This document shows positions 1 to 64,000 of a DNA stretch of 64,000 nt, one piece after another. The notes under the pieces were generated by a model. It searched no databases. It worked only from the letters and a program-made list of their open reading frames with translations, and was not told the DNA's origin. Position 1 is the stretch's first letter; every line of letters begins with the position of its first letter. The stretch is from Shinella zoogloeoides (lineage in GTDB: Bacteria; Pseudomonadota; Alphaproteobacteria; Rhizobiales; Rhizobiaceae), in NCBI RefSeq assembly GCF_020883495.1, contig NZ_CP086610.1, positions 973,501 through 1,037,500 of the forward strand, in the 5' to 3' direction. A program made the position numbers and the translations under genes.

Positions 1-878
1 GCAATCCCCGAGATGCGTTCGCGGGATGCGCCTATGCGGGCGATGACGTCCGCAAGATAGGCCTGGTCCTTCAGCGCGGCGAGCGCCGCCTGAACCGAAA
101 CCCGGGCCATGCCGAAATGATTTCGGATCTTGTCGAAAGCCTCAGCATTGCCGAGCGTGCCGATCGCATAGCCGACCCGCGCGCCGGCAAGCCCGTAGGC
201 CTTCGAGAACGTGCGCATGCGCAGTACGTTCGGCTGGCCGATGAGCGCGCTGATCGCCGGAATGGTCCCGGCCGGCGCGGTCTCGCCATAGGCCTCGTCG
301 AGAATGAGCAGCGTCGTTTCCGGCAGCGCTCGCGCGAAGGAGACGACGCTGTCGGCGTCCCACCAGCTTCCCATCGGATTGTCCGGATTGGCGAAGTAGA
401 CGAGCGGCGCATTTTCGCGGCGCACGGCGTCGAGAAGGCCGCTCAGGTCCTCCTTGTCGCCGATATAGGGCACGGTGACGAGCCGCCCGCCAAAACCGTT
501 TACATGGTAGTTGAAGGTCGGATAGCCGCCGAGCGAGGTGACGACCGGCGTGCCCGGCTCGATGATAAGCCGCGCGATCTCGCCGAGCAGCCCGTCGATG
601 CCGCCGCCGATGGCGATATTGTCGCGCGAAATGCCATGGGCGAGCGCAAGCGCCTCGCGCAGCTCGAAATTCTCCGGATCGCTGTACATCCACGTCGTTT
701 CCGCCGCCGCGCGCATTGCCTCCAGCACGGAGGGCGCGGGGCCGAAGCCGCTTTCATTCGCCCCGATGCGCGCCTTCACGGCAAGGCCGCGGTTGCGCTC
801 GATGGCCTCCGGTCCGACGAAGGGCACCGTGGAGGGCAGGGTCTGGGCGAGGGCGGTGAAACGGGAGAATGCGGACAT
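1..878 (-). CDS. PLP-dependent aminotransferase, HisC-like (3' end outside window)
   Basis: About 292 codons are visible and the C-terminus runs off the left edge. The product looks like a fold-type I aminotransferase of the histidinol-phosphate aminotransferase group. Seen: a substrate-side ANESGFGP stretch near the N-terminus, FANPDNPMG in the middle, ILDEAYGE, and the PLP-lysine motif SKAYGLAGARVGY. No signal peptide is visible, so it is probably cytosolic. The start is the ATG opening MSAFSRF; no in-frame alternative is better. It stands alone ahead of a PilZ-like gene, so the context does not give the substrate. It could be true HisC or a paralog acting on another amino acid; a complete hisC locus is not visible here. 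The family call is firm, the substrate unknown. Confidence 0.8.
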   Translation of the reverse strand, partial: MSAFSRFTALAQTLPSTVPFVGPEAIERNRGLAVKARIGANESGFGPAPSVLEAMRAAAETTWMYSDPENFELREALALAHGISRDNIAIGGGIDGLLGEIARLIIEPGTPVVTSLGGYPTFNYHVNGFGGRLVTVPYIGDKEDLSGLLDAVRRENAPLVYFANPDNPMGSWWDADSVVSFARALPETTLLILDEAYGETAPAGTIPAISALIGQPNVLRMRTFSKAYGLAGARVGYAIGTLGNAEAFDKIRNHFGMARVSVQAALAALKDQAYLADVIARIGASRERISGI

Positions 879-990
879 GGAAGCGCCTGGAAACGGGTGG
901 AACGGGAGGGAAGCGCCCGCCGGGCGAAAAATGCCCGCGGAATCGATCTTCCGCGGGCACCCTATCCAATAAAGCGGGAAGGCGAAACGT

Positions 991-1419
991 TCAGGTGACG
1001 GCCGAGCCGAGCCGGCCTTTTTCCACGCCCACCATGTAACGCCGGTCGTCCTTCTTCTGGCCGCCGTTGACGCCGCCCGTGAAGTAGTCGGAGCGCACGA
1101 TGGTATGCAGCAGTTCCTCGTCGATTTCCTTGATGAACTGTACGCCGATGCGGCTGTCGTTGCGGTAGACCTCCGCGCAGCCGATGCGCGAGGCTACGCC
1201 GACGATGGAGAGGTAATAGTGAAGCGGCAGGCCGATGGTCGTGGTGACGAAGAAACTCGCGCCGCCCCGCGAAATGTCGATGAGCTTGCAGCTCCGCATC
1301 TTGGGTGCGGCAAGGTCGAAGCCTACCGTCATCAGCATGCCCTGCCGGTTGACGGCAAAGCGTTCCCATTTACGCTCGTAAAGTCCTGCGGCGGACCGCT
1401 GGTCGGTACCGATGCTCAT
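991..1419 (-). CDS. PilZ-domain-like protein (142 aa)
   Basis: A small soluble protein with a PilZ-type pattern: an arginine-bearing segment (ERFAVNR) near residue 20 and LIDISRGGA near residue 45, fitting the (D/N)xSxxG c-di-GMP signature. A later GVQF strand is also typical. PilZ proteins bind c-di-GMP and act as effectors; the partner is unknown. The ATG at 1419 is preferred over the in-frame GTG at 1425 because GGGAG sits 7 nt upstream of the ATG. It is followed, after a 117-bp gap upstream, by a second PilZ-like gene on the same strand. The C-terminal tail is basic and glycine-rich. The PilZ call rests on short motifs only. Confidence 0.65.
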   Translation of the reverse strand: MSIGTDQRSAAGLYERKWERFAVNRQGMLMTVGFDLAAPKMRSCKLIDISRGGASFFVTTTIGLPLHYYLSIVGVASRIGCAEVYRNDSRIGVQFIKEIDEELLHTIVRSDYFTGGVNGGQKKDDRRYMVGVEKGRLGSAVT

Positions 1420-1536
1420 TGCCACACTCCCGCTTGGGACATCATGTCCGACAGATGGGCAGAGTGTCGCAGGCGAGTATTTTGTTTCGTTGAAGCAAAT
1501 TCCTAAAAGTTTAACGGGCCGGATTTTCTTGCGGCG

Positions 1537-1893
1537 TCAGGCATCCTGCGCGTCGGTCTGGCGGCCGAGCACCATGTTCAGGAAGTCCGTATCGAGGAAC
1601 ATGTTGAAGCGCACGACCATCTCTTCGCCGTCGCGCTTGAATTCCGTGCAGGGAATCTCGTCGCGCACGCCATGAATTTCCAGGTAGAAATTCTCCGGCA
1701 GCGTCAGCGTCTTGTTGATCGACAGCACCGCGCCCGCGCTCGAAATGCTGCGGATGAGGCAGGTGTAACGCTGCGCCGTGCTGAGGTGATGGCCGATCGG
1801 GGTGACGAAGCCGGGCTTGTCGATGCGATACTGAACGAAGCTGCGCTTGGGGTGGCGCAGGTGAAGCTGCTCGTGGACGGTTTCGAGGGGCAT
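1537..1893 (-). CDS. PilZ-like protein, degenerate signature (118 aa)
   Basis: A small protein of the same size class and strand as the PilZ-like gene next to it. The segment LIRSISSAGAVLSI aligns with the (D/N)xSxxG region, but the leading acidic or amide residue is replaced by Ser. The paired arginines are reduced to one (YRIDKPG). It could therefore be a PilZ fold that no longer binds c-di-GMP, or binds it weakly. The start is the ATG at 1893, preceded by a strong GGGAGG. Longer open frames through this point run into the gcdH gene in another phase and are not real. Role unknown; a tandem diverged PilZ pair is the best reading. Confidence 0.6.
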   Translation of the reverse strand: MPLETVHEQLHLRHPKRSFVQYRIDKPGFVTPIGHHLSTAQRYTCLIRSISSAGAVLSINKTLTLPENFYLEIHGVRDEIPCTEFKRDGEEMVVRFNMFLDTDFLNMVLGRQTDAQDA

Positions 1894-1952
1894 GGTTCCC
1901 TCCCGCTTCTGTTGCCGGGTTTCAACTGTATCGAAACGGGATGGATAAAACG

Positions 1953-1986
1953 TGAAAACGGCCGCTCGCATTTTAGCGAGCGGCCG
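1953..1986 (-). terminator. Rho-independent terminator of gcdH
   Basis: An 11-bp perfect GC-rich stem (1959-1969 with 1976-1986) and a 6-nt loop lie 26 bp past the gcdH stop. On the minus strand the hairpin is followed by TTTT and another T-rich stretch. Confidence 0.75.
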
Positions 1987-2012
1987 CTGGAAGCCGGGAA
2001 GGCCGGAATGGC

Positions 2013-3236
2013 TTACTGGAAGGCCTGCAGGCCCGTCTGCGCACGGCCGAGGATCAGCGCGTGGATGTCGTGCGTGCCCTCGTAGGTGTTGACCGCTTCG
2101 AGGTTCATGACGTGGCGGATGACGCCGTATTCGTCGGAAACGCCGTTGCCGCCATGCATGTCGCGCGAGACGCGGGCGATATCGAGCGCCTTGCCGCAAT
2201 TGTTGCGCTTCATCAGCGAGATGAGCTCGGCCGGGGCGCGGTGCTCGTCGAACAGGCGGCCGAGGCGCAGCGCGCCCTGCAGGCCGAGCGCGATTTCCGT
2301 CTCCATGTCGGCCAGCTTCTTCTGGATGAGCTGGGTGGCGGCCAGCGGCTTGCCGAACTGCTTGCGGTCCAGCGTGTACTGGCGTGCGGCGTGCCAGCAG
2401 AATTCGGCGGCGCCCATCGCACCCCACGCGATGCCGTAGCGGGCGCGGTTGAGGCAGCCGAACGGGCCGGCAAGGCCGGCGACTTCCGGCAGCAGGTTTT
2501 CTTCGGGAACGAAGACGTCCTGCATCATGATCATGCCGGTGACGGAGGCGCGCAGCGAGAACTTGCCCTCGATCTTCGGCGTCTCGAAGCCCTTCATGCC
2601 GCGTTCCAGCACGAAGCCCTTGATCTTGCCGTCATGCGCGTCGGACTTGGCCCAGACGACGGCGACGTCGGCGATCGGCGAATTGGTGATCCAGTTCTTG
2701 GCGCCCGAGATCAGGTAGCCGCCGTCGACCTTCTTGGCGCGGGTGATCATGGAGGAGGGGTCCGAGCCATGGTCCGGCTCGGTCAGACCGAAGCAGCCGA
2801 CCCATTCGCCGGAGGCTAGCTTGGGCAGGTACTTCTTGCGGGTCTCTTCCGTGCCGTAGGCGAAGATCGGGTGCATGACCAGCGAGGACTGCACGGACAT
2901 GGCCGAGCGGTAGCCGGAATCGACGCGCTCGACTTCGCGGGCGACGAGACCGTAGGAGACGTAGTTGGCGCCGACGCCGCCGTATTCTTCCGGCACGGTC
3001 GGGCCGAGCAGGCCGAGTTCGCCCATCTCGCTCATGATCTCGCGGTGGAAGACTTCATGGCGGTTGGCTTCGGTAACACGCGAGGCCAGCTTGTCCTGGC
3101 AATAGGCGCGGGCCGTATCGCGGATCATGCGCTCTTCGTCGGTAAGCTGATCCTCCAGGAGGAAGGGGTCGGCCCAGTCGAAGGGCGCCATCTTGGCGCG
3201 GGCCTGCTGGGGAGTGGCGCTGTGGTGCTCGCTCAT
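2013..3236 (-). CDS. gcdH: Glutaryl-CoA dehydrogenase
   Basis: A 407-residue acyl-CoA dehydrogenase, the usual length for GcdH. It oxidatively decarboxylates glutaryl-CoA to crotonyl-CoA with FAD and passes electrons to ETF, in lysine, tryptophan and glutarate breakdown. Seen: N-terminal helical region with PTVPEEYGG, the FAD-binding [17 protein letters not shown] stretch, [17 protein letters not shown], and the C-terminal [16 protein letters not shown] segment carrying the family's catalytic glutamate. The start is the ATG of [11 protein letters not shown]; the upstream in-frame extension (31 codons) lacks family similarity. It is monocistronic, with its own terminator and a 230-bp gap to the divergent esterase gene. 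Other acyl-CoA dehydrogenases are less likely given the EGTHDIH context. Confidence 0.92.
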
Positions 3237-3466
3237 TGTTTCCGTCCTGTCGCGGGTTTGTCGTTGCAGAAGTGCTACATCAGCTTCCTGTTCTCCGAAA
3301 GGGCGGGAACGAAAGCGAGGCGCGAACACTTTGGCTATTTATGAATGCCCTCATGAGCCGGCAGAATGAGCGGCCATCGTGGGAATTCGCCCTTTTGCCT
3401 TGTTCCTGCCCTTCGCAACGCGCATGTAGCCTGACAATGAGCAATTCCGAAAAAGAGAGGCCAAGC

Positions 3467-4495
3467 ATGCGCGACCGCTTCAAGAGATCGGTCGAGCGGC
3501 TGGCGCCGACCGAAATACGGCTAGGCGACCTGCTCTGGCCCTTCCACCGCCCGCCCGAGCGCAAGGCTCCCGCCGCCCGTCGCCGCCCCGCCGGGGCGTC
3601 CCTCCTTGTCGAGGTCACGGATTTCGGCAGCAATCCCGGCGGCCTGCGCATGTTCGAGCATGTTCCGGAGGGTCTTCCCGCTGGTCGGCCGCTGGTTCTG
3701 GTGCTGCACGGCTGCCGGCAGGATGCCGAAAGCTACGACCGTGCCGCCGGCTGGGCCTCGCTTGCCGAGGAGCGCGGCTTTGCCGTCGTCTATGCCCAGC
3801 AGCGCGAGACGAACAACCCGCGCCTCTGTTTCACCTGGTTCCGCCCGAGCGAGGTGACGCGCGACCGCGGCGAGATGATGTCGATCCGCCAGATGGTGGC
3901 GCATACCGCCGGACAGGCCGGCAGCGACCCACAGCGCATCTTCATCACCGGCCTTTCCGCCGGCGGAGCCATGACCGCCGCCATGCTGGCGAACTATCCG
4001 GACCTCTTCGCCGGTGGCGCGATCATCGCCGGCCTTCCCTTCGGCGCGGCCCGTGACGCCACCCGCGCCTTCGACGCCATGGGGGAGGCCCCCGAGCGCA
4101 CCGCCCGCGAATGGTCCGATCTCGTCCGCACGGTTTCCCCCCGCATCGCCCGCAAACCGGCCATCTCGATCTGGCACGGCACGGCCGACGATACCGTTTC
4201 CCTCTCCAACGGCATCGCCCTCGTCGAGCAATGGCGCGACCTCTACCGCCTGCCGAAGGACGCCTTCGTCGAAAAGCGCATGAAGGGTCGGCGCACCCGC
4301 ATCTGGCCCGACAAGGACGGTAAACCCCTCGTCACCTTCCACGAAATCGACGGCATGGGGCATGGCACGCCGGTGCTGAGGGGCGAGGGCGGCGGTTATG
4401 CGGTGTCCACCGAGCCGTTCATGCTGGAGGCAGGGTTTTCCTCGACGCTGGAGATTGCGAAAGCCTGGGGACTGGGGCGGAAGTGGAAGCGGTGA
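3467..4495 (+). CDS. PHB-depolymerase-family esterase (LpqC-like)
   Basis: A 342-residue alpha/beta hydrolase. Seen: oxyanion region LVLVLHGCRQDAESYD, the nucleophile elbow GLSAGGAM, a catalytic Asp in WHGTADDTVS and His in DGMGHGTPV. This set matches the PHB depolymerase/esterase family, which cleaves poly(3-hydroxybutyrate) oligomers, feruloyl esters and similar substrates. There is no signal peptide; the N-terminus is Arg-rich, which suggests an intracellular enzyme. The start is the ATG at 3467 with AGAGAGG 8 nt upstream; an in-frame ATG at 3437 is an alternative. It is convergent with iolB, only 6 bp away. No phaC or phasin is nearby, so the physiological substrate is unproven. Confidence 0.8.
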   Translation: MRDRFKRSVERLAPTEIRLGDLLWPFHRPPERKAPAARRRPAGASLLVEVTDFGSNPGGLRMFEHVPEGLPAGRPLVLVLHGCRQDAESYDRAAGWASLAEERGFAVVYAQQRETNNPRLCFTWFRPSEVTRDRGEMMSIRQMVAHTAGQAGSDPQRIFITGLSAGGAMTAAMLANYPDLFAGGAIIAGLPFGAARDATRAFDAMGEAPERTAREWSDLVRTVSPRIARKPAISIWHGTADDTVSLSNGIALVEQWRDLYRLPKDAFVEKRMKGRRTRIWPDKDGKPLVTFHEIDGMGHGTPVLRGEGGGYAVSTEPFMLEAGFSSTLEIAKAWGLGRKWKR

Positions 4496-4501
4496 AGCCG
4501 C

Positions 4502-5296
4502 TTACCCCAGCAGCCACTCATGCTCCTTGGCATTGTGGAATTTCCACACCCGCTTCGGCCCCGCCATCACATTGAGATAGTAGAGGTCGTAGCCATGAAT
4601 GGTGGCACAGGGGTGATAGCCCTTCGGCACCAGCGTCACGTCGCCGTCCTCCACCGCCATTGCCTCGTCGAGTGAGCGGTCGTCCGTATAGACGCGCTGG
4701 AAGGCGAAACCCTGCGGCGGGTTGAGGCGGTGGTAATAGGTCTCCTCCAGCAGGCTTTCGTTCGGCAGGTCGTCCCGGTCGTGCTTGTGCGAGGGGTAGG
4801 AGGAGGTGTTGCCGCTCGGGGTGATCACCTCCACCACCAGCAGCGAATGGGCCGAATTGTCGTCCTCCGGCATAATGTTATGGACATGGCGGACATTCGA
4901 TCCCTTGCCGCGCGACAGTTTCGGATGCGTGCCCGGCGCAATGGCCTTCGCCCGGTAACCGCCGCCGCCGGGGGCCGAGCAGACGGCAAGTTCCAGTTCG
5001 GTTTCCGCGGTCACCGACCAGTTGGCATTGGCCGGAACATAAAGCGCGTGTGGCGCGCCCTCGAAGGGGGACATGCGTTCGCCGAGAACACCGAAATCCT
5101 CGCCGCCCGCCGTCGCCTTGCCCTTGCCGGAAATCCACACGAGGCAGACCTCGCGGCTTCCCGTTTCCGTCGCGACGATCTCGCCCGGCTTCATGCGGTG
5201 GAGATCGAAGCCGACATAGGTCCAGCCGGCGCTTTCCGGCGTCACATGGCTGACGCGGCCGTGCCTGCCTTCGGGTTTGACGAGGAGTTTCGGCAT
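4502..5296 (-). CDS. iolB: 5-deoxy-glucuronate isomerase
   Basis: IolB (264 aa) converts 5-deoxy-D-glucuronate to 2-deoxy-5-keto-D-gluconate, the step before IolC in myo-inositol breakdown. Seen: family length, a bicupin architecture with HVHNIMPED, the metal-binding SHKHDRDD stretch, EETYYHRLNPPQGFAFQRVY, and a C-terminal YHPCATIHGYDLYYLNVMAG. It is the last gene of the iol operon, 9 bp after iolE. Its AGGAGG ribosome site overlaps the iolE stop codon, suggesting translational coupling. The call is secure from sequence and gene order. Confidence 0.96.
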   Translation of the reverse strand: MPKLLVKPEGRHGRVSHVTPESAGWTYVGFDLHRMKPGEIVATETGSREVCLVWISGKGKATAGGEDFGVLGERMSPFEGAPHALYVPANANWSVTAETELELAVCSAPGGGGYRAKAIAPGTHPKLSRGKGSNVRHVHNIMPEDDNSAHSLLVVEVITPSGNTSSYPSHKHDRDDLPNESLLEETYYHRLNPPQGFAFQRVYTDDRSLDEAMAVEDGDVTLVPKGYHPCATIHGYDLYYLNVMAGPKRVWKFHNAKEHEWLLG

Positions 5297-5305
5297 GGGG
5301 ACCTC

Positions 5306-6223
5306 CTATCCTTTCGGAAAGCCTTGCGTTTCGACAGTATAACCCGCCGCTGTCATCACGCGCATCAATTCCGCATGGCCGACCTCGGCCATCTTCTGCG
5401 GCGGGGCCTTGCGCGGATCCTGCTCGGCCTCCACGACGAACCAGCCCTCGTAGCCGTAATCCGCGAAGCGCTGCACGATGGCGCCGAAATCCAGCGAGCC
5501 GTCGCCCGGCACGGTGAAGGCGCCGAGCGCCACGGCGTCGAGGAAGGATTGCCGGCTGCGGTCGAGGCCGTCGACCACGGTGCGGCGGATGTCCTTCACA
5601 TGCACATGGTTGATGCGGGCATGGTGGTTGTCGATGGCGCGCAGCACGTCGCCGCCGGCAAAGGCGAGGTGCCCGGCATCGAGCAGCAGCGGAATGCCTT
5701 CGCCCGAGGCCTTCATGAAGGCGTCCAGCTCCGGCTCGGTCTCCACCACGGCGGCCATGTGGTGGTGATAGGAGAGGGGCATGCCCTGTTCGGCGCACCA
5801 TTCGCCGAATTCCGTCAGCGTCCGGCCATAGGCCTTCATCTCGTCGTCGGAAAGGCGCGGCTTGGTGGCGAGCGGTTTTGCGCGGTCGCCCTGGATGGAC
5901 CGGCCGACCTCGCCATAGACAATGCAGGGCGCATCGACGGCCTTGAAGAGTTCGATCATCGGCGCGATGCGGTCCTTGTTGGCCGCAAGCTCCTCGTTCA
6001 CCAGCGTACCGGAGAACCAGCCGCCGCACAGCGTCACGTCAGCCGCGCGCAGGAACGGCAGCATCTCCTCAGGGGTGCCCGGGAAGCGGCGGCCCTGTTC
6101 CATGCCGGTAAAGCCCGCGCTGCGCGACTGGCGAAGGCACTCCTCGAGCGAGACGTCGTCGCTGAGTTCGGGAAGGTCGTCGTTCCACCAGGCGATGGGC
6201 GACATGCCGAGTTTGGCTTTCAT
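5306..6223 (-). CDS. iolE: Myo-inosose-2 dehydratase
   Basis: IolE (305 aa) dehydrates 2-keto-myo-inositol (scyllo-inosose) to 3D-(3,5/4)-trihydroxycyclohexane-1,2-dione. It is a xylose-isomerase-like TIM barrel. Seen: GMSPIAWWNDDLPELS at the N-terminus, GWFSGTLV, LSYHHHMAAVVETEPE, LLLDAGHLAFAGGD and INHVHVKDIR, which carry the metal-binding Glu, Asp and His residues of the family. AAGGAG precedes the ATG. It lies between iolD (48 bp upstream) and iolB (9 bp downstream). Length and motifs are standard. Confidence 0.95.
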   Translation of the reverse strand: MKAKLGMSPIAWWNDDLPELSDDVSLEECLRQSRSAGFTGMEQGRRFPGTPEEMLPFLRAADVTLCGGWFSGTLVNEELAANKDRIAPMIELFKAVDAPCIVYGEVGRSIQGDRAKPLATKPRLSDDEMKAYGRTLTEFGEWCAEQGMPLSYHHHMAAVVETEPELDAFMKASGEGIPLLLDAGHLAFAGGDVLRAIDNHHARINHVHVKDIRRTVVDGLDRSRQSFLDAVALGAFTVPGDGSLDFGAIVQRFADYGYEGWFVVEAEQDPRKAPPQKMAEVGHAELMRVMTAAGYTVETQGFPKG

Positions 6224-6271
6224 CTGGGTCTCCTTGGGAAGGCGCTCGCCTTCCGATACGATTATCGGTCC

Positions 6272-8122
6272 TTAGCCGAGGCTCTGCGCCGAGCGTGCCT
6301 TCACATAGGCCTCGCGCGCCTTGTTGACCTCGGCGCGCGGGCTGACCTCCGGCACGGCGACGTCCCACCAGTGGCCGCCCTCCTGCGTGGTGACCAGCGG
6401 GTCGGTGTCGATGACGATGACCGAGGTGCGGTCGTTGCCCTTACTTTGCTGGATCGCCGTTTCGAGATCCGCAATGGAGGAGACCTTGACGGCGACGGCC
6501 CCCATGCTTTCGGCATGCGCCCGGAAATCGATATCCGGCATGGCCTCGATCATCGCGTCCTTGAGCAGGTTGTTGAAGTTCGCGCCGCCGGTGCCCATCT
6601 GCAGGCGGTTGATGCAACCGTAGCCACGATTGTCGAGCACGACGACGGTGAGCTTCCTGCCCAGCATGATCGAGGTCGAAAGCTCGGAATTCATCATCAT
6701 GTAGGAGCCGTCGCCGACCATGACGACGACATCCGCCTCCGGCCGCGCCAGCTTGACGCCGAGCGCCCCGGCGATCTCGTAGCCCATGCAGGAAAAGCCG
6801 TATTCCATGTGGTAGCCGCCCGGCTTGCGGGCCTGCCAAAGCTTGTGCAATTCGCCCGGAAGCCCGCCGGCTGCGCAGACGAGCACGGAATTCTCACCGC
6901 CAATGGTGCGCTGAACCGCGCCGATGACCTGCGCATCGGAGGGAAGGGCGGCATTTGTGGGCGCGGTCGCGCTGTTCGCCGCCGCCATCCACGCCGTCTT
7001 GCGGGCCTTGGCCGCAGCCTCCATCGAGGCGGGGGCCTTCCAGCCGCCGAGCGCTTCGGAAAGCAGCGTCAGGGCCTCGCGGGCATCGGCGACGAGCGGC
7101 TGGCTGTCGTGTTTCGCCGCGTCGAAGGCCACCGTGTTGAGGCCGATCATCTTCAGTCCGTCATGCTTGAAGAGCGCCCAGGAGCCGGTGGTGAAATCCT
7201 GCATGCGTGTGCCGACGGCGAGGATGACATCCGCTTCCTCGGCAAAGGCATTGGCGGCCGAGGTGCCGGTAACGCCGATGGAGCCCATGCAGAGCGGATG
7301 GTCGTCCGGCAGCGCCGACTTGCCGGCCTGCGTGACGGCGACCGGAATGCCATGCAGGCCGGCAAAGGCCTTCAGCTCGGCGGTCGCCTGCGAATAGAGC
7401 ACGCCGCCGCCGGCGATGATCAGCGGCTTTTCTGCCTTGCGCAGCGTCTCGATGGCGGCGGCAAGCTCGCCGCTGTCCGGGCGCGGGCGGCGCTGCGTCC
7501 AGACCTTCTCCGCAAAGAGGCTCGCCGGATAGTCATAGGCCTCGGCCTGCACATCCTGGCAGAGCGAAAGCGTCACCGGGCCGCAGTCGACGGGATCGGT
7601 CAGCACCTGCATGGCGCGTTTCAGCGCCGGGATGATCTGCTCGGGACGGGTGATGCGGTCGAAATAGCGTGAGACGCAGCGGAAGGCGTCGTTGACGGAA
7701 ACGGTGCCGTCGCCGAAATCCTCGATCTGCTGGAGGACCGGGTCGGGAATGCGGTTGGCGAAGACATCGCCGGGCAGGAACAGGACGGGCAGGCGATTGA
7801 CATGCGCGACGCCCGCCGCCGTCACCATGTTGAGCGCGCCGGGGCCGATGGAGGTCGTGCAGGCCATGACGCGCTGGCGAAAACTCGCCTTGGCGAAGGC
7901 GATGGCGGCATGGGCCATGCCCTGTTCGTTATGGGCGCGCAGCGTCGGCAGCTCCCCGCGCACCTGATAGAGTGCCTCGCCCATGCCCGCGACGTTGCCA
8001 TGGCCGAAAATGGCCCAGACACCCGCGAAGATCGGCACCTTCCTGCCGTCCACGACGGTCATCTGCGCCTTCAGGAAATGCGCGACGGCCTGCGCCATCG
8101 TCAGCCGGATCGTCTTGCCCAT
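6272..8122 (-). CDS. iolD: 3D-(3,5/4)-trihydroxycyclohexane-1,2-dione hydrolase
   Basis: A 616-residue ThDP-dependent enzyme that opens the inositol ring to give 5-deoxy-glucuronate. Seen: the N-terminal ThDP pyrimidine-binding domain (GNVAGMGEAL, HNEQGMAHAAIAFAK), a central domain, and the C-terminal ThDP-binding motif starting at VGDGSYMMMN and ending at VLDNRGYGCINRLQ. The length is typical for IolD and longer than acetolactate synthases. The start has GGGAGG 6 nt upstream. It follows iolC by 24 bp in the same operon. Confusion with acetohydroxyacid synthase is excluded by gene order and the TTSIGPGALNM region. Confidence 0.96.
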   Translation of the reverse strand: MGKTIRLTMAQAVAHFLKAQMTVVDGRKVPIFAGVWAIFGHGNVAGMGEALYQVRGELPTLRAHNEQGMAHAAIAFAKASFRQRVMACTTSIGPGALNMVTAAGVAHVNRLPVLFLPGDVFANRIPDPVLQQIEDFGDGTVSVNDAFRCVSRYFDRITRPEQIIPALKRAMQVLTDPVDCGPVTLSLCQDVQAEAYDYPASLFAEKVWTQRRPRPDSGELAAAIETLRKAEKPLIIAGGGVLYSQATAELKAFAGLHGIPVAVTQAGKSALPDDHPLCMGSIGVTGTSAANAFAEEADVILAVGTRMQDFTTGSWALFKHDGLKMIGLNTVAFDAAKHDSQPLVADAREALTLLSEALGGWKAPASMEAAAKARKTAWMAAANSATAPTNAALPSDAQVIGAVQRTIGGENSVLVCAAGGLPGELHKLWQARKPGGYHMEYGFSCMGYEIAGALGVKLARPEADVVVMVGDGSYMMMNSELSTSIMLGRKLTVVVLDNRGYGCINRLQMGTGGANFNNLLKDAMIEAMPDIDFRAHAESMGAVAVKVSSIADLETAIQQSKGNDRTSVIVIDTDPLVTTQEGGHWWDVAVPEVSPRAEVNKAREAYVKARSAQSLG

Positions 8123-8146
8123 CGTCTTCCTCCCAAATGTCTTTCT

Positions 8147-10069
8147 TTAAAGCCCGCGCGTCTTGAGCCATGCATCGGTGAGTGTGCGGAAGCGGCCGGC
8201 CATGTCGGCGATGGCCGCCTCGTCGTCCATCCGGCCGGCCATCCACGCCCGCGCCGCATCGGCAAAGATCGTGCGGCCGACGGCAAAACCCTTGACCGCC
8301 GGGGCCACCTTCGTCGCCTCGAAGGCTTTGACCAGTTCCTCCGCCGGCGCTTCGAGGCCGAGCAGCACGATACCACGGCACCAGGCATCGTTTTTCGCGA
8401 TCACCGCCTCGATGTTCCGCCACGCTTCGGGCGAGGCTTGCGGCTCCAGCTTCCACCAGTCCGGCTTGATGCCGAGGTCGTAGAGTTCCTGCAACGCCGT
8501 CGAGATCGTCTCGTCCTTCAGCGGCCCGTTCTTGCCGGCGATGATCTCGACCAGCAGTTCGCGTCCCACGCGGCGCGCGGCCTCGAAAAGCGTGCGCAGC
8601 TTCTCCTGCTGCTCCTGCTTGAGCGCGGCCGGGTCGTCCGGGTGATAGAAGCACAGGCATTTGATACAATGGTCGAGCGACCATTCGACGAGCTGCGAGC
8701 CGATATCCTGGCTGAATTCGAACCGCAGCGGTTTGGAGCCCGGCAATTCGACCGGCCGTCCGAGCCAGGAGAAATTCTTTGTCGCGGCGTCGAAGAAGGC
8801 GTCGCGGCCGAAGCGCTCGTCGATCAGCATGCCATAGCCCGGCCGCCCCTCGGCGACACGCGCGGCCGCTTCCACGGTGAGGCGCTTGAACTGCGCAATC
8901 CGCTCATGCGGCACGCCGAGTTCGTCCGCGACGTCGACAAGCTGCATGCGATGGTCGCAGGCGAGCGCCATCAGCAGAGGAATGTCGCCCTGCTTGCGGT
9001 TCGTCGCCCAGTGGATGTGGTTGATCGCCTCGTCCCTGCGCAGCGCCCGGTGCCTGCTACCGTTCTTCAGGAAGAATTGCAGCTCCTCCCAGCTCGGATA
9101 TTCCGGCGAGCAGAGCAGGCGCGAGACGGCGAACGCGCCGCAGGCATTGGCCCAGGTGGCGGAGGTCGCATGGTCCTCGCCCTTCAGCCAGCCGCGCAGG
9201 AAGCCGGATAGGAAGGCATCCCCCGCGCCGAGCACATTATAGACCTCGATGGGAAAGCCCTGACCGACCACGCCATCCTCCAGATCGTCGGAGATCGGCC
9301 CGTCATAGACGATGCAGCCCATCGCGCCGCGTTTCAGGACGATGGTGGCGGAGGAGACCGCGCGGATCGCCTTCAGCGAGGAGAGTACATCGTCCGCGCC
9401 GGAGGCGATCATGATCTCCTCCTCGGTACCGACGATGAGGTCGCAATCCGGCAGCACGGATTTCATAATGGCGGAGACACGATCGGACTTAACATAGCGC
9501 TCGAACCCTTCGGCATGGCCGGCAAGGCCCCAGAGGTTCGGGCGGTAGTCGATGTCGAAGATCACCTTGCCGCCGCTCTCCTTGGCGATGCGGATCGCCT
9601 TGCGCTGCGCGGCCTCGGTATTGGGGCGGGAGAAATGCGTACCGGAGACGAGCACGGCGCGCGAGGAGCGCACGAAAGCCTCGTCCACGTCGCTTTCGTC
9701 GAGCGCCATGTCCGCGCAATCCGTACGCACGAAGATCATCGGCGAGACGCCCTCGGATTCTATGGCGAGCAGCACCAGCGCGGTCAACCGCTCCCTGTCG
9801 GTCCCGATGCCCTCGACATTCACGCCTTCGCGGGCCGATTGCTCGCGGATGAAACGGCCCATCTGCTCATCGCCGACGCGGGTGATGAGCGCGGATTTGA
9901 GGCCGAGGCGCGCGGTGCCGATGGCGATATTGGCCGGGCAGCCGCCGACCGATTTGGCGAAGGAGGCCGTGTCTTCCAGCCGCGTGCCGAGCTGCTGGCC
10001 ATAGAGATCGACGGACGAGCGGCCGATGGTGATGACGTCGAGCGTCTTCATCTGGTCGGTATGGGGCAT
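8147..10069 (-). CDS. iolC: IolC: 5-dehydro-2-deoxygluconokinase fused to DUF2090 aldolase-like domain
   Basis: A 640-residue two-domain protein. Residues 1 to about 320 form a PfkB sugar kinase: the ITIGRSSVDLYGQQLG start, GGCPANIAIGTARLG, and the C-terminal active-site stretch NVLGAGDAFLSGFLRG. This half phosphorylates 2-deoxy-5-keto-gluconate. Residues from about 330 on form a DUF2090 domain with LMALACDHRMQLVD, YGMLIDERFG and WSLDHCIKCLCFYHPDD. DUF2090 resembles class I aldolases, so this half probably does the IolJ step; no separate iolJ is in the window. The start is the ATG at 10069 with GGGAGG upstream. It is the first catabolic gene after iolR, with two operator-like palindromes in the gap. 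Confidence 0.93.
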   Translation of the reverse strand: MPHTDQMKTLDVITIGRSSVDLYGQQLGTRLEDTASFAKSVGGCPANIAIGTARLGLKSALITRVGDEQMGRFIREQSAREGVNVEGIGTDRERLTALVLLAIESEGVSPMIFVRTDCADMALDESDVDEAFVRSSRAVLVSGTHFSRPNTEAAQRKAIRIAKESGGKVIFDIDYRPNLWGLAGHAEGFERYVKSDRVSAIMKSVLPDCDLIVGTEEEIMIASGADDVLSSLKAIRAVSSATIVLKRGAMGCIVYDGPISDDLEDGVVGQGFPIEVYNVLGAGDAFLSGFLRGWLKGEDHATSATWANACGAFAVSRLLCSPEYPSWEELQFFLKNGSRHRALRRDEAINHIHWATNRKQGDIPLLMALACDHRMQLVDVADELGVPHERIAQFKRLTVEAAARVAEGRPGYGMLIDERFGRDAFFDAATKNFSWLGRPVELPGSKPLRFEFSQDIGSQLVEWSLDHCIKCLCFYHPDDPAALKQEQQEKLRTLFEAARRVGRELLVEIIAGKNGPLKDETISTALQELYDLGIKPDWWKLEPQASPEAWRNIEAVIAKNDAWCRGIVLLGLEAPAEELVKAFEATKVAPAVKGFAVGRTIFADAARAWMAGRMDDEAAIADMAGRFRTLTDAWLKTRGL

Positions 10070-10107
10070 GTCTTCCTCCCGGTCGCGCGGCGTCATGGCG
10101 GAAAAAT

Positions 10108-10121
10108 GAAACATGAATTCC
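10108..10121. promoter_or_regulatory. Candidate IolR site 2 (GAAA-N6-TTCC)
   Basis: GAAACATGAATTCC lies 38 bp before the iolC start. It matches the GGAA-N6-TTCC pattern at seven of the eight fixed positions. It is centred exactly 30 bp (about three helical turns) from the site at 10138-10151, favouring cooperative binding. Inference from sequence only. Confidence 0.5.
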
Positions 10122-10137
10122 ATTATTCTGTCAATTC

Positions 10138-10151
10138 GGAATGTTCATTCC
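10138..10151. promoter_or_regulatory. Candidate IolR operator (GGAA-N6-TTCC)
   Basis: GGAATGTTCATTCC is a perfect match to the GGAA-N6-TTCC motif that I recall being proposed for rhizobial IolR. It overlaps the iolR stop codon and lies in the 75-bp gap before iolC, where it could control the catabolic genes. Confidence 0.6.
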
Positions 10152-11008
10152 GTTTTGCCTGTGCGCTTCAGGCTGCGGCGTCGCTCCGCTATGGCGACGG
10201 GCAGGGCCATGGCGAGCGCCATGGAGGCGGAGAGAGAGCGGAAGCCGGCATAGTCGGCCTCGGCGACCTCGATCCAGTGGGTGGCGCAGGCGGCGAGAGG
10301 AGAGAAGACCGAATCGGTGATGGCGACGACCGGCACGCCGCGTCCGGCAAGCGCCTGCGCCTGCGCCAGGCTTTCGGCGGCATAGGGCGCGAAGCTTGCG
10401 GCGATCACGGCGTCCTTGTCCGTCGCGAACTGCGCGATCTCGGCATCGATGCCGTTCGGTGAGGCGATGATCTGGTGGCGGATGCCGAGCTTGCCGAAGG
10501 CGTAGGCGATATGCGCGGTGAGCGGATAGGCGCGGCGCTTGGCGACGAGATAGATGGTCTCCGCGCGGGCGAGCAGGTCGACGGATTTCGAGAAGGCCTC
10601 GCCGTCGATAGCACTGGCGAGCCGCGCGACGGACTGGCTGGCCGCCGCAAGGAAGCCGTTCAGCAGCTCCGTGTCGCTGTTGGCCGCCGGCCCCGCCTCC
10701 AGCGAAAGCAGGCGTTCCTCATAGGAAAGCGTGCGATCCCGCAGCCGGGCGCGGAAAACGCTCTGGAGATCGGAAAAGCCCTCATAGCCGAGGTGATGGG
10801 CAAGGCGCACCAGCGTGGAAGGCTGCACATCGGCCGCCGCCGCAATGCTCGCCGCGGTGCCGAAAGCCATCTCGTCGGGATTGGAAAGCGCATAGGCCGC
10901 CACCTGCGCCAGCCGCTTCGGCATCGTTTCCTTGCGCTCGATGATCACGCTGCGCAGGCTGTCGAAATCGCGGGGGCCGCGCGGCGGGGCCGCTTCGCTG
11001 CTGTCCAT
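10145..11008 (-). CDS. iolR: RpiR-family transcriptional regulator of inositol catabolism
   Basis: IolR (287 aa). The N-terminal RpiR-type HTH (about residues 15-90) contains MAFGTAASIAAAADVQPSTLVRLAHHLGYEGFSD. The C-terminal SIS domain, which binds phosphosugars, contains IYLVAKRRAYPLTAHIAYAFGKLG and VPVVAITDSVFSPLA. In rhizobia IolR represses iol genes until an inositol-derived intermediate appears. The start is the ATG at 11008 with GGGAGAAGAGGG upstream. It heads the operon, 75 bp before iolC. Candidate operators sit on both sides, implying autoregulation. Alternative upstream starts run into a non-homologous extension. Confidence 0.92.
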   Translation of the reverse strand: MDSSEAAPPRGPRDFDSLRSVIIERKETMPKRLAQVAAYALSNPDEMAFGTAASIAAAADVQPSTLVRLAHHLGYEGFSDLQSVFRARLRDRTLSYEERLLSLEAGPAANSDTELLNGFLAAASQSVARLASAIDGEAFSKSVDLLARAETIYLVAKRRAYPLTAHIAYAFGKLGIRHQIIASPNGIDAEIAQFATDKDAVIAASFAPYAAESLAQAQALAGRGVPVVAITDSVFSPLAACATHWIEVAEADYAGFRSLSASMALAMALPVAIAERRRSLKRTGKTE

Positions 11009-11040
11009 GCCCTCTTCTCCCTTTTGCGGCGGCGTGTGGC

Positions 11041-11054
11041 GAAATGAATATTCC
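11041..11054. promoter_or_regulatory. Candidate IolR site upstream of iolR
   Basis: GAAATGAATATTCC lies 33 bp upstream of the iolR start and matches GGAA-N6-TTCC at seven of eight fixed positions. It has the same degenerate first half as the site at 10108-10121. It would explain autoregulation; inference only. Confidence 0.5.
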
Positions 11055-11195
11055 AAATTTCGGGAAAAGATAGTTTCGGTTCCAGATCTTTTGCGCATCG
11101 GGGCGCATGGCCGGCAAAAAAAATCCGGCGGGCCGCGCATTGAAACGACCCATCCCATACGTAATACTCTCGGCAAGAATGCCGGAGGGTAGGGC

Positions 11196-14100
11196 ATGTT
11201 CAAACGAATGCAGAAGCGCTGGGCGCCGGTCTTCTTCGTGTCTGTCGCTGTCGTTGTGTTCAACGCGGGCATCGCTGAGGCGAAACGCGTTGCGCTGCTG
11301 ATCGGCAACCAGAAATACGAAGAGACGGCCCAGCTCAACAATCCTGCGAACGACGTGGAGCTGATGCGCGCCTCGTTCGAGGAGGCGGGTTTCGACAGCG
11401 TCAAGACCGTGTTCGATCTCGACCGCGGCGCCATGGTCAAGGCGCTGCGCGAATTCGAGGACGAGGCGGTGGATGCGGAAATGGCCGTCGTCTACTATTC
11501 CGGCCATGCCATGGAGATGAACGGGGTCAATTACCTCATTCCCGTCGATGCGGCGCTGAAGAGCGACCGCGACGTCGAGGACGAAAGCGTCGCCATCGAC
11601 CGCGTGCAGCGCTCGCTGGAGGGTGCGAAGAAGCTGAAGCTCTTCATTCTCGACGCCTGCCGCAATAATCCCTTCGCCCAGTCGATGGCGCGTTCCATCG
11701 GCACCCGCGCCGTGACGCGCGGCCTTGCCCGCGTCGAGCCGGAATCGGCCGACACGCTGATCGCCTTCGCCTCCAAGGCCGGCACGGTGGCGCTGGACGG
11801 GGAGGGGAAGAACAGCCCCTTCGCCACCGCGCTCTCGAAATACCTGACGGAACCGGGCCTCGATGTGCGCATCGCGCTCGGCAAGGTGCGCGACGAGGTG
11901 GTGGAAGCCACCAACCGCGAGCAGGAACCCTTCGTCTACGGTTCGCTCGGCGGCGCGCAGATCTTCCTGAACATCAAGGAAGTGAACATCAACATCACCA
12001 ACAGCGGCAACACGCAGGAGGTCTCGCCGAACGGCCAGTCCGAGGCGGCGGCCGATTGGCAGAACATCCGCGACCTTGCGGACGAGGACTTGATCAACGC
12101 CTTCATCGCCAAGCACGGCAAGGACCCCGTCTACAAGATGCTGGCGGAAAAGAAGCTCGCCAGCCTCAAGGAAGCCACTGAGAAGGAGGGCCAGGACGCG
12201 GCGGGCATCGCCTGGGAGGCCCTGAAGGAATCGACCGACGCGGCCGCCCTCCAGCGCTTCATCGAGCGCTATCCCGACAGCCGGCACCGCAGCGATGCCG
12301 AACATCTCATCGCCGCGCTGGAGCCGAAGAAGGGGCTCAGCGTCGATGTCGCCTCCAAGGAAACGGCCGCCTCGCGCGATTGCTTCCTTCTGGCCGGCGA
12401 GCCGCAGTCGCTGCCCGGCTTCATGGGCGTCAACTTCCTGAAGATCGACGCCAAGCGGGCGCTCACCGCCTGCGCGCAGGCCGTCAACGAGAACCCGTCC
12501 GACGGCATGCTCGTGAACCTGCTCGGCCGCGCCTACGATGCCGACCGCAACTATGTCGAAGCCCGCCGCACCTATGAGAAGGCGATCGAGCTGGGCAATA
12601 TGTATGCGCTCACCAACCTTGCCTGGTTCTCGATCTACGGCACGGACGGTCCCGTCGATGTGCCGAAGGGCCTGTCGATGTTCGAGAAGGGCGCCACCGC
12701 CGGCAATTCCTATGCCCAGGCCTCGCTCGGCTGGATCTACCGCGAAGGCTACGGCGGCACGCGCCAGGACTATAACGAGGCGGTGAAGTGGTATCAGCAG
12801 TCGGCCAACCAGGGCTATGCCAATGCCATGGCGACGATGGGCTGGTTCTACCGCGAAGGCCTCGGCGTCTCGCAGGATTACGTCCAGTCGCTCGCCTGGT
12901 ATCGCAAGGCGGCCGATGCCGGCGACGCCAACGCCATGTCGTCGCTCGGCTGGGCCTACCAGAATGGCCTCGGCACGCCGCAGGATTATGCGGAAGCGAA
13001 GGTCTGGTACGAGAAGGCCGCCAATATCGGCGATTCCTATTCCATGGCCTCGCTCGCCTGGCTCTATGATGTCGGCAACGGCGTGAAGCAGGACTATGTG
13101 GAGGCTCGCTACTGGTATGAGAAGGCCGCCAATGCCGGCAGCGCCTATGCCATGGGCAATCTCTCCCGTCTCTACGATCAGGGCCTCGGCACGCCGGCCG
13201 ATGCGAAGGAGGCTGTCCGCTGGGCCGCCGCCAGCATCGAGAGCGGCGACCCCACCAAGCTGAAGGAGCTGAAGGACACCCCCGGCAACTTCACCGTCGC
13301 CTTCCGTCAGGAAATGCAGAATCTCCTGCGCGAGCGCGGCTATTACAGCGGCACGTCGGATGGCGAGTTCGGCGCGGCGACGCTGGCGGCGCTCGACAAG
13401 CTCGCCACTGGCCGTAACGACAGTGCATCGCTGTCGACGACGACCAGCACCGCCGGCCAGTCGGCGGTCGTCCTCAGCGGTTCGGACACCGAGCAATGCT
13501 ACGAGCTTGCGGGCGAACCGAATGTGCGCCCGGGCTTCGTCGGCAAGCTCTTCGCGCAGATCGACTACGGTCGCGCGATCCCCGTTTGCGAAGCGGCGCT
13601 CGCCGCCAATCCGTCGGACAATTCGATCCGCAACATGCTGGGCCGTGCCCACGACGCCGCGCGCAACTATCCGAAGGCGCGCGAAAACTACCAGAAGGCG
13701 GCCGACGAGGGGAACCTCTACGCCCTGACGAACCTTGCCTGGTATTCGATCTATGGCACGGACGGTGCGGTCGACATGGCCAAGGGCACCCGCATGTTCG
13801 AGCAGGCCTCCAATGCCGGCAACGCCTATGCGCAGGCCTCGCTCGGCTGGCTCTATCGTGAGGGCTATAACGGCACGCGCAAGGACTATGGCGAGGCCTT
13901 CAAGTGGTACAGCAAGGCGGCCGAGCAGGGCTATGCCAACGGCCAGGCCACGATGGGCTGGTTCTACCGCGAGGGTCTGGGCACGACGCGCGACTACAAT
14001 CTCTCGCTCGAATGGTACAAGAAGGGCGCGGAGGGCGGCGACGTCAACGCCATGTCCTCGGTCGGCTACGCCTACCAGTCCGGCCTCGGCGTCGCGGTCG

Positions 14101-14534
14101 ATTATGTCGAGGCGCGCAAATGGTACGAGATGGCCGCCGCGCAGAACGACTACTATTCGATGGCCTCCATCGGCTGGCTTTACGATGCCGGCAACGGCGT
14201 GAAGCAGGACTATGCGCAGGCCCGCGACTGGTATGAGAAGGCGGCCAATGGCGGCAACACCTACGCCATGGGCAATCTCTCGCGCCTCTACGATCAGGGC
14301 CTTGGCACCCGCGCCAACGCCCGGGAGGCCGCCCGCTGGGCCGCCGCCAGCATCGAGGGCGGCGATCAGGCCAAGCTGCAGGAACTCAAGGGCGCGCCGG
14401 CAAACTTTACGCCGCAGTTCCGCAAGGAATTCCAGCAGCTCCTGAAGTCCCGCGGCTACTACGACGGCCCCATCGACGGAGACTTCGGCGCCTCGACCCA
14501 AAACGCCATAGACCGTCTCGCCGCCCGCACCTGA
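11196..14534 (+). CDS. Secreted caspase-like protein with duplicated SEL1/peptidoglycan-binding modules
   Basis: 1112 residues. A signal peptide (residues 1-29, ending GIAEA) suggests export. Residues 30-260 form a C14 caspase/metacaspase-like domain, with the catalytic pair visible: His104 in YYSGHAMEMNG and Cys155 in FILDACRNNPF. A helical linker follows. Two copies of one module come next: residues 395-745 and 767-1112. Each has a Cys-containing TPR-like head (LAGEP, then NPSD and LGRA), SEL1 repeats of about 36 residues (LGW-YREG, QDY-EA--WY-KAA), and a short peptidoglycan-binding-like tail (RGYY, DG-FGA-T). The start has GGAGG 7 nt upstream. It is monocistronic and divergent from iolR. 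The substrate is unknown; domain calls are strong, the function inferred. Confidence 0.85.
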   Translation: MFKRMQKRWAPVFFVSVAVVVFNAGIAEAKRVALLIGNQKYEETAQLNNPANDVELMRASFEEAGFDSVKTVFDLDRGAMVKALREFEDEAVDAEMAVVYYSGHAMEMNGVNYLIPVDAALKSDRDVEDESVAIDRVQRSLEGAKKLKLFILDACRNNPFAQSMARSIGTRAVTRGLARVEPESADTLIAFASKAGTVALDGEGKNSPFATALSKYLTEPGLDVRIALGKVRDEVVEATNREQEPFVYGSLGGAQIFLNIKEVNINITNSGNTQEVSPNGQSEAAADWQNIRDLADEDLINAFIAKHGKDPVYKMLAEKKLASLKEATEKEGQDAAGIAWEALKESTDAAALQRFIERYPDSRHRSDAEHLIAALEPKKGLSVDVASKETAASRDCFLLAGEPQSLPGFMGVNFLKIDAKRALTACAQAVNENPSDGMLVNLLGRAYDADRNYVEARRTYEKAIELGNMYALTNLAWFSIYGTDGPVDVPKGLSMFEKGATAGNSYAQASLGWIYREGYGGTRQDYNEAVKWYQQSANQGYANAMATMGWFYREGLGVSQDYVQSLAWYRKAADAGDANAMSSLGWAYQNGLGTPQDYAEAKVWYEKAANIGDSYSMASLAWLYDVGNGVKQDYVEARYWYEKAANAGSAYAMGNLSRLYDQGLGTPADAKEAVRWAAASIESGDPTKLKELKDTPGNFTVAFRQEMQNLLRERGYYSGTSDGEFGAATLAALDKLATGRNDSASLSTTTSTAGQSAVVLSGSDTEQCYELAGEPNVRPGFVGKLFAQIDYGRAIPVCEAALAANPSDNSIRNMLGRAHDAARNYPKARENYQKAADEGNLYALTNLAWYSIYGTDGAVDMAKGTRMFEQASNAGNAYAQASLGWLYREGYNGTRKDYGEAFKWYSKAAEQGYANGQATMGWFYREGLGTTRDYNLSLEWYKKGAEGGDVNAMSSVGYAYQSGLGVAVDYVEARKWYEMAAAQNDYYSMASIGWLYDAGNGVKQDYAQARDWYEKAANGGNTYAMGNLSRLYDQGLGTRANAREAARWAAASIEGGDQAKLQELKGAPANFTPQFRKEFQQLLKSRGYYDGPIDGDFGASTQNAIDRLAART

Positions 14535-14603
14535 CCGGGCCATCCCGCTCATGCTGCCGCCCGGCGGGGCGCATGGCGGGCTGGAGCCGGGCAACGCGGG
14601 CGG

Positions 14604-15182
14604 CTACGCGCCCGCTGCCCCCAGCGCTGCGACCGTCTCCAGCCAGCGCCGGCGATGTTTGTCGCCGGCCTCCACGGAGCCGATGATGGTTCGCCGGACC
14701 GGCGAGACGCCAACGAATTTGAGGATATTGCGTTCGAAACTCCTGACGCTGTGCGCAAGGAAGAACAGCTCATAGACCGCTCGCGGCATCCCCATGGTGA
14801 CGATCACACGCGCGGAGCGGCCGGTCAGCAGCTTGTCGGCCATCATGCCGCTTCCATAGCGGAACGCGAAACCCGGCCGCAGCACCTGTTCGAGAAAAGC
14901 CTTGAGCAGCGCCGGCATGTCGCCGAGCCAGAGGGGATAGAGGATGACAAGGTGTTCGGCCCACTCGATCTGCTTTTGCGCGGCCGCAATGGACGCGGGC
15001 GCAGGCTGTTCCATCCAGGCCTTGGGATCGCGGAGAACCGGAAAATCGAGATCGGCGATCCGCACGGTTTGAATGTCATGCCCAGCCCCGCCCTCGGCAT
15101 AGGCCGACGCCTGCACATGCACGAAACGCGCCGGATCGGCGTCGGGGTGTCCGTCGATGATGAGAATCCTGCGTCGCGCCAT
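14604..15182 (-). CDS. Flavodoxin-fold NAD(P)H oxidoreductase family protein
   Basis: 192 residues resembling the NAD(P)H dehydrogenase (quinone)/Kef ancillary flavodoxin-2 family. Seen: ILIIDGHPDADPARFV at the N-terminus (the FMN phosphate-loop position), HLVILYPLWLGDMPALLKAFLEQVLRPGFAF, and a MG-MP turn after the fourth strand. Such enzymes bind FMN or FAD and carry out two-electron reduction of quinones. It is convergent with the caspase-like gene and 164 bp from tRNA-Ser. No adjacent LysR, HxlR or Kef gene suggests a specific role. Confidence 0.8.
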   Translation of the reverse strand: MARRRILIIDGHPDADPARFVHVQASAYAEGGAGHDIQTVRIADLDFPVLRDPKAWMEQPAPASIAAAQKQIEWAEHLVILYPLWLGDMPALLKAFLEQVLRPGFAFRYGSGMMADKLLTGRSARVIVTMGMPRAVYELFFLAHSVRSFERNILKFVGVSPVRRTIIGSVEAGDKHRRRWLETVAALGAAGA

Positions 15183-15346
15183 TGTCTCAGCCTCCGCGGT
15201 CGATTTTTACCCGCAGAACCAGCGCACCGGTTTGATATGAATCACAAGCGCCTCAAGTATTCGCCGCCGAAGCTGCGCACGGGCACAGCCGGGATCGAAA
15301 CGGAACTGCATTTTTTTGGGGGGCGGCGCTCACTCGGAGGCTGAAC

Positions 15347-15436
15347 TGGCGGAGAAGAAGGGATTCGAACCCTCGATACCGTTTCCGGTATACTCCCTTA
15401 GCAGGGGAGCGCCTTCGACCACTCGGCCACCTCTCC
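15347..15436 (-). tRNA. tRNA-Ser(GCT)
   Basis: A 90-nt class II tRNA with CCA encoded. Acceptor strands are 15430-15436 and 15351-15357 (one G-U pair), with discriminator G. The anticodon loop CTGCTAA puts GCT at 15400-15402, reading AGC and AGU serine codons. There is a long variable arm and a normal GGTTCGAATCC T-arm. A tyrosine recombinase lies on its 5' side rather than at its 3' end, so it is not an obvious attachment site. Confidence 0.97.
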
Positions 15437-15720
15437 GCTCGCGGTTTCAGTATGCGGCATGGGCCGGGATTGCAAGGCTTTTTTCGATTTTCCGGCGAAG
15501 ATTTTAAAGCTTGTCCCGGGATGAAGAAAAGGGGAGGCGGCGCCCGCAAAGGCCAGGTTCCCGGCGTGTTTCCGTAACGTTTCTGCAAGATTTGGTCCTG
15601 CTTCGTTCCGATCACTGTCAGGCCTTTCGGGAGAGCGGAATGAGGCGGCGCGTGGCTTGCCTCATTTCCCGATCGGCGTACCGCGGCCTTTCGGGCTGGA
15701 TGATTCTCGGGCGAGGGGGG
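15437..15720. other. Gap between tRNA-Ser and integrase
   Basis: About 284 bp. No convincing coding frame, tRNA-derived direct repeat or terminator was seen. Confidence 0.5.
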
Positions 15721-16635
15721 CTACTTCGCCGTGCTGCGCGCCGCGCGCTCGAGGATCGGCACGCAGATGTCGAGGTCGCCGGAGGCCAGATGCGCATAGC
15801 GCATGGTCATCTGCAGCGTTTGATGGCCAAGCCAGGTCTGGACGCGCCGGATGTCGATGCCGCCCTGGACGAGCCGGGAGGCGCAGGTGTGACGCAGGAT
15901 GTGCGGAACGACGTCCGGTTCCGTCCCCAGCCCGACTTCCTGCTTCGCCTCATTCCAGGCAGCCCGGAACTGCGCCTGGACGATGTTTGCGAACGGCCCG
16001 CGCTTTCGCTTCTCGCAAGCCTGGATCGCGGCAGATGCCCGCTCGGTGAGAGGGACGGAGCGGCTCTTGCCGCTCTTCGTCAGCCAGAAGGTGACGCGCT
16101 CGCCCTGTATGTCCTGCCAGCGAAGGCCGATGCCCTCGCCGAGCCGCGCGCCGGTATCGATAAGGAAGACACAGAACCGGCCGTAGAGGTCGGATTTCTC
16201 CGAAATGGCTGCGAAAAGCCGCGCTTCCTCCTCCGGTTCCAGAAAGCGGACACGCCCCGCCTTCTCCTTGAGGCGCTTGAACTCAGGCAAGCTGCGGATA
16301 TCGCCCATCTTGTAGGCCTTGCGCAGGAGCTTGCTCAGCGCGGCCATCTTCCGGTTGATCGTGGCATTACTGTTGCCGCGCTGACGCAGGCCGGCGACCA
16401 GCGTGTCCATCATCGCATCGGTGAACGCAGAAAACTCCGCGCCGAGCAGAATCTCATCGAGTTCGCCGATAAAGGATGTCACATTGTATTTGTGAGAACC
16501 CGGTTCCCAGAGGATGTCGACGTAACGGTTCAGCAGAAGGTCGAGGCGTGTGCGCCGGGCGAAGCCTCGCTGCATATCGTCCTGAAAATTGTACTTCAGG
16601 CTGTATGTCCCAGCCAATCGAATGGTTTGCCCCAT
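15721..16635 (-). CDS. Tyrosine recombinase/integrase (lone)
   Basis: A 304-residue phage-integrase-family protein. An N-terminal SAM-like core-binding region covers about residues 20-110. The catalytic domain has all expected residues: Arg164 (DTGARLGE), Lys187 (TKSGKSR), His245 and Arg248 (HILRHT), His271 (WLGH) and Tyr280 (MRYAHL). The fold is therefore likely active. The start is the ATG of MGQTIRL with AAGGGG upstream; longer frames add non-homologous residues. No excisionase, phage or conjugation gene is nearby. It starts 93 bp from the end of the porin inverted repeat. It could be a relic of an old insertion, a chromosomal XerC-like paralog, or a dedicated recombinase for the neighbouring locus. 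Confidence 0.88.
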   Translation of the reverse strand: MGQTIRLAGTYSLKYNFQDDMQRGFARRTRLDLLLNRYVDILWEPGSHKYNVTSFIGELDEILLGAEFSAFTDAMMDTLVAGLRQRGNSNATINRKMAALSKLLRKAYKMGDIRSLPEFKRLKEKAGRVRFLEPEEEARLFAAISEKSDLYGRFCVFLIDTGARLGEGIGLRWQDIQGERVTFWLTKSGKSRSVPLTERASAAIQACEKRKRGPFANIVQAQFRAAWNEAKQEVGLGTEPDVVPHILRHTCASRLVQGGIDIRRVQTWLGHQTLQMTMRYAHLASGDLDICVPILERAARSTAK

Positions 16636-16733
16636 GCTAACCCCTTCTGCGTGCAGGATAATCGCGTATTGGTTGCATCTAAGGGTTACGAAAGTGCTAT
16701 CGATTCCCTCCTTATAAAGAGGGGGTAGAAACG

Positions 16734-16763
16734 AAAAACCCGCAGCCTCGAAGAGACTGCGGG
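16734..16763 (-). terminator. Terminator of porin copy 1
   Basis: Stem CCCGCAG/CTGCGGG extended by three more pairs around a TTC loop, then TTTTT on the minus strand. It is inside the inverted-repeat arm. Confidence 0.8.
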
Positions 16764-16786
16764 TCAATCTTTAGCTCAACTTCAGG

Positions 16787-17911
16787 TTAGAAGTTGCGCT
16801 GCAGACGAAGGAAGCCGCGGGTGAAGTCTTCGTCGGCTGCGCCCGAAACGTCAACGTTGTTGTAGTCAACCGTTGCGAGGAGGTCGAGACCTTCGACGAC
16901 CTGGTAGCCGACGGTCAGACCAACGCGCCACATGTCAGCGTCGCTGTCGAAGCCGAGGTCACCGAAGTACTGAGCTGCCGGGGTGATCGTGAGCTTTTCC
17001 GTTGCCTTGAAGGCGTAGGAAGCAGCAACGGTCCACTCGGAAGCAACCCAGTAAGCGTTCGGGTCGGAAGCCCAGATGCCAGCGAGCTGGAAGGTGCCCG
17101 GGCCAACGTCAGCCGACAGGATAGCGCGGATTGCGCCTTCGTCAGCCCAACCGTCGTAACCGCCGAGAACGTCGAGGTTCACGCCACCGAGCGAGAAGCC
17201 AACCGTGGCGGCAACGCCAAGGTCATGATGGGTGCCCAGAAGCGGAAGCGTAACCGGAATGCCGCCGAGCGCATCCGTAACTTCGTCCTGGCTCCAACGA
17301 CCCGAGAGTTCGTCGAGCGAGATGCCTGCACGCCAGGTGCCGCCATCGTAGGTGTAAGCGATGGAGTCGAAATTGGTCTCATTGCCAAGCGAATCGTTTT
17401 CGCCGTTGATGCCGCTATCCCACCAGCTGTAGAAACGACCGACCTTGAAGCCACCGAGTTCGATGAAGGCTTCGTCGATGAAGAAGCTGTTATCGGAACG
17501 GCCATAGTTTACACTGACGTCTTCAGTAAGGCCGATCGACCGATTCTTGCCGCCGGAAGCTGCTTCGATGTTTACGAAGCCGCGGAGCGTACCAAGTTCG
17601 GTGTCCGAACGTGCGTCGAGGTTGATGTCAACCAGCGTGTGAGCATCCCAATCCGAGCGATCGTTGTCCTTACCCTGGAACACGTCGCCGATTTCGTCGC
17701 GACCGAACGAGGTCTGGAAGCGAACGAAGCCGCCGATCTTGAGGCAGGTTTCGGTGCCCGGGATGTAGAAGAAGCCGGTGCCGAAGGCGTCGCAGACGCG
17801 AACGTATTCCATGGGTTCCGGTTCGGCAGCGACGATAGCGTCGGCGGCCTGTGCGCCGGAAACTGCTGCGAGAGCCGCAGCGGAGCCGATGAGAAGGCTC
17901 TTGATGTTCAT
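16787..17911 (-). CDS. ropA: Outer-membrane porin, RopA/Omp2 family (copy 1)
   Basis: A 374-residue alphaproteobacterial porin (Porin_2 family). The signal peptide is residues 1-22 (ending SGAQA). The mature N-terminus has EYVRVCDAFGTGFFYIPG and TCLKIGGFVRF, a family hallmark with two cysteines. Alternating amphipathic beta strands follow, and the chain ends in Phe (LRLQRNF), the usual outer-membrane assembly signal. It forms general diffusion pores, as in Rhizobium RopA and Brucella Omp2. The GGAGG ribosome site is 9 nt before the ATG. The copy at 18618-19742 encodes the identical protein. The upstream region differs between the copies, so regulation may differ. Confidence 0.95.
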   Translation of the reverse strand: MNIKSLLIGSAAALAAVSGAQAADAIVAAEPEPMEYVRVCDAFGTGFFYIPGTETCLKIGGFVRFQTSFGRDEIGDVFQGKDNDRSDWDAHTLVDINLDARSDTELGTLRGFVNIEAASGGKNRSIGLTEDVSVNYGRSDNSFFIDEAFIELGGFKVGRFYSWWDSGINGENDSLGNETNFDSIAYTYDGGTWRAGISLDELSGRWSQDEVTDALGGIPVTLPLLGTHHDLGVAATVGFSLGGVNLDVLGGYDGWADEGAIRAILSADVGPGTFQLAGIWASDPNAYWVASEWTVAASYAFKATEKLTITPAAQYFGDLGFDSDADMWRVGLTVGYQVVEGLDLLATVDYNNVDVSGAADEDFTRGFLRLQRNF

Positions 17912-18617
17912 TTCTGACCTCCAGTCAAAAACGGCCGGACGTGCGTTTCGCGCGCTGGTGATCAACTTCTGGCGGACACACTCTATATATATAAGGTGAG
18001 GTCGGGGGGCGGTCTCGACATGGGAGAAGCGCGCGCCGACCAATCACGGCACGTTTCCTCCTCTTCCCGGGGAGAAGGGAAGACGATCGCGGGCCGCGGC
18101 TATCGTCGCGCAGGCCAGGATTCGAGATGAGCCTCCTCTTCAGCGTGAGGCCACTGCTGCGACTCGGTGTCGAATCGCAAGCCGGGCGAGGGCGGCGATT
18201 CTCGCGGCCGACACCGTTTCATGGGGGAGAGGGATGAGGCCACAGTCCGAAAAAAGGCCCGCTCTCCCCCGTCAAGAACCGGTTTTGCCCCGTTCCTGCC
18301 GGGTTTGTGGCAAGGGGAATGAACGGATGGGCTAAGCTAAGTGCCCGCTTCATAAGGCTTTTTGTTAATGATCTATAAACTTTTAGCAATCTGCCCGGCC
18401 ATTTTGTGTCCTTTGCGCAACAGCGCTGGGCGAAGGCTGCCACAAATCCCGTCCTGTTTCAGTTTGGAGATTGCTTACCGGGGCGCGTCTTGTATTTTCA
18501 GCTTCGGAAGCAGGGGCGGTTGATCGTCCGCTTCCTGAACTTGGGGATGGGGCAGGGAACGCTGTCCTTCAGCAAAAAACCCAGACCCGTTTGAAACTTT
18601 TTGACTGGAGGTCAGAA
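17912..18617. other. Divergent promoter region between the two porin genes (contains the 666-bp unique segment 17932-18597)
   Basis: No convincing gene. The copy 1 side has an AT-rich run (TATATATATA near 17984-17993) that could be its -10 region. The copy 2 side has a long leader with an AT-rich patch near 18360-18395. A short stretch near 18220-18270 is C/G-rich with GGGGGAGAGGGATGAGG, resembling the edge of a rhizobial palindromic repeat. The two promoter sides are not similar to each other. Confidence 0.6.
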
Positions 18618-19742
18618 ATGAACATCAAGAGCCTTCTCATCGGCTCCGCTGCGGCTCTCGCAGCAGTTTCCGGCGCACAGGCCGCCGACGCTATCGTCGC
18701 TGCCGAACCGGAACCCATGGAATACGTTCGCGTCTGCGACGCCTTCGGCACCGGCTTCTTCTACATCCCGGGCACCGAAACCTGCCTCAAGATCGGCGGC
18801 TTCGTTCGCTTCCAGACCTCGTTCGGTCGCGACGAAATCGGCGACGTGTTCCAGGGTAAGGACAACGATCGCTCGGATTGGGATGCTCACACGCTGGTTG
18901 ACATCAACCTCGACGCACGTTCGGACACCGAACTTGGTACGCTCCGCGGCTTCGTAAACATCGAAGCAGCTTCCGGCGGCAAGAATCGGTCGATCGGCCT
19001 TACTGAAGACGTCAGTGTAAACTATGGCCGTTCCGATAACAGCTTCTTCATCGACGAAGCCTTCATCGAACTCGGTGGCTTCAAGGTCGGTCGTTTCTAC
19101 AGCTGGTGGGATAGCGGCATCAACGGCGAAAACGATTCGCTTGGCAATGAGACCAATTTCGACTCCATCGCTTACACCTACGATGGCGGCACCTGGCGTG
19201 CAGGCATCTCGCTCGACGAACTCTCGGGTCGTTGGAGCCAGGACGAAGTTACGGATGCGCTCGGCGGCATTCCGGTTACGCTTCCGCTTCTGGGCACCCA
19301 TCATGACCTTGGCGTTGCCGCCACGGTTGGCTTCTCGCTCGGTGGCGTGAACCTCGACGTTCTCGGCGGTTACGACGGTTGGGCTGACGAAGGCGCAATC
19401 CGCGCTATCCTGTCGGCTGACGTTGGCCCGGGCACCTTCCAGCTCGCTGGCATCTGGGCTTCCGACCCGAACGCTTACTGGGTTGCTTCCGAGTGGACCG
19501 TTGCTGCTTCCTACGCCTTCAAGGCAACGGAAAAGCTCACGATCACCCCGGCAGCTCAGTACTTCGGTGACCTCGGCTTCGACAGCGACGCTGACATGTG
19601 GCGCGTTGGTCTGACCGTCGGCTACCAGGTCGTCGAAGGTCTCGACCTCCTCGCAACGGTTGACTACAACAACGTTGACGTTTCGGGCGCAGCCGACGAA
19701 GACTTCACCCGCGGCTTCCTTCGTCTGCAGCGCAACTTCTAA
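18618..19742 (+). CDS. ropA: Outer-membrane porin, RopA/Omp2 family (copy 2)
   Basis: Encodes the same 374 residues as the gene at 16787-17911, with the same signal peptide, cysteine pair and C-terminal Phe. The ribosome site and terminator are also identical. It is transcribed away from copy 1 under a different upstream sequence with a longer apparent leader. In-frame codons further upstream (from 18471) lie in the unique segment, are not shared with copy 1, and are not counted as coding. Identity without any silent difference implies very recent duplication or ongoing gene conversion, as known for Brucella omp2a/omp2b. Confidence 0.95.
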   Translation: MNIKSLLIGSAAALAAVSGAQAADAIVAAEPEPMEYVRVCDAFGTGFFYIPGTETCLKIGGFVRFQTSFGRDEIGDVFQGKDNDRSDWDAHTLVDINLDARSDTELGTLRGFVNIEAASGGKNRSIGLTEDVSVNYGRSDNSFFIDEAFIELGGFKVGRFYSWWDSGINGENDSLGNETNFDSIAYTYDGGTWRAGISLDELSGRWSQDEVTDALGGIPVTLPLLGTHHDLGVAATVGFSLGGVNLDVLGGYDGWADEGAIRAILSADVGPGTFQLAGIWASDPNAYWVASEWTVAASYAFKATEKLTITPAAQYFGDLGFDSDADMWRVGLTVGYQVVEGLDLLATVDYNNVDVSGAADEDFTRGFLRLQRNF

Positions 19743-19765
19743 CCTGAAGTTGAGCTAAAGATTGA

Positions 19766-19795
19766 CCCGCAGTCTCTTCGAGGCTGCGGGTTTTT
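19766..19795 (+). terminator. Terminator of porin copy 2
   Basis: Same hairpin as for copy 1: 7-bp CCCGCAG/CTGCGGG stem plus three inner pairs, then TTTTTCGTTTTT. Confidence 0.8.
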
Positions 19796-19882
19796 CGTTT
19801 TTGGCGATTTGATCATGGCCAGCGGTGAATGCCTGACGTGACAGGCTTCCCTTATTTGGGGTCTTACGAATGGAATGAGCCG

Positions 19883-20758
19883 CTAGAGGTGGCCCAGGAA
19901 CGCCTTTATCCTGGAGAACAGCTCGGGATGGTGAAGGAGGGGGGCGTGGCCCTGGCCTTTTGCGGTCGTCGTTTCCACGTTCGAGCCATGCGCCGCCATG
20001 CGCGCCAGCGTCTCCTTCGAGAACACCCGGGAATGTTCGCCCCGCACTGCGAGCAGGGGCTTGCGGGCGAGAAGCTCGAATTGCGGCCAGAGCGTCGGCA
20101 GCGGCTTGCTGAAATCGATGGCCTGCAGTTGATCCACCAGCTTCGAATCATGGTCAGCGACGAGCTGGCCGTCCTTCTCCCGATAGATGGCTTCGGCCAT
20201 TTCGAGCCAGTCGGCCCGTGCCAGCGCGGGGAATGTCGGGCCATGAATGGCTTCCAGCGTATCGGCGGCGTCCGTGAAGCTGGCCGGGAAGGAGCGTTTC
20301 GCCAGATAATCGCGAATCTCTTTGAGACCGGCAGCCTCGATTTCGGGGCCGATATCATTGAGGACGGCGGCGGTGATGAGATCCGGCCGCAGGGCTGCCA
20401 TGACGTGCAGGATCAGCCCGCCGCGCGATGTGCCGACGAAAAGCGCCTCATCGATGCCGAGCGCCGCGCAGGTGGCGATGACGTCGCCGCATTCCATCGG
20501 CACATTGTAGTTGGCCGGGTTCTCGTCATAGGCGGAAAGGCCGCGCCCGCGATAGTCGAGGCTGACGACGCGGCGAGGCGAGACGGGATCCTGTGACACC
20601 AGCAGGGCGAAGCGATGGAAATCCCGTCCGTTCCGGCTGAGGCCCGGCAGACAGACGAGGGGGCGGCGATCGTTCCCGCCGCCGGCTGGTGCATAGTCCC
20701 GTGCGTGAAGCCGCAGCCCGTCCTGAGCGGTGATGAAGCGGCTGGTGGAATGTGTCAT
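19883..20758 (-). CDS. Alpha/beta hydrolase
   Basis: A 291-residue alpha/beta-hydrolase-fold protein. Seen: LVCLPGLSRNGRDF (oxyanion region), SLDYRGRGLSAYD, the nucleophile elbow VGTSRGG, and a C-terminal GQGHAPLLHHPE with the catalytic His. Asp156 of NDIGPEIE is in the position after strand 6. No signal peptide. It stands alone between the porin locus and the lytic transglycosylase. The substrate cannot be told; haloperoxidase-like, lactonase and esterase members share this pattern. Confidence 0.8.
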   Translation of the reverse strand: MTHSTSRFITAQDGLRLHARDYAPAGGGNDRRPLVCLPGLSRNGRDFHRFALLVSQDPVSPRRVVSLDYRGRGLSAYDENPANYNVPMECGDVIATCAALGIDEALFVGTSRGGLILHVMAALRPDLITAAVLNDIGPEIEAAGLKEIRDYLAKRSFPASFTDAADTLEAIHGPTFPALARADWLEMAEAIYREKDGQLVADHDSKLVDQLQAIDFSKPLPTLWPQFELLARKPLLAVRGEHSRVFSKETLARMAAHGSNVETTTAKGQGHAPLLHHPELFSRIKAFLGHL

Positions 20759-20942
20759 GTGCTGGCGCCCCGTATCTGGTTTGCGGCCAGACTAGAGTAT
20801 TTCCAGCGAAAGCGCGTAGCGGTTTTCCGCGCGGAAAGACGAAAAAACAAAGCGTTGGAGCGTCTTTGCGCTTCGAGGAGAAGCGGGGCCCTTCTGGAGG
20901 GGGCTTGTCGGCGAGACAGACAGCGCAGGCCGTCGGCGTCGA
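20759..20942. other. Intergenic region with rhizobial-type palindromes
   Basis: 184 bp with local inverted stretches (AGCGGTTTTCCGCG and flanks). It resembles short repeat units common between rhizobial genes. No coding content seen. Confidence 0.4.
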
Positions 20943-23012
20943 CTACCGCCCCACGCTCAGGTCGTGCACGATATCGGCCTTCTGGCCGAGCCGGGTCTTG
21001 TAGACCTGATAGTTCTCCATGACGCGCTGCACATAGCCGCGGGTCTCGGAGAAGGGGATGCGCTCGATCCAGTCGACGACCTCGTCGATGGGCTTGCCGC
21101 GCGGGTCGCCATAACGGGCGATCCATTGCGGCACGCGGCGGGGGCCGGCATTGTAGGCGATGAAGGTGAGAACGTAGGAGCCGCCGAAATCGCTGATCTG
21201 CTCGCCGAGATAATGCGCGCCGAGCGTGGCGTTATAGGCGGCGTCCGTCGTCAGCCGTTCCTTCGAATAGGCAAGGCCGTAGCGCTTGGCCACGCCTTCC
21301 GCCGTGCCCGGCATGAGCTGCAGCAGGCCGCGTGCATTGGCCGGCGAGACGGCGGCGGGGTTGAAGGCGCTTTCCTGCCGGGCGATGGCATAGGCAAGCG
21401 CCTTGCCGGAGCCGGAAATGTTGGCGCCGTCCGGAATGACGCCGATGGGGAAGGCGAGCGCCGCCACGTCGATGCCGCGCCCGAAGGCGATCTTGCCGAT
21501 CTGCAGGGAAAGCTGGTGATTGCCCTCCTTTTCCGCCTGCGCGGCAAGAAGGGCAAGCTCGCCCGGGCTCATCAGGTCGCCGGCGAGCGCGCGATAGAGA
21601 CTGTCGCCGCGCCAGCCGTGGCCGGCGGCCTGCAGGCGGGCGATGGCCTGCACGGCCTCGCGCTGATGGAAGCGTGCCCGTTCTTCAGCCGTCGGTGTCG
21701 GATATGCGACGTTCAGCGCCTTGCGGCCAAGCCGCGCGCCGGCAAGCTGGCCGTAGAAGGTGCCGGGGAAATTGGCCGCCTTGGCGAAATAGTCCTTCGC
21801 TTCGCCCGGTCCGCCTTTTTCGGCCGCGCGGCCGAGCCAGTACCAGGCGCGGGAAACGGAGAGTGGGCGGTCGGAGGCTTGCAGGATGCGCCGGAAGTGC
21901 TTTGCGGCGGTCTTCGGCTCGCCGAGATCGCGCAGCGCATACCAGCCGGCATGAAACTCCGCCTCCACGATATCGGCCGGATCGTCCGCGCCGTGATGGG
22001 CGGCGACACGATAGGCGTCGCGATAGTCGCCGAGATCGGCAAGGCCGCGGCTGACGATGCGCTGCTCGTTCCACCATGCGCCCGGGTTGACGAGGCGCGC
22101 CGGCTCCTCCGGCATGGCGTCGAACAGTTTTGCTGCCGCGCGATACTCTTCCTTGTTCCGCAGGTTGCGGATGCGCAGATACGTATAGGCCGGATCCTGG
22201 TGCCAGCGGGCATCCACCGCCTTGATGAGGTCGCCCGCCGTTTTTTGCTTGCCGAGAACGGCCGCCCAGGCGCGGTAAAGCGACTGCGCCTTGCCGAGGT
22301 CGCCGAAACGCTGCGCCTGCTCCTTGCGGTCGCGGTAGAGCAGCATGTCCATGCGCGCCTTGTGGTCGTCGGTGGTAAGCAGCGTGCCGAATTCATCGAG
22401 AATCTGGCTTTCGAGATCGGGCGAAAGCGTTTCCTTGCGCCAGAAGGATTGCAGGATTTCCGTGGCGCGCGCCGGATTGCCCGTCGCGATCAGCGCGCGG
22501 CAGAGCACGATGGCGCCCTCGGCCGTCTCCGGCCGTGTCGTGCCGAAGGCGGCGAGAACATCGGCCGTGGGCGGGTTTTCCCGGGCGAGCGCCCGTTCGG
22601 AATGGGTGCGCAGCGCGGTGAGGCCGGGCCAGCCCTTCAGCTCGCGCTGGGCATTCGCGATTTCCCAGGAGGGAACGCCGCGCTGCCCGGAAACGGCGAT
22701 CGCCCAGGTCAGGATATGGCGGTCGAGGCTGTTGGCGGGCAGGCGGTCGCGGGCGGCGATGGCGGTGGCGGCATCGCGGTTGGAGAGCGCGTCGAGACCC
22801 TCGCGCAGGTCCGCGCTTACCGGCTGCATGCTGTCCGCGCGCGGAATGGCGCTTGTGATGAAATCCTTCGACGGCATGTCGGCGGCAAAGCCGAGCGGTT
22901 TTATCGCGGGCGTCGCGGCGTTCTCCGCCTCGACGGAGGAGGGGCGCAGGGCAAGGCCGGCCACACCGGCCAGCAACAAGGCGCAAAGGATGAAACTGTT
23001 TCTCGAGATCAT
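20943..23012 (-). CDS. slt: Soluble lytic murein transglycosylase
   Basis: 689 residues. The signal-type N-terminus (ISRNSFILCALLLAGVAGLAL) points to the periplasm. A long alpha-helical superhelix with TPR-like repeats covers about residues 60-500. The C-terminal SLT domain has AIARQESAFNPAAVSPANA with the catalytic Glu, then GLLQLMPGTA and FIAYNAGPRRVPQW. It cleaves the MurNAc-GlcNAc bond to give 1,6-anhydroMurNAc ends. The start is the ATG of MISRNSF, which places the signal peptide first; the upstream open frame is non-homologous. Monocistronic. Confidence 0.9.
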   Translation of the reverse strand: MISRNSFILCALLLAGVAGLALRPSSVEAENAATPAIKPLGFAADMPSKDFITSAIPRADSMQPVSADLREGLDALSNRDAATAIAARDRLPANSLDRHILTWAIAVSGQRGVPSWEIANAQRELKGWPGLTALRTHSERALARENPPTADVLAAFGTTRPETAEGAIVLCRALIATGNPARATEILQSFWRKETLSPDLESQILDEFGTLLTTDDHKARMDMLLYRDRKEQAQRFGDLGKAQSLYRAWAAVLGKQKTAGDLIKAVDARWHQDPAYTYLRIRNLRNKEEYRAAAKLFDAMPEEPARLVNPGAWWNEQRIVSRGLADLGDYRDAYRVAAHHGADDPADIVEAEFHAGWYALRDLGEPKTAAKHFRRILQASDRPLSVSRAWYWLGRAAEKGGPGEAKDYFAKAANFPGTFYGQLAGARLGRKALNVAYPTPTAEERARFHQREAVQAIARLQAAGHGWRGDSLYRALAGDLMSPGELALLAAQAEKEGNHQLSLQIGKIAFGRGIDVAALAFPIGVIPDGANISGSGKALAYAIARQESAFNPAAVSPANARGLLQLMPGTAEGVAKRYGLAYSKERLTTDAAYNATLGAHYLGEQISDFGGSYVLTFIAYNAGPRRVPQWIARYGDPRGKPIDEVVDWIERIPFSETRGYVQRVMENYQVYKTRLGQKADIVHDLSVGR

Positions 23013-23338
23013 GCTACATCCCGGATACCTGCCGGCGGGCGGCGTGTCCGTTCGTCCCTTTCCGCCCGAATATCGACAATGATTAACCCTTTGTTGCCTT
23101 AACGAAACCTTAACCGCAGCCGTCACGAAGCCGTGAAGGCGGGCGCTGCGGAAGCGACGGACCGGGCAGGGCGAATATTCGTCCGCCCGCACCATTTCCG
23201 CCGCGATCATGCATGAAAAACGCCTGCCGCGCGGCTTGCCGCATGACGGTCACATGATTATTGTGCGGCAGCTTTTTAACCACGGAATACGGCCAAAGCA
23301 TGTAAGCCGCAGGGCGGCTTCGGCCTCAGGAGTTCTCG
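23013..23338. other. Divergent slt/dapA intergenic region
   Basis: 326 bp with promoters expected in both directions. There is an AT-rich patch near 23250-23285. No lysine-riboswitch-like structure or small gene was recognised. Confidence 0.4.
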
Positions 23339-24223
23339 ATGTTCAAGGGATCCATTCCCGCTCTCGTCACCCCCTTCACGAATGCCGGCACTGTCGACGA
23401 AGAAGCCTTCGCCGCGCATGTGGAGTGGCAGATCGGCGAAGGCAGCCACGGCCTCGTTCCGGTCGGCACCACCGGCGAATCGCCGACGCTGTCGCATGAC
23501 GAGCACAAACGGGTGGTTGAACTGTGCATCGAGGTTGCCGCCGGCCGCGTTCCGGTCATCGCCGGCGCCGGCTCCAACAACACGAAGGAAGCGATCGACC
23601 TTGCCCAGCACGCCGAAAAGGCGGGCGCGGACGCAATCCTCGTCGTGACGCCCTATTACAACAAGCCGACGCAGAAGGGGCTTTTCGCGCATTACGCGGC
23701 GATTGCCGAGGCGGTGAAGCTGCCGATCGTCATCTACAACATCCCCGGCCGCTCCGTGGTCGACATGACGCCGGAGACGATGGGCGCGCTGCACAAGGCG
23801 CATCCTTCCATCATGGGCGTCAAGGATGCGACGGGCAAGATCGAGCGCGTTTCCGAGCAGCGCATCGCCTGCGGCAAGGGCTTCGTCCAGCTTTCGGGCG
23901 AGGATGCGACGGCGCTCGGCTTCAACGCCCATGGCGGCATCGGCTGCATTTCCGTCACCGCCAATGTCGCTCCGCGCCTGTGCGCCGAGTTCCAGAAGGC
24001 GACGCTTGCCGGCGACTACGCCAAGGCGCTGGAATACCAGGACAAGCTGATGCCGCTGCACAAGGCTATCTTCATGGAGCCGGGCGTGTGCGGGGCGAAA
24101 TACGCGCTGAACCGCACCCGCGGCCTCAACCGGACCGTTCGCTCGCCGCTGCTCTCTTCGCTCGAGCCGGCCACGGAGGCGGCAATCGACGCGGCGCTTC
24201 GCCACGCCGGCCTGCTGAACTGA
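23339..24223 (+). CDS. dapA: 4-hydroxy-tetrahydrodipicolinate synthase
   Basis: 294 residues, the usual length. It condenses pyruvate with aspartate semialdehyde, the first committed step to lysine and diaminopimelate. Seen: [10 protein letters not shown], the [14 protein letters not shown] pyruvate-binding loop, [14 protein letters not shown] and [11 protein letters not shown] with the catalytic Tyr, and the Schiff-base Lys in [15 protein letters not shown] lies upstream of the ATG. smpB begins one base after its stop, so the two are probably co-transcribed, as in many alphaproteobacteria. Confidence 0.96.
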
Positions 24224-24224
24224 C

Positions 24225-24704
24225 ATGGCGACGAAGGCACGCCCCACGACGATCAAGAAGATTGTGGCGGAGAACCGCAAGGCCCGCTTCAACTACGAGA
24301 TCATCGATACCTACGAGGCCGGCCTCGTGCTGACCGGCACGGAGGTCAAGTCGCTGCGTGAGGGCAAGGCGAATATCGCGGAATCCTATGCGTCCGACGA
24401 AGATGGCGAAATCTGGCTGATCAATTCCTACCTGCCGGAATACCTGCAGGCGAACCGCTTCAACCACGAGACCCGCCGCCGCCGCAAGCTGCTGCTCTCC
24501 AAGCGCGAGATCCATCGCCTGCGCGTTGCTATCAACCGGGAAGGCATGACGCTCGTGCCGCTGAAGGTCTACTTCAACGATGTCGGCCGGGCGAAGATCG
24601 AGCTGGCTCTCGCCAAGGGCAAGAAGCTGCACGACAAGCGCGAGACCGAGAAGGAACGCGACTGGAACCGCCAGAAGGGCCGTCTGCTGCGCGAGCGCGG
24701 CTGA
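24225..24704 (+). CDS. smpB: SsrA-binding protein
   Basis: SmpB (159 aa) binds tmRNA and is required for trans-translation of stalled ribosomes. Seen: [55 protein letters not shown] and the basic C-terminal tail ([19 protein letters not shown]). The length is standard. It starts one base after the dapA stop. The ssrA tmRNA gene is not seen in this window. Confidence 0.96.
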
Positions 24705-24752
24705 GCCTGAAACAGAAAAACGCGGCGCGCCAGGCGTGGCGTGTTTCCTTCA

Positions 24753-24777
24753 GCCGAAGCGAGGCTTCGGCATGCTT
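24753..24777 (+). terminator. Hairpin downstream of smpB
   Basis: Perfect 8-bp stem GCCGAAGC/GCTTCGGC with a GAG loop, then ATGCTTTTC. It ends just before the convergent gene at 24780, so it may serve both directions. The T-run is weak. Confidence 0.45.
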
Positions 24778-24779
24778 TT

Positions 24780-25256
24780 CTAGAACTGATTGTAAATCTG
24801 CGCGACCACCGACTGGCGGGCGACATGGGCAAGCTCGGCGCTGCCCTGCGGCGCAGGCACGTCCGGCGAAGGCGCGGGGTTGGCGCTCGGCGTGCGGGCG
24901 GTGAGGAACGACGACATCAGCGTGTTGAGGTCGTTGCTCTCGATGGCGAGGCGCGCCGTCGGGTTGCGCTCGGCCGCCACGCGTGCGTCCGTGGTTGCCT
25001 GCGCCGGGGAAACGGCATGGGAGGGCAGGGCGGCAATGCCGGGCAGGCCGTTGGGCGCATAGAGGAAGCTGAGATCGCCGATCTCCTCCGCGACATCGGA
25101 GGGCGTGGCGACCTGCGTGACCGGCTGGGACTGGGAGAGCGCGGCGAGCGCTTCGACGGCGGGCCGGCTTTCGGCGGACGGAACGGCCGCGCGCCTTTCG
25201 AGCGCGCTCGATGCTGCCCGGTAACTGCTGCCCGAAAGCGATACTGCGTCCACCAT
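24780..25256 (-). CDS. Hypothetical protein, Ala/Ser/Pro-rich (158 aa)
   Basis: Not recognised. No signal peptide or membrane segment. The N-terminus (VDAVSLSGSSYRAASSALERR) and C-terminus (ARQSVVAQIYNQF) look structured. The middle is rich in Ala, Pro and Ser and is probably disordered. The codon bias is like that of its neighbours and no better frame overlaps it. It starts with ATG and has no obvious operon partner. Confidence 0.55.
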   Translation of the reverse strand: MVDAVSLSGSSYRAASSALERRAAVPSAESRPAVEALAALSQSQPVTQVATPSDVAEEIGDLSFLYAPNGLPGIAALPSHAVSPAQATTDARVAAERNPTARLAIESNDLNTLMSSFLTARTPSANPAPSPDVPAPQGSAELAHVARQSVVAQIYNQF

Positions 25257-25423
25257 TCTCGGAATGTCCCAATGCGAGATAACTGTCGCTCTCGGGAATA
25301 GCAGGAGAGTCTTGCAGAACCCTAATGGGTGGCGAAGGCATTTGATTCAATGTTTAACGAAGCGTTGAATAGGCTGGATTTTCAGGTTTTCCGCAGGGCG
25401 AAAAATGGAACAATCCGGTTCAT

Positions 25424-25957
25424 TCAGCCATCTCGGCGCTCCGGATGGGCCATTTCGTACCAGACTTCGCCGTGCTCGCTGCCGCATATGGGGACGGGCC
25501 AGTCGACATGCTCGGTGCGCGTATGGCGCATGCCGAGTTTCTCCATCACCCGGCGCGATGCGCGGTTCACCGTCATGGTGGTTGCGACGATCCTGTCGTA
25601 GCCGCCCTTGCTGAAGCCCCAGTCGACAAGCGCCGCGGCGCCTTCCGACGCCAATCCCTGTCCCCATTCCGTTCGGCGCAGGCGATATCCAAGTTCGGCC
25701 ACGCTCTCGTCTTCCGGCCAAAGGCAGAACCACCCGACGAAGGCGCCGCCGCGCACGCGCCGCGCCGTCCAGACATAGGGTTCCGTTCCCCGCGGCATGA
25801 GGAATGTGCTGTTCGGATCGGGATCTTCATTGTCGACGGCGTATCCGCCGTTCAGAAAGCGCATGACCTCGGGGTCGCGTTCGAGCGCGATGAAGTCGTC
25901 GCGGTCGCTTGGGCGGCAGGGGAGGAGCGTCAGTCGCGTCGTTTGCAAAACGGCCAT
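25424..25957 (-). CDS. GNAT-family N-acetyltransferase
   Basis: A 177-residue RimJ/RimL-type acetyltransferase. Seen: the N-terminal TTRLTLLPCRPSDRDDFIAL, a central ELGYRLRRTEWGQGLASEGAAAL stretch matching acetyl-CoA-binding motif A (Q/R-x-x-G-x-G/A), and NRASRRVMEKLGM, the usual motif B helix. It transfers acetyl from acetyl-CoA to an unknown amine. It is monocistronic between two unrelated genes. Confidence 0.85.
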   Translation of the reverse strand: MAVLQTTRLTLLPCRPSDRDDFIALERDPEVMRFLNGGYAVDNEDPDPNSTFLMPRGTEPYVWTARRVRGGAFVGWFCLWPEDESVAELGYRLRRTEWGQGLASEGAAALVDWGFSKGGYDRIVATTMTVNRASRRVMEKLGMRHTRTEHVDWPVPICGSEHGEVWYEMAHPERRDG

Positions 25958-26020
25958 TGCCGAACATCCGTTATATGACGTGTCCGCAACAGCCGTAGCG
26001 CGCCTTCCGGCCTGAGTCGA

Positions 26021-26596
26021 TCAGTCCGCGACCGTTTCCACCGGCTCCGTCGCGCGCTGGGGGCGCTCGGAGGGGTCGCGGCCGATTTCGGCCTTCAGCG
26101 TGCCGAGGTCGATGAAATAGTCGGCCTGGCGGCGCAGGTCGTCGGCGATCATCGGCGGCTGGGTCTGCATGGTGGAGACGACCGAAACCTTGCGGCCCCG
26201 GCGTTGCAGCGCCTCGACCAGCGTCGTGAAGTCGCCGTCGCCGGAGAAGATGACGAGATGGTCGACGGTCTCGGACTGCTCCATCGCATCGATGGCCAGC
26301 TCGATATCCATGTTGCCCTTGATCTTGCGGCGGCCGAGCGAGTCGGTGAATTCCTTGGCCGGCTTGGTGACGACCTTGTAGCCGTTGTAGTCCAGCCAGT
26401 CGATCAGCGGGCGGATGGAGGAATATTCCTGGTCCTCGATGAGCGCCGTATAATAATAGGCGCGCAGCAAGTAGCCGCGTTTCTGGAAGGCCTTGAGGAG
26501 CTTCCTGTAGTCGATATCGAAACCGAGTGTTCTTGATGCCGCGTAGAGATTTGCGCCGTCGATGAAGAGGGCAATTTTCTCGCGGGGGTCGAACAT
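26021..26596 (-). CDS. NYN-domain (LabA/DUF88) putative RNase
   Basis: A 191-residue protein of the NYN/PIN-like superfamily. Conserved acidic residues are visible in ALFIDGANLY, KGNMDIELAIDAM and IFSGDGDFTTLVEAL, a metal-binding set typical of this nuclease-like fold. The C-terminus (about 25 residues) is Pro/Glu-rich and probably disordered. Relatives include LabA-type proteins. Substrate unknown; RNA processing is the usual inference. It starts with ATG at 26596 and sits alone before rpoZ. Confidence 0.8.
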   Translation of the reverse strand: MFDPREKIALFIDGANLYAASRTLGFDIDYRKLLKAFQKRGYLLRAYYYTALIEDQEYSSIRPLIDWLDYNGYKVVTKPAKEFTDSLGRRKIKGNMDIELAIDAMEQSETVDHLVIFSGDGDFTTLVEALQRRGRKVSVVSTMQTQPPMIADDLRRQADYFIDLGTLKAEIGRDPSERPQRATEPVETVAD

Positions 26597-27006
26597 GATA
26601 AAAATCCTTTTAAATAGAAGCTGAAGACAAACGGCTGTCTATGAAGCGGCCGGTGGCGTTCCGGATACACTATCCAGTTGAATTATCTCTTTTTCATATA
26701 CTATTCATTTAGGGCAGCGAGGCGTGCTTTCCAAGCAAACCTAGGTTGCGGAAATGAAATTTCCGACCGGCATCGTTTCAGTAAATTCAATGGCTTCGGA
26801 ATTGGGAAATAGTTCCCGCGCCTTATCTGATTTGTCGGATGTTTCCCCATTTTACCTTCCGTAACGGGAGGCTTCAATCAGAGGTTTTGCATATTGATTG
26901 CAACACCCCGGCTGCGGGCCGGCGGCAAGGAAAAACTTGAATTTTCCTTCCATTGCCTGTATCGGCCATGCAAACTCCTGAAATTCTCGATCACAAAGGA
27001 CAGGCA
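26597..27006. other. Divergent NYN/rpoZ intergenic region
   Basis: 410 bp, AT-richer than the surroundings near 26680-26710 (CATATACTATTCATTTAG). Ahead of rpoZ a CTTGAA at 26936-26941 followed by TGTATC could be a sigma-70-type promoter, but this is uncertain. No gene or structured RNA recognised. Confidence 0.4.
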
Positions 27007-27408
27007 ATGGCCCGTGTCACCGTTGAAGATTGCATTGACAAGGTAGACAACCGCTTCGAGCTGGTTCTTCTTGCAAGCCATCGCGCCCGCCTCATCTCGC
27101 AGGGCGCCGCCATCACCATCGACCGCGACAACGACAAGAATCCTGTCGTTGCCCTGCGCGAGATCGCCGACGAAACCCTTTCGCCCGACGACCTCAAGGA
27201 AGACCTGATCCACTCGCTGCAGAAGCATGTGGAAGTGGATGAGCCCGAGCCCGATCCGGCAAGCCTGATCGCCGACGACGCCACGGTCGCGACCGTCGAC
27301 GAGGACGAAGACCAGCCGGAAACCATCGCCTTCGACCGCATGTCGGAAGAAGAGCTGCTGGCCGGCATCGAAGGCCTCGTACCGCCGGAAAAGAGCGACG
27401 ATTACTGA
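27007..27408 (+). CDS. rpoZ: RNA polymerase omega subunit
   Basis: 133 residues. Omega helps assemble and stabilise RNA polymerase and contributes to ppGpp response. Seen: [30 protein letters not shown], with the conserved NRFELV and ASHRAR segments, followed by [12 protein letters not shown]. The acidic C-terminal tail (DEDEDQPET) is long, as in other alphaproteobacteria. The ATG at 27007 gives the conserved MARVTVEDC start. It precedes rsh and has its own terminator. Confidence 0.95.
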
Positions 27409-27448
27409 TTTCGGTAACTTACCGAAACCTTTGCTGTTGCGAATGCCG

Positions 27449-27484
27449 GTGCGCCCCACTTAAGCTTGGGGCGCACTTTTTTTT
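27449..27484 (+). terminator. rpoZ terminator
   Basis: 10-bp perfect stem (GTGCGCCCCA/TGGGGCGCAC) with an 8-nt loop, then eight Ts. It is the clearest intrinsic terminator in the window and lies just before rsh. Confidence 0.9.
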
Positions 27485-27517
27485 GCCCTGCGGGAGCGGG
27501 GAGAAAGCCGACCGAGG

Positions 27518-29746
27518 ATGATGCGTCAATATGAACTCGTCGAACGGGTTCAGAAATACAAGCCGGATGTCAACGAGGCCCTGCTGAACAAGGCCTATGT
27601 CTATGCGATGCAGAAGCATGGCATGCAGAAGCGGGCGAGCGGCGACCCCTATATCTCGCATCCGCTGGAAGTCGCCGCGATCCTCACCGACATGCGCCTC
27701 GACGAATCGACCGTCGCGGTCGCGCTGCTGCACGACACCATCGAGGACACCAGCGCCACGCGCGCGGAGATCGACGAGCTGTTCGGCGAGGATATCGGCG
27801 CGCTGGTCGAAGGCCTGACCAAGATCAAGAAGCTCGACCTCGTTTCCAAGAAGGCCAAGCAGGCGGAAAACCTGCGCAAGCTGCTGCTCGCCATTTCCGA
27901 TGACGTGCGCGTGCTGCTGGTCAAGCTGGCCGACCGCCTGCACAACATGCGCACGCTCGACCACATGTCGCCGGAAAAGCGCGCCCGCATCTCGGAAGAG
28001 ACGATGGACATCTATGCGCCGCTCGCCGGCCGCATGGGCATGCAGGACATGCGCGAGGAGCTGGAAAACCTCTCCTTCCGCTATATCAACCCGGAAGCCT
28101 TCGATACGGTCACGGGCAAGCTGGAGGAGCTTTCCAAGCGTAACGAGGGCCTGATCCGCAAGATCGAGGACGAGCTGCGCGAACTGCTCGTCACCAACGG
28201 TCTCGACGACGCGCTCGTCAAGGGCCGGCAGAAGACGCCCTATTCGGTCTTCCGCAAGATGCAGTCGAAGTCGCTGTCCTTCGAGCAGCTTTCGGACGTC
28301 TACGCCTTCCGCATCCTCGTCGACGACATTCCGGGCTGTTATGCGGCGCTCGGCATCGTGCACACGCGCTGGCGCGTCGTGCCGGGCCGGTTCAAGGATT
28401 ACATCTCGACGCCCAAGCAGAACGACTACCAGTCGATCCACACCACCATCGTCGGCCCCTCGCGCCAGCGCATCGAGTTGCAGATCCGCACCAAGCGCAT
28501 GCACGAGATCGCCGAATACGGCATCGCCGCCCATTCGCTCTACAAGGACAAGGAAGCGGCGAACGGCGAGGCGGCCCAATCGCCGCGCTCCAACGCCTAT
28601 GCCATGCTGCGCCGGACCATCGAATCGCTGGCGGAAGGGGACAATCCGGAAGAGTTCCTGGAGCATACCAAGCTCGAACTCTTCCAGGATCAGGTCTTCA
28701 CCTTCACGCCGAAGGGACAGCTCATCACGCTGCCGCGCGGCGCGACGCCTATCGATTTCGCCTATGCGGTGCACACCAATATCGGCGACACCTGCGTCGG
28801 TGCGAAGATCAACGGCCGTATCATGCCGCTCGTCACCCGCCTCAACAACGGCGACGAGGTGGAGATCATCCGCTCCGGCATCCAGGTGCCGCCGCCGGCC
28901 TGGGAAGAGATCGTCGTCACCGGCAAGGCGCGCGCCGCCATTCGCCGCGCCACCCGCGCCGCTGTGCGCAAGCAATATTCCGGCCTCGGCTACCGCATCC
29001 TCGAGCGCACCTTCGAGCGCGCGGGAAAACAGTTTTCGCGTGACGGCCTGAAGCCGGTGCTGCATCGCCTCGGCCAGAAGGAGGTGGAGGACGCCATCGC
29101 CTCGGTCGGCCGCGGCGAGCTTTCCTCGCTCGACGTGCTGCGCGCCGTCTTCCCGGACTATCAGGACGAGCGCGTGACGGTGAAGCCGAGCTCGGACGAG
29201 GGCTGGTTCAACATGCGCAGCGCCGCCGGCATGGTCTTCAAGCTGCCCGGCAAGGCAAAATCCGCGCTTGAAGGCGCGGAAGGCGAAACCGGGCCTGAGG
29301 CGCTGCCGATCCGTGGCCTCTCCGGCAATGCCGAGGTGAATTTCTCCGCCGGCGGCGCCGTTCCCGGCGACCGCATTGTCGGCATCATGGAGAAGGACAA
29401 GGGCATCACGATCTATCCGATCCAGTCGCCGGCCCTGCAGAAGTTCGACGACGAGCCGGAGCGCTGGATCGACGTGCGCTGGGACCTCGACGAGGCGAAC
29501 AACACCCGCTTCATGGCGCGCATCGTCATCAATGCGCTGAACGAGCCGGGCACGCTCGCCGAGGTCACCCAGACGATCGCCACCAGCGACGTCAATATCC
29601 GCTCCATGTCGATGACGCGGGTCGCGGCGGACTTCACCGAAGTCCATATCGACCTGGAAGTCTGGGACCTGCGCCAGCTCAACCAGTTGATCGGCCAGTT
29701 GAAGGAGCTTCAGTGCGTGTCGACCATCAATCGCGTCTTCACGTGA
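27518..29746 (+). CDS. rsh: Bifunctional (p)ppGpp synthetase/hydrolase
   Basis: 742 residues; the long RelA/SpoT homolog that makes and degrades (p)ppGpp. Order: HD hydrolase (about 25-175, LLHDTIEDT with His72-Asp73 and Glu76-Asp77), synthetase (about 235-350, with RFKD near 291-294 and YQSIHTTIVGP), TGS (about 390-450, VFTFTPKGQLITLPRGATPIDFAY), a helical/zinc-finger-like region, and a C-terminal ACT domain (about 665-742). RFKD rather than ExDD is the pattern of bifunctional enzymes. Two adjacent ATG codons (27518, 27521) are possible starts; GAGG lies just before. It is the only Rsh here, as usual in alphaproteobacteria. Confidence 0.95.
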   Translation: MMRQYELVERVQKYKPDVNEALLNKAYVYAMQKHGMQKRASGDPYISHPLEVAAILTDMRLDESTVAVALLHDTIEDTSATRAEIDELFGEDIGALVEGLTKIKKLDLVSKKAKQAENLRKLLLAISDDVRVLLVKLADRLHNMRTLDHMSPEKRARISEETMDIYAPLAGRMGMQDMREELENLSFRYINPEAFDTVTGKLEELSKRNEGLIRKIEDELRELLVTNGLDDALVKGRQKTPYSVFRKMQSKSLSFEQLSDVYAFRILVDDIPGCYAALGIVHTRWRVVPGRFKDYISTPKQNDYQSIHTTIVGPSRQRIELQIRTKRMHEIAEYGIAAHSLYKDKEAANGEAAQSPRSNAYAMLRRTIESLAEGDNPEEFLEHTKLELFQDQVFTFTPKGQLITLPRGATPIDFAYAVHTNIGDTCVGAKINGRIMPLVTRLNNGDEVEIIRSGIQVPPPAWEEIVVTGKARAAIRRATRAAVRKQYSGLGYRILERTFERAGKQFSRDGLKPVLHRLGQKEVEDAIASVGRGELSSLDVLRAVFPDYQDERVTVKPSSDEGWFNMRSAAGMVFKLPGKAKSALEGAEGETGPEALPIRGLSGNAEVNFSAGGAVPGDRIVGIMEKDKGITIYPIQSPALQKFDDEPERWIDVRWDLDEANNTRFMARIVINALNEPGTLAEVTQTIATSDVNIRSMSMTRVAADFTEVHIDLEVWDLRQLNQLIGQLKELQCVSTINRVFT

Positions 29747-29916
29747 CCGTTCCATGCAAAAATGTGGCAACCTGCCTCGATTGAGGCAGGTTTGCCCAAG
29801 ATTTGACCAGTCGTCATGCGTCTGCCGCATGGCTGTATTGGGATAGTGTCGCTGGTGTCCGGTGGCCGCTAAACCTATCTTCAGCGTCGGGAGGTCAACC
29901 GAAAGGGGTTTACCAA

Positions 29917-30069
29917 ATGCTGAAGCAGATCAAGAATTTTGCCCGCGCCCTGCGCGTTCCGAACGCTGACGAGCGCGAGATCGCCTATCTCAACGGCGCC
30001 ATCGACCGTATCGACCTGGAATACCGCCAGCGTCAGGTCGACCGCGGCCTGTTCCGCAAGTCCTTCTAA
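29917..30069 (+). CDS. DUF3563-type microprotein (50 aa)
   Basis: A 50-residue basic protein: MLKQIKNFARALRVPNADE, then YLNGAIDRIDLEYRQRQVDRG and a short tail. The AYLN-A-DR-DLE-R-RQ-DRG pattern matches small DUF3563 proteins common in rhizobia. A GAAAGGGG ribosome site precedes the ATG. There is no signal peptide or membrane helix. Function unknown. Confidence 0.8.
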   Translation: MLKQIKNFARALRVPNADEREIAYLNGAIDRIDLEYRQRQVDRGLFRKSF

Positions 30070-30176
30070 GCGGCCATCGGCCATGTGGCGCACATCGTTG
30101 CGCCACGGCGACCGTGCGTGGCGCCATGAGGGCGCCGCCATTGAAATGCCACCAACGGATCGGCTATGTCTTGACC

Positions 30177-30767
30177 ATGTTGTTCAGACGCCGAAAAAAG
30201 GCCTCATGGCCTGACCGGGTGCGCGAATTCTTCTGGCCGCGCAAGGGGTTCACGCGCCCGGCGCGCTACCTTGCCAAGCGGATCCTGCGCCTTTCGGCCT
30301 CGCCCCATGCGGTGGCCGCGGGCGTTGCGGCCGGCACCTTCTCCGCCTTCACGCCGCTGCTCGGTTTCCATGTCATCCTCGCGCTGGCGCTCGCCTATCT
30401 CATGGCCGGCAACCTTTTGGCCGCGGCGCTCGCCACGACCGTCGCCAACCCGGTGACCATTCCGCTCATCGCCATCGCCACCTTCCGGGTCGGGGAGGGC
30501 GTGCTCGGCATCCGTTCGGCGGAGGCGGTTTCGGCCTCCGAACTCTTCCACATGCTGGAGCATCTCGAACTGTCGGAACTCTGGCAGCCCGTGCTCAAGC
30601 CGATGCTTGCCGGCGCGGGCCTTCTCGGCGTGAGCGCGGCCATGCTTTCCTATGGCGTGACGCGCTTTGCCGTGCGCTCCTTCAAGGCGCGGCGTCATGC
30701 CCGTCTCGTCGAGCGCGCCGGCCTTGCCCAAGCGCCCATCCTTTCCTCCGGAGACAAGACCCTATGA
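30177..30767 (+). CDS. DUF2062 membrane protein
   Basis: 196 residues. A basic N-terminus ([23 protein letters not shown]) is followed by two or three hydrophobic segments ([52 protein letters not shown]; a third near 140-165). The [22 protein letters not shown] and ANPVT motifs mark DUF2062. It is probably an inner-membrane protein of unknown role. The ATG at 30177 fits the family start. Its stop overlaps the acpS start (ATGA), indicating co-translation. Confidence 0.85.
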
Positions 30768-31174
30768 TCATCGGCATCGGCAGCGACCTCATCGACATCC
30801 GCCGGGTGGAGAAGTCGCTGGAGCGTTTCGGGGAGCGGTTCACGGAGCGCTGCTTCACCGAGATCGAGCGGGCGAAATCGGACGGGCGCAAGAACCGCGC
30901 GGCCTCCTACGCCAAGCGCTTCGCCGCCAAGGAGGCCTGTTCCAAGGCGCTCGGCACGGGGCTGGCGCAGGGCGTGTTCTGGAAGGACATGGGGGTGGTC
31001 AACCTGCCGGGCGGCAAGCCCACCATGCTATTGACCGGCGGGGCGCTGGAAAAGCTGAACCAGCTTCTGCCGGCAGGCCACGAGCCGCGCATCCACATCA
31101 CCATCACCGACGATTTCCCGCTGGCGCAGGCCTTCGTCATCATCGAGGCGCTGCCGGCCGGAACGCCGGGATAA
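30764..31174 (+). CDS. acpS: Holo-[acyl-carrier-protein] synthase
   Basis: 136 residues. AcpS moves 4'-phosphopantetheine from CoA to apo-ACP, enabling fatty-acid synthesis. Seen: [22 protein letters not shown] with the metal-binding Asp, [10 protein letters not shown], and [14 protein letters not shown] with the metal-binding Glu. It overlaps the DUF2062 gene by 4 bp and is followed by lepB, rnc and era, a conserved alphaproteobacterial order. Confidence 0.95.
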
Positions 31175-31241
31175 CAGGCGTCCCGCGTCTTTTTGACCGA
31201 TACGATTTCCAACAGGCAACCTTTCCTCTATAGAGTGCCCC

Positions 31242-32012
31242 ATGTTTGCAAATAAGGACAAGTCCGGCGTGGCAGAGAAGACTGAAAAGGCTGAAGGCGG
31301 CCTGTGGGAAAACGTCAAGGTCATCGTTCAGGCGCTGCTGCTCGCCGTGGTGATCCGCACGCTGCTCTTCCAACCCTTCACCATCCCTTCCGGTTCGATG
31401 ATGCCGACGCTGCTCGTCGGCGATTATCTCTTCGTCAACAAGTTCTCCTACGGCTATTCGAAATATTCGCTGCCGTTCTCGCCGAACCTGTTCTCGGGCC
31501 GCATTTTCGCGCGCGAGCCGAGCCGTGGCGACATCGTCGTCTTCCGCTTCCCGCCGAACCCGGACATCGACTATATCAAGCGCCTCGTCGGCCTGCCGGG
31601 CGACCGCGTGCAGGTGCGCGACAGCGTCCTCTACATCAACGGCCAGCCCGTGCCGCGCGAGCATAACGGCTTCTTCCGCGCCGACGACCAGTACGACACG
31701 GGCGAGGACGTTCCGGTCTTCCGCGAGACGTTCGATACCGGCGTTTCCTTCGACACGCTGGATACGCGTCCGGGCACCGTCGGCGACAACACGCGCGAGT
31801 TCATCGTGCCGGAAGGCCATTATTTCATGATGGGCGACAACCGCGACAACTCGGCCGACAGCCGCTTCGACGTCGGCTTCGTGCCGGCGGAGAACCTGAT
31901 CGGCCGCGCAAGCCTGATCTTCTTCTCGCTGGGCCACGACACGTCCTTCAGCCAGATCTGGAAATGGCCGGCGAACCTGCGCTGGGACCGTCTGTTCAAG
32001 GTCGTTGAATGA
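31242..32012 (+). CDS. lepB: Signal peptidase I
   Basis: 256 residues. LepB cleaves signal peptides on the periplasmic face of the inner membrane. An N-terminal membrane segment covers about residues 24-46. The catalytic Ser52 is in PSGSMMPTL and Lys113 in DYIKRLVGLPGD, a Ser/Lys dyad. The box GDNRDNSADSR follows near the C-terminus. Its stop overlaps the rnc ATG by 4 bp. Confidence 0.96.
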   Translation: MFANKDKSGVAEKTEKAEGGLWENVKVIVQALLLAVVIRTLLFQPFTIPSGSMMPTLLVGDYLFVNKFSYGYSKYSLPFSPNLFSGRIFAREPSRGDIVVFRFPPNPDIDYIKRLVGLPGDRVQVRDSVLYINGQPVPREHNGFFRADDQYDTGEDVPVFRETFDTGVSFDTLDTRPGTVGDNTREFIVPEGHYFMMGDNRDNSADSRFDVGFVPAENLIGRASLIFFSLGHDTSFSQIWKWPANLRWDRLFKVVE

Positions 32013-32728
32013 AAGGCGCCATTCCGCTGAACGACGTGAACCGCAAGGCCCTCGAGGCGCTGATCGGCTACGTCTTCACCGACAAGGACCGTCTCGACCG
32101 GGCGATCACCCATGCCAGCGCCCGACCCGGCAAGGGTAGCAATTACGAGCGGCTGGAGTTCCTGGGCGACCGCGTGCTCGGCCTTTGCGTGGCCGAGATG
32201 CTGTTCCGCACCTTCCGCGAGGCGAAGGAGGGCGAGCTTTCCGTTCGCCTCAACCAGCTCGTCAGCGCGGAAAGCTGCGCGGCGGTATCCGACGACCTCG
32301 GCCTGCATCGGTTCATCCGCACCGGGGCCGACGTGAAGAAGCTCACCGGAAAAGCCATGCTGAACGTGCGGGCCGATGTGGTAGAGTCGCTGATTGCCGC
32401 GATCTATCTCGATGGCGGGCTGGAAGCGGCGCGCGGCTTCATCCTTGCCAACTGGGAGGGCAGGGCCGCCCGCGCGGAAGGCGCGCGGCGCGACGCCAAG
32501 ACGGAACTGCAGGAATGGGCGCACGCCCGGTTCGGCGTGACGCCGAGTTACCGGGTGGATGAGCGCTCGGGACCGGACCACGATCCGCGCTTCACCGTGA
32601 CGGTGGAGATCAGGGGCGTGAAGCCGGAAACGGGCGTCGACCGCTCGAAGAGGGCCGCCGAACAGGCGGCCGCGACGAAGATTCTGGAACGCGAAGGCAT
32701 CTGGCCCAAGAGCCAGGCCACGGATTGA
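32009..32728 (+). CDS. rnc: Ribonuclease III
   Basis: 239 residues. RNase III cuts double-stranded RNA in rRNA and mRNA processing. The signature ERLEFLGDRVLGL is at residues 48-60, and the second metal-binding Glu is in VVESLIAAIYLDGG near residue 126. The C-terminal dsRNA-binding domain covers about 160-235 (ELQEWAHARFG, KRAAEQAAATKILE). It overlaps lepB by 4 bp and lies 8 bp before the era ATG. Confidence 0.96.
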   Translation: MKGAIPLNDVNRKALEALIGYVFTDKDRLDRAITHASARPGKGSNYERLEFLGDRVLGLCVAEMLFRTFREAKEGELSVRLNQLVSAESCAAVSDDLGLHRFIRTGADVKKLTGKAMLNVRADVVESLIAAIYLDGGLEAARGFILANWEGRAARAEGARRDAKTELQEWAHARFGVTPSYRVDERSGPDHDPRFTVTVEIRGVKPETGVDRSKRAAEQAAATKILEREGIWPKSQATD

Positions 32729-32736
32729 CGGACACC

Positions 32737-33681
32737 ATGACCGAAGAAAACCAAAACCCCGCCGGTAACGGCAGCACCGTCGAGGGCGCGACCCGCTCGG
32801 GCTTCGTGGCGCTGATCGGCGCGACCAATGCCGGCAAGTCCACGCTGGTCAACCGCCTCGTCGGCGCCAAGGTGTCGATCGTCAGCCACAAGGTACAGAC
32901 GACCCGCGCCATCGTGCGCGGCATCGCGATCCACAACAACGCCCAGATCGTCTTCATGGACACGCCCGGCATCTTCAAGCCGCGCCGCCGGCTCGACCGC
33001 GCGATGGTCACGACCGCCTGGGGCGGCGCCAAGGATGCCGATTTCATCATGTTCCTGATCGATAGCGAGCGCGGCCTGAAGGGCGACGCCGAGACGATTT
33101 TGGAGGGCCTGAAGGAAGTCCACCAGCCGAAGATCCTCGTTCTCAACAAGGTCGACCGGGTGAAGCCGGAGGACCTTCTGAAGCTGACGGCCGCGGTCAA
33201 CGAGGTCGTCAAGTTCGAGCGCACCTTCATGATCTCGGCCCTCAACGGCTCGGGCTGCGAGGACGTCATGGACTACCTCGCCGCCGCCTTGCCGGAAGGC
33301 CCGTGGTACTACCCGGAAGACCAGATTTCCGACCTGCCGATGCGCCAGCTCGCCGCCGAAATCACGCGCGAAAAGCTGTTCCTGCGCCTCCATCAGGAGC
33401 TTCCCTATTCCTCGCATGTCGAGACGGAGAAGTGGGAAGAGCGCAAGGACGGCTCGGTCCGCATCGAACAGGTCATCTATGTCGAGCGCGACAGCCAGAA
33501 GAAGATCGCGCTCGGCAAGAACGGCGACGCCATCAAGGCGATCTCCACCGCCTCCCGCAAGGAACTGTCGGAAATCCTCGAGCAGACCGTGCACCTCTTC
33601 CTCTTCGTGAAGGTGCGCGAGAACTGGGGCGACGACCCGGCCCGCTTCCGCGAAATGGGACTGGATTTCCCGACGTCGTGA
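32737..33681 (+). CDS. era: GTPase Era
   Basis: 314 residues. Era binds GTP and the 3' end of 16S rRNA in 30S assembly. Seen: G1 GATNAGKST, the T-rich switch region QTTRAIVRGI, G3 DTPG, G4 NKVD, and a C-terminal KH domain (about 215-300) with KIALGKNGDAIKAI. The ATG at 32737 is chosen; an in-frame TTG at 32725 would overlap rnc by 4 bp and is possible. An intrinsic terminator follows. Confidence 0.95.
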   Translation: MTEENQNPAGNGSTVEGATRSGFVALIGATNAGKSTLVNRLVGAKVSIVSHKVQTTRAIVRGIAIHNNAQIVFMDTPGIFKPRRRLDRAMVTTAWGGAKDADFIMFLIDSERGLKGDAETILEGLKEVHQPKILVLNKVDRVKPEDLLKLTAAVNEVVKFERTFMISALNGSGCEDVMDYLAAALPEGPWYYPEDQISDLPMRQLAAEITREKLFLRLHQELPYSSHVETEKWEERKDGSVRIEQVIYVERDSQKKIALGKNGDAIKAISTASRKELSEILEQTVHLFLFVKVRENWGDDPARFREMGLDFPTS

Positions 33682-33710
33682 TTGAGGGAGCAACACCGCT
33701 CTTCAATGAA

Positions 33711-33737
33711 AATCCCCGGCCTTGACGGGGATTTTTT
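33711..33737 (+). terminator. Terminator after era
   Basis: 8-bp stem AATCCCCG/CGGGGATT with a 7-nt loop, then TTTTTT. It ends the DUF2062-acpS-lepB-rnc-era operon and overlaps the 3' end of the convergent gene. Confidence 0.85.
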
Positions 33738-36099
33738 ATGCGCGGGCGCGTCGCTCCGGGCTTTGGGCGTTTTCGCGCGCCTTTTCCATCAGCCGCTGCA
33801 TGGCCCATACGCCCAGATCGTCGAGGGCGAGGGGGCGGCTGATGAGGTAGCCCTGATAGAGGTCGCAGCCGGCGGCGGCGAGCAGGGCCATCTTTTCCGT
33901 CGTATCGACGCCCTCGGCGATCACCGACATGTCCTGCGCATGGCAAAGCGCGACGAGTGCGCGCAGCGTCGGCAGGGCTGCCGAGCGGGTGAGGCTTTCG
34001 ACCAGCGCGCGGTCGAGTTTGATGGTTTCGGCCGGGTATTCGATGATCTGCTGCACCGAGGTATAGCCCGCGCCGAAATCGTCGATGGAGATGCGGAAGC
34101 CGCGCCCGCGCAGGATTTCGATATTGCGGCGCGACTGCTCGCCGAGCTTCACCGCGAACGTCTCCGTCAGCTCGATCTCGATCATGCGCGCATCGACGCC
34201 ATGGCGGTCGGCGCAGTCGCAGAAGTGGTCGCTGATCGACTTGGTGTAAAGCTCGGCCGAGGAGATGTTGATGCACAGGACCGTGTCGGCGCCGAAGAGT
34301 TTTTTGATCTGGCCGTATTCCGCCATCGCCCGGTCGATCACCCACCAGTCGATCTTGCTGAACAGGCCCGTCGTCTCGGCGATGGGGATGAACTCGTCCG
34401 GGGTGACGTTGCCGATGAGGGGAGAGGTCCAGCGTAGCAGCGCCTCGCAGCCCGTCACCTTGCCGTGGCCGTCGACGATCGGCATGTAGACGAGGTGGAA
34501 TTCCTCGTCCGGGTCGAGTACGCGCAGCTCCTCCTCGATGCGGCGCTGACGGTTGCGCGTCTCGTGCAGCGAGCGGGAATAGCGCGCCGAGCCGTTCTTG
34601 CCCTGCGATTTCGCCTGGTACATGGCGGCGTCCGCATTGGCGACCAGTTCGGCGAGCGTGCGCGCATCTTCCGGATAGACGGCGATGCCGATGCTGGCGG
34701 TGACGGGGTAGGCCTTGTCCAGAACCTCGAACCCTTCGGCGAAGAGCGCGAGGATTTCGCTGGAGATTTCGGTGATCGCGCCGCTGCCCGGCTGGCAGCG
34801 CAGCATGATGGCGAATTCGTCGCCGGAAAGGCGGGCGAACAGGCCCTGCGGCAGGCCGCGCCCGCTGACGATGCGCTCGACGATGGCCGAGATGCGGTCT
34901 GCGAGCGTCTTCAGCAGCTCGTCGCCGATCTTGTGGCCGTGTTTGTCGTTGACGAATTTGAAGTTGTCCACGTCGATGAAGAGCAGGGTGCAGCCGATGC
35001 CCTCGGCTTCGGCTTCCCCAAGAATCTGCGTCGAGCGGATGTTGAAATATTCCCGGTTGGAAATGCCGGTCAGCGTGTCCGTCCAGGATGCGTTCTGCAC
35101 GAGGTCGAAGGACTGCATGGAGTGGTCGTGCAGTCGCTTGACGTTGACCGAAAGGCGGCCGATCTCGCCGGCCTCGCTCATTTCCGGCAGCGCGCTGCGG
35201 CTGCCGGTCATCACATCCGTGAGCTGGCGGTCGAGGCGGGCGATGGGATTGGTGATGTAGCGGCGCACGAGCAGCAGAACGAGGCCGATGGTGCACAGGC
35301 TGAGCGCGACGGCGCCGAGCGCCAGCAGCGTCTTCAGCGTCGAGAGACGGCCTGCGAGGAAGGCCGGATCGGGCGTCAGGCGGGCGAAGAGCGAGGGGCC
35401 GAGCGTGGCGGTTGCCGAAAGCGCGCCGCGGGCGAGATACTGGTGCTGCCCGATCTCGATCGTCGCGCCATATTCCTTTTCCAGCGCGCGCTTCATGTCG
35501 ATAAAGGCCTTGGGCCGCACGGCCGTCTGCACGAGGATCGCGCCGTTCTTGGCGCTCGCCACCGGGCGATTGAAGGTGAGCGGGTCGATGAATTCCGAAT
35601 GCACGATCAGCGGCTCGATGCCGGACACATCGAGATAGCTCCAGGAGGACAGGCGCGGGCTGTCGATGACCTGCTTCGCATGGGCGATCTGCTGCGGCGT
35701 GATTTCGGCGAACGGATCGTCGCTATCCTCGAAATAGTAGTCCACCGTCAGCGGCGGGCGGATGATCGCGACGGAGATGAAGCGCTTGCGGTCGTCGGAC
35801 AGCGACGTGATGCTCTGTTGCAGCCGCACGCCGAGCGCGGTGTTGCGGTAGGCCGCGTCCGGCTCGTTGACGAAGAGCCGCACGGCCCCGCCCTCGACGA
35901 GCGAATAGATGAAGCTGCGGTTCTGCGTGGCCTCGTTCTGGAAGACGGCGGTGAGCAGGCCCATCTGCTGCCATAGCCGGGCCCGCTCCAGCCCGATGAT
36001 CGACGCGCTCTGCACGTAGTAGATCAGCGAGGCCGCGAGCACGTAGCCCGCCAGCACGACCGGGAAGATGAGGGAGAGGGCGCGTTTACCGAGCGTCAC
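33736..36099 (-). CDS. Membrane GGDEF/EAL c-di-GMP enzyme with periplasmic sensor (MbaA-like)
   Basis: 787 residues. TM1 is about 8-28, a periplasmic domain about 30-255, TM2 about 256-279, HAMP about 280-335, GGDEF about 336-510 and EAL about 520-770. The GGDEF site reads SGDEF (425-429) with metal-binding DVDN at 376-379; the RxxD inhibitory site is absent. The EAL domain has Glu552 (EALLR), Asn611, Glu643, Asp673-Asp674 (DDFG), Lys695, Glu729 and Gln749, so it should hydrolyse c-di-GMP. The gene overlaps the 3' end of a polyamine-type binding-protein gene by 14 bp, pointing to a ligand-sensing pair. The sense of control (synthesis or hydrolysis) cannot be told from sequence. Confidence 0.9.
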   Translation of the reverse strand: MTLGKRALSLIFPVVLAGYVLAASLIYYVQSASIIGLERARLWQQMGLLTAVFQNEATQNRSFIYSLVEGGAVRLFVNEPDAAYRNTALGVRLQQSITSLSDDRKRFISVAIIRPPLTVDYYFEDSDDPFAEITPQQIAHAKQVIDSPRLSSWSYLDVSGIEPLIVHSEFIDPLTFNRPVASAKNGAILVQTAVRPKAFIDMKRALEKEYGATIEIGQHQYLARGALSATATLGPSLFARLTPDPAFLAGRLSTLKTLLALGAVALSLCTIGLVLLLVRRYITNPIARLDRQLTDVMTGSRSALPEMSEAGEIGRLSVNVKRLHDHSMQSFDLVQNASWTDTLTGISNREYFNIRSTQILGEAEAEGIGCTLLFIDVDNFKFVNDKHGHKIGDELLKTLADRISAIVERIVSGRGLPQGLFARLSGDEFAIMLRCQPGSGAITEISSEILALFAEGFEVLDKAYPVTASIGIAVYPEDARTLAELVANADAAMYQAKSQGKNGSARYSRSLHETRNRQRRIEEELRVLDPDEEFHLVYMPIVDGHGKVTGCEALLRWTSPLIGNVTPDEFIPIAETTGLFSKIDWWVIDRAMAEYGQIKKLFGADTVLCINISSAELYTKSISDHFCDCADRHGVDARMIEIELTETFAVKLGEQSRRNIEILRGRGFRISIDDFGAGYTSVQQIIEYPAETIKLDRALVESLTRSAALPTLRALVALCHAQDMSVIAEGVDTTEKMALLAAAGCDLYQGYLISRPLALDDLGVWAMQRLMEKARENAQSPERRARA

Positions 36100-37135
36100 T
36101 GAATTGGGCCAGACTGCTGATGATGCGGCGGCGGGCCTGGACCGATTGCACGGTCAGTTCCTCCTGAAGCTGGCTTTTCGCCAGGATTTCCGGTGCGGCA
36201 TAGATTTCGGGATTGGATTGGATGTCCCGCGGCAGCAGCGCCATGGCGGCGGTGCTTGCGGTCGGCATGTTGAGTTTTTCGGCGTTGCGCGCTCCGTTGC
36301 GGGCGTTGCTGATGTAGTCGACCAGTTGCAGGGCGATGTCCTTGTTGCCCGAGCGCGCGTTGACGGCGATGCAGTCGAGCCAGGAGAGCGTGCCTTCCTT
36401 CGGCACGACATAGCGCCAGAGGCCCGGCGTGCCGACCTTGTCGTTCAGCGTGTACTGGTCGCCGCTATAGCCGAGCGCCATGTAGATGTTCGGGCCCTTG
36501 TCGGCGCTCTGGATGGAGGTGATGACGTAATCGTAGGTCAGCACATAGGGCGCCTGCGCCTTCATCAGCTCGTAGGCGGCCTTCAGCGTCTCGTTGTCGT
36601 TGGCGTTCACCGATTTGCCGAGCAGCGCCAGCGGCGCGACGAAGGCCTCGGCATAGTCGTCGTACATGGCGATATGGCCGCGCAGGCTTTCCGCCGGCTT
36701 CATCATGTCCGCCCAGGAGGTCGGCGGCGTCGTAATCTTGTCGGGGCGGTAGAGGATGCCCATCGTGCCCCACAGATAGGGCACGCCATAGCCGCCGCAG
36801 CGCTTCGCCCAGCTTTCCGCGTAGTCGGCCAGCGCCGGCACGTTCTCCATGTCGATGGCCATGATGACGCCGCGGTTGCCGTAGAGCTTCGCGCCGTTCT
36901 CGTTGGTCACGACCACGTCGACATTGCTGTTCGGGTCGGCAAGAATCTCGTCGCGCGCATCGCCGCTGTCATAGAAGGTCTGGCGTACCTCGATGCCCGT
37001 TTCGGCGGTAAAATCCTTCAGGATGCGCTCGTCGATATAGGCTTCCCAGATGAGAAGGTTGAGCGTCGCCGCGCCCGCAGGGGCAGCCACGGCGAAAGCC
37101 GTCGATGAGACTGCTGCAAGAAATGCGCCATGCAT
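36086..37135 (-). CDS. Periplasmic polyamine-type solute-binding protein (PotD/PotF/NspS-like)
   Basis: 349 residues with a signal peptide (1-22, ending PAGA). It resembles spermidine/putrescine-binding proteins: LNLLIWEAYIDERI (Trp30, Tyr33), VPYLWGTMGILYRPDKI, MYDDYAEAF (Asp159-Asp160) and VPKEGTLSWLDCIAVNARSGNK (Trp252, Asp254), the positions that cradle polyamines in PotD. No ABC permease or ATPase is nearby. It overlaps the GGDEF/EAL gene by 14 bp, as expected of a receptor subunit rather than a transport component. The start is the ATG at 37135, which yields a normal signal peptide; the longer frame begins with TTG. The ligand is unproven. Confidence 0.85.
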   Translation of the reverse strand: MHGAFLAAVSSTAFAVAAPAGAATLNLLIWEAYIDERILKDFTAETGIEVRQTFYDSGDARDEILADPNSNVDVVVTNENGAKLYGNRGVIMAIDMENVPALADYAESWAKRCGGYGVPYLWGTMGILYRPDKITTPPTSWADMMKPAESLRGHIAMYDDYAEAFVAPLALLGKSVNANDNETLKAAYELMKAQAPYVLTYDYVITSIQSADKGPNIYMALGYSGDQYTLNDKVGTPGLWRYVVPKEGTLSWLDCIAVNARSGNKDIALQLVDYISNARNGARNAEKLNMPTASTAAMALLPRDIQSNPEIYAAPEILAKSQLQEELTVQSVQARRRIISSLAQFSDAR

Positions 37136-37365
37136 GCGGAAGGCCCCGTTATCCCCTGTGCGGGTGAGGATAGGCGGCAAGACTTTATGAAGAGTTACAA
37201 CTGCTAAGCTCGTTTTCGCCTCCGCTCAACCCTGATACAGCCATGTTCCGTAGCAGGATGCGCGAGAGTATATTGTGGACGCGGCCGCTCGCGGCTGCGG
37301 CGGCGGTTGGCCTGCCGCGCCGCGCTCACTATGGTCGCCGCCCGCACCATCGACAGGAGTTTCCC

Positions 37366-39675
37366 ATGGCCCCGATGCCGCTCAAGATCGCAAACCTGAT
37401 CGCCGCCGAGATCAAGGCGACCTCCGCGCAGGTTACCGCCGCCGTGGCGCTGATCGACGAGGGCGCGACCGTGCCCTTCATCGCGCGCTACCGCAAGGAG
37501 GTGACGGGCGGCCTCGACGACACGCAGCTTCGCACGCTCTCCGAGCGGCTGACCTATCTGCGTGAACTGGAAGCCCGCCGCGCCTCCATCCTCGACTCCA
37601 TCGCGGGGCAGGGCAAGCTGACGGACGAACTGGCCGCCAAGATCGCCGCCGTCGCCACCAAGGCCGAGCTTGAGGATATCTACCTGCCCTACAAGCCCAA
37701 GCGCCGCACCAAGGCGGAGATCGCCCGCGAGCGCGGCCTCGGCCCGCTGGCCGACGCGATTCTTGCGGATCGTGCGCAGGTTCCCGCGCAACTGGCGGAG
37801 ACATTCCTGTCGGCCGAGGTGGCGGACGTGAAGGCCGCGCTGGAAGGCGCGCGCGATATCGTCGCCGAGCACCTGACGGAAAACGCCGACCTTCTGAAGC
37901 GTCTGCGCGAATACATGAAGGACAATGCTTTCCTGCGCTCCCGCGTGGTGGAGGGCAAGCAGGAGGCCGGCGCGAAATTCTCCGACTACTTCGACCATAC
38001 CGAACGCTGGGCGAATGTGCCCGGCCACCGCGCGCTCGCCATGCTGCGCGGCTGGAACGAGGAGTTCCTGTCGGTCGATATCGTCGTCGATCAGGACAGT
38101 ATCGAGCCGGTCAAGCCCGTCGAGCGCATCATCGCCTCCTTCCATGCCGTCGGCACGAACCCGGGCGACAAGTGGCTTGCCGAGGTAATCGGCTGGACCT
38201 GGCGCGTGAAACTCTCCATGTCGCTGTCGCTCGACCTGATGCGCGAGATGCGCGAGCGTTCGGAAGAGGAGGCTATCCGCGTCTTCGCCCGCAACCTCAA
38301 GGACCTGCTGCTCGCCGCGCCCGCCGGCACGCGCGCCACGATGGGCCTCGATCCGGGCATCCGCACCGGCGTCAAGGTGGCTGTGGTCGACAATACCGGC
38401 AAGGTGGTCGAGACGACGACGGTCTATCCCTTCCCGCCGAAGAACGACGTGCGCGGCACGCAGGCCGAGCTTGCCTCGCTGATCCGCAAGCACAAGGTTG
38501 AGCTGATCGCCATCGGTAACGGCACGGGCAGCCGCGAGACGGAGAAGCTGGTGGCAGACATGCTCGACCAGCTTCCCGCGCCAAAGCCGACGAAGGTCAT
38601 CGTTTCGGAGGCCGGCGCTTCGGTCTATTCCGCCTCGGAGACCGCGGCCGCCGAATTCCCGAACCTCGACGTCTCGCTGCGCGGGGCCGTCTCCATCGCC
38701 CGCCGCCTGCAGGACCCGCTGGCCGAACTGGTGAAGATCGAGCCGAAGTCGATCGGCGTCGGCCAGTACCAGCACGACGTCGACCAGGGCAAGCTCTCGC
38801 GCTCGCTGGATGCCGTGGTGGAAGACGCGGTGAACGCCGTCGGCGTCGATCTCAACACGGCCTCCGCGCCGCTGCTCGCCCGCGTTTCCGGCCTCGGAAA
38901 ATCCTCGGCGGAAGCCATCGTCGCGCACCGCGATGCGAACGGCCCGTTCGAGAGCCGCAAGGAGCTGATGAAGGTTTCCCGCCTCGGCGCACGCACCTTC
39001 GAGCAATGCGCCGGCTTCCTGCGCATCCCGAATGGCAAGGAACCGCTCGATGCTTCCTCTGTCCACCCGGAAGCCTATGGCGTCGCCAAGAAGATCGTCG
39101 CCGCCTGCGGGCGTGACGTGCGCGCCCTGATGGGCGACAGCGCGGCGCTGAAGCAACTCGATCCGAAGGTCTTCGTCGACGAGCGCTTCGGCCTGCCGAC
39201 CGTCAGGGACATTCTCGCCGAACTGGAAAAGCCCGGCCGCGACCCGCGCCCGGAATTCAGGACCGCGACCTTCGCCGACGGCATCGACGACATCAAGGAC
39301 CTCAAGGTCGGCATGATGCTGGAAGGCACGGTGACGAATGTCGCCGCCTTCGGGGCCTTCGTCGATATCGGCGTGCATCAGGATGGCCTCGTGCATGTCT
39401 CCCAGCTTGCCGACCGTTTCATCAAGGACCCGCATGAGGTTGTGAAGGCCGGCGACGTGGTGAAGGTGCGCGTGACGGAAGTGGACGTGCCCCGCAAGCG
39501 CATTGGCCTCACCATGCGCAAGGACGGCGGCGCGCCGACCGCCCGCGACAACGCCCCGCGCAACGATAAGAACGCGCAGATGAAGCCAAAATTCGCCCAG
39601 GCCGCCCCCAAGCAGCAGGCACCCTCGCAGGGGGCCTTCGGCGCGGCGCTGGCCGAGGCGATGAAGCGCAAGTAA
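37366..39675 (+). CDS. tex: Tex-family RNA-binding protein
   Basis: 769 residues, typical of Tex. N-terminal Tex domain ([29 protein letters not shown]), YqgF/RNase H-like fold ([33 protein letters not shown]), helix-hairpin-helix region ([20 protein letters not shown]), and a C-terminal S1 domain (about 645-720, [23 protein letters not shown]). The basic, Gln/Ala-rich tail is probably disordered. Tex proteins bind RNA and affect transcription. AGGAG precedes the ATG at 37366. Monocistronic. Confidence 0.95.
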
Positions 39676-39813
39676 GCCCTAGTTTTCCTAATGGCTGACG
39701 GCAGAAATCGTCGTTTGTCTTGACCCGCCCCGTTGCGCATAGTCGTGATGTGGGCGGGCTAAAGCGGGTGAGCGGCGCAAGGCGCGCCATGCCCGAAGAC
39801 AGGAAAATACACG

Positions 39814-40707
39814 ATGACGATGACATTTTCACGCCGGCAGGCGATTGCCGGCGCACTCCTTGCTGTTCCCGCGGTCTCCGCGCTGGCCGGCAGCGCCGGC
39901 GCCGCGACGGGCGGTGTGCTGGAAAAGCGGCTGGCCGACCTTGAGGCGCGCCACAAGGGCCGCATCGGCGTTGCCATACATAATCTCGCGACGGGTGTGC
40001 GTGTCGGTCACCGGGCGGATGAGCGGTTCCTGATGTGCAGCACCTTCAAGGCGCTGCTGGCGGCGCATATCCTGGCCCGCGTCGACCGCAAGGAAGAGGC
40101 GCTCGACCGGCGCATCGTGGTGAAGAAATCCGATCTTTCGGAATGGTCGCCGGTGGTGGAAAAGCGCGTCGGCGGCAACGGTATCTCCATTGCGGAACTC
40201 TGCGAGGCGGCCGTCACCCTCAGCGACAACGCCGCGGCCAACCTTCTGCTCACGGCCTCCGGCGGGCCGAAGGCCCTGACGGCTTTCCTGCGCGGCATGG
40301 GCGACGAGGTGACGCGCCTCGACCGCACCGAACCGACGCTCAACTATCATGAGACGCCGGACGACGAGCGCGACACGACCACGCCCGCGGCCATGGCCGA
40401 GACGCTGCGCAGGCTGATCATCGGCGATGTTCTCTCGCCGCGCTCGAGGGCGCAGCTTGCCGCGTGGCTGGTGATGAACAAGACCGGCGATACGCGGCTG
40501 CGCGCCGGTCTCCCGGCCGACTGGCTGACCGGGGACAAGACGGGCACGAACGGCGACAAGCACGGCAACGCCAATGACGTGGCCATCGCCTGGTCGCCGG
40601 ATCGCGGCGCGGTCGTCGTCACGGCCTTCTGCGAGATCCCCGGCATTTCCGGCGACGAGCGCAATGCCGTGATCGCCGAGATCGGCCGCATCGCCGCCGA
40701 GGCGTAA
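39814..40707 (+). CDS. Class A beta-lactamase
   Basis: 297 residues. The N-terminus (FSRRQAIAGALLAV) has a twin-arginine-type signal. All class A motifs are present: Ser76-x-x-Lys79 (CSTFK), SDN at 137-139, Glu173 and Asn177 (EPTLN), and KTG at 242-244. Cys75 before the active serine recalls L2/KPC-type enzymes, but the position after KTGT is Asn, so the KPC-type disulfide is absent. It hydrolyses beta-lactams in the periplasm; the spectrum cannot be judged. There is no LysR-type AmpR next door. It lies in an ordinary context and is probably an intrinsic chromosomal gene. Confidence 0.93.
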   Translation: MTMTFSRRQAIAGALLAVPAVSALAGSAGAATGGVLEKRLADLEARHKGRIGVAIHNLATGVRVGHRADERFLMCSTFKALLAAHILARVDRKEEALDRRIVVKKSDLSEWSPVVEKRVGGNGISIAELCEAAVTLSDNAAANLLLTASGGPKALTAFLRGMGDEVTRLDRTEPTLNYHETPDDERDTTTPAAMAETLRRLIIGDVLSPRSRAQLAAWLVMNKTGDTRLRAGLPADWLTGDKTGTNGDKHGNANDVAIAWSPDRGAVVVTAFCEIPGISGDERNAVIAEIGRIAAEA

Positions 40708-40739
40708 GGCATTGCGGGGCGCTGCCGCAGGGCGGCGCC

Positions 40740-41063
40740 TCAGCCGTCCAGCTCGCCCTTGAGAGCGGAAAGCACGCTCATCGCATGGCCGGCATACTGG
40801 CTGATCCAGCGGTCATGGATCGCCTGGATCGGCAGGGCGTTGAGGTGGTTCCAGCGCTCGCGGCCCTCGCGGCGCGGAATGATCAGGTCTGCATCCTCCA
40901 GCACCTTCAGGTGCTGCATGACCGTGCAGCGGTCCATCTCTGGAAATTTTTCGCACAGCGCGCCCGTCGTCAGCGGCGCATGCCTGATCGCGTCCAGCAT
41001 CTGCCGCCGCTTTCCATTGGCGAGCGCCTTGAAGATGGCGTCCTCTTGCGATTCGCTTGACAT
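40740..41063 (-). CDS. ArsR-family transcriptional repressor
   Basis: 107 residues with a winged-helix HTH (about 10-75): IFKALANGKRRQMLDAIRHAPLTTGALCEKF, then MDRCTVMQHLKVLEDADLIIPRREGRERWNHLN. The classical metal box is not evident, so it belongs to the non-metal ArsR group found next to SRPBCC genes. It is divergent from such a gene, with an inverted repeat over its own start codon that could be its operator. Confidence 0.88.
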   Translation of the reverse strand: MSSESQEDAIFKALANGKRRQMLDAIRHAPLTTGALCEKFPEMDRCTVMQHLKVLEDADLIIPRREGRERWNHLNALPIQAIHDRWISQYAGHAMSVLSALKGELDG

Positions 41064-41081
41064 GTTATGTTTTTATAACAT
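41062..41081. promoter_or_regulatory. Candidate ArsR operator
   Basis: Perfect inverted repeat ATGTTAT-N6-ATAACAT in the 70-bp gap between the divergent arsR and SRPBCC genes. It overlaps the arsR start codon and would allow one repressor to control both genes. Confidence 0.6.
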
Positions 41082-41133
41082 ATTTTGACCGGGTACAAGC
41101 GAACGCGGGCGATCCCGCCCGAAGGAGGACGGC

Positions 41134-41622
41134 ATGACGCTGGAATTTCGCGTGAACGGGCGTATCGGCAGGCCGGTCGCCGAGGTCTTCGATGCGGTGG
41201 TCAATCCGAAGAAGCTGAGCGGCTATTTCACCACGATCGGCGGGGTGAGCGCGCCGCTCGTCGAGGGCACGACGGTGACATGGTGGGGCATGGCCCCGGT
41301 CGTCGTCGACACGGTGGAAAAGGACGCGCTCATCGTTTTCCGCTGGGATGCGATGGTGGAGGAAGGGGAGGAGCCTTACAGGACGCGCGTCGAGATGCGC
41401 TTCAAGCCCCTCGATGACGGCGGCACGATGGTGACCATCGGCGAGACCGGCTGGCGCGAGAACGCCCGCGGCCAAAAATCCTCCTACATGAACTGCGAAG
41501 GCTGGTCGCAGATGCTCGCCTGCATGAAGGCCTATGTCGAATATGGCATCAACCTGCGCGAAGGCTATTACCCGAGCGAGATGAAGGGCGTCGTCGCTTC
41601 CGAGCAGCAGGATTTCCTGTGA
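41134..41622 (+). CDS. SRPBCC (AHSA1-like) domain protein
   Basis: 162 residues of the START-like/AHSA1 fold: RIGRPVAEVFDAVVNPKKLSGYFTT at the N-terminus, a central FRWDAMVEEGEEPYRTRVEMRF, and a C-terminal GWSQMLACMKAYVEYGINLREGYY helix. Such proteins bind small hydrophobic ligands. An ArsR repressor divergent from an SRPBCC gene is a recurring bacterial pairing. GGAGG precedes the ATG. Ligand unknown. Confidence 0.85.
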   Translation: MTLEFRVNGRIGRPVAEVFDAVVNPKKLSGYFTTIGGVSAPLVEGTTVTWWGMAPVVVDTVEKDALIVFRWDAMVEEGEEPYRTRVEMRFKPLDDGGTMVTIGETGWRENARGQKSSYMNCEGWSQMLACMKAYVEYGINLREGYYPSEMKGVVASEQQDFL

Positions 41623-41656
41623 CGGATGACGCCGCCGGCAGCCCGGTGCCTCCGTC

Positions 41657-41721
41657 CTAGAGTTTGTTTCCGTTTGTCTTATCGGGAAAACCGGGTTCCA
41701 CTTTTCCCTGACAAACTCTAG
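41657..41721. terminator. Palindromic element between convergent genes, probable bidirectional terminator
   Basis: Outer arms CTAGAGTTTGT (41657-41667) and ACAAACTCTAG (41711-41721) pair perfectly over 11 bp. Partial inner pairing is CGGGAAAA/TTTTCCC. The right arm includes the stop codon of the L,D-transpeptidase. CTAGAG...CTCTAG palindromes recur between genes in rhizobial genomes. Confidence 0.6.
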
Positions 41722-42455
41722 ATGGCCGCCCGCGGCACGAAGCCGTCGCTTGCCGCCGCCACCGGCATGGCTTCCTCGGCCGGCGCCTGGTGTTGCAGCA
41801 CCACGACGCGGCTGCCGCTCGGCACGCGGCTGTAGAGGTCGATGATATCCTGGTTGAACAGGCGGATGCAGCCGCTCGACACGGCCTTGCCGATCGACCA
41901 TGGCTCGGACGTGCCGTGGATGCGGAACAGCGTGTCCTGCCCGTCCTTGTAGAGATAGAGCGCGCGCGGGCCGAGCGGGTTGGTCAGGCCCGGCTCCATG
42001 CCGTTCGCCCATTTGAGGTTCCGTTCCGGTTCGCGCTTGATCATGCTCGGGGTCGGCGTCCAGCGCGGCCATTCCGCCTTGCGGCCGATACGGGCGGCGC
42101 CCTCGAATTCAAGGCCCGACTTGCCGACGCCGATGCCGTAGCGCATGGCCATGCCTTCGCCCTGCACGAGGTAGAGGAAGCGGTTCTGCGTATCGATGAC
42201 GATGGTGCCGGCCGGCTCCATGGTCTGGTAGGCCACCTGCTGGCGGAAGTACTTCGGGTTCACCCCGCTGATATCTATTGCCGGCATCGGGAAGCGTTCG
42301 TCCGGGCGCGGCCCGTACATCGCGACGTGGACCGGATCCGGCCCCTTCTTCTTCACCGGCGCCGCCGTGGTGGCGCAGCTTGCCAGTGTCGCGGCAAGGG
42401 CGAGAAGAGCGAGGGAACGAAGAGCCACGGAGGCGCGGACGTGGGACACACACAT
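41718..42455 (-). CDS. L,D-transpeptidase lipoprotein
   Basis: 245 residues. The signal has a lipobox (LASC), predicting a lipoprotein. The YkuD/L,D-transpeptidase domain covers about residues 65-225, with IHGTSEPWSIGKAVSSGCIRLFNQD carrying His and the catalytic Cys. It forms 3-3 peptidoglycan cross-links or attaches proteins to peptidoglycan in the periplasm. The start is the ATG at 42455 with AGGTG upstream; an in-frame ATG at 42473 is an alternative with a poorer ribosome site. Monocistronic, divergent from recO. Confidence 0.9.
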   Translation of the reverse strand: MCVSHVRASVALRSLALLALAATLASCATTAAPVKKKGPDPVHVAMYGPRPDERFPMPAIDISGVNPKYFRQQVAYQTMEPAGTIVIDTQNRFLYLVQGEGMAMRYGIGVGKSGLEFEGAARIGRKAEWPRWTPTPSMIKREPERNLKWANGMEPGLTNPLGPRALYLYKDGQDTLFRIHGTSEPWSIGKAVSSGCIRLFNQDIIDLYSRVPSGSRVVVLQHQAPAEEAMPVAAASDGFVPRAAI

Positions 42456-42640
42456 GAAGACGGCACCTGTCATTTCTGATTTCAATTCGGCCTTTGCGGC
42501 CTTCAACCGGTTCTTCGGTGGCAAAGCGGGCAGGGGAAGGGCGAGAAGAAAGCGAAACTGTGGCAATGACTTGGGTGTGGCCTGCCGGCCACGTGTCCCG
42601 CCGCTTGCCCCCGCCGCAGCAACGGCGTAAGGCTTTGGCC

Positions 42641-43405
42641 ATGCAATGGACTGATGAGGCCATCGTTCTGGGCGTGCGGCGCCATGGCGAGACCTCGGTG
42701 ATCGCCGAGGTGATGACGCGCGGCCGCGGCCGGCATCTCGGCATGGTCCGGGGCGGGCGCTCGCGCGCCATGCAGCCGGTGCTTCAGCCGGGCAATTCCG
42801 TGGATGTGACCTGGCGGGCGCGGCTCGACGAGCATCTCGGCGAATTCCGCCTCGAACCGCTGGAGCTTCGCGCCGGCCGGCTGATGGAGACGGCGACGGC
42901 CGTCTATGGCGTGCAGGCCATGGCGGCGCTGCTGCGCTTCCTGCCGGAGCGCGATCCCCATCCCCATCTCTACGAGGCGCTGTCCGTCATCCTCGATCAC
43001 CTGCACGAGCCGGCCGATGCCGGCGAACTTTTCATCCGCTTCGAGCTTGCCGTGTTGAACGACCTCGGCTTCGGCCTCGACCTTCTCGAATGCGTGGCGA
43101 CCGGCAGCCGTGAAAACCTCTGCTACGTCTCGCCCAAATCCGGCCGCGCCGTCTCGCGCGAGGCGGGCGCGCCCTTTGCGGACAGGATGCTCGCGCTTCC
43201 CGCCTTCCTCGGCGACGAGAGCCGGCACGCGGCCGATGCCGCGGCGCTTGCCGACGGCTTCCGCCTGACGGCCTTCTTCCTCAACCGGCATGTCTGCGAG
43301 CCGCGCGGGCTGGAGCTGGCGAATGCCCGCGACGGCTTCGTGCAGGCGGCGCTGAAGGCGCTCGCCCTGCCGCGAAACGATCAACCCAGAGAGGCCCATG
43401 CATGA
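42641..43405 (+). CDS. recO: DNA repair protein RecO
   Basis: 254 residues. RecO works in RecFOR recombinational repair by loading RecA on SSB-coated DNA. Seen: [39 protein letters not shown] (N-terminal OB fold), [38 protein letters not shown] and RPL-like C-terminal helices. The ATG at 42641 gives the conserved start. Its stop overlaps the thioesterase start (ATGA). era lies 9 kb upstream rather than adjacent. Confidence 0.94.
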
Positions 43406-43911
43406 CGGTCGAAATCTATCCCGGGCTGACGGTCGGTAGCATCGGCACGCTGCCGCTCGACGTGGTGAAGCGAGACGGCGGGCTGAAGGTGCTGCAGGCG
43501 ATGCTTGCCGGCGACCTGCCCGCCCCGTCGATGGCCAAAACGCTCGCCTTCAGCATGACCGAGGTGGAGGAGGGGCGCGTCGTCTTCGCCGGCATGCCCT
43601 CCGCCGATCACCTCAATCCGCTCGGCACGGTGCATGGCGGCTGGACGGCGACGGTGATGGATTCGGCCCTCGGCTGCGCCGTCTTTTCCGTCATCAAGCC
43701 GGGCGAGGCCTATACGACCATCGAGTTCAAGCTGAACCTCGTGCGCCCGGTCCTGCCCGGCATGGGCGAGGTGTTCTGCGAAGGCAGGATCGTGCATCGC
43801 GGCCGCACCATCGCCACCTCGGAAGCGTGGCTGCGCGACGGCAAGGGCAAGCTGCTCGCCCACGGCACGGAAACCTGCGCCATCTTCCCCATCGAGAACC
43901 TGATGCGCTGA
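43402..43911 (+). CDS. PaaI-family (hotdog) thioesterase
   Basis: A 169-residue hotdog-fold protein: [31 protein letters not shown] holds the HGG motif and the central helix, then [14 protein letters not shown] and [18 protein letters not shown]. It hydrolyses an acyl- or aryl-CoA; substrate unknown. It overlaps recO by 4 bp, so it is translationally coupled. Confidence 0.88.
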
Positions 43912-44007
43912 CGGTCGAAGAGATCGCCGGCCTGAAACGTAACCCGTTTTGGCATCTGGCAAGAACCGGGTAGGTTGCCGCCCGGACCATGCCGTTCTGG
44001 AGTCGCA

Positions 44008-46854
44008 ATGCTGGAAATCCTCTCGCTGGTCGCCATCGGCCTCGCCCTCTATACCCTCAACGCCTCGCGCGGTAGCGCGCAGAAGCTTGGCGAGGAGGTG
44101 ATGCGCCTCAAGGCGGAGGTCGAGGCGCTGAAGGCCGGCGGCTTGTCCACGCCGCCCGCGCCGGTGGCCGAAGCCGCCCCGGAAACGGTCTCGTCCGCAG
44201 TGCCGGAAGATGCGGAGCCATCGGAGCAGGAGGAATTCTCCAGCCCCTGGGCCGCCGCGACGGCGAGCGAGGCCGGGAAGGGCCGCGCCATCTTCGGCGG
44301 TGCGCCCGCTGTCGCTGCACAGGCCGCTGCGGAGGGCGAAAAGGCGGAGAAGACCGTCACGGTGCCCGCCGCCGCGCCGGCAAGGCCGAAGGAAAGCTTC
44401 GAGAGCCGCATCGGCGCGCGCTGGGCCGTCTGGGTCGGCGGCATCGCGCTCGCGCTCGGCGGTATCTTCATGGTCAAGTATTCCATCGAGGCGGGATTGC
44501 TCAGCCCCGCCGTGCGGCTGTCGCTGGCGGCGGCCTTCGGCCTCGTGCTGATGGCGGTCGGCGAATTCGTGCGCCGCCGCACCCAGCCGCTCATCGCCAA
44601 TGCCTTCCAGAACGCCATGATCCCGGGCGTGCTGACGGCCGCCGGGTCCATCACGCTCTTCGCCGTCACCTATGTCGCCCACGCGTTCTACGGTTATCTC
44701 GGCGCGCCCGCCGCTTTCGCGCTGCTTGCCATCGTCGCCTTCGCGACGATCGGCCTGTCGCTGCTGCACGGGCAGGCGCTTGCCGGCCTCGGCCTCCTTG
44801 CCTCCATGCTGACGCCCGCTCTGGTCTCCACCAGCGATCCGAGCCCCTGGAGCCTCTTCGGTTTCCTCTCCGTCGCATGGCTCGCCACCTTCGCGGCCTC
44901 CCGCATCCGTGGCTGGCAGGTCGTGCCGGCGCTCGCCAATGCCGGCATGGCGCTCTGGGCGCTGCTCTATCTCGCCGGGGCCGACAATGCCGAGGCGATG
45001 CCGGTCCTGCTGGCCATGCTCGTTCTTGCCCTCGGCCACGGCCTGATCTGGCCCGGTGGCCTTGTGGCGGAAGACCGGCCGCCCGAGCCGGGCGTCGCCT
45101 CGATCGCCCCACTCGACCGCCTCTTCACCCCGCCTGCCGTCGCCGTGTCGCTCACCGGCGCGCTCGCCATGGGCTTCCCGGCGCTGATGCTGGCGAGCAC
45201 CGTCCCCACGGTCGCCTCCGCCGACCATGGCTTTGCCATCGTCGTCCTCGCGCTCGCCGTTCTCGGCGCGTTGCGCGGCTGGGCCGTCTATCCGGCGATC
45301 CTCTCCGCCATCGTCGCCGTCGTCGGCACGGTGCGGATGGTCGGCCTGCCGGCTGCCGGGCTGATCGGCGACTTTACCAATCTTGCGCCGCCGACGCTGG
45401 ATGGCAGCGAACCGCTGCCCTTCCCGGTTCCCGTCCTCGGCTCGGTTCCCGCCAATCTGCTCCTCTTGCTCGCCGTCGCCTATGCCGCCGTGGGCCTTGC
45501 CGCCGTGCGCCTGCGGCTGGCCGGCTCCGCTCCCTTCGCCGCGATATGGAGCCTGCTTGCTCCGGCCGTGCCTTTCGCCATCCTCGCCGTCAGCTTCTTC
45601 AATCTCGGCAATCTCTCCTTCGATCCGAAGCACGGCCTGCTCGCGGTCGTGTTCGGCCTCGTCTTCCTCGCCGCGGCGGAAGGTTTTTCGCGCGGGCGGA
45701 GTGAGGGCGGGGAAGGGCTTTTCATCCCGCAATGGACGCTCGCCGCCGGCGGCTTCGCCTTCCTCGTTCTGGCGCTGCATGCCCTGACGGACGGCCTTGT
45801 CACCACGCTCGGCATCGCGCTTCTCGGCGCTGTCGCCGTCTACGCCACGCGCCTTCGCCGCTGGCCGGTGCTGCCCTGGCTGATGGCCGCCGCCGCCGCC
45901 GTGGTCGCCGGCCGGATCGGCTGGGAGCCGACCATCGTCGGCGCGGCGAACCTGTCGAAAACGCCGGTCTTCAACCAGCTTCTCGCCGGTTACGGCATAC
46001 CGGCGGCGCTGCTCGCGCTCTCGGCCTTCGAACTACGCCGCTGGCCGGGCGAGCGCATCCGCAATCTTCTTCAGGCCCTCGCCAGCCTCTTCCTGCTGCT
46101 GACCGCCGCGATCCTCGTGCGCCACGGCATGAATGGCGGTGTGCTCGACAGTTCCACGCCGACGCTCGGCGAACAGTCGGTCTATACGCTGCTGGTCATC
46201 GGCGCCTCGGCGATCATGATGTCGCTCGACCTGAAATCGCCGAGCCCGGTCTTCCGCTATGGCTCGATGGTCGTGGGCGGGCTTTCGGTCCTGTCGGTGC
46301 TGAGCGCCCATTTCATCGGCCTCAATCCCTATCTGACCGGCGAACTGCTCGGCAAATGGCCGTTCTTCGATCTCCTGCTCGTCGGCTACCTGCTGCCGGG
46401 TATCGCCTATGGCGGCCTCGCCTGGTATGCGCGGGATCGCCGGCCGCTGCCCTATGTCGTCATGCTCGCGCTGTCCGGCGTGGCGCTCGTCTTCGCCTGG
46501 GTCACGCTCAGCGTGCGCCGCTACTGGCATGGTGAAAGCATCGCGGAATGGAAGGGCTTCCTCCAGCCGGAAACCTACACCTATTCCGTCGTCTGGCTGC
46601 TGCTCGGCGTGCTGCTGCTGGCGGTTGGCTCGAAGGTCGATTCCAGGAGCATCCGCCTTGCCTCCGCCGGTCTCGTGCTGATCGCCGTCGTCAAGGTCTT
46701 CCTCATCGACATGTCGAACCTTGAAGGCATCCTGCGCGCGCTCTCCTTCATCGGCCTCGGCGCGGTGCTCATCGGCATCGGCCTGTTCTACCAGAAGATC
46801 CTCTCGGGAAAGTCCGGGACGGGCGAAAAGGCGGAATTGAACGTGTCGTCCTGA
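44008..46854 (+). CDS. DUF2339 polytopic membrane protein (948 aa)
   Basis: An N-terminal helix (LEILSLVAIGLALYTL), a coiled-coil-like KAEVEALK segment and a low-complexity Ala/Glu/Pro linker (about 30-130) lead into ESRIGARWAVWVGGIALALGGIFMVKYSIEAG, the DUF2339 hallmark. More than twenty hydrophobic segments follow to the C-terminus. It is an inner-membrane protein of unknown function; large size and repeated helices are typical of the family. The ATG at 44008 has GGAG upstream. Monocistronic or weakly linked to the HD gene 36 bp later. Confidence 0.88.
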   Translation: MLEILSLVAIGLALYTLNASRGSAQKLGEEVMRLKAEVEALKAGGLSTPPAPVAEAAPETVSSAVPEDAEPSEQEEFSSPWAAATASEAGKGRAIFGGAPAVAAQAAAEGEKAEKTVTVPAAAPARPKESFESRIGARWAVWVGGIALALGGIFMVKYSIEAGLLSPAVRLSLAAAFGLVLMAVGEFVRRRTQPLIANAFQNAMIPGVLTAAGSITLFAVTYVAHAFYGYLGAPAAFALLAIVAFATIGLSLLHGQALAGLGLLASMLTPALVSTSDPSPWSLFGFLSVAWLATFAASRIRGWQVVPALANAGMALWALLYLAGADNAEAMPVLLAMLVLALGHGLIWPGGLVAEDRPPEPGVASIAPLDRLFTPPAVAVSLTGALAMGFPALMLASTVPTVASADHGFAIVVLALAVLGALRGWAVYPAILSAIVAVVGTVRMVGLPAAGLIGDFTNLAPPTLDGSEPLPFPVPVLGSVPANLLLLLAVAYAAVGLAAVRLRLAGSAPFAAIWSLLAPAVPFAILAVSFFNLGNLSFDPKHGLLAVVFGLVFLAAAEGFSRGRSEGGEGLFIPQWTLAAGGFAFLVLALHALTDGLVTTLGIALLGAVAVYATRLRRWPVLPWLMAAAAAVVAGRIGWEPTIVGAANLSKTPVFNQLLAGYGIPAALLALSAFELRRWPGERIRNLLQALASLFLLLTAAILVRHGMNGGVLDSSTPTLGEQSVYTLLVIGASAIMMSLDLKSPSPVFRYGSMVVGGLSVLSVLSAHFIGLNPYLTGELLGKWPFFDLLLVGYLLPGIAYGGLAWYARDRRPLPYVVMLALSGVALVFAWVTLSVRRYWHGESIAEWKGFLQPETYTYSVVWLLLGVLLLAVGSKVDSRSIRLASAGLVLIAVVKVFLIDMSNLEGILRALSFIGLGAVLIGIGLFYQKILSGKSGTGEKAELNVSS

Positions 46855-46890
46855 CAGGCTAGGTCTGGAGCATTCAAGTCCGGATCGCTC

Positions 46891-47544
46891 ATGTCCTTCG
46901 CCTGCCTCGCCGCCGCCTTCTCGCCGCTTGCGGACCTTGCCGAGCGCCTGCTGCCGCAGGCCTTCGCCGCCGATGACGGCTCGCACGATGCCGCGCATCT
47001 CATCCGCGTGTGGAAGAGCGCCCGCCGCATCCAGGCGGAGGAGGGCGGGGACCTGCGCCTTCTGGCCGCCGCCGTGCTGCTGCACGATTGCGTGGCCGTG
47101 GAGAAGAATTCGCCGCTGCGCGCCGAGGCCTCGCGCCTTGCCGCCGAAAAGGCCGCCGGCCTGCTCGCCGCCGAAGGCTGGAGCGAAACGGATGTGGCGG
47201 CCGTCTCTCACGCCATCCTCACCCACAGTTTTTCGGCCGGTATTCCGCCGGAAACGCTGGAGGCGAGGATCGTGCAGGATGCCGACCGGCTCGACGCCAT
47301 CGGCATGGTGGGCGCGGCGCGTTGCTTCTACATTGCCGGGCGCATGGGCAGCGGCCTCTACGATCCGCTGGATCCGCTTGCCGAGCACCGCCCGCTGGAC
47401 GACAAGGCCTTCGCCATCGATCATTTCGAGGTCAAACTCTTCAGGCTCGCGGACGGCTTCCAGACGGCGGCGGGCGCGCGGATGGCGAAGGACCGCACGC
47501 AGCGCCTCCGGGCGATCCGTGACATGCTTCTGGATGAAATCTGA
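46891..47544 (+). CDS. HD-domain phosphohydrolase
   Basis: 217 residues with the HD pattern: DDGSHDAAHLIRVW (first His), AVLLHDCVAV (His-Asp) and VQDADRLDAIG (final Asp). It resembles the YedJ/predicted HD hydrolase group, metal-dependent phosphohydrolases acting on nucleotides or phosphate esters; substrate unknown. No signal peptide. It lies between the DUF2339 and MOSC genes on the same strand. Confidence 0.87.
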   Translation: MSFACLAAAFSPLADLAERLLPQAFAADDGSHDAAHLIRVWKSARRIQAEEGGDLRLLAAAVLLHDCVAVEKNSPLRAEASRLAAEKAAGLLAAEGWSETDVAAVSHAILTHSFSAGIPPETLEARIVQDADRLDAIGMVGAARCFYIAGRMGSGLYDPLDPLAEHRPLDDKAFAIDHFEVKLFRLADGFQTAAGARMAKDRTQRLRAIRDMLLDEI

Positions 47545-47622
47545 AGAAAAACATGCTTTTGTGCCGCCGGATTGAATCGGTTCGGCAAAGCGTTGAATCA
47601 TAGCGTCAGGAAAGGTCGCCCC

Positions 47623-48468
47623 ATGCAGGTCGAAGGCCTCAATATCCATCCGCTGAAGAGCGGCCGCGCCATCCCGGTCGAAAGCGCGACCATCCGCCTC
47701 GACGGCCTTGCCGGCGACCGGCGCTATATGGTCGTGGAGCCGGACGGCCGTTTCATCACCCAGCGCGAACTCCAGCCGCTCGCCCGCGTCGAGGCGACCG
47801 CGGTCGGCGAAAGCCTTCTGCTGGAAATGGAAGGCCGCCAGCTTCTCGCGAGCTTCGAGCCGGATGACCGCCTCGACGTGACCGTCTGGGACAGCGCGGT
47901 CAACGCCGCCGTCGCCGATGAGGCCGTGAACGATGTCCTGTCGGACTGGCTCGCCCGCCCGGTCAAGCTGGTGCATATGGATGCGCTGGCGCACCGCGCC
48001 GAGGGCGAGGACTGGGCCGGCGCCCCGGCCCCCGTCTGCTTTGCGGACGGCTTCCCCGTCCTCGTCACCACGACCGGCTCGCTGGCCGATCTCAACCGCA
48101 CGCTCGTCGCCAAGGGGCAGGAGCCGGTCGGCATGGACCGCTTCCGCACCAATATCCTCGTTTCCTGCGACGATCCCTGGGCGGAAGACCTCTGGGAAGC
48201 GATCGAGATCAACGGCGTCGTCTTCGATTTCGTCAAACCCTGCGCCCGCTGCATCATGACCACGCAGGACCAGATGACCGGCGAGCGCATCGGCGGCAAC
48301 CCCATCCAGGGCCTCGCCGAAAAACGCATGTCCGCCGACCGCCGCGTGCCCGGCGTGCTTTTCGGCTGGAACGCGGTGCCGCGCGGCGAGGGGGAAGTGC
48401 GCCTTGGAGACGCGGTGCGGGTGGTGAAGACGCGGGAAGAGCGCTGGCCGATGAAGGTTCGCGCCTGA
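47623..48468 (+). CDS. MOSC-domain molybdenum protein (YcbX/mARC-like)
   Basis: 281 residues. An N-terminal beta-barrel domain (VEGLNIHPLKSGRAIPVESATIRLDGLAGDRRYMVV) precedes a MOSC domain (about 125-275). The Cys of the VKPCARCIMTTQD motif (Cys207, with Cys210) is the expected molybdenum ligand. Relatives reduce N-hydroxylated compounds. There is no fused ferredoxin domain, so electrons must come from another protein. AGG precedes the ATG at 47623. Confidence 0.9.
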   Translation: MQVEGLNIHPLKSGRAIPVESATIRLDGLAGDRRYMVVEPDGRFITQRELQPLARVEATAVGESLLLEMEGRQLLASFEPDDRLDVTVWDSAVNAAVADEAVNDVLSDWLARPVKLVHMDALAHRAEGEDWAGAPAPVCFADGFPVLVTTTGSLADLNRTLVAKGQEPVGMDRFRTNILVSCDDPWAEDLWEAIEINGVVFDFVKPCARCIMTTQDQMTGERIGGNPIQGLAEKRMSADRRVPGVLFGWNAVPRGEGEVRLGDAVRVVKTREERWPMKVRA

Positions 48469-48514
48469 GCCTCGTCATCGTTTATCTTGTGATCCTGACA
48501 GTGGGGTATTATGT

Positions 48515-48531
48515 ATATCCCATCGGGATAT
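48515..48531. promoter_or_regulatory. Candidate VapBC operator
   Basis: Inverted repeat ATATCCC-ATC-GGGATAT, 17 bp before the vapB start and just after a TATTAT sequence (48508-48513) that could be the -10 box. Toxin-antitoxin operons are usually autorepressed at such palindromes. Confidence 0.6.
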
Positions 48532-48547
48532 CACGGGAGCGTGCGAT

Positions 48548-48781
48548 ATGGCCAATTCGACTGTCTTCACCAGCAATCGCAGTCAGGCGGTGCGCCTTCC
48601 CAAGGCGGTCGCCTTCCCGGAGGACGTGCATGTGGTCGATGTTCTCAAGATCGGCCGCAGCCGCGTCATCGTTCCGCAGGGCCAGAGATGGGACGATCTT
48701 TTCCTGAACGGGCCGCGCGTCAGCGACGATTTCATGCCCGAGCGGGAGCAGCCGGCGGCGGAAGAACGCGAGTCCTTCTGA
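48548..48781 (+). CDS. vapB: VapB-type antitoxin
   Basis: 77 residues. The N-terminal SpoVT/AbrB-like DNA-binding domain (FTSNRSQAVRLPKAVAFPEDVHVVDVLKIGRSRVIVPQG) is typical of VapB partners of VapC. The C-terminal Glu-rich tail should bind and block the toxin. It begins 17 bp after a palindrome and overlaps vapC by one base. Confidence 0.88.
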   Translation: MANSTVFTSNRSQAVRLPKAVAFPEDVHVVDVLKIGRSRVIVPQGQRWDDLFLNGPRVSDDFMPEREQPAAEERESF

Positions 48782-49179
48782 TGCTGGCCTATATGCTCGA
48801 CACGAATATCTGCATCTATGTGATGAAGACCTATCCGCCTGCGGTTCGCGAGAAGTTCAACGCGCTGGCGGAGCAGCTTTGCATATCGAGCATCACGCTC
48901 GCGGAACTGCATTACGGCGCGGAAAAATCGGCGCGCCGGGCTGAGAACCTCATGGCGATCGAGCACTTTGTCGCGCGGCTGGAGGTTCTGCCCTTCGCGG
49001 CCAGGGCCGCCGCGCATTACGGGCAGGTTCGGGCGGAGCTTGAAAGGGCCGGCACGCCATGCGGTCCGCACGACATGCAGATCGGCGGCCATGCCCGCAG
49101 CGAAGGCTTGATCGTCGTGACGAACAATCTCAGGGAGTTTGCGCGCATGCCGGGGCTAAGGGCCGAGAACTGGCTGTAA
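48781..49179 (+). CDS. vapC: VapC-type PIN-domain toxin
   Basis: 132 residues. PIN nuclease motifs: YMLDTNICIYV (first Asp), SSITLAELHYG (Glu), GPHDMQIGGHARSEG (third Asp) and VVTNNLREFARMPGL. In family members this site cleaves tRNA or rRNA. The start at 48781 overlaps the vapB stop by one base, so the toxin is translationally coupled to its antitoxin. All key residues appear intact. Confidence 0.9.
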   Translation: MLAYMLDTNICIYVMKTYPPAVREKFNALAEQLCISSITLAELHYGAEKSARRAENLMAIEHFVARLEVLPFAARAAAHYGQVRAELERAGTPCGPHDMQIGGHARSEGLIVVTNNLREFARMPGLRAENWL

Positions 49180-49209
49180 CCGTCCCTTGCCGCCTGCCGG
49201 GCGGGAATG

Positions 49210-50202
49210 TCACACCCACCCCCGCCGCTTGAAATACAGGAACGGCACAAGCGCCGAGAGGACCATGAGGCCGACGGCCCAGGGGTAGCCGAGGTGCCAT
49301 TGCAGCTCGGGCATCAGCTCGAAATTCATGCCGTAGACCGAGGCGACCAGCGTCGGCGGCAGGAAGACGACCGAGGCGACGGTGAAGATCTTGATGATCT
49401 GGTTCTGCTCGAGATTGATGAGGCCGAGCGTCGCGTCGAGCAGGAAGTTGATCTTGCCCGAGAGGAAGGCGGCGTGGTCGCCGAGCGAGGAGGCGTCGCG
49501 CTGCACGAGCTTGACGAGCTGGCGGATTTCCTTCGACGGCCGGCGGGCGGGGGTCTCTATCGCCGCGTGATAGGCCGCGAGCCGGGAGACGGAAACGAGG
49601 CTTTCGCGCACGCCGCTGAGGAAATCGCCCTTGCGGCCGAGCTGTTCGATCACGGCCTCCAGGTCGCGCGTCTTCTTGCTCGACGTCGCCTTCTTGCTGC
49701 GGAAAACCTCGTGCGAGAGCACGTCGATCTCGTTGCCGAGCCGCTCCAGCACGTCCGCCATGCGGTCGATGACGGATTCGATGAGGCCGAGCATGACATC
49801 CTCACCGGTCTCGTAGCTGTGGCCGTTGCCGCGCAGCGCCCGATGGCAGAAGACGGAGAAGGGTTTGGCGTCCGCATAGCGCACCGTCACCAGCGTCGGT
49901 CCATGCAGGATGAAGGTCACCGGCATCTTGGCCGGCTCGTCGCTGTCGAGATTGGTCAGCGCCGTCATCGTCAGGAAGGCCGCGCCGTCTTCCTGGTAGA
50001 GGCGGGCGGAAAGCTCGATATCCTCCATCTCTTCACGCGTCGGGATGGAGATGTGCAGGGCGGCCTCGACCTCCCGCACTTCCTCCAGCGTGGGGCTGAG
50101 GAGGTCGTACCACAGGGCGGGGGAAATCGCCTGCTCGATGGCCGGGTTGGAAATTTCGCGCAGGCAAAAGCGGTCAGCCTTGCGGGCATAGATCTGCAAC
50201 AT
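49210..50202 (-). CDS. corA: CorA-type magnesium/divalent metal transporter
   Basis: 330 residues. A soluble N-terminal funnel domain (about 1-250) is followed by two C-terminal membrane helices (about 270-290 and 305-322) joined by the YGMNFELMPE signature. The pentameric channel carries Mg2+, and in relatives Co2+ or Ni2+. The start MLQIYARKADRF is conserved in rhizobial CorA. No adjacent transport gene. Confidence 0.92.
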   Translation of the reverse strand: MLQIYARKADRFCLREISNPAIEQAISPALWYDLLSPTLEEVREVEAALHISIPTREEMEDIELSARLYQEDGAAFLTMTALTNLDSDEPAKMPVTFILHGPTLVTVRYADAKPFSVFCHRALRGNGHSYETGEDVMLGLIESVIDRMADVLERLGNEIDVLSHEVFRSKKATSSKKTRDLEAVIEQLGRKGDFLSGVRESLVSVSRLAAYHAAIETPARRPSKEIRQLVKLVQRDASSLGDHAAFLSGKINFLLDATLGLINLEQNQIIKIFTVASVVFLPPTLVASVYGMNFELMPELQWHLGYPWAVGLMVLSALVPFLYFKRRGWV

Positions 50203-50502
50203 GCTTCACTCCTTTGAGGGCGTTCGCGCCGCCCGGAGCGAAGCTGAAGTCGCTACCGGACAGGTCTTTCGATTGCTCTCGATAGTCGACTGTCGGGGTC
50301 CATTGATCTTATCCGGGTTAATGTTGGCGCCGTATGACACCTGCGGGTGGCATGCGCCCAAAATGCTGCCGCGTCAAGCACATCCGCCGGGATGCTGAAT
50401 CGGATTGTTTCATCAATCCCGTTGATCGCGCGGTCAATTAAATTCGCTTTCGTTCATCGATCTCCCGTCGTAGCTTTCGCGCACAGAATCCGGGAGAAGC
50501 CT
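50203..50502. other. Divergent corA/MFS intergenic region
   Basis: About 300 bp. The frame entering the MFS gene is open upstream to 50347 but has no homology-like content. No structured element recognised; promoters for both genes are expected. Confidence 0.4.
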
Positions 50503-51738
50503 ATGTCCGCCCCATCCACAGTCGCGGCGCCCGCCGCCAGCCGGCCCATGCCCTGGCTGATTATTGTCGCCGGCTCGCTGATCGCCGTGCTCACCTTCGG
50601 CCCGCGCTCGGCCATGGGCTTCTTCCAGTTGCCCATGCTGCAGGATACCGGCTGGGACCGCACGACCTTCGGCCTCGCCATGGCGTTGCAGAACCTTGCC
50701 TGGGGCGTCAGCCAGCCGTTCTTCGGCGCCATCGCCGACAAGTTCGGCACCTGGCGCGTGCTGCTCGTCTCGGGCCTCGTCTATGCGCTCGGCCTCTTCC
50801 TGATGTCGCTCGGCACCTCGCCGCTCTGGCTGCATGTCGGCGGCGGCGTGCTGGTGGGGCTCGGCGTCGGGGCCGGCTCCTTCGGCATCCTGCTTTCCGC
50901 CTTCGCGCGAAACGTCACGCCGGACCAGCGCTCCATGGCCTTCGGCATCTGCACGGCGGCCGGTTCCGCTGGCATGTTCCTCTTCGCGCCGCTGTCGCAG
51001 GGCCTCATCAGCGCCTATGGCTGGTCGGACAGCCTCGTCTATCTCGGCATGCTGATGCTGCTCGTGCCGCTGATCGCCATTCCGCTGCGCGGCAATTCCT
51101 CCTCCGGCATCACCGCCGCCAGCGAATACAAGCAGACTATCGGCGAGGCGCTGAAGGAAGCGCTCGGCCACCGCAGCTACCTGCTGCTGGTCGCTGGCTT
51201 CTTCGTCTGCGGCTATCAGGTTGCCTTCATCACCGCACATTTTCCGGCCTATCTCGGCGATATCGGCATCGATGCGCGCTACGCCGTGATCGCGCTGGCG
51301 CTGATCGGCTTCTTCAACATCATCGGCTCGCTCGCCGCCGGCTTCATCGGCCAGCGCTACTCGAAACCTTACTTCCTCGCCTATATCTACATTGCCCGGT
51401 CGGTCGCGGTCTCCGCCTTCATCCTGCTGCCGAAGTCGCCGGCCTCGGTCGTCATCTTCGCCATCGTGATGGGCCTTCTCTGGCTCTCCACCGTGCCGCC
51501 GACCAACGGCCTCGTCGCCATCATGTTCGGCACGAAGCATCTCGGCCTTCTCGGCGGCATCGTCTTCCTGTCGCATCAGGTCGGCTCGTTCCTCGGCGTG
51601 TGGATGGGCGGCTATCTCTACGACCATTTCGGCACCTACGATCCGGTCTGGTGGCTGGGCGTCGCGCTCGGCCTCTTCGCGGCCGTCGTGCATTGGCCCA
51701 TCGAGGAGCGGGGCGTTCCGCGCCCGGCGGCCGCCTGA
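50503..51738 (+). CDS. MFS transporter (12 TM)
   Basis: 411 residues with about 12 hydrophobic helices. Seen: AIADKFGTWRVLLVSG (motif A between TM2 and TM3), VGLGVGAGSFGILLSAFARNVTPDQRSMAFG, and a second-half repeat. The overall pattern fits the monocarboxylate/oxalate-formate-like MFS group. Substrate unknown. The ATG at 50503 has CGGGAG upstream. A terminator follows, separating it from the nad operon. Confidence 0.85.
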   Translation: MSAPSTVAAPAASRPMPWLIIVAGSLIAVLTFGPRSAMGFFQLPMLQDTGWDRTTFGLAMALQNLAWGVSQPFFGAIADKFGTWRVLLVSGLVYALGLFLMSLGTSPLWLHVGGGVLVGLGVGAGSFGILLSAFARNVTPDQRSMAFGICTAAGSAGMFLFAPLSQGLISAYGWSDSLVYLGMLMLLVPLIAIPLRGNSSSGITAASEYKQTIGEALKEALGHRSYLLLVAGFFVCGYQVAFITAHFPAYLGDIGIDARYAVIALALIGFFNIIGSLAAGFIGQRYSKPYFLAYIYIARSVAVSAFILLPKSPASVVIFAIVMGLLWLSTVPPTNGLVAIMFGTKHLGLLGGIVFLSHQVGSFLGVWMGGYLYDHFGTYDPVWWLGVALGLFAAVVHWPIEERGVPRPAAA

Positions 51739-51748
51739 GCCGAACATC

Positions 51749-51780
51749 AGCCCCGCCGGAAGGAATTCGGCGGGGCTTCT
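51749..51780 (+). terminator. Terminator after MFS gene
   Basis: Perfect 10-bp stem AGCCCCGCCG/CGGCGGGGCT with a 9-nt loop, followed by TCTT. Strong stem, weak T-run. Confidence 0.65.
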
Positions 51781-51842
51781 TGCAAAGCGTCACAAAAGTT
51801 TCTAAATCTGAAGCACCGGCCATGCCGGTTTTCTTTTAAGGC

Positions 51843-51867
51843 TATTATGCTCAAGTTGAGCAAAATA
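51843..51867. promoter_or_regulatory. Candidate NadQ operator upstream of nadA
   Basis: Perfect 15-bp inverted repeat TGCTCAA-G-TTGAGCA (51848-51862), extended to 25 bp by TATT/AATA arms with one mismatched pair. It lies 37 bp before the nadA start at 51904. The NadQ gene is in the same locus, so NadQ is the likely binder; inference. Confidence 0.65.
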
Positions 51868-51903
51868 GCGAAGCTGCCGGAAACGGCGCAGGAGGAGGGT
51901 TCC

Positions 51904-52983
51904 ATGACCGTTCTGGCCCAGCATGTGGCGCAAGCCGAAGGCGCGCGTCCGCTCAGCGCCGCGGAGCGCTTCGGCGTCATCGAGAAACCGGACCTCACCT
52001 TCACGCCCGAGATCGCCCGCGAGACGGAACACCTCTACGAGAAGGTCAAGCAGTTCATCCCCGCCTTCGAATGGCCGGTCTACGCGCCCTATGTCGCCGC
52101 CATCAACCGGCTGAAGAAGGAGCGCGGCGCGGTCATCCTCGCGCACAATTACCAGACGCCGGAAATCTTCCACTGCGTCGCCGATATCGTCGGCGACTCG
52201 TTGCAGCTCGCCCGCGACGCCACCAAGGTCGATGCCGAGATCATCATCCAGTGCGGCGTGCATTTCATGGCCGAGACCTCCAAGCTGCTGAACCCGGAAA
52301 AGACCGTGCTGATCCCGGATGCAAGGGCCGGCTGCTCGCTGTCGGAATCGATCACCGGCGCGGATGTGCGCCTGCTCAAGCAGCGCTACCCCGGCGTGCC
52401 GGTGGTGACCTATGTTAACACCTCGGCGGATGTGAAGGCGGAGACGGATATCTGCTGCACCTCGTCCAATGTGCTTGCGGTCGTCGAGAGCCTGGAGAGC
52501 GACACCGTGCTCTGCATCCCGGACGAATATCTGGCGATGAACGTCGCCAAGCAGACAAACAAGAAAATCCTCACCTGGAAGGGGCATTGCGAGGTGCACG
52601 AGCGCTTCACCCCGCAGGAGCTGCTCGCCTACAAGGCGGTCCATCCCGGCATCGAGATCATCGGCCACCCGGAATGCCACCCGGACGTCATTGCCGTCTG
52701 CGATTTCGCCGGCTCCACCTCGGGCATGATCAATTATGTGAAGGACAATCGTCCCTCGCGCGTGCTGCTCGTCACCGAATGCTCCATGGCCTCCAATATC
52801 CAGGCCGAGCTGCCGGATGTCGACTTCGTCAAACCGTGCAACCTCTGTCCGCACATGAAGCGCATCACGCTGCCGAAGATCCTCGACAGCCTTGTGAACA
52901 TGACGGAGGAGGTTCTGGTCGATCCGGCGATCGCCGACCGCGCCCGCCTTGCCGTCGAGCGGATGGTGAACTTGAAGCAATAG
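51904..52983 (+). CDS. nadA: Quinolinate synthase A
   Basis: 359 residues. NadA joins iminoaspartate and dihydroxyacetone phosphate into quinolinate using a 4Fe-4S cluster. Seen: [22 protein letters not shown], the cysteines in [37 protein letters not shown] and [14 protein letters not shown]. The ATG at 51904 is preferred because AGGAGGAGGG precedes it. The in-frame ATG at 51847 lies inside the operator palindrome. It is the first gene of nadABC. Confidence 0.95.
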
Positions 52984-53005
52984 CGTGGCGTGGGCCGCTC
53001 CGTGC

Positions 53006-53126
53006 CGCCCCTCATCCCCCTGCCGGGACCTTCTCCCCGTAAACGGGGAGAAGAGGCAGAACGGTGAGGTTTTCCCTCCTCTCCCCGTTTACGGGGAGGG
53101 GATGCCGGCAGGCAGGTGAGGGGCAG
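53006..53126. repeat. Rhizobial palindromic repeat between nadA and nadB
   Basis: Two hairpins: CTTCTCCCCGT-AA-ACGGGGAGAAG (53030-53053) and CTCCCCGT-TT-ACGGGGAG (53081-53098). They are enclosed by CCCCTCAT...CTGCCGG and its inverse TGCCGGCAGGCAGGTGAGGGG. It resembles the RIME-type palindromes scattered between rhizobial genes. It sits inside an operon and could act as an mRNA hairpin. Confidence 0.7.
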
Positions 53127-53157
53127 GCCGCGAGCCGCAACGTCGGAGGAAAGACAA

Positions 53158-54756
53158 ATGCCCATGGAAAGTTTCCGCCCGCAATCGTGGAACGGCATCG
53201 ACGATATCGTCATCGTCGGCGGCGGGCTTGCGGGCCTGTTCTGCGCGCTGAAGCTCGCGCCGCGCCCCGTGACGATCCTCGCGGCCGCTCCCATCGGGCA
53301 GGGCGCATCCTCCGCCTGGGCGCAGGGCGGCATCGCGGCGGCCATGAGCCCCGGCGATACCTTCGACAAGCATGTGGCCGATACGCTGGAGGCCGGCGCC
53401 GGCATCGTCGATGAGAAGATGGCGCGCTTCATGGTCTCCGAAGGCCCGGTGCGCATTCACGATCTGCTCGAATACGGCGTGCCCTTCGACCGCGACCTCG
53501 AAGGCAAGCTGCTGCTCTCGCGCGAGGCCGCCCATTCCGAGCGCCGCATCGTGCGTGTGAAGGGCGACATGGCCGGCAAGGCCATCATGGAGGCGCTGAT
53601 CGCCGCCGTGCGCAACACGCCGTCGATCCGCGTGCTGGAAGGCTACGTCGTCGAGGAACTGGTGCGCGAGGGCCGCTTCATTTCCGGCGTCGTCGCGAGG
53701 CCCGATGCCGGCCAGTCGAAGAACCGCGTGCATTTCCCCGCCCGCGCCGTGGTGCTCTGCTCGGGCGGCGTCGGTCATCTCTTCGCCGTCACCACCAATC
53801 CGTGGGAGGCCTGCGGGCAGGGCGTCGGCATGGCCGCCCGCGCCGGCGCGATCATCGCCGACCCGGAATTCGTGCAGTTCCACCCGACCGCCATCAATAT
53901 CGGCCGCGATCCCGCGCCGCTCGCCACCGAGGCGCTGCGCGGCGACGGCGCGCATCTCGTCAATTCCGCCGGCCACCGCTTCATGCTGGATATCCACCCG
54001 GACGGCGAGCTTGCCCCGCGCGACATCGTCTCGCGCGGCGTCTTCGCCGAAGTGCAGGCCGGCCGTGGCGCGTTCCTCGATTGCACCAGGGCCGTGGGCG
54101 CGCATTTCCCCGACATGTTCCCGACGGTCTACGCTTCCTGCAAGGCCGCCGGCATCGACCCGGTCACCCAGCCGATCCCCGTCGTTCCCGCCGTGCATTA
54201 TCACATGGGCGGCGTGCTGACGGATGCGGAAGGCCGCACCTCCATCGACGGCCTGTGGGCCGCCGGCGAGGTCACCTCCACCGGCGTGCATGGCGCCAAC
54301 CGCCTTGCCTCCAACTCCCTGCTGGAAGCCGTCGTCTTCGCCGCGCGCATCGCGGAGAACATCAAGGGCATGCTGCCCGAGCCGAAGATCAACGACTGGG
54401 GCAAGAATGCCGGCGAGAGCGACGACCTCGTGACCATCGAGGACAGCCCCGCGTTGACGCGCCTGCGCCGCATCATGAGCGACCGGGCCGGCGTCATCCG
54501 CACCCGCGAGGGCCTTTCCGCCGCCATCCGCGAGATCGCGGTGCTGGAGCGCGAGAACAGCCGCATGCGCTTCCATAACATCGTCACCACCGCCAAGCTG
54601 ATCGCCGCCGGCGCATACCTTCGCGAAGAAAGCCGCGGCGGCCATTTCCGCTCGGACTTCCCCGAGCAGAAGGCAGAGTGGAAGCACCGCACCTTCCTCA
54701 CCCTCGCCGATGCCGACAGGGTGGTGGCGGAACTGGCGGAAACGGCGGCGGCGTAG
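53158..54756 (+). CDS. nadB: L-aspartate oxidase
   Basis: 532 residues. NadB oxidises L-aspartate to iminoaspartate with FAD. Seen: [18 protein letters not shown] (FAD Rossmann), [20 protein letters not shown]-like [26 protein letters not shown], the HYHMGG-containing active-site segment and a [27 protein letters not shown] stretch. GGAGG lies upstream of the ATG. It is 174 bp after nadA, with a repeat in the gap, and 38 bp before nadC. Confidence 0.95.
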
Positions 54757-54794
54757 CGCCGCCGTCATCGAGTTGAAACGGAACAGGACAAGCC

Positions 54795-55700
54795 ATGACC
54801 ACCCCCTATCTCCCCGTGCTTTCGCCGCTGATGGTTGAGGAGCAGGTCCGCGCCGCGCTCTCGGAAGATCTCGGCAGGGCCGGCGATATCACCAGCCAGG
54901 CGACCATCGCGCCGGAGATGGTGGCGGAGGCGGAGCTGAATGCGCGCGAGGACGGTATCGTCGCCGGGCTTGAGCTTGCCCGCGCGGCCTTCCGGCTGAT
55001 GGATCCGGCGATCCGCTTCGACGCCTTCGTGAAGGATGGTGACCGGCTGTCGCCCGGTACGGTGATCGCAAGGGTTTCCGGCCCCGCGCGCGCGGTGCTT
55101 TCGGCGGAACGGGTGGCGCTCAATTTCCTCATGCATCTGTGCGGCGTCGCCACCCATACGGCGCGTTTTGCCGAGGAGATCGCCCATACGCCGGCCAAGG
55201 TCTGCTGCACGCGCAAGACCATTCCGGGGCTGCGGGCGCTGGAGAAATATGCGGTGCGCATGGGCGGCGGCTCGTCGCATCGCTACGGGCTGGACGATGC
55301 CATCCTCATCAAGGACAACCATATCGCCGTTGCCGGCGGTGTCGCCGGTGCCATTCGCGCCGCGCGCGCCTTTGCCGGCCATCTCGTGAAGGTCGAGGTG
55401 GAGGTGACGACGCTGGAGGAACTGGAGGAGGCGCTGGAGGCGCAGCCGGATGTCGTGCTGCTCGACAATATGGGGCCGGAACTCCTGCGCCGCGCCGTCG
55501 AGATCAACCGCGACTGCGCCGGCCTTGCCGATGCGGCCTATGCCGCCGATCCGCGCCGCGTGAAGCTCGAAGCCTCCGGCAATGTGAACCTCAAGACGAT
55601 CCGCGCCATCGCCGAAACCGGCGTCGACTACATCTCGACCTCCAAGATCACCATGGCCGCGCCGACGCTCGACATCGGCCTCGATGTCGTGGTGCGCTAG
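54795..55700 (+). CDS. nadC: Nicotinate-nucleotide pyrophosphorylase (carboxylating)
   Basis: 301 residues. NadC turns quinolinate and PRPP into nicotinate mononucleotide. Seen: ALSEDLGRAGDITSQATI, RVALNFLMHLCGVAT, KVCCTRKTIPGLRALEKYAV with the substrate-binding Arg/Lys residues, GGSSHRYGLDDAILIKDNH and LEASGNVNLKTI. Family length. It is the last gene of nadABC. Its stop codon touches a long hairpin that separates it from the convergent nadQ. Confidence 0.95.
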   Translation: MTTPYLPVLSPLMVEEQVRAALSEDLGRAGDITSQATIAPEMVAEAELNAREDGIVAGLELARAAFRLMDPAIRFDAFVKDGDRLSPGTVIARVSGPARAVLSAERVALNFLMHLCGVATHTARFAEEIAHTPAKVCCTRKTIPGLRALEKYAVRMGGGSSHRYGLDDAILIKDNHIAVAGGVAGAIRAARAFAGHLVKVEVEVTTLEELEEALEAQPDVVLLDNMGPELLRRAVEINRDCAGLADAAYAADPRRVKLEASGNVNLKTIRAIAETGVDYISTSKITMAAPTLDIGLDVVVR

Positions 55701-55843
55701 GCCCGCGCGACATTCAGCCCATGCCGGTCTGCAAATGGCGTTTTTCCGTGCTTCCGGTGCTCACGTACCATCAGTACGCTGCGCTCCGGCTCCCGGAAAA
55801 ACACCATTTTCGACTCAGCCTGTGCTGAATGTCGCGCGGGCCT
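55699..55843. repeat. 145-bp hairpin element between nadC and nadQ
   Basis: Outer arms 55699-55718 and 55824-55843 are a perfect 20-bp inverted repeat. Inner arms 55733-55748 and 55794-55809 pair over 16 bp with one mismatch. A smaller inner palindrome lies around the loop (CCGGTGCTCACGTAC and GTACGCTGCGCTCCGG). It fills the convergent gap and probably terminates both transcripts; it looks like a dispersed palindromic repeat. Confidence 0.85.
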
Positions 55844-55853
55844 GAGAAGTATC

Positions 55854-56831
55854 CTACCGCATCCCGACCTTCAGGCCGGGCGCGGGGCGTTCCTCGAAGA
55901 TACGGCGACGGAAGCGGAAGAGGGCGGCGGGCCGGCCCCCGGTAGCCGATGTGGAAGCGCCGGTCGGCTCCACCAGTTCCGCGCCCTCGACCAGCCGGCG
56001 GAAGTTCTGCTTGTGTACGTGCCGGCCGGAAATCGCCTCCACGGTCGCCTGCAATTCGGTGAGCGTGAATTCCGGGGCCATCAGCTCGAAGATGACGGGG
56101 CGGTATTTGATCTTGCCGCGCAGTCGCGCCATGGCGGTCGCAAGGATGCGGCGATGGTCGTGGCGCATGGCGATGCCGGGGGAGGGCTGGCCGGGCTTCG
56201 CCCAGCCGTCGGTCACCGCTTCTTCCGCAAGGCCGGCCTCGTAGAGCAGTTCGTAGCGCTCCAGAACGCGCTCCTCATCCCATGGAAAATCGTCGAGGCC
56301 GAAGGCGAGGCGCAGGCGCGTGCGGGGGGCGGGCAGGGCGCTCGCCCGCTCTTCGCGAGCCGCCTCCGCCGCCCAATTTTTCAAGGCGGGCAGGATCGTC
56401 TGGTCGATCACCGCGGGGCGGCCCTGCCGCCAGTCCTCCCAGGGCAGATAGGCATACCAGTCGCGCCAGGCCGCGCCCGCTTCCGCCAGCCGCTCGTTCG
56501 CCTCGGCGTCGGTGCGCGTCAGCGCCAGATAGCCGACGGAGACCATGTGCGTGCCGGCCTCGTCGGGCGCCTTCTGCCGGCCACGGTCGCCGAAGGTGTA
56601 GAGCTGCTCGATATAGCCGAGCTTCAGCGCCGTCTGCGCCTCCACGCTGGCGCGCAGGCTCGTCTCGAAGGTGCGGTGCTGCTGCGGGTCGAAGGGGCCG
56701 AAGGGCAGGGCGTCGCGTCCATGGGCGCCGTCGCGGCCGGCAGCGAGGATGCAGGGGCTGCGGCCGGAAATCGCGACGACCGCCGCATTGAGGCCGATTT
56801 CGACCGGGGGGCGGGCGCCGGTATCCGTCAT
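55854..56831 (-). CDS. nadQ: NadQ-type transcriptional regulator of NAD synthesis
   Basis: 325 residues. The N-terminal half (about 1-165) resembles a NUDIX-like domain (AAVVAISGRSPCILAAGR, FEPGEHRT-like PFDPQQHRTFETSLRASVEAQTAL). The C-terminal half has a winged-helix region (KIKYRPVIFELMAPEFTLTELQATVEAI and KQNFRRLVEGAELVEPTG). This architecture matches the COG4111 family, named NadQ in rhizobia from comparative genomics of nad genes. The location beside nadABC and a strong palindrome before nadA support it. It overlaps the upstream phosphatase gene by 4 bp. Confidence 0.85.
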   Translation of the reverse strand: MTDTGARPPVEIGLNAAVVAISGRSPCILAAGRDGAHGRDALPFGPFDPQQHRTFETSLRASVEAQTALKLGYIEQLYTFGDRGRQKAPDEAGTHMVSVGYLALTRTDAEANERLAEAGAAWRDWYAYLPWEDWRQGRPAVIDQTILPALKNWAAEAAREERASALPAPRTRLRLAFGLDDFPWDEERVLERYELLYEAGLAEEAVTDGWAKPGQPSPGIAMRHDHRRILATAMARLRGKIKYRPVIFELMAPEFTLTELQATVEAISGRHVHKQNFRRLVEGAELVEPTGASTSATGGRPAALFRFRRRIFEERPAPGLKVGMR

Positions 56832-57346
56832 GGTGCGGCCGGGAAGGTGAAAGGGCTGTCGCCGACATAATCCGCACCGCGACCGATGGCCTTGACGGCG
56901 GCGATCAGCCGGCCGCCGCGATTGAGCACATGGTCGCCGATCTCGATCAGCCGCGCATTCGGCGTCGCCTGCACGGAGGCCCGGCGCAGGCGCTGCGCCA
57001 GTTCATGGTCGTCCTGATCCGGCGCGACGGCAAGCGCGGCGATGAGCGCGGCGGCGGGGGAGCGGGAAACGCCCATCATGCAATGGACGAGAAGAGGAGC
57101 CTGCCGGTCCCAGCCGAGGGCAAAGCCGACGATCGCCGCGATATGCTCCTCGCCGGGCGCAACGAGATTTCCGGTGCCGGCGAAGGCGATGTCGTTGACG
57201 CCGAGGATCAGGTGGCGCTCGGCGGAAATCACCGCCGGGCGATGAAAACCCTGTTTCGGCGCAACGAGGCTCAGCATCTCGCGACAGCGATGGCGCACCG
57301 CCAGTTCCGCGATCTTGCCGAGCGGGGCGACGATGATGGTGCCCAT
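56828..57346 (-). CDS. Tyrosine/dual-specificity phosphatase-like protein
   Basis: 172 residues. The loop LLVHCMMGVSRSPAAA holds the Cys-x5-Arg signature (Cys89, Arg95), with a following Ser. HLILGVNDIAFAG before it has the general-acid position. This is the tyrosine-phosphatase-fold pattern of rhizobial predicted protein phosphatases. Substrate unknown. It starts 2 bp after the HD gene and overlaps nadQ by 4 bp, so it is expressed with them. Confidence 0.85.
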   Translation of the reverse strand: MGTIIVAPLGKIAELAVRHRCREMLSLVAPKQGFHRPAVISAERHLILGVNDIAFAGTGNLVAPGEEHIAAIVGFALGWDRQAPLLVHCMMGVSRSPAAALIAALAVAPDQDDHELAQRLRRASVQATPNARLIEIGDHVLNRGGRLIAAVKAIGRGADYVGDSPFTFPAAP

Positions 57347-57348
57347 CG

Positions 57349-57978
57349 TCACACCGCCGCCGCGAGGGGGCCGCGCTCGCTCTCCAGCGCCGCGAAGCGC
57401 TCCGCGAAGCGCTTCTGCGCCTCGACGGCGGGAACGGGCGCGATTTCGAGCATATCGACGGTGATGCCACGCGGCGCACCGAAGAATTTCGTCGCCTCCG
57501 CATGGGAGAAGCCGGCAAGCTCGGTGGCCTCGAAGAAGGCGGCGACCTGATCGGCCTTCTTGATCTTCGCCTTTAGCGTGGCGGGCGTTGCAGCCGGCAG
57601 GCCGAAACGCAGGTGAACGGCCGCCTCCAGCCGCTTCTCCACGCTCTTGTAACCGCCGCCGACCACGGCCTTGAAGGGCGAGATCATGTCGCCGATGACA
57701 TATTCCGGCGCGTCGTGCAGCAGCGCCATCAGGCATTCATGCGGGTTGCAGCGGTTCTGCCGGCGGAAGATCGCCTCGACGATAAGCGAATGCTGCGCCA
57801 CCGAGAAGGCATGGTCGCCATTCGTCTGGCCGTTCCAGCGCGCGACGCGGGCAAGGCCGTGCGCGATGTCGGAAAGCTCGATATCGAGCGGCGACGGGTT
57901 GAGAAGATCGAGGCGGCGGCCGGAGAGCATGCGCTGCCAGGCGCGGGCTTCCGTCTTCGGGCGTTCGCTCCCGCTCAT
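57349..57978 (-). CDS. HD-domain hydrolase, YfbR-like
   Basis: 209 residues with HD residues in NGQTNGDHAFSVAQHSLIVEAI and MALLHDAPEYVIGDMISPFK. This order resembles YfbR 5'-deoxynucleotidases and related HD phosphohydrolases. Cytosolic; substrate unproven. It overlaps ygfZ by 4 bp upstream and is 2 bp from the phosphatase gene downstream, forming a four-gene operon ending in nadQ. Confidence 0.85.
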   Translation of the reverse strand: MSGSERPKTEARAWQRMLSGRRLDLLNPSPLDIELSDIAHGLARVARWNGQTNGDHAFSVAQHSLIVEAIFRRQNRCNPHECLMALLHDAPEYVIGDMISPFKAVVGGGYKSVEKRLEAAVHLRFGLPAATPATLKAKIKKADQVAAFFEATELAGFSHAEATKFFGAPRGITVDMLEIAPVPAVEAQKRFAERFAALESERGPLAAAV

Positions 57979-58820
57979 TGCGCCGGCACCTCGGCGGTTT
58001 CCTCGGGGAAGGCAAGGCCGGCCCATGGCGGCAGCTCGACGGTAACGGGCACGCCATCCGCCGTGATCGGCGTTCCGCTGCGCATGGCGTCCGCCGCGCG
58101 GTCGATGCGCACGATGGCAAGGCCGAGCGTGCCGCAAACGCTGCCGAGCGCGCCGATCGGCTTGCCGCCGGCAAGAAGCTCCGTGCCCGTCGCCGGAAGC
58201 GCGGCCTCGCCCCGCACGATGACCGGGCGGCGGCGCGCGGTGCCGCGATGCTGCATGCGGGAAACGACCTCCTGCCCGACATAGCAGCCGGTGCGGAAGG
58301 AAAGGCCGCCGCTGCGGTCGAGCAGCGCGTCATGCGGGAAGGCGTCGGAAAGCGCATAGTCGCGGCCGGCTTCGGGAAGGCCGGCCTGAATGCGCAGCGC
58401 GTCGTAGAGTGCGGCATCGTCCGCGCCGCCGCCGCCCATGCGGCGCGAGACGTCGAGGCCCGCCCTGGCGAACCGGAAATCGCGCGGCGCTTGCGCCTCA
58501 GCGTCGTCCCAGCTCACCGTCGCCTCGCTGCCGTCGATAACGGCAAGGTCGACCGCGGCGCGCAGCTTGTACATGGTCAGCCGCTTGAGAAGCGCATCGC
58601 GCTGGTCTTGCGTCGTGTCGATCAGCAGGGCGTCATCGCCGTCGCGGCGGATCAGGAAGTCGAAGAGAATCTTGCCCTGCGGCGTCAGCAGCGCGCCGGG
58701 GCGAATCTCGTTCTCCTGCAGGTCGGGCAGGTTGGTGGTGATCAGCGATTGCAGGAAGGCTTCGGCATCCTTGCCGGAGATGCGGAGAAAGGCGCGGCCG
58801 GAGAGCGTGACGGAAGGCAT
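57975..58820 (-). CDS. ygfZ: Folate-binding YgfZ-family protein
   Basis: 281 residues related to GcvT. The signature is TGCYVGQEVVSRM near residue 175, fitting K-G-C-Y-x-G-Q-E with Thr in place of Lys. N-terminal LRISGKDAEAFLQSLITTNL and LTPQGKILFDFLI are standard. YgfZ helps iron-sulfur enzyme maturation and tRNA thiolation with folate. It heads the ygfZ-HD-phosphatase-nadQ operon. NadA next door is an Fe-S enzyme, which may be coincidental. Confidence 0.9.
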   Translation of the reverse strand: MPSVTLSGRAFLRISGKDAEAFLQSLITTNLPDLQENEIRPGALLTPQGKILFDFLIRRDGDDALLIDTTQDQRDALLKRLTMYKLRAAVDLAVIDGSEATVSWDDAEAQAPRDFRFARAGLDVSRRMGGGGADDAALYDALRIQAGLPEAGRDYALSDAFPHDALLDRSGGLSFRTGCYVGQEVVSRMQHRGTARRRPVIVRGEAALPATGTELLAGGKPIGALGSVCGTLGLAIVRIDRAADAMRSGTPITADGVPVTVELPPWAGLAFPEETAEVPAQ

Positions 58821-58985
58821 GGGCGGATCCAGATTTCTGCGCGCCGATATGTCCGGCGCAGGCGGTGCGTCGCCGCACCTTCGACAGAGAGGTAGAACGG
58901 CCGGGCGTCTTTCGCAAGGTCATGGCCCTTGTCCGCCGGCGCCATACAGCTATGAAGAACGCCCCCGCAGCGAGGCCGACAGACG

Positions 58986-59591
58986 ATGGAAACCATGCCG
59001 CCCCTTCCGCACGACGCCTGGTCCGCCTGGACCCCGGGCGAGCTTGCGCGCAGGCTTTCCGGGGGTGCCCGGTCGTGGTGCGTCGTCGGCGGCTGGGCGC
59101 TCGATCTCTGGCATGGATGCGAAACGCGGGCGCATGAGGATATGGAATTCACGATCCTGCGCCGCGACTTTCCCGTCTTCCGGACTGCTTTCCCCGACTT
59201 GCGGCTCCATGCGGTCGGCGATGGCCGTGTGGAACCGCTCGGGGAGAACGAAGCGCCCGCTAGAGGCATCGCGCAGGTCTGGTGCGAGGATGCGGCGGCG
59301 CGCTGCTGGCGGGTGGACATGATGCTGGAGGACGGCACGCCGGAAACCTGGGTCTACAAGCGCGATCCTTCGATCCGCCGGCCACGGGGCGAGATGGTGC
59401 AGGTGACCGCCGAGGGCATTCCCTATCTCGCGCCGCAGGCCATCCTGCTCTTCAAGGCGAAATACCGGCGGGACAAGGACGAGGCGGATTTTGCCCGCGC
59501 GCTGCCGAAGCTGGATACCGCGCAACGCGACTGGCTGAGGGGCTGCCTCGCGCAGGCCCATCCCGGCCATGGCTGGCTGGATGCCCTATAG
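58986..59591 (+). CDS. Nucleotidyltransferase-like protein
   Basis: 201 residues resembling aminoglycoside-adenylyltransferase/AadB-like minimal nucleotidyltransferases: CVVGGWALDLWHGCETRAHEDMEF contains the GG(W) and paired-acid pattern, and VDMMLEDG a third acidic position. The C-terminal LAPQAILLFKAKYRRDKDEADF is typical. Drug modification is possible but unproven; many such proteins have no known substrate. Monocistronic. Confidence 0.75.
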   Translation: METMPPLPHDAWSAWTPGELARRLSGGARSWCVVGGWALDLWHGCETRAHEDMEFTILRRDFPVFRTAFPDLRLHAVGDGRVEPLGENEAPARGIAQVWCEDAAARCWRVDMMLEDGTPETWVYKRDPSIRRPRGEMVQVTAEGIPYLAPQAILLFKAKYRRDKDEADFARALPKLDTAQRDWLRGCLAQAHPGHGWLDAL

Positions 59592-59593
59592 GC

Positions 59594-60382
59594 TCATTCG
59601 CCGGTGACGAAGAATTTCCACTGTCCGTCCGGCGTGATGCCGACGCGGTAGAAATTGTAGCTGCCGAATTCCTGCATGTCGGCATAGTCGCCGGCCGTCA
59701 CGATGCGCAGCAGGTCCACCTTTTCCGGCGGCGTCAGGCCGGCCAGCGGCTTTTCGGCGAAGTAGGGCCAGACATACATCTCGTCCGGCGTGCCCTTGCC
59801 GACATGCACGAAGCCGGTGGCGAGCACGTCGAGAAGGATCGCCAGAACCTCGTTGCCGTCCGGATCGCCGGACTGGCCCTTCAGCGTCTCGACGGGGCTT
59901 TCGTTGCTCTCGACCAGCGAGACCTGCGTTTCTGTCATGCCCTTGCCGAGCAGCGGGGCAAGGCGCTGGATATCGCCGGAGGCCGCGGCCTCGACGATCA
60001 GTTCGCGCATGCGGCGCACCGGCTCGGGCGCTTTCTCGATATCGCGAATCACTTCGACGGGCGCTTGCGGCGTTTCGTCGGGCGTCTCATCGGTAACGGG
60101 AGGCTCGTCGGCGGGCTCCGTCACCGCGCCGTTCCGGCGGATCAGCGGGTCGGGCATGGGCAGTTCGAGCGGAGAGGTCTCCGGCTCTTCCTGCTTTTCC
60201 TCCACGGGCGCGGCCTTCTCGTCTTCCGCGGGCTTCTGCGGTTCCTCGCCCGGCGCCTTCTTCAGTTCGCTGAGCGCGAAGGCGGGGCGCGCCGGCACGG
60301 TGAGCGCCGTCGTTCCCAAAAGCACCGACAATACGATGAGGCTGCTGCGAAACAGCTTTTTGCCGTCAGCCGACATCTGCAT
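59594..60382 (-). CDS. Exported hypothetical protein with Pro/Glu-rich linker (262 aa)
   Basis: Not recognised. The N-terminus (KKLFRSSLIVLSVLLGTTALTVPARPAFA) looks like a signal peptide or anchor. Residues 38-130 are Glu/Pro-rich and probably disordered. The C-terminal 130 residues appear folded, ending FYRVGITPDGQWKFFVTGE. The start is the ATG of MQMSADG; a second ATG two codons on is possible. It lies 16 bp downstream of a small gene on the same strand. Confidence 0.65.
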   Translation of the reverse strand: MQMSADGKKLFRSSLIVLSVLLGTTALTVPARPAFALSELKKAPGEEPQKPAEDEKAAPVEEKQEEPETSPLELPMPDPLIRRNGAVTEPADEPPVTDETPDETPQAPVEVIRDIEKAPEPVRRMRELIVEAAASGDIQRLAPLLGKGMTETQVSLVESNESPVETLKGQSGDPDGNEVLAILLDVLATGFVHVGKGTPDEMYVWPYFAEKPLAGLTPPEKVDLLRIVTAGDYADMQEFGSYNFYRVGITPDGQWKFFVTGE

Positions 60383-60398
60383 GACCTGTCTTTCCAGC

Positions 60399-60656
60399 CT
60401 ATTGCAGGGTGCGCGCGGGGGAGAATTCGCCGGCCAGCAGGCGGGCGCGCAGCGAATCGAGCAGCGCTTCCGCCCCCTTCTCGCCATGAACGCGGATCGT
60501 TTCGCGCAGGGCGAGCGCGATGGCCGCATCGGCGATGATCTCCGCCTCGATGCCATCCGCCATGCCGTCCGCCCAGGCTTCGTTCTGGTATTCCAGAGCG
60601 GCCTGCATCTTCTCGTGTACGATCATCTCGTCGATATCGTTGAGAGTAGGTTCCAT
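60399..60656 (-). CDS. Hypothetical protein (85 aa)
   Basis: Not recognised. Mostly helical and acidic: MEPTLNDIDEMIVHEKMQAALEY, then AWADGMADGIEAEIIADAAI and LLDSLRARLLAGEFSP. No signal peptide. The start is uncertain: the ATG at 60656 or an in-frame ATG at 60677. It is probably in an operon with the exported hypothetical gene downstream. Confidence 0.6.
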   Translation of the reverse strand: MEPTLNDIDEMIVHEKMQAALEYQNEAWADGMADGIEAEIIADAAIALALRETIRVHGEKGAEALLDSLRARLLAGEFSPARTLQ

Positions 60657-60760
60657 AGATCGGTCCATGCGAGGCATTCAGTTCTTACTGCACTGTTAAC
60701 AAGCTTAGCAGCCTTTTCCCAAAACGGCACTGGCCGCAGTGAAAACAGGTTAATTAATTC

Positions 60761-61186
60761 CTAATTTCCGAAGCGTGCGGTAATTTCTGTGGCAAGTGTT
60801 GCACCTTCGTTACGGTATCTCTCTTCTGCGACAACCGCCGAGTCGGTGCAAGCGGTGTAGATGGCGGCAAAGGAGCGGTATCCACGATTGAAGGCCGCCG
60901 TCAGTTTTTCCCGCCGCCGCGGCTCCGTGCCCGCCTCCAGATCGATGATGCGCTGCGCGGAGGCGCGCCAATTGTCCTCGGCCTTCTCGGCGCAAAGGTT
61001 GCGCAGGTAGTGCATCGCGCCGAGGATTTCCGAAAGCCGCTCCAGCCGCTCGTCATAGGGCGCGGGCTTCTCCTCGACGGCGGCCGCCGCCGGGGTCTCC
61101 TTGCCGGCGCTTTCCTTCGCTTGCTGGGCGAGGGCGGGCGCGGCGAGGACAAGGCCAAGCGCCATGGCGAGGCGAATCACTTTCAT
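60761..61186 (-). CDS. TIGR02301-family exported protein
   Basis: 141 residues with a signal peptide (KVIRLAMALGLVLAAPALAQ). The mature part has YDERLERLSEILGAMHYLRNLC, a pattern of the TIGR02301 family found in alphaproteobacteria, with two more Cys near the C-terminus. Function unknown; periplasmic by prediction. Its start overlaps the NUDIX gene stop by 4 bp, so they are co-translated. Confidence 0.8.
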   Translation of the reverse strand: MKVIRLAMALGLVLAAPALAQQAKESAGKETPAAAAVEEKPAPYDERLERLSEILGAMHYLRNLCAEKAEDNWRASAQRIIDLEAGTEPRRREKLTAAFNRGYRSFAAIYTACTDSAVVAEERYRNEGATLATEITARFGN

Positions 61187-61617
61187 GCCGAAATCCCCAT
61201 CCGCTCGGCCTCGAGGCGGGCGATGCATTCGCGCACGCTGTCGGGGGCGGGCAGCTTTGCGATTTCCTCGGCCGTGTACCAGCCGACGCTCGCCGCATCG
61301 TCGGCGGCGACGGCGACGGCATCGCGGTCGGCCTTCACCTTGAAGACGGAGAGGAAGAAGGAGGGGCTGCCGGGGCCGTCCTCGCGACCGGGCAGGTCGT
61401 AGGTCGCGAAAAGCAGCGGCTTTTCGGCCTTTATGCCGGTTTCCTCGAAAAGTTCGCGCAGCGCCGTCTCGGCTGGCGTCTCGCCTTCTTCGCCGCGCCC
61501 GCCGGGAAAGGCATACATCGCGTCCGACGGCGGCTTGGTGCGCAGCACGAGCAGGTAGCGCCCGTCGCGCTCGATGATGGCGGAGGAGGCGGGCTGGGGC
61601 TTCTTGGATTTCTTCAT
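61183..61617 (-). CDS. NUDIX hydrolase
   Basis: 144 residues. A complete Nudix box is visible: GGRGEEGETPAETALRELFEETGI (G-x5-E-x7-REUxEExGU). It hydrolyses nucleoside diphosphate derivatives; the substrate is not evident. The first few residues (KKSKKPQPASS) are basic. It overlaps the TIGR02301 gene by 4 bp and is divergent from the SRAP gene. Confidence 0.88.
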   Translation of the reverse strand: MKKSKKPQPASSAIIERDGRYLLVLRTKPPSDAMYAFPGGRGEEGETPAETALRELFEETGIKAEKPLLFATYDLPGREDGPGSPSFFLSVFKVKADRDAVAVAADDAASVGWYTAEEIAKLPAPDSVRECIARLEAERMGISA

Positions 61618-61677
61618 CGCTGTCCGGTTCGGTTGCGCTTCATTGACCCCTTATAGGCAAAGTGCGATGACGACGCC

Positions 61678-62454
61678 ATGTGTGGACGATTTGCATTGCT
61701 GGCCGGCACGGACCTCGCCGAAGCCTATTTCGATCTCGCCGAACTGGATGACCTGCCCGCGCGCTACAACATCGCGCCCACGCAGCCGATCCTCATCGTC
61801 GTCGCCGGCGAAAGGCAGGCCCCGGGCAGCAACCTGCCGGAACGCCGGGCGATGCTGGTGCGCTGGGGCTTCATGCCCGGTTGGGTGAAGGACCCGCGCG
61901 AATTCCCGCTGCTGATCAACGCCCGCTCCGAAACGGCCATCGGCAAGGCCTCGTTCAAGGCCGCCATGCGCCATCGCCGCATCCTCGTGCCGGCCTCCGG
62001 CTTCTTCGAATGGCGGCGGCCGGAGGAGAAGGGCGCGAAGGCGCAGGCCTATTTCATCCGCCCGAAGCAGGGCGAGATCGTCGCCTTCGCCGGCCTCATG
62101 GAGACATGGTCCTCGGCGGACGGTTCGGAGGTCGATACTGGCGCGATCCTGACGACGGCGGCCAACAACGACATTGCCCGCATCCACGACCGCATGCCGG
62201 TCGTCATCCGCCAGGAGGATTTTGCGCGCTGGCTCGACTGCAAGACGCAGGAGCCGCGCGACGTGACGGACCTCATGAAGCCCATCGACGACGGCTTCTT
62301 CGAGGCGATTCCGGTGTCCGACAAGGTCAACAAGGTCGCCAATATGGGGCCGGACATTCTGGAGCCGGTGGAAGAGCGCATCGAGGATGCGCCGCCGAAA
62401 AAGAACAAGGGCGCAGAAGCGCCCCCATCTTCGGATCAGCTTTCGCTCTTTTGA
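61678..62454 (+). CDS. SOS response-associated peptidase (SRAP/YedK)
   Basis: 258 residues. Cys2 directly after the start Met (MCGRF) is the residue that covalently traps abasic-site DNA. LLINARSE, ASGFFEW and IHDRMPV supply the other conserved Asn, Glu and His. SRAP proteins protect abasic sites in single-stranded DNA. The C-terminal 30 residues are Lys/Pro-rich, as in other family members. The start is fixed by Cys2. Confidence 0.93.
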   Translation: MCGRFALLAGTDLAEAYFDLAELDDLPARYNIAPTQPILIVVAGERQAPGSNLPERRAMLVRWGFMPGWVKDPREFPLLINARSETAIGKASFKAAMRHRRILVPASGFFEWRRPEEKGAKAQAYFIRPKQGEIVAFAGLMETWSSADGSEVDTGAILTTAANNDIARIHDRMPVVIRQEDFARWLDCKTQEPRDVTDLMKPIDDGFFEAIPVSDKVNKVANMGPDILEPVEERIEDAPPKKNKGAEAPPSSDQLSLF

Positions 62455-62458
62455 ACTC

Positions 62459-62641
62459 TCAATCGTAAAGCGACTGGAGCACGGCCGGCAGGTCGCGCTC
62501 GCGGCGCGGATCGGCCGCCTTCTGCTCCGGCTTGCACTGCATGGCCGCGACGACGGCGCGCAGGCCGAGCGGCTTGTAGCGTTCCTGCAGGTTCTCGTTG
62601 GCGGCGACAGGCTGCGCCGGCTTCTTCATTGCAATCGACAT
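62459..62641 (-). CDS. Small hypothetical protein (60 aa)
   Basis: A 60-residue frame with AGGAG 5 nt before its ATG: MSIAMKKPAQPVAANENLQE, then RYKPLGLRAVVAAMQCKPEQK and an Asp-rich end (RERDLPAVLQSLYD). It looks like a conserved rhizobial microprotein but no family is recognised. Convergent with the SRAP gene, 4 bp apart. Confidence 0.6.
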   Translation of the reverse strand: MSIAMKKPAQPVAANENLQERYKPLGLRAVVAAMQCKPEQKAADPRRERDLPAVLQSLYD

Positions 62642-63083
62642 TTCACTCTCCTGAAGTTCGGTTCATCAGGCAGCCCCGTACGATTCCCCCGGTTGCTACC
62701 CCCATGACCCATGCATGTACCGGCCTCTTTCGGCCAAATTCTGCTCAAATTTTGATCGCTCTGCGGCGAAGCGTCGAAATCCCCCGTCTTGCGATCAACA
62801 ATTGTGAGCGGCGGACATATCGCACGGCGCTCCGGCGCATGGCTGTCTCCCCGGTAACAGCTTGGGACAGAAGGCCGAACGGGCAGGAAATTCGCCGGCC
62901 GGCCTTCACGCCCGCTTGACCGCAGGCCCGCGCGGCGCGATAAAGCAGGCCATGAAAACGGTACTCTGCATTCGCCGGAGCATTATTCGCTAGCGCACGC
63001 GCTGGCCCGGCCGTTTTCGTCCCCCAAAATCCCCGGATGACAACGACCCGGCCAGCCGGGCGCACGCATTTTGGGAGATTCCT
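62642..63083. other. Gap before cysS
   Basis: 442 bp. Frames here have poor codon bias. Direct repeats, a T-box-like structure and tRNA genes were not seen. A promoter for cysS is expected. Confidence 0.4.
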
Positions 63084-64000
63084 ATGGCCGAAAAGCCGGT
63101 CCTGACGCTGTACAACACGCTCACGCGCTCGAAGGAGCCCTTCGCTCCCATCGATCCCGACAACGTGCGCATGTATGTCTGCGGCCCGACGGTCTACGAC
63201 TTCGCCCATATCGGCAATGCGCGGCCGGTCATCGTCTTCGACGTGCTGTTCCGCCTGCTGCGCCATATCTACGGCGAAAGCCACGTCATCTATGCCCGCA
63301 ACATCACGGACGTCGACGACAAGATCAACGCCCGGGCGCTGCGCGATTTCGGCGGCGAAATTGCGAGCGGCGCGCTCTCGCTCAACGAGGCGATCCGCCG
63401 CGTGACGGAGAAGACGGCGAACCAGTTCCACGCCGATATCGAGGCGCTCGGCGCCATGCAGCCGACGCATGAGCCGCGCGCCACCGAGTTCGTCCAGCCG
63501 CGCGCCGACGGCAAGGTGGACATGATTACCCTGATCGAGCGCCTGATCGAGCGCGGCCATGCCTATCAGGCCGGTGGCGAGGTGCTGTTCGACACCCATT
63601 CGATGGCCGATTACGGCGACCTGTCCAAGCGCAATCTCGATGAGCAGCAGGCCGGCGCCCGCGTCGCCGTCGATGCGCACAAGAAGAACCCGGGCGACTT
63701 CGTGCTCTGGAAGCTTTCCTCGCCGGAAGAGCCGGGCTGGGACAGCCCGTGGGGCCGCGGCCGCCCCGGCTGGCATATCGAGTGCTCGGCCATGTCCGCC
63801 GCCTATCTCGGCGAGGTCTTCGACATCCATGGCGGCGGGCTGGACCTGATCTTCCCGCACCATGAGAACGAGATCGCCCAGTCGCGCTGCGCGCACGGCA
63901 CCAAGGTCATGTCGAATGTCTGGATGCACAACGGCTTCCTGCAGGTCGAAGGCCGCAAGATGTCGAAATCCGAGGGCAATTTCTACACGATCACCGAGCT
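63084..64000 (+). CDS. cysS: Cysteinyl-tRNA synthetase (3' end outside window)
   Basis: 305 codons are visible. CysS charges tRNA-Cys. Seen: [12 protein letters not shown], the zinc-binding Cys of [19 protein letters not shown] with the HIGN class I signature, [24 protein letters not shown] (second zinc Cys), [23 protein letters not shown], and KMSKSEGN near the cut. GGGAG precedes the ATG. The anticodon-binding C-terminus is beyond the window. Confidence 0.96.

Follow-up and report, generated by a model that had tools for sequence, protein, structure and literature searches.

The window analysed here is a stretch of 64,000 nt from the Shinella zoogloeoides assembly GCF_020883495.1 (NZ_CP086610.1, positions 973,501–1,037,500, forward strand), and all coordinates are given relative to it. 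It contains two Porin_2 genes in opposite orientation around a short centre, designated A (left copy) and B (right copy), each lying in one arm of a long inverted repeat, together with a gene for a tyrosine recombinase (int) adjacent to copy A (Table 1). Related material is cited as genomes (G, one locus per species) or loci (L).

Table 1. Features of the twin-porin locus in window coordinates.
Feature	Position	Strand	Evidence or remark
Tyrosine recombinase (int), 304 aa; downstream of A and co-directional with it	15721..16635	-	Pfam Phage_integrase 1.9e-27
Left arm of perfect inverted repeat; very probably the converted copy, B-type terminator	16729..17931	-	Repeat search, terminator comparison
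Terminator of copy A, B type	16737..16765	-	Points to copying of B over A
Porin copy A, Porin_2, 374 aa; int-side copy, without conserved leader in this assembly	16787..17911	-	
Core TGACTGGAGGTCA of copy A, 13 bp, includes ribosome site; proposed crossover site	17915..17927	-	
Proposed invertible centre between cores, 674 bp	17928..18601	.	Reversed in G003 and in other genera
Leader half of centre, ends CCCAGACCCGTTTGAAACTTTT	18285..18601	+	Similarity to porin upstream regions of int-less relatives
Right arm of perfect inverted repeat; very probably the donor copy	18598..19800	+	Repeat search, terminator comparison
Core TGACTGGAGGTCA of copy B, 13 bp, includes ribosome site; proposed crossover site	18602..18614	+	
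Porin copy B, Porin_2, 374 aa; same sequence as A, preceded by conserved leader	18618..19742	+	Porin_2 1.9e-97
Terminator of copy B	19764..19792	+	Terminator comparison

A repeat search found the two arms to be 1203 nt each, 100% complementary and separated by 666 nt, which confirms the first-pass annotation of two identical porin genes forming a perfect inverted repeat and rules out a chance repeat. Ribosome site, whole coding sequence and terminator are carried by both arms without difference, as had been claimed, and the arm limits likewise bear out the statement that identity ends 20 bp before the start codon and just past the terminator, since it runs from 20 bp 5' of each ATG to the T-tract. 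The further claim that only the expressed unit is shared holds for this strain but not for the sister species compared, in which it is mainly the 5' block that the copies have in common while their bodies and terminators differ. The neighbouring recombinase, the conserved sites lying inverted at the two start codons and the occurrence of the centre both ways round among relatives had been overlooked. Across the whole genome, DNA matches to the full arm occur at these two places only, the third match being of 36 bases at 86%; full Porin_2 matches are confined to the same two genes, with three further short matches at 20–23 bits. Both copies lie on one contig (C1) of an assembly of 5 contigs and 4.85 Mb, and the outer flanks of A and B both have their match at the corresponding positions of G019, a sister species with two porin copies identical to each other at 957/1089 sites. 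Since both flanks match a genome with two distinct copies, the two-gene locus is real; the exact identity of the arms, though not the locus itself, could be an assembly effect.

The arms differ at 0/1203 bp, compared with 119/1089 sites between the same gene and its counterpart in the sister species, and the earlier suggestion of very recent conversion between the copies is thereby supported. Its direction is indicated by the terminators, which differ between A and B in the sister species; in the window, A is followed by a B-type terminator, after which A's own flank resumes, with 84% identity over 144 nt to the A flank of G019. The position of a B-type terminator behind A, ahead of A's own flank, points to B as the source, and we are confident that B has recently been copied over A by gene conversion. 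In a tree of the porins, A and B copies are intermixed, with 8 label changes, a number as low in 452 of 500 shuffles. Terminator, arm identity and tree are together what sequence exchange between inverted Porin_2 copies would leave.

By sequence, the solved structures closest to the recombinase are 5c6k, an integrase that we take to be that of P2, and HP1 integrase. It has its Pfam domain and catalytic residues in common with these phage integrases and with XerC/D, and R164, K187, H245, R248, H271 and Y280 are each kept by 97% or more of 83 distinct homologues. Identity with XerC or XerD was rejected, as NCBIfam scores fall far under the cut-offs (87.2 vs 335.15 bits for XerC, 84.5 vs 329.6 bits for XerD). 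Comparison with G019 gave dN 0.040 and dS 0.402 (dN/dS ~0.1), and the gene is intact and under purifying selection; an adjoining recombinase that is catalytically complete, as predicted from its residues, is what an inversion switch would have. Unlike the phage integrases it is tied to porins, and no phage genes were recognised among its neighbours.

Recombinase distribution is patchy (66/199, 12/33 and 11/21 genomes). From the family sample, where it occurs in 66/199 genomes, the window's own locus and those of 60 more genomes were retrieved, with G063, G078, G144, G175 and G206 left out. A porin lies in the stretch beside the recombinase homologue in 57 of these 60; in the other three the contig stops 0.2–0.5 kb past the porin-facing end of int. 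Within the genus, where int was called present at E <= 1e-40, all 11 genomes with int have two porins at the locus and all 10 without it have one there (one-table odds 2.8e-6, kinship not corrected for). Recombinase identity is 74–92% in the genus and 63–65% in g70 (Sinorhizobium/Ensifer), and because it drops with host relatedness, inheritance looks vertical. The tRNA-Ser was discarded as a general integration site, for the Sinorhizobium recombinase sits between two convergent porins.

The starts of both porins carry a conserved 13-bp core. Tallies of core and orientation were made on the window and the G loci, one per species, comprising 82 int loci, 62 of them with both core sites; among the 20 incomplete ones, 15 lack the int-side site within the stretch and 5 have no other. 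In the 62 complete loci the core is present at both porin starts with 0–1 mismatch and is inverted in 61, the arrangement being divergent in 45, convergent in 16 and direct in 1. The leader marker was recorded at just one side in 55 of them (54 inverted, 1 direct), at both in 1 and at neither in 6; convergent loci have their leader outside the porin–int–porin block. Over its last 266–317 bp the leader has 82–93% identity to the upstream regions of the single porins in 10 int-less genus members. A sigma-70 scan returned no promoter-like site in the window's centre, its single site falling inside the recombinase gene, and an Rfam search returned the tRNA plus one match under gathering score only. 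In the left half of the core, palindromy is only modestly higher at the silent copy, where it averages 3.3 of 6, than next to the leader, where it averages 2.5 of 6.

Short inverted sites thus bound the central segment, as an inversion switch would have them; the core, however, also occurs at porins without int. It is exact at 139/151 porins in int loci and at 54/76 int-less porins (duplicates between L loci and G genomes kept, porins without a settable start dropped), and so is no mark of recombinase loci only. Second copies in int-less loci have a decayed core in L068, L072, L076, L082, L086 and L087 (3–5 mismatches) and in G199 (3 mismatches), and an exact one in L062, L080 and L092. As core and 5' block are kept at int-less porins too, the core serves at least in part as a translation signal. 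For the 5' block, taken as 75 nt from the ATG, the comparison covered 42 distinct centres, drawn from 47 divergent loci in which the cores are exact: the block is identical between the two copies in 25/42 genomes (mean 97.8%), whereas 19/3444 comparisons between genomes are identical (mean 82.7%). Against the nearest other genome the mean is 95.3%, with identity in 13/42, so that some of the agreement within genomes is due simply to constraint.

Orientation of the centre varies among relatives. The leader belongs to the non-int copy in 36–40 of the 45 divergent loci and stands on the int side in 5, from 4 genera, in which, with the recombinase as reference, the centre is reversed. The G003 centre is reversed with respect to the other genus centres compared, both of its ends being reversed relative to G019, and that of L151 is reversed with respect to L156 of the same genus. 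Both orientations are therefore found, between species only (G003 against its genus, L151 against L156, and L120, L122 and L134), and reversed centres occur within two genera. The L021/G003 reversal involves a gene pair only ~71% identical. Locus L129 has mixed centre directions and was left out of the flip count. In g70, int has the same orientation in 12/12 genomes examined and no flips of the three-gene block were seen among them; this uniformity, with the strong orientation bias, suggests that flipping is rare. Inverted pairs are not restricted to recombinase loci, for int-less G199 has a divergent porin pair at the slt–dapA–smpB locus without a close recombinase homologue.

One comparison bears on insertion. 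Between G010 (occupied) and int-less G005 (empty), homology on the right side begins again at the core (6262 to 4020, with the cores themselves at 6265 and 4023), and the porin–recombinase unit of G010 measures 2252 bp core to core, with direct cores. The occupied/empty boundary thus falls at the core on the right side, in a single pair that is 10–13% divergent; on the left it cannot be placed, owing to homology between the first porin and the resident one. This direct case has the look of an insertable cassette, not of a switch, and a direct arrangement is suggested also in L094 and L028. In the window the sites around the unit are inverted.

We regard the locus as probably a recombinase-driven porin switch, or else a cassette open to exchange, with arms recently homogenised in this strain. 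A single leader or promoter segment would lie between two divergent porins, bounded by inverted cores that overlap the ribosome site; the adjoining tyrosine recombinase would recombine the cores and flip the segment, so that the leader would drive either B, the state in this assembly, or A, with the recombinase gene behind A. Copying of B over A would have extended from the 5' core through B's terminator, with the result that both switch states would now yield the same protein. At the level of sequence this proposal is founded on the architecture, the B-type terminator behind A, the reversed centres in relatives, the co-evolution of the 5' blocks and the intact recombinase. That the recombinase is the agent, the core the crossover site and the leader the promoter, and that flipping takes place within a population, we infer; inversion as known here is between species.

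Identity of the arms invites two simpler accounts. Duplication of one porin by the assembler would produce it directly, and the locus seems hard to assemble, since several relatives' contigs end in or near the int-adjacent porin; such an artefact is nonetheless very improbable in a contiguous assembly whose flanks on both sides are orthologous to those of G019, and copies as unlike as those of G019 would presumably not collapse. Perfect identity would equally follow had a lone porin of this strain only recently been duplicated in inverted orientation, an account that we find scarcely credible, given divergent pairs beside int in 9 further genus members and the ancestral 3' flank that A retains.

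Two other readings concern the role of the recombinase. The locus may be an ordinary inverted pair homogenised by RecA-type conversion, as in Brucella omp2a/omp2b, with an unrelated recombinase and reversed centres as by-products of crossover between the arms. Exchange between the copies is indeed well supported by tree and arm identity, conversion of copies is reported for Brucella in PMC7050475, and long inverted homology is enough for inversion, so that the centre could be flipped without an enzyme. We consider this unlikely in view of the regular association of int with porins, its purifying selection, the match of its presence and absence in the genus, the reversal between poorly matching genes in L021/G003 and the insertion boundary at the core. 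The recombinase and the porin upstream of it might instead make up a small integrative cassette, which would insert where a resident porin begins, bring the incoming porin under the resident leader and be open to later loss, the inverted forms being frozen insertion products and no working switch. The G010/G005 unit, the suggestive arrangements in L094 and L028, the patchy distribution and the kinship to phage integrases favour such a cassette, but the near-universal inversion of the cores, the centre found both ways round and the apparently vertical descent of the recombinase make it unlikely. More broadly, and tentatively, the porin switch may be part of a dedicated Rhizobiaceae recombinase system for porins, in which the ribosome site would serve as crossover core, a shared leader would be flipped or a porin–recombinase cassette swapped at direct sites, and arm conversion would renew the silent copy; we hold this to be somewhat less probable than not. 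On this view, with the recombinase gene placed behind the copy that commonly has no leader, the minority state might raise the recombinase's own expression and so revert. Divergent pairs that lack the recombinase, as in G199, would then be relics locked in one state, a description that may also apply to Brucella omp2.

The parallel with Brucella omp2a/omp2b drawn in the first-pass annotation is apt: the main text of PMC7050475 describes two genes in opposite orientation, ~830 bp apart, subject to gene conversion and fully homogenised in some species, with only omp2b reported as expressed. The words 'recombinase', 'integrase', 'inversion' and 'promoter' are absent from that main text, and a 1.7-kb inversion described for marine Brucella in PMC3161862 concerns omp25b, not omp2. 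In contrast to the omp2 locus as published, the window has an adjoining intact recombinase and a centre that occurs both ways round among relatives.

Inversion switches of surface proteins by tyrosine recombinases include Mycoplasma vsa/HvsR, Lactobacillus slp and Dichelobacter omp1. RecV of C. difficile, as described in PMC5903667, similarly switches cwpV and flagella; the inversion survey given there lists 0/4 alphaproteobacterial samples. As in those switches, the recombinase adjoins a control segment with inverted sites, and alternative surface-protein states are proposed; the present case differs in that the proposed site overlaps the porin ribosome site, the hosts are Rhizobiaceae and inversion is between species only. 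Among the papers listed in literature searches, judged by title and the opening of the abstract, no description of a porin DNA-inversion switch was found for this bacterial group.

RopA1 and RopA2 of Agrobacterium/Sinorhizobium are Rhizobiaceae porins, as are those of the window, and presumably belong to the same Pfam family. In the three Agrobacterium-named loci with the slt anchor (L062, L068, L076) the porins are on the same strand rather than inverted, unlike those of the window, and no recombinase was found in these stretches. Porins are diffusion channels. According to PMC10132094, a phage-resistant clone of Agrobacterium had acquired a ropA1–ropA2 fusion, and RopA1 is described there as a receptor of S. 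meliloti phages. If the proposed switch is real, it would mean phase variation of permeability and phage sensitivity in soil and symbiotic bacteria, and would provide a way in which inverted porin genes could exchange sequence.

The two porin genes of the window, copy A on the recombinase side and copy B on the right, form a real inverted repeat, as the first-pass annotation had claimed: a repeat search returned two arms of 1203 bp, each the exact reverse complement of the other, separated by 666 bp. Each arm comprises 20 bp of leader sequence with the ribosome site, a gene for a 374-aa porin (Porin_2, 1.9e-97) and a terminator. The window lies on contig C1 of a 5-contig, 4.85-Mb genome, in which these two arms are the only full-length matches, the three other Porin_2 matches being short (20–23 bits). 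Neighbouring genes, other than porin, recombinase and tRNA, were named from their translations. The caspase-like TPR protein has internal repeats that match one another and occupies the same place in several relatives.

Features of the porin locus in gene order (window coordinates)
Feature	Position	Strand	Remark
TPR/caspase-like protein	11196-14534	+	1112 aa
tRNA-Ser(GCT)	15347-15436	-	adjoins recombinase
Tyrosine recombinase	15721-16635	-	
Left arm	16729-17931		
Porin copy A	16787-17911	-	
Right arm	18598-19800		
Porin copy B	18618-19742	+	
Alpha/beta hydrolase		-	
Lytic transglycosylase		-	
dapA		+	
smpB		+	

The gene beside copy A encodes a tyrosine recombinase (Phage_integrase, 1.9e-27) whose nearest solved structures by sequence are phage integrases, and which scores far under the cut-offs for both XerC and XerD. 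R164, K187, H245, R248, H271 and Y280, the catalytic residues of this family, are each kept by 97% or more of the 83 distinct homologues compared, and comparison with the nearest relative, G019 (dN 0.040, dS 0.402), indicates constraint on the gene. Within the genus the recombinase occurs in 11 of 21 genomes (E ≤ 1e-40); each of these carries a porin pair at the locus, divergent in 10 and direct in 1, and all ten genomes lacking it have a single porin there. In the family sample it was found in 66 of 199 genomes (E ≤ 1e-50), and 57 of the 60 recombinase genomes examined, the window not counted, have a porin within the stretch; in the remaining three (loci L121, L160 and L161) the contig stops 0.2–0.5 kb past the recombinase gene on the side where the porin would lie. 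Read by eye, the porin upstream of the recombinase is co-directional with it wherever that side is present (it is cut off in L116). Stop codons lie inside the recombinase match in G062, G063, G095, G107, G144, G177, G192 and G231, possibly decaying copies. Contigs of recombinase loci also break within or beside the adjacent porin (e.g. L121, L123, L130, L133, L139, L145, L146, L160, L161), which suggests that assemblies fail at porin arms that are nearly identical or of mixed orientation. Taking the transglycosylase gene as reference, the direction of tRNA-Ser(GCT) is reversed in five of the seven recombinase-less genus loci in which it was found (L103, L106, L107, L110 and L112; not L109 or L114) and in none of five recombinase-bearing ones (the window, L097, L098, L101, L104).

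Both porin starts carry a 13-bp core, TGACTGGAGGTCA, with the ribosome site inside it. We surveyed 82 recombinase-bearing loci (the window with 10 more genus members, 60 family genomes and 11 further genomes), and both sites were present with at most one mismatch in 62. Of these, 45 are divergent and one is direct, and in 16 the porins converge on a recombinase lying between them. In the window's arrangement the segment between the two porin starts, the centre, contains a conserved leader, scored across loci by the marker string CAGACC. By this marker the leader falls at the porin with no recombinase behind it in 36 divergent and 13 convergent loci, and at the recombinase-side porin in five divergent loci and the direct one; six loci (four divergent, two convergent) were flagged on neither side and one (L174) on both. 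The four unflagged divergent loci are leader-like by eye on the side away from the recombinase. Orientation is biased, with the leader on that side in 36–40 of 45 divergent loci. The last 266–317 bp of the window's centre are 82–93% identical to the region upstream of the single porin in the 10 recombinase-less genus members, and this half is recognisable at many recombinase-less Sinorhizobium/Ensifer loci; because of this homology, it looks like a putative native porin promoter and leader, and a sigma-70 scan of the window's leader half returned no site.

The centre is found in both orientations. That of G003 (locus L099, the same as L021; Shinella fusca) is reversed against the other genus centres compared, matching the window in reverse with 428 bits and G019 with both ends reversed (344 bp at 89% and 85 bp at 81%). 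In another genus, the centre of L151 is reversed against that of L156 (526 bp, 77%). The centres of L120, L122 and L134 are reversed relative to most others; L129, of mixed directions, was left out of this count. Among 12 Sinorhizobium/Ensifer genomes no flip was seen.

The best evidence that the core may serve as a recombination site comes from a single pair, about 10–13% divergent, in which an occupied and an empty porin locus can be compared. G010 has leader, porin, recombinase, core and porin on one strand, and its relative G005 has leader, core and porin. Homology on the right restarts at 6262 in G010 and 4020 in G005, 3 bases ahead of cores at 6265 and 4023, and the core-to-core unit in G010, with direct cores, measures 2252 bp. 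Its left boundary cannot be placed, the first porin being homologous to the resident one; in the porin tree, the second porin of G010 groups with the single porin of G005, as expected if the first had arrived with the recombinase. In Neorhizobium galegae bv. officinalis (L094), two porins, the recombinase and two further porins share one strand throughout, which would fit the capture of a two-porin module.

Several controls complicate this picture. The core is exact in 54 of 76 porins of recombinase-less loci, against 139 of 151 in recombinase loci (duplicates included), so it also serves translation or regulation in its own right. Among recombinase-less second copies, the core has decayed by 3–5 mismatches in L068, L072, L076, L082, L086 and L087 and is exact in L062, L080 and L092. 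G199 has a divergent pair at the slt-dapA-smpB locus (L187:7023-10070), in which one core is exact and its partner carries 3 mismatches. The genome has no close recombinase, its best match (1.2e-8) lying away from the porins; the pair is possibly a locked relic. The 5' ends of the two copies evolve in concert, and constraint explains part of their identity. Over 75 nt from the ATG, the copies agree fully in 25 of 42 genomes (mean 97.8%), against a mean of 82.7% and 19 identities in 3444 comparisons between genomes; the single nearest other genome is also similar (mean 95.3%, identical in 13 of 42). Copy-to-copy identity drops beyond about 180 nt in the genus pairs compared, and changes common to both copies yet differing between species, a check proposed in the first-pass annotation, do occur, chiefly towards the 5' end.

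Recent gene conversion, the earlier explanation for the identical arms, is upheld, and its direction can be given as one-way, B over A. In G019 (locus L096) the two porin genes are identical at 957 of 1089 positions and their terminators are unlike. Window copy A has a B-type terminator (arm-end 32 nt 94% identical to the B terminator of L096), just past which its own flank returns (84% over 144 nt against the A flank of L096); the copied tract thus extends from the 5' core past B's terminator and ends in a short T-rich stretch. Since the arms show no difference in 1203 bp, against 119 in 1089 between them and the B copy of G019, the copying is recent, and by a rule-of-three estimate its age would be less than about 2–3% of the divergence to G019. 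The porin-body tree of the genus does not separate A from B copies (8 label changes each, against a shuffled mean of 7.0), so that exchange between copies is recurrent. One-way conversion is an already known process, and among published porin pairs Brucella omp2a/omp2b, the parallel drawn earlier, comes closest (PMC7050475); that paper's main text uses none of the words recombinase, integrase, inversion and promoter.

In the mechanism we propose, the recombinase would exchange strands at both cores. With inverted cores the leader would switch between the two porins through a flip of the centre in the window arrangement, or of the porin–recombinase–porin block in Sinorhizobium; direct cores would allow a porin–recombinase unit to be inserted or lost. 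Arm-to-arm conversion is a separate process, which in the window strain made both outputs identical. In inverted arrangements the recombinase lies behind the porin that usually lacks the leader; speculatively, once the leader reaches this porin, transcription reading through into the recombinase gene could increase its expression and so promote reversion, a possible reason for the orientation bias. A survey of invertible segments reports none in four alphaproteobacterial samples (PMC5903667), a phage-resistant Agrobacterium clone is reported to have a ropA1-ropA2 fusion, and RopA1 is stated to be a phage receptor in S. meliloti (both PMC10132094). Judged by titles and the start of abstracts, in a literature from which most subscription papers fell outside coverage, no description of a recombinase-linked porin switch in Rhizobiaceae was found among the papers listed, 20 of 47 in one search. 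On comparative grounds, the locus as a whole resembles an invertible porin switch linked to a recombinase, or else an exchangeable cassette.
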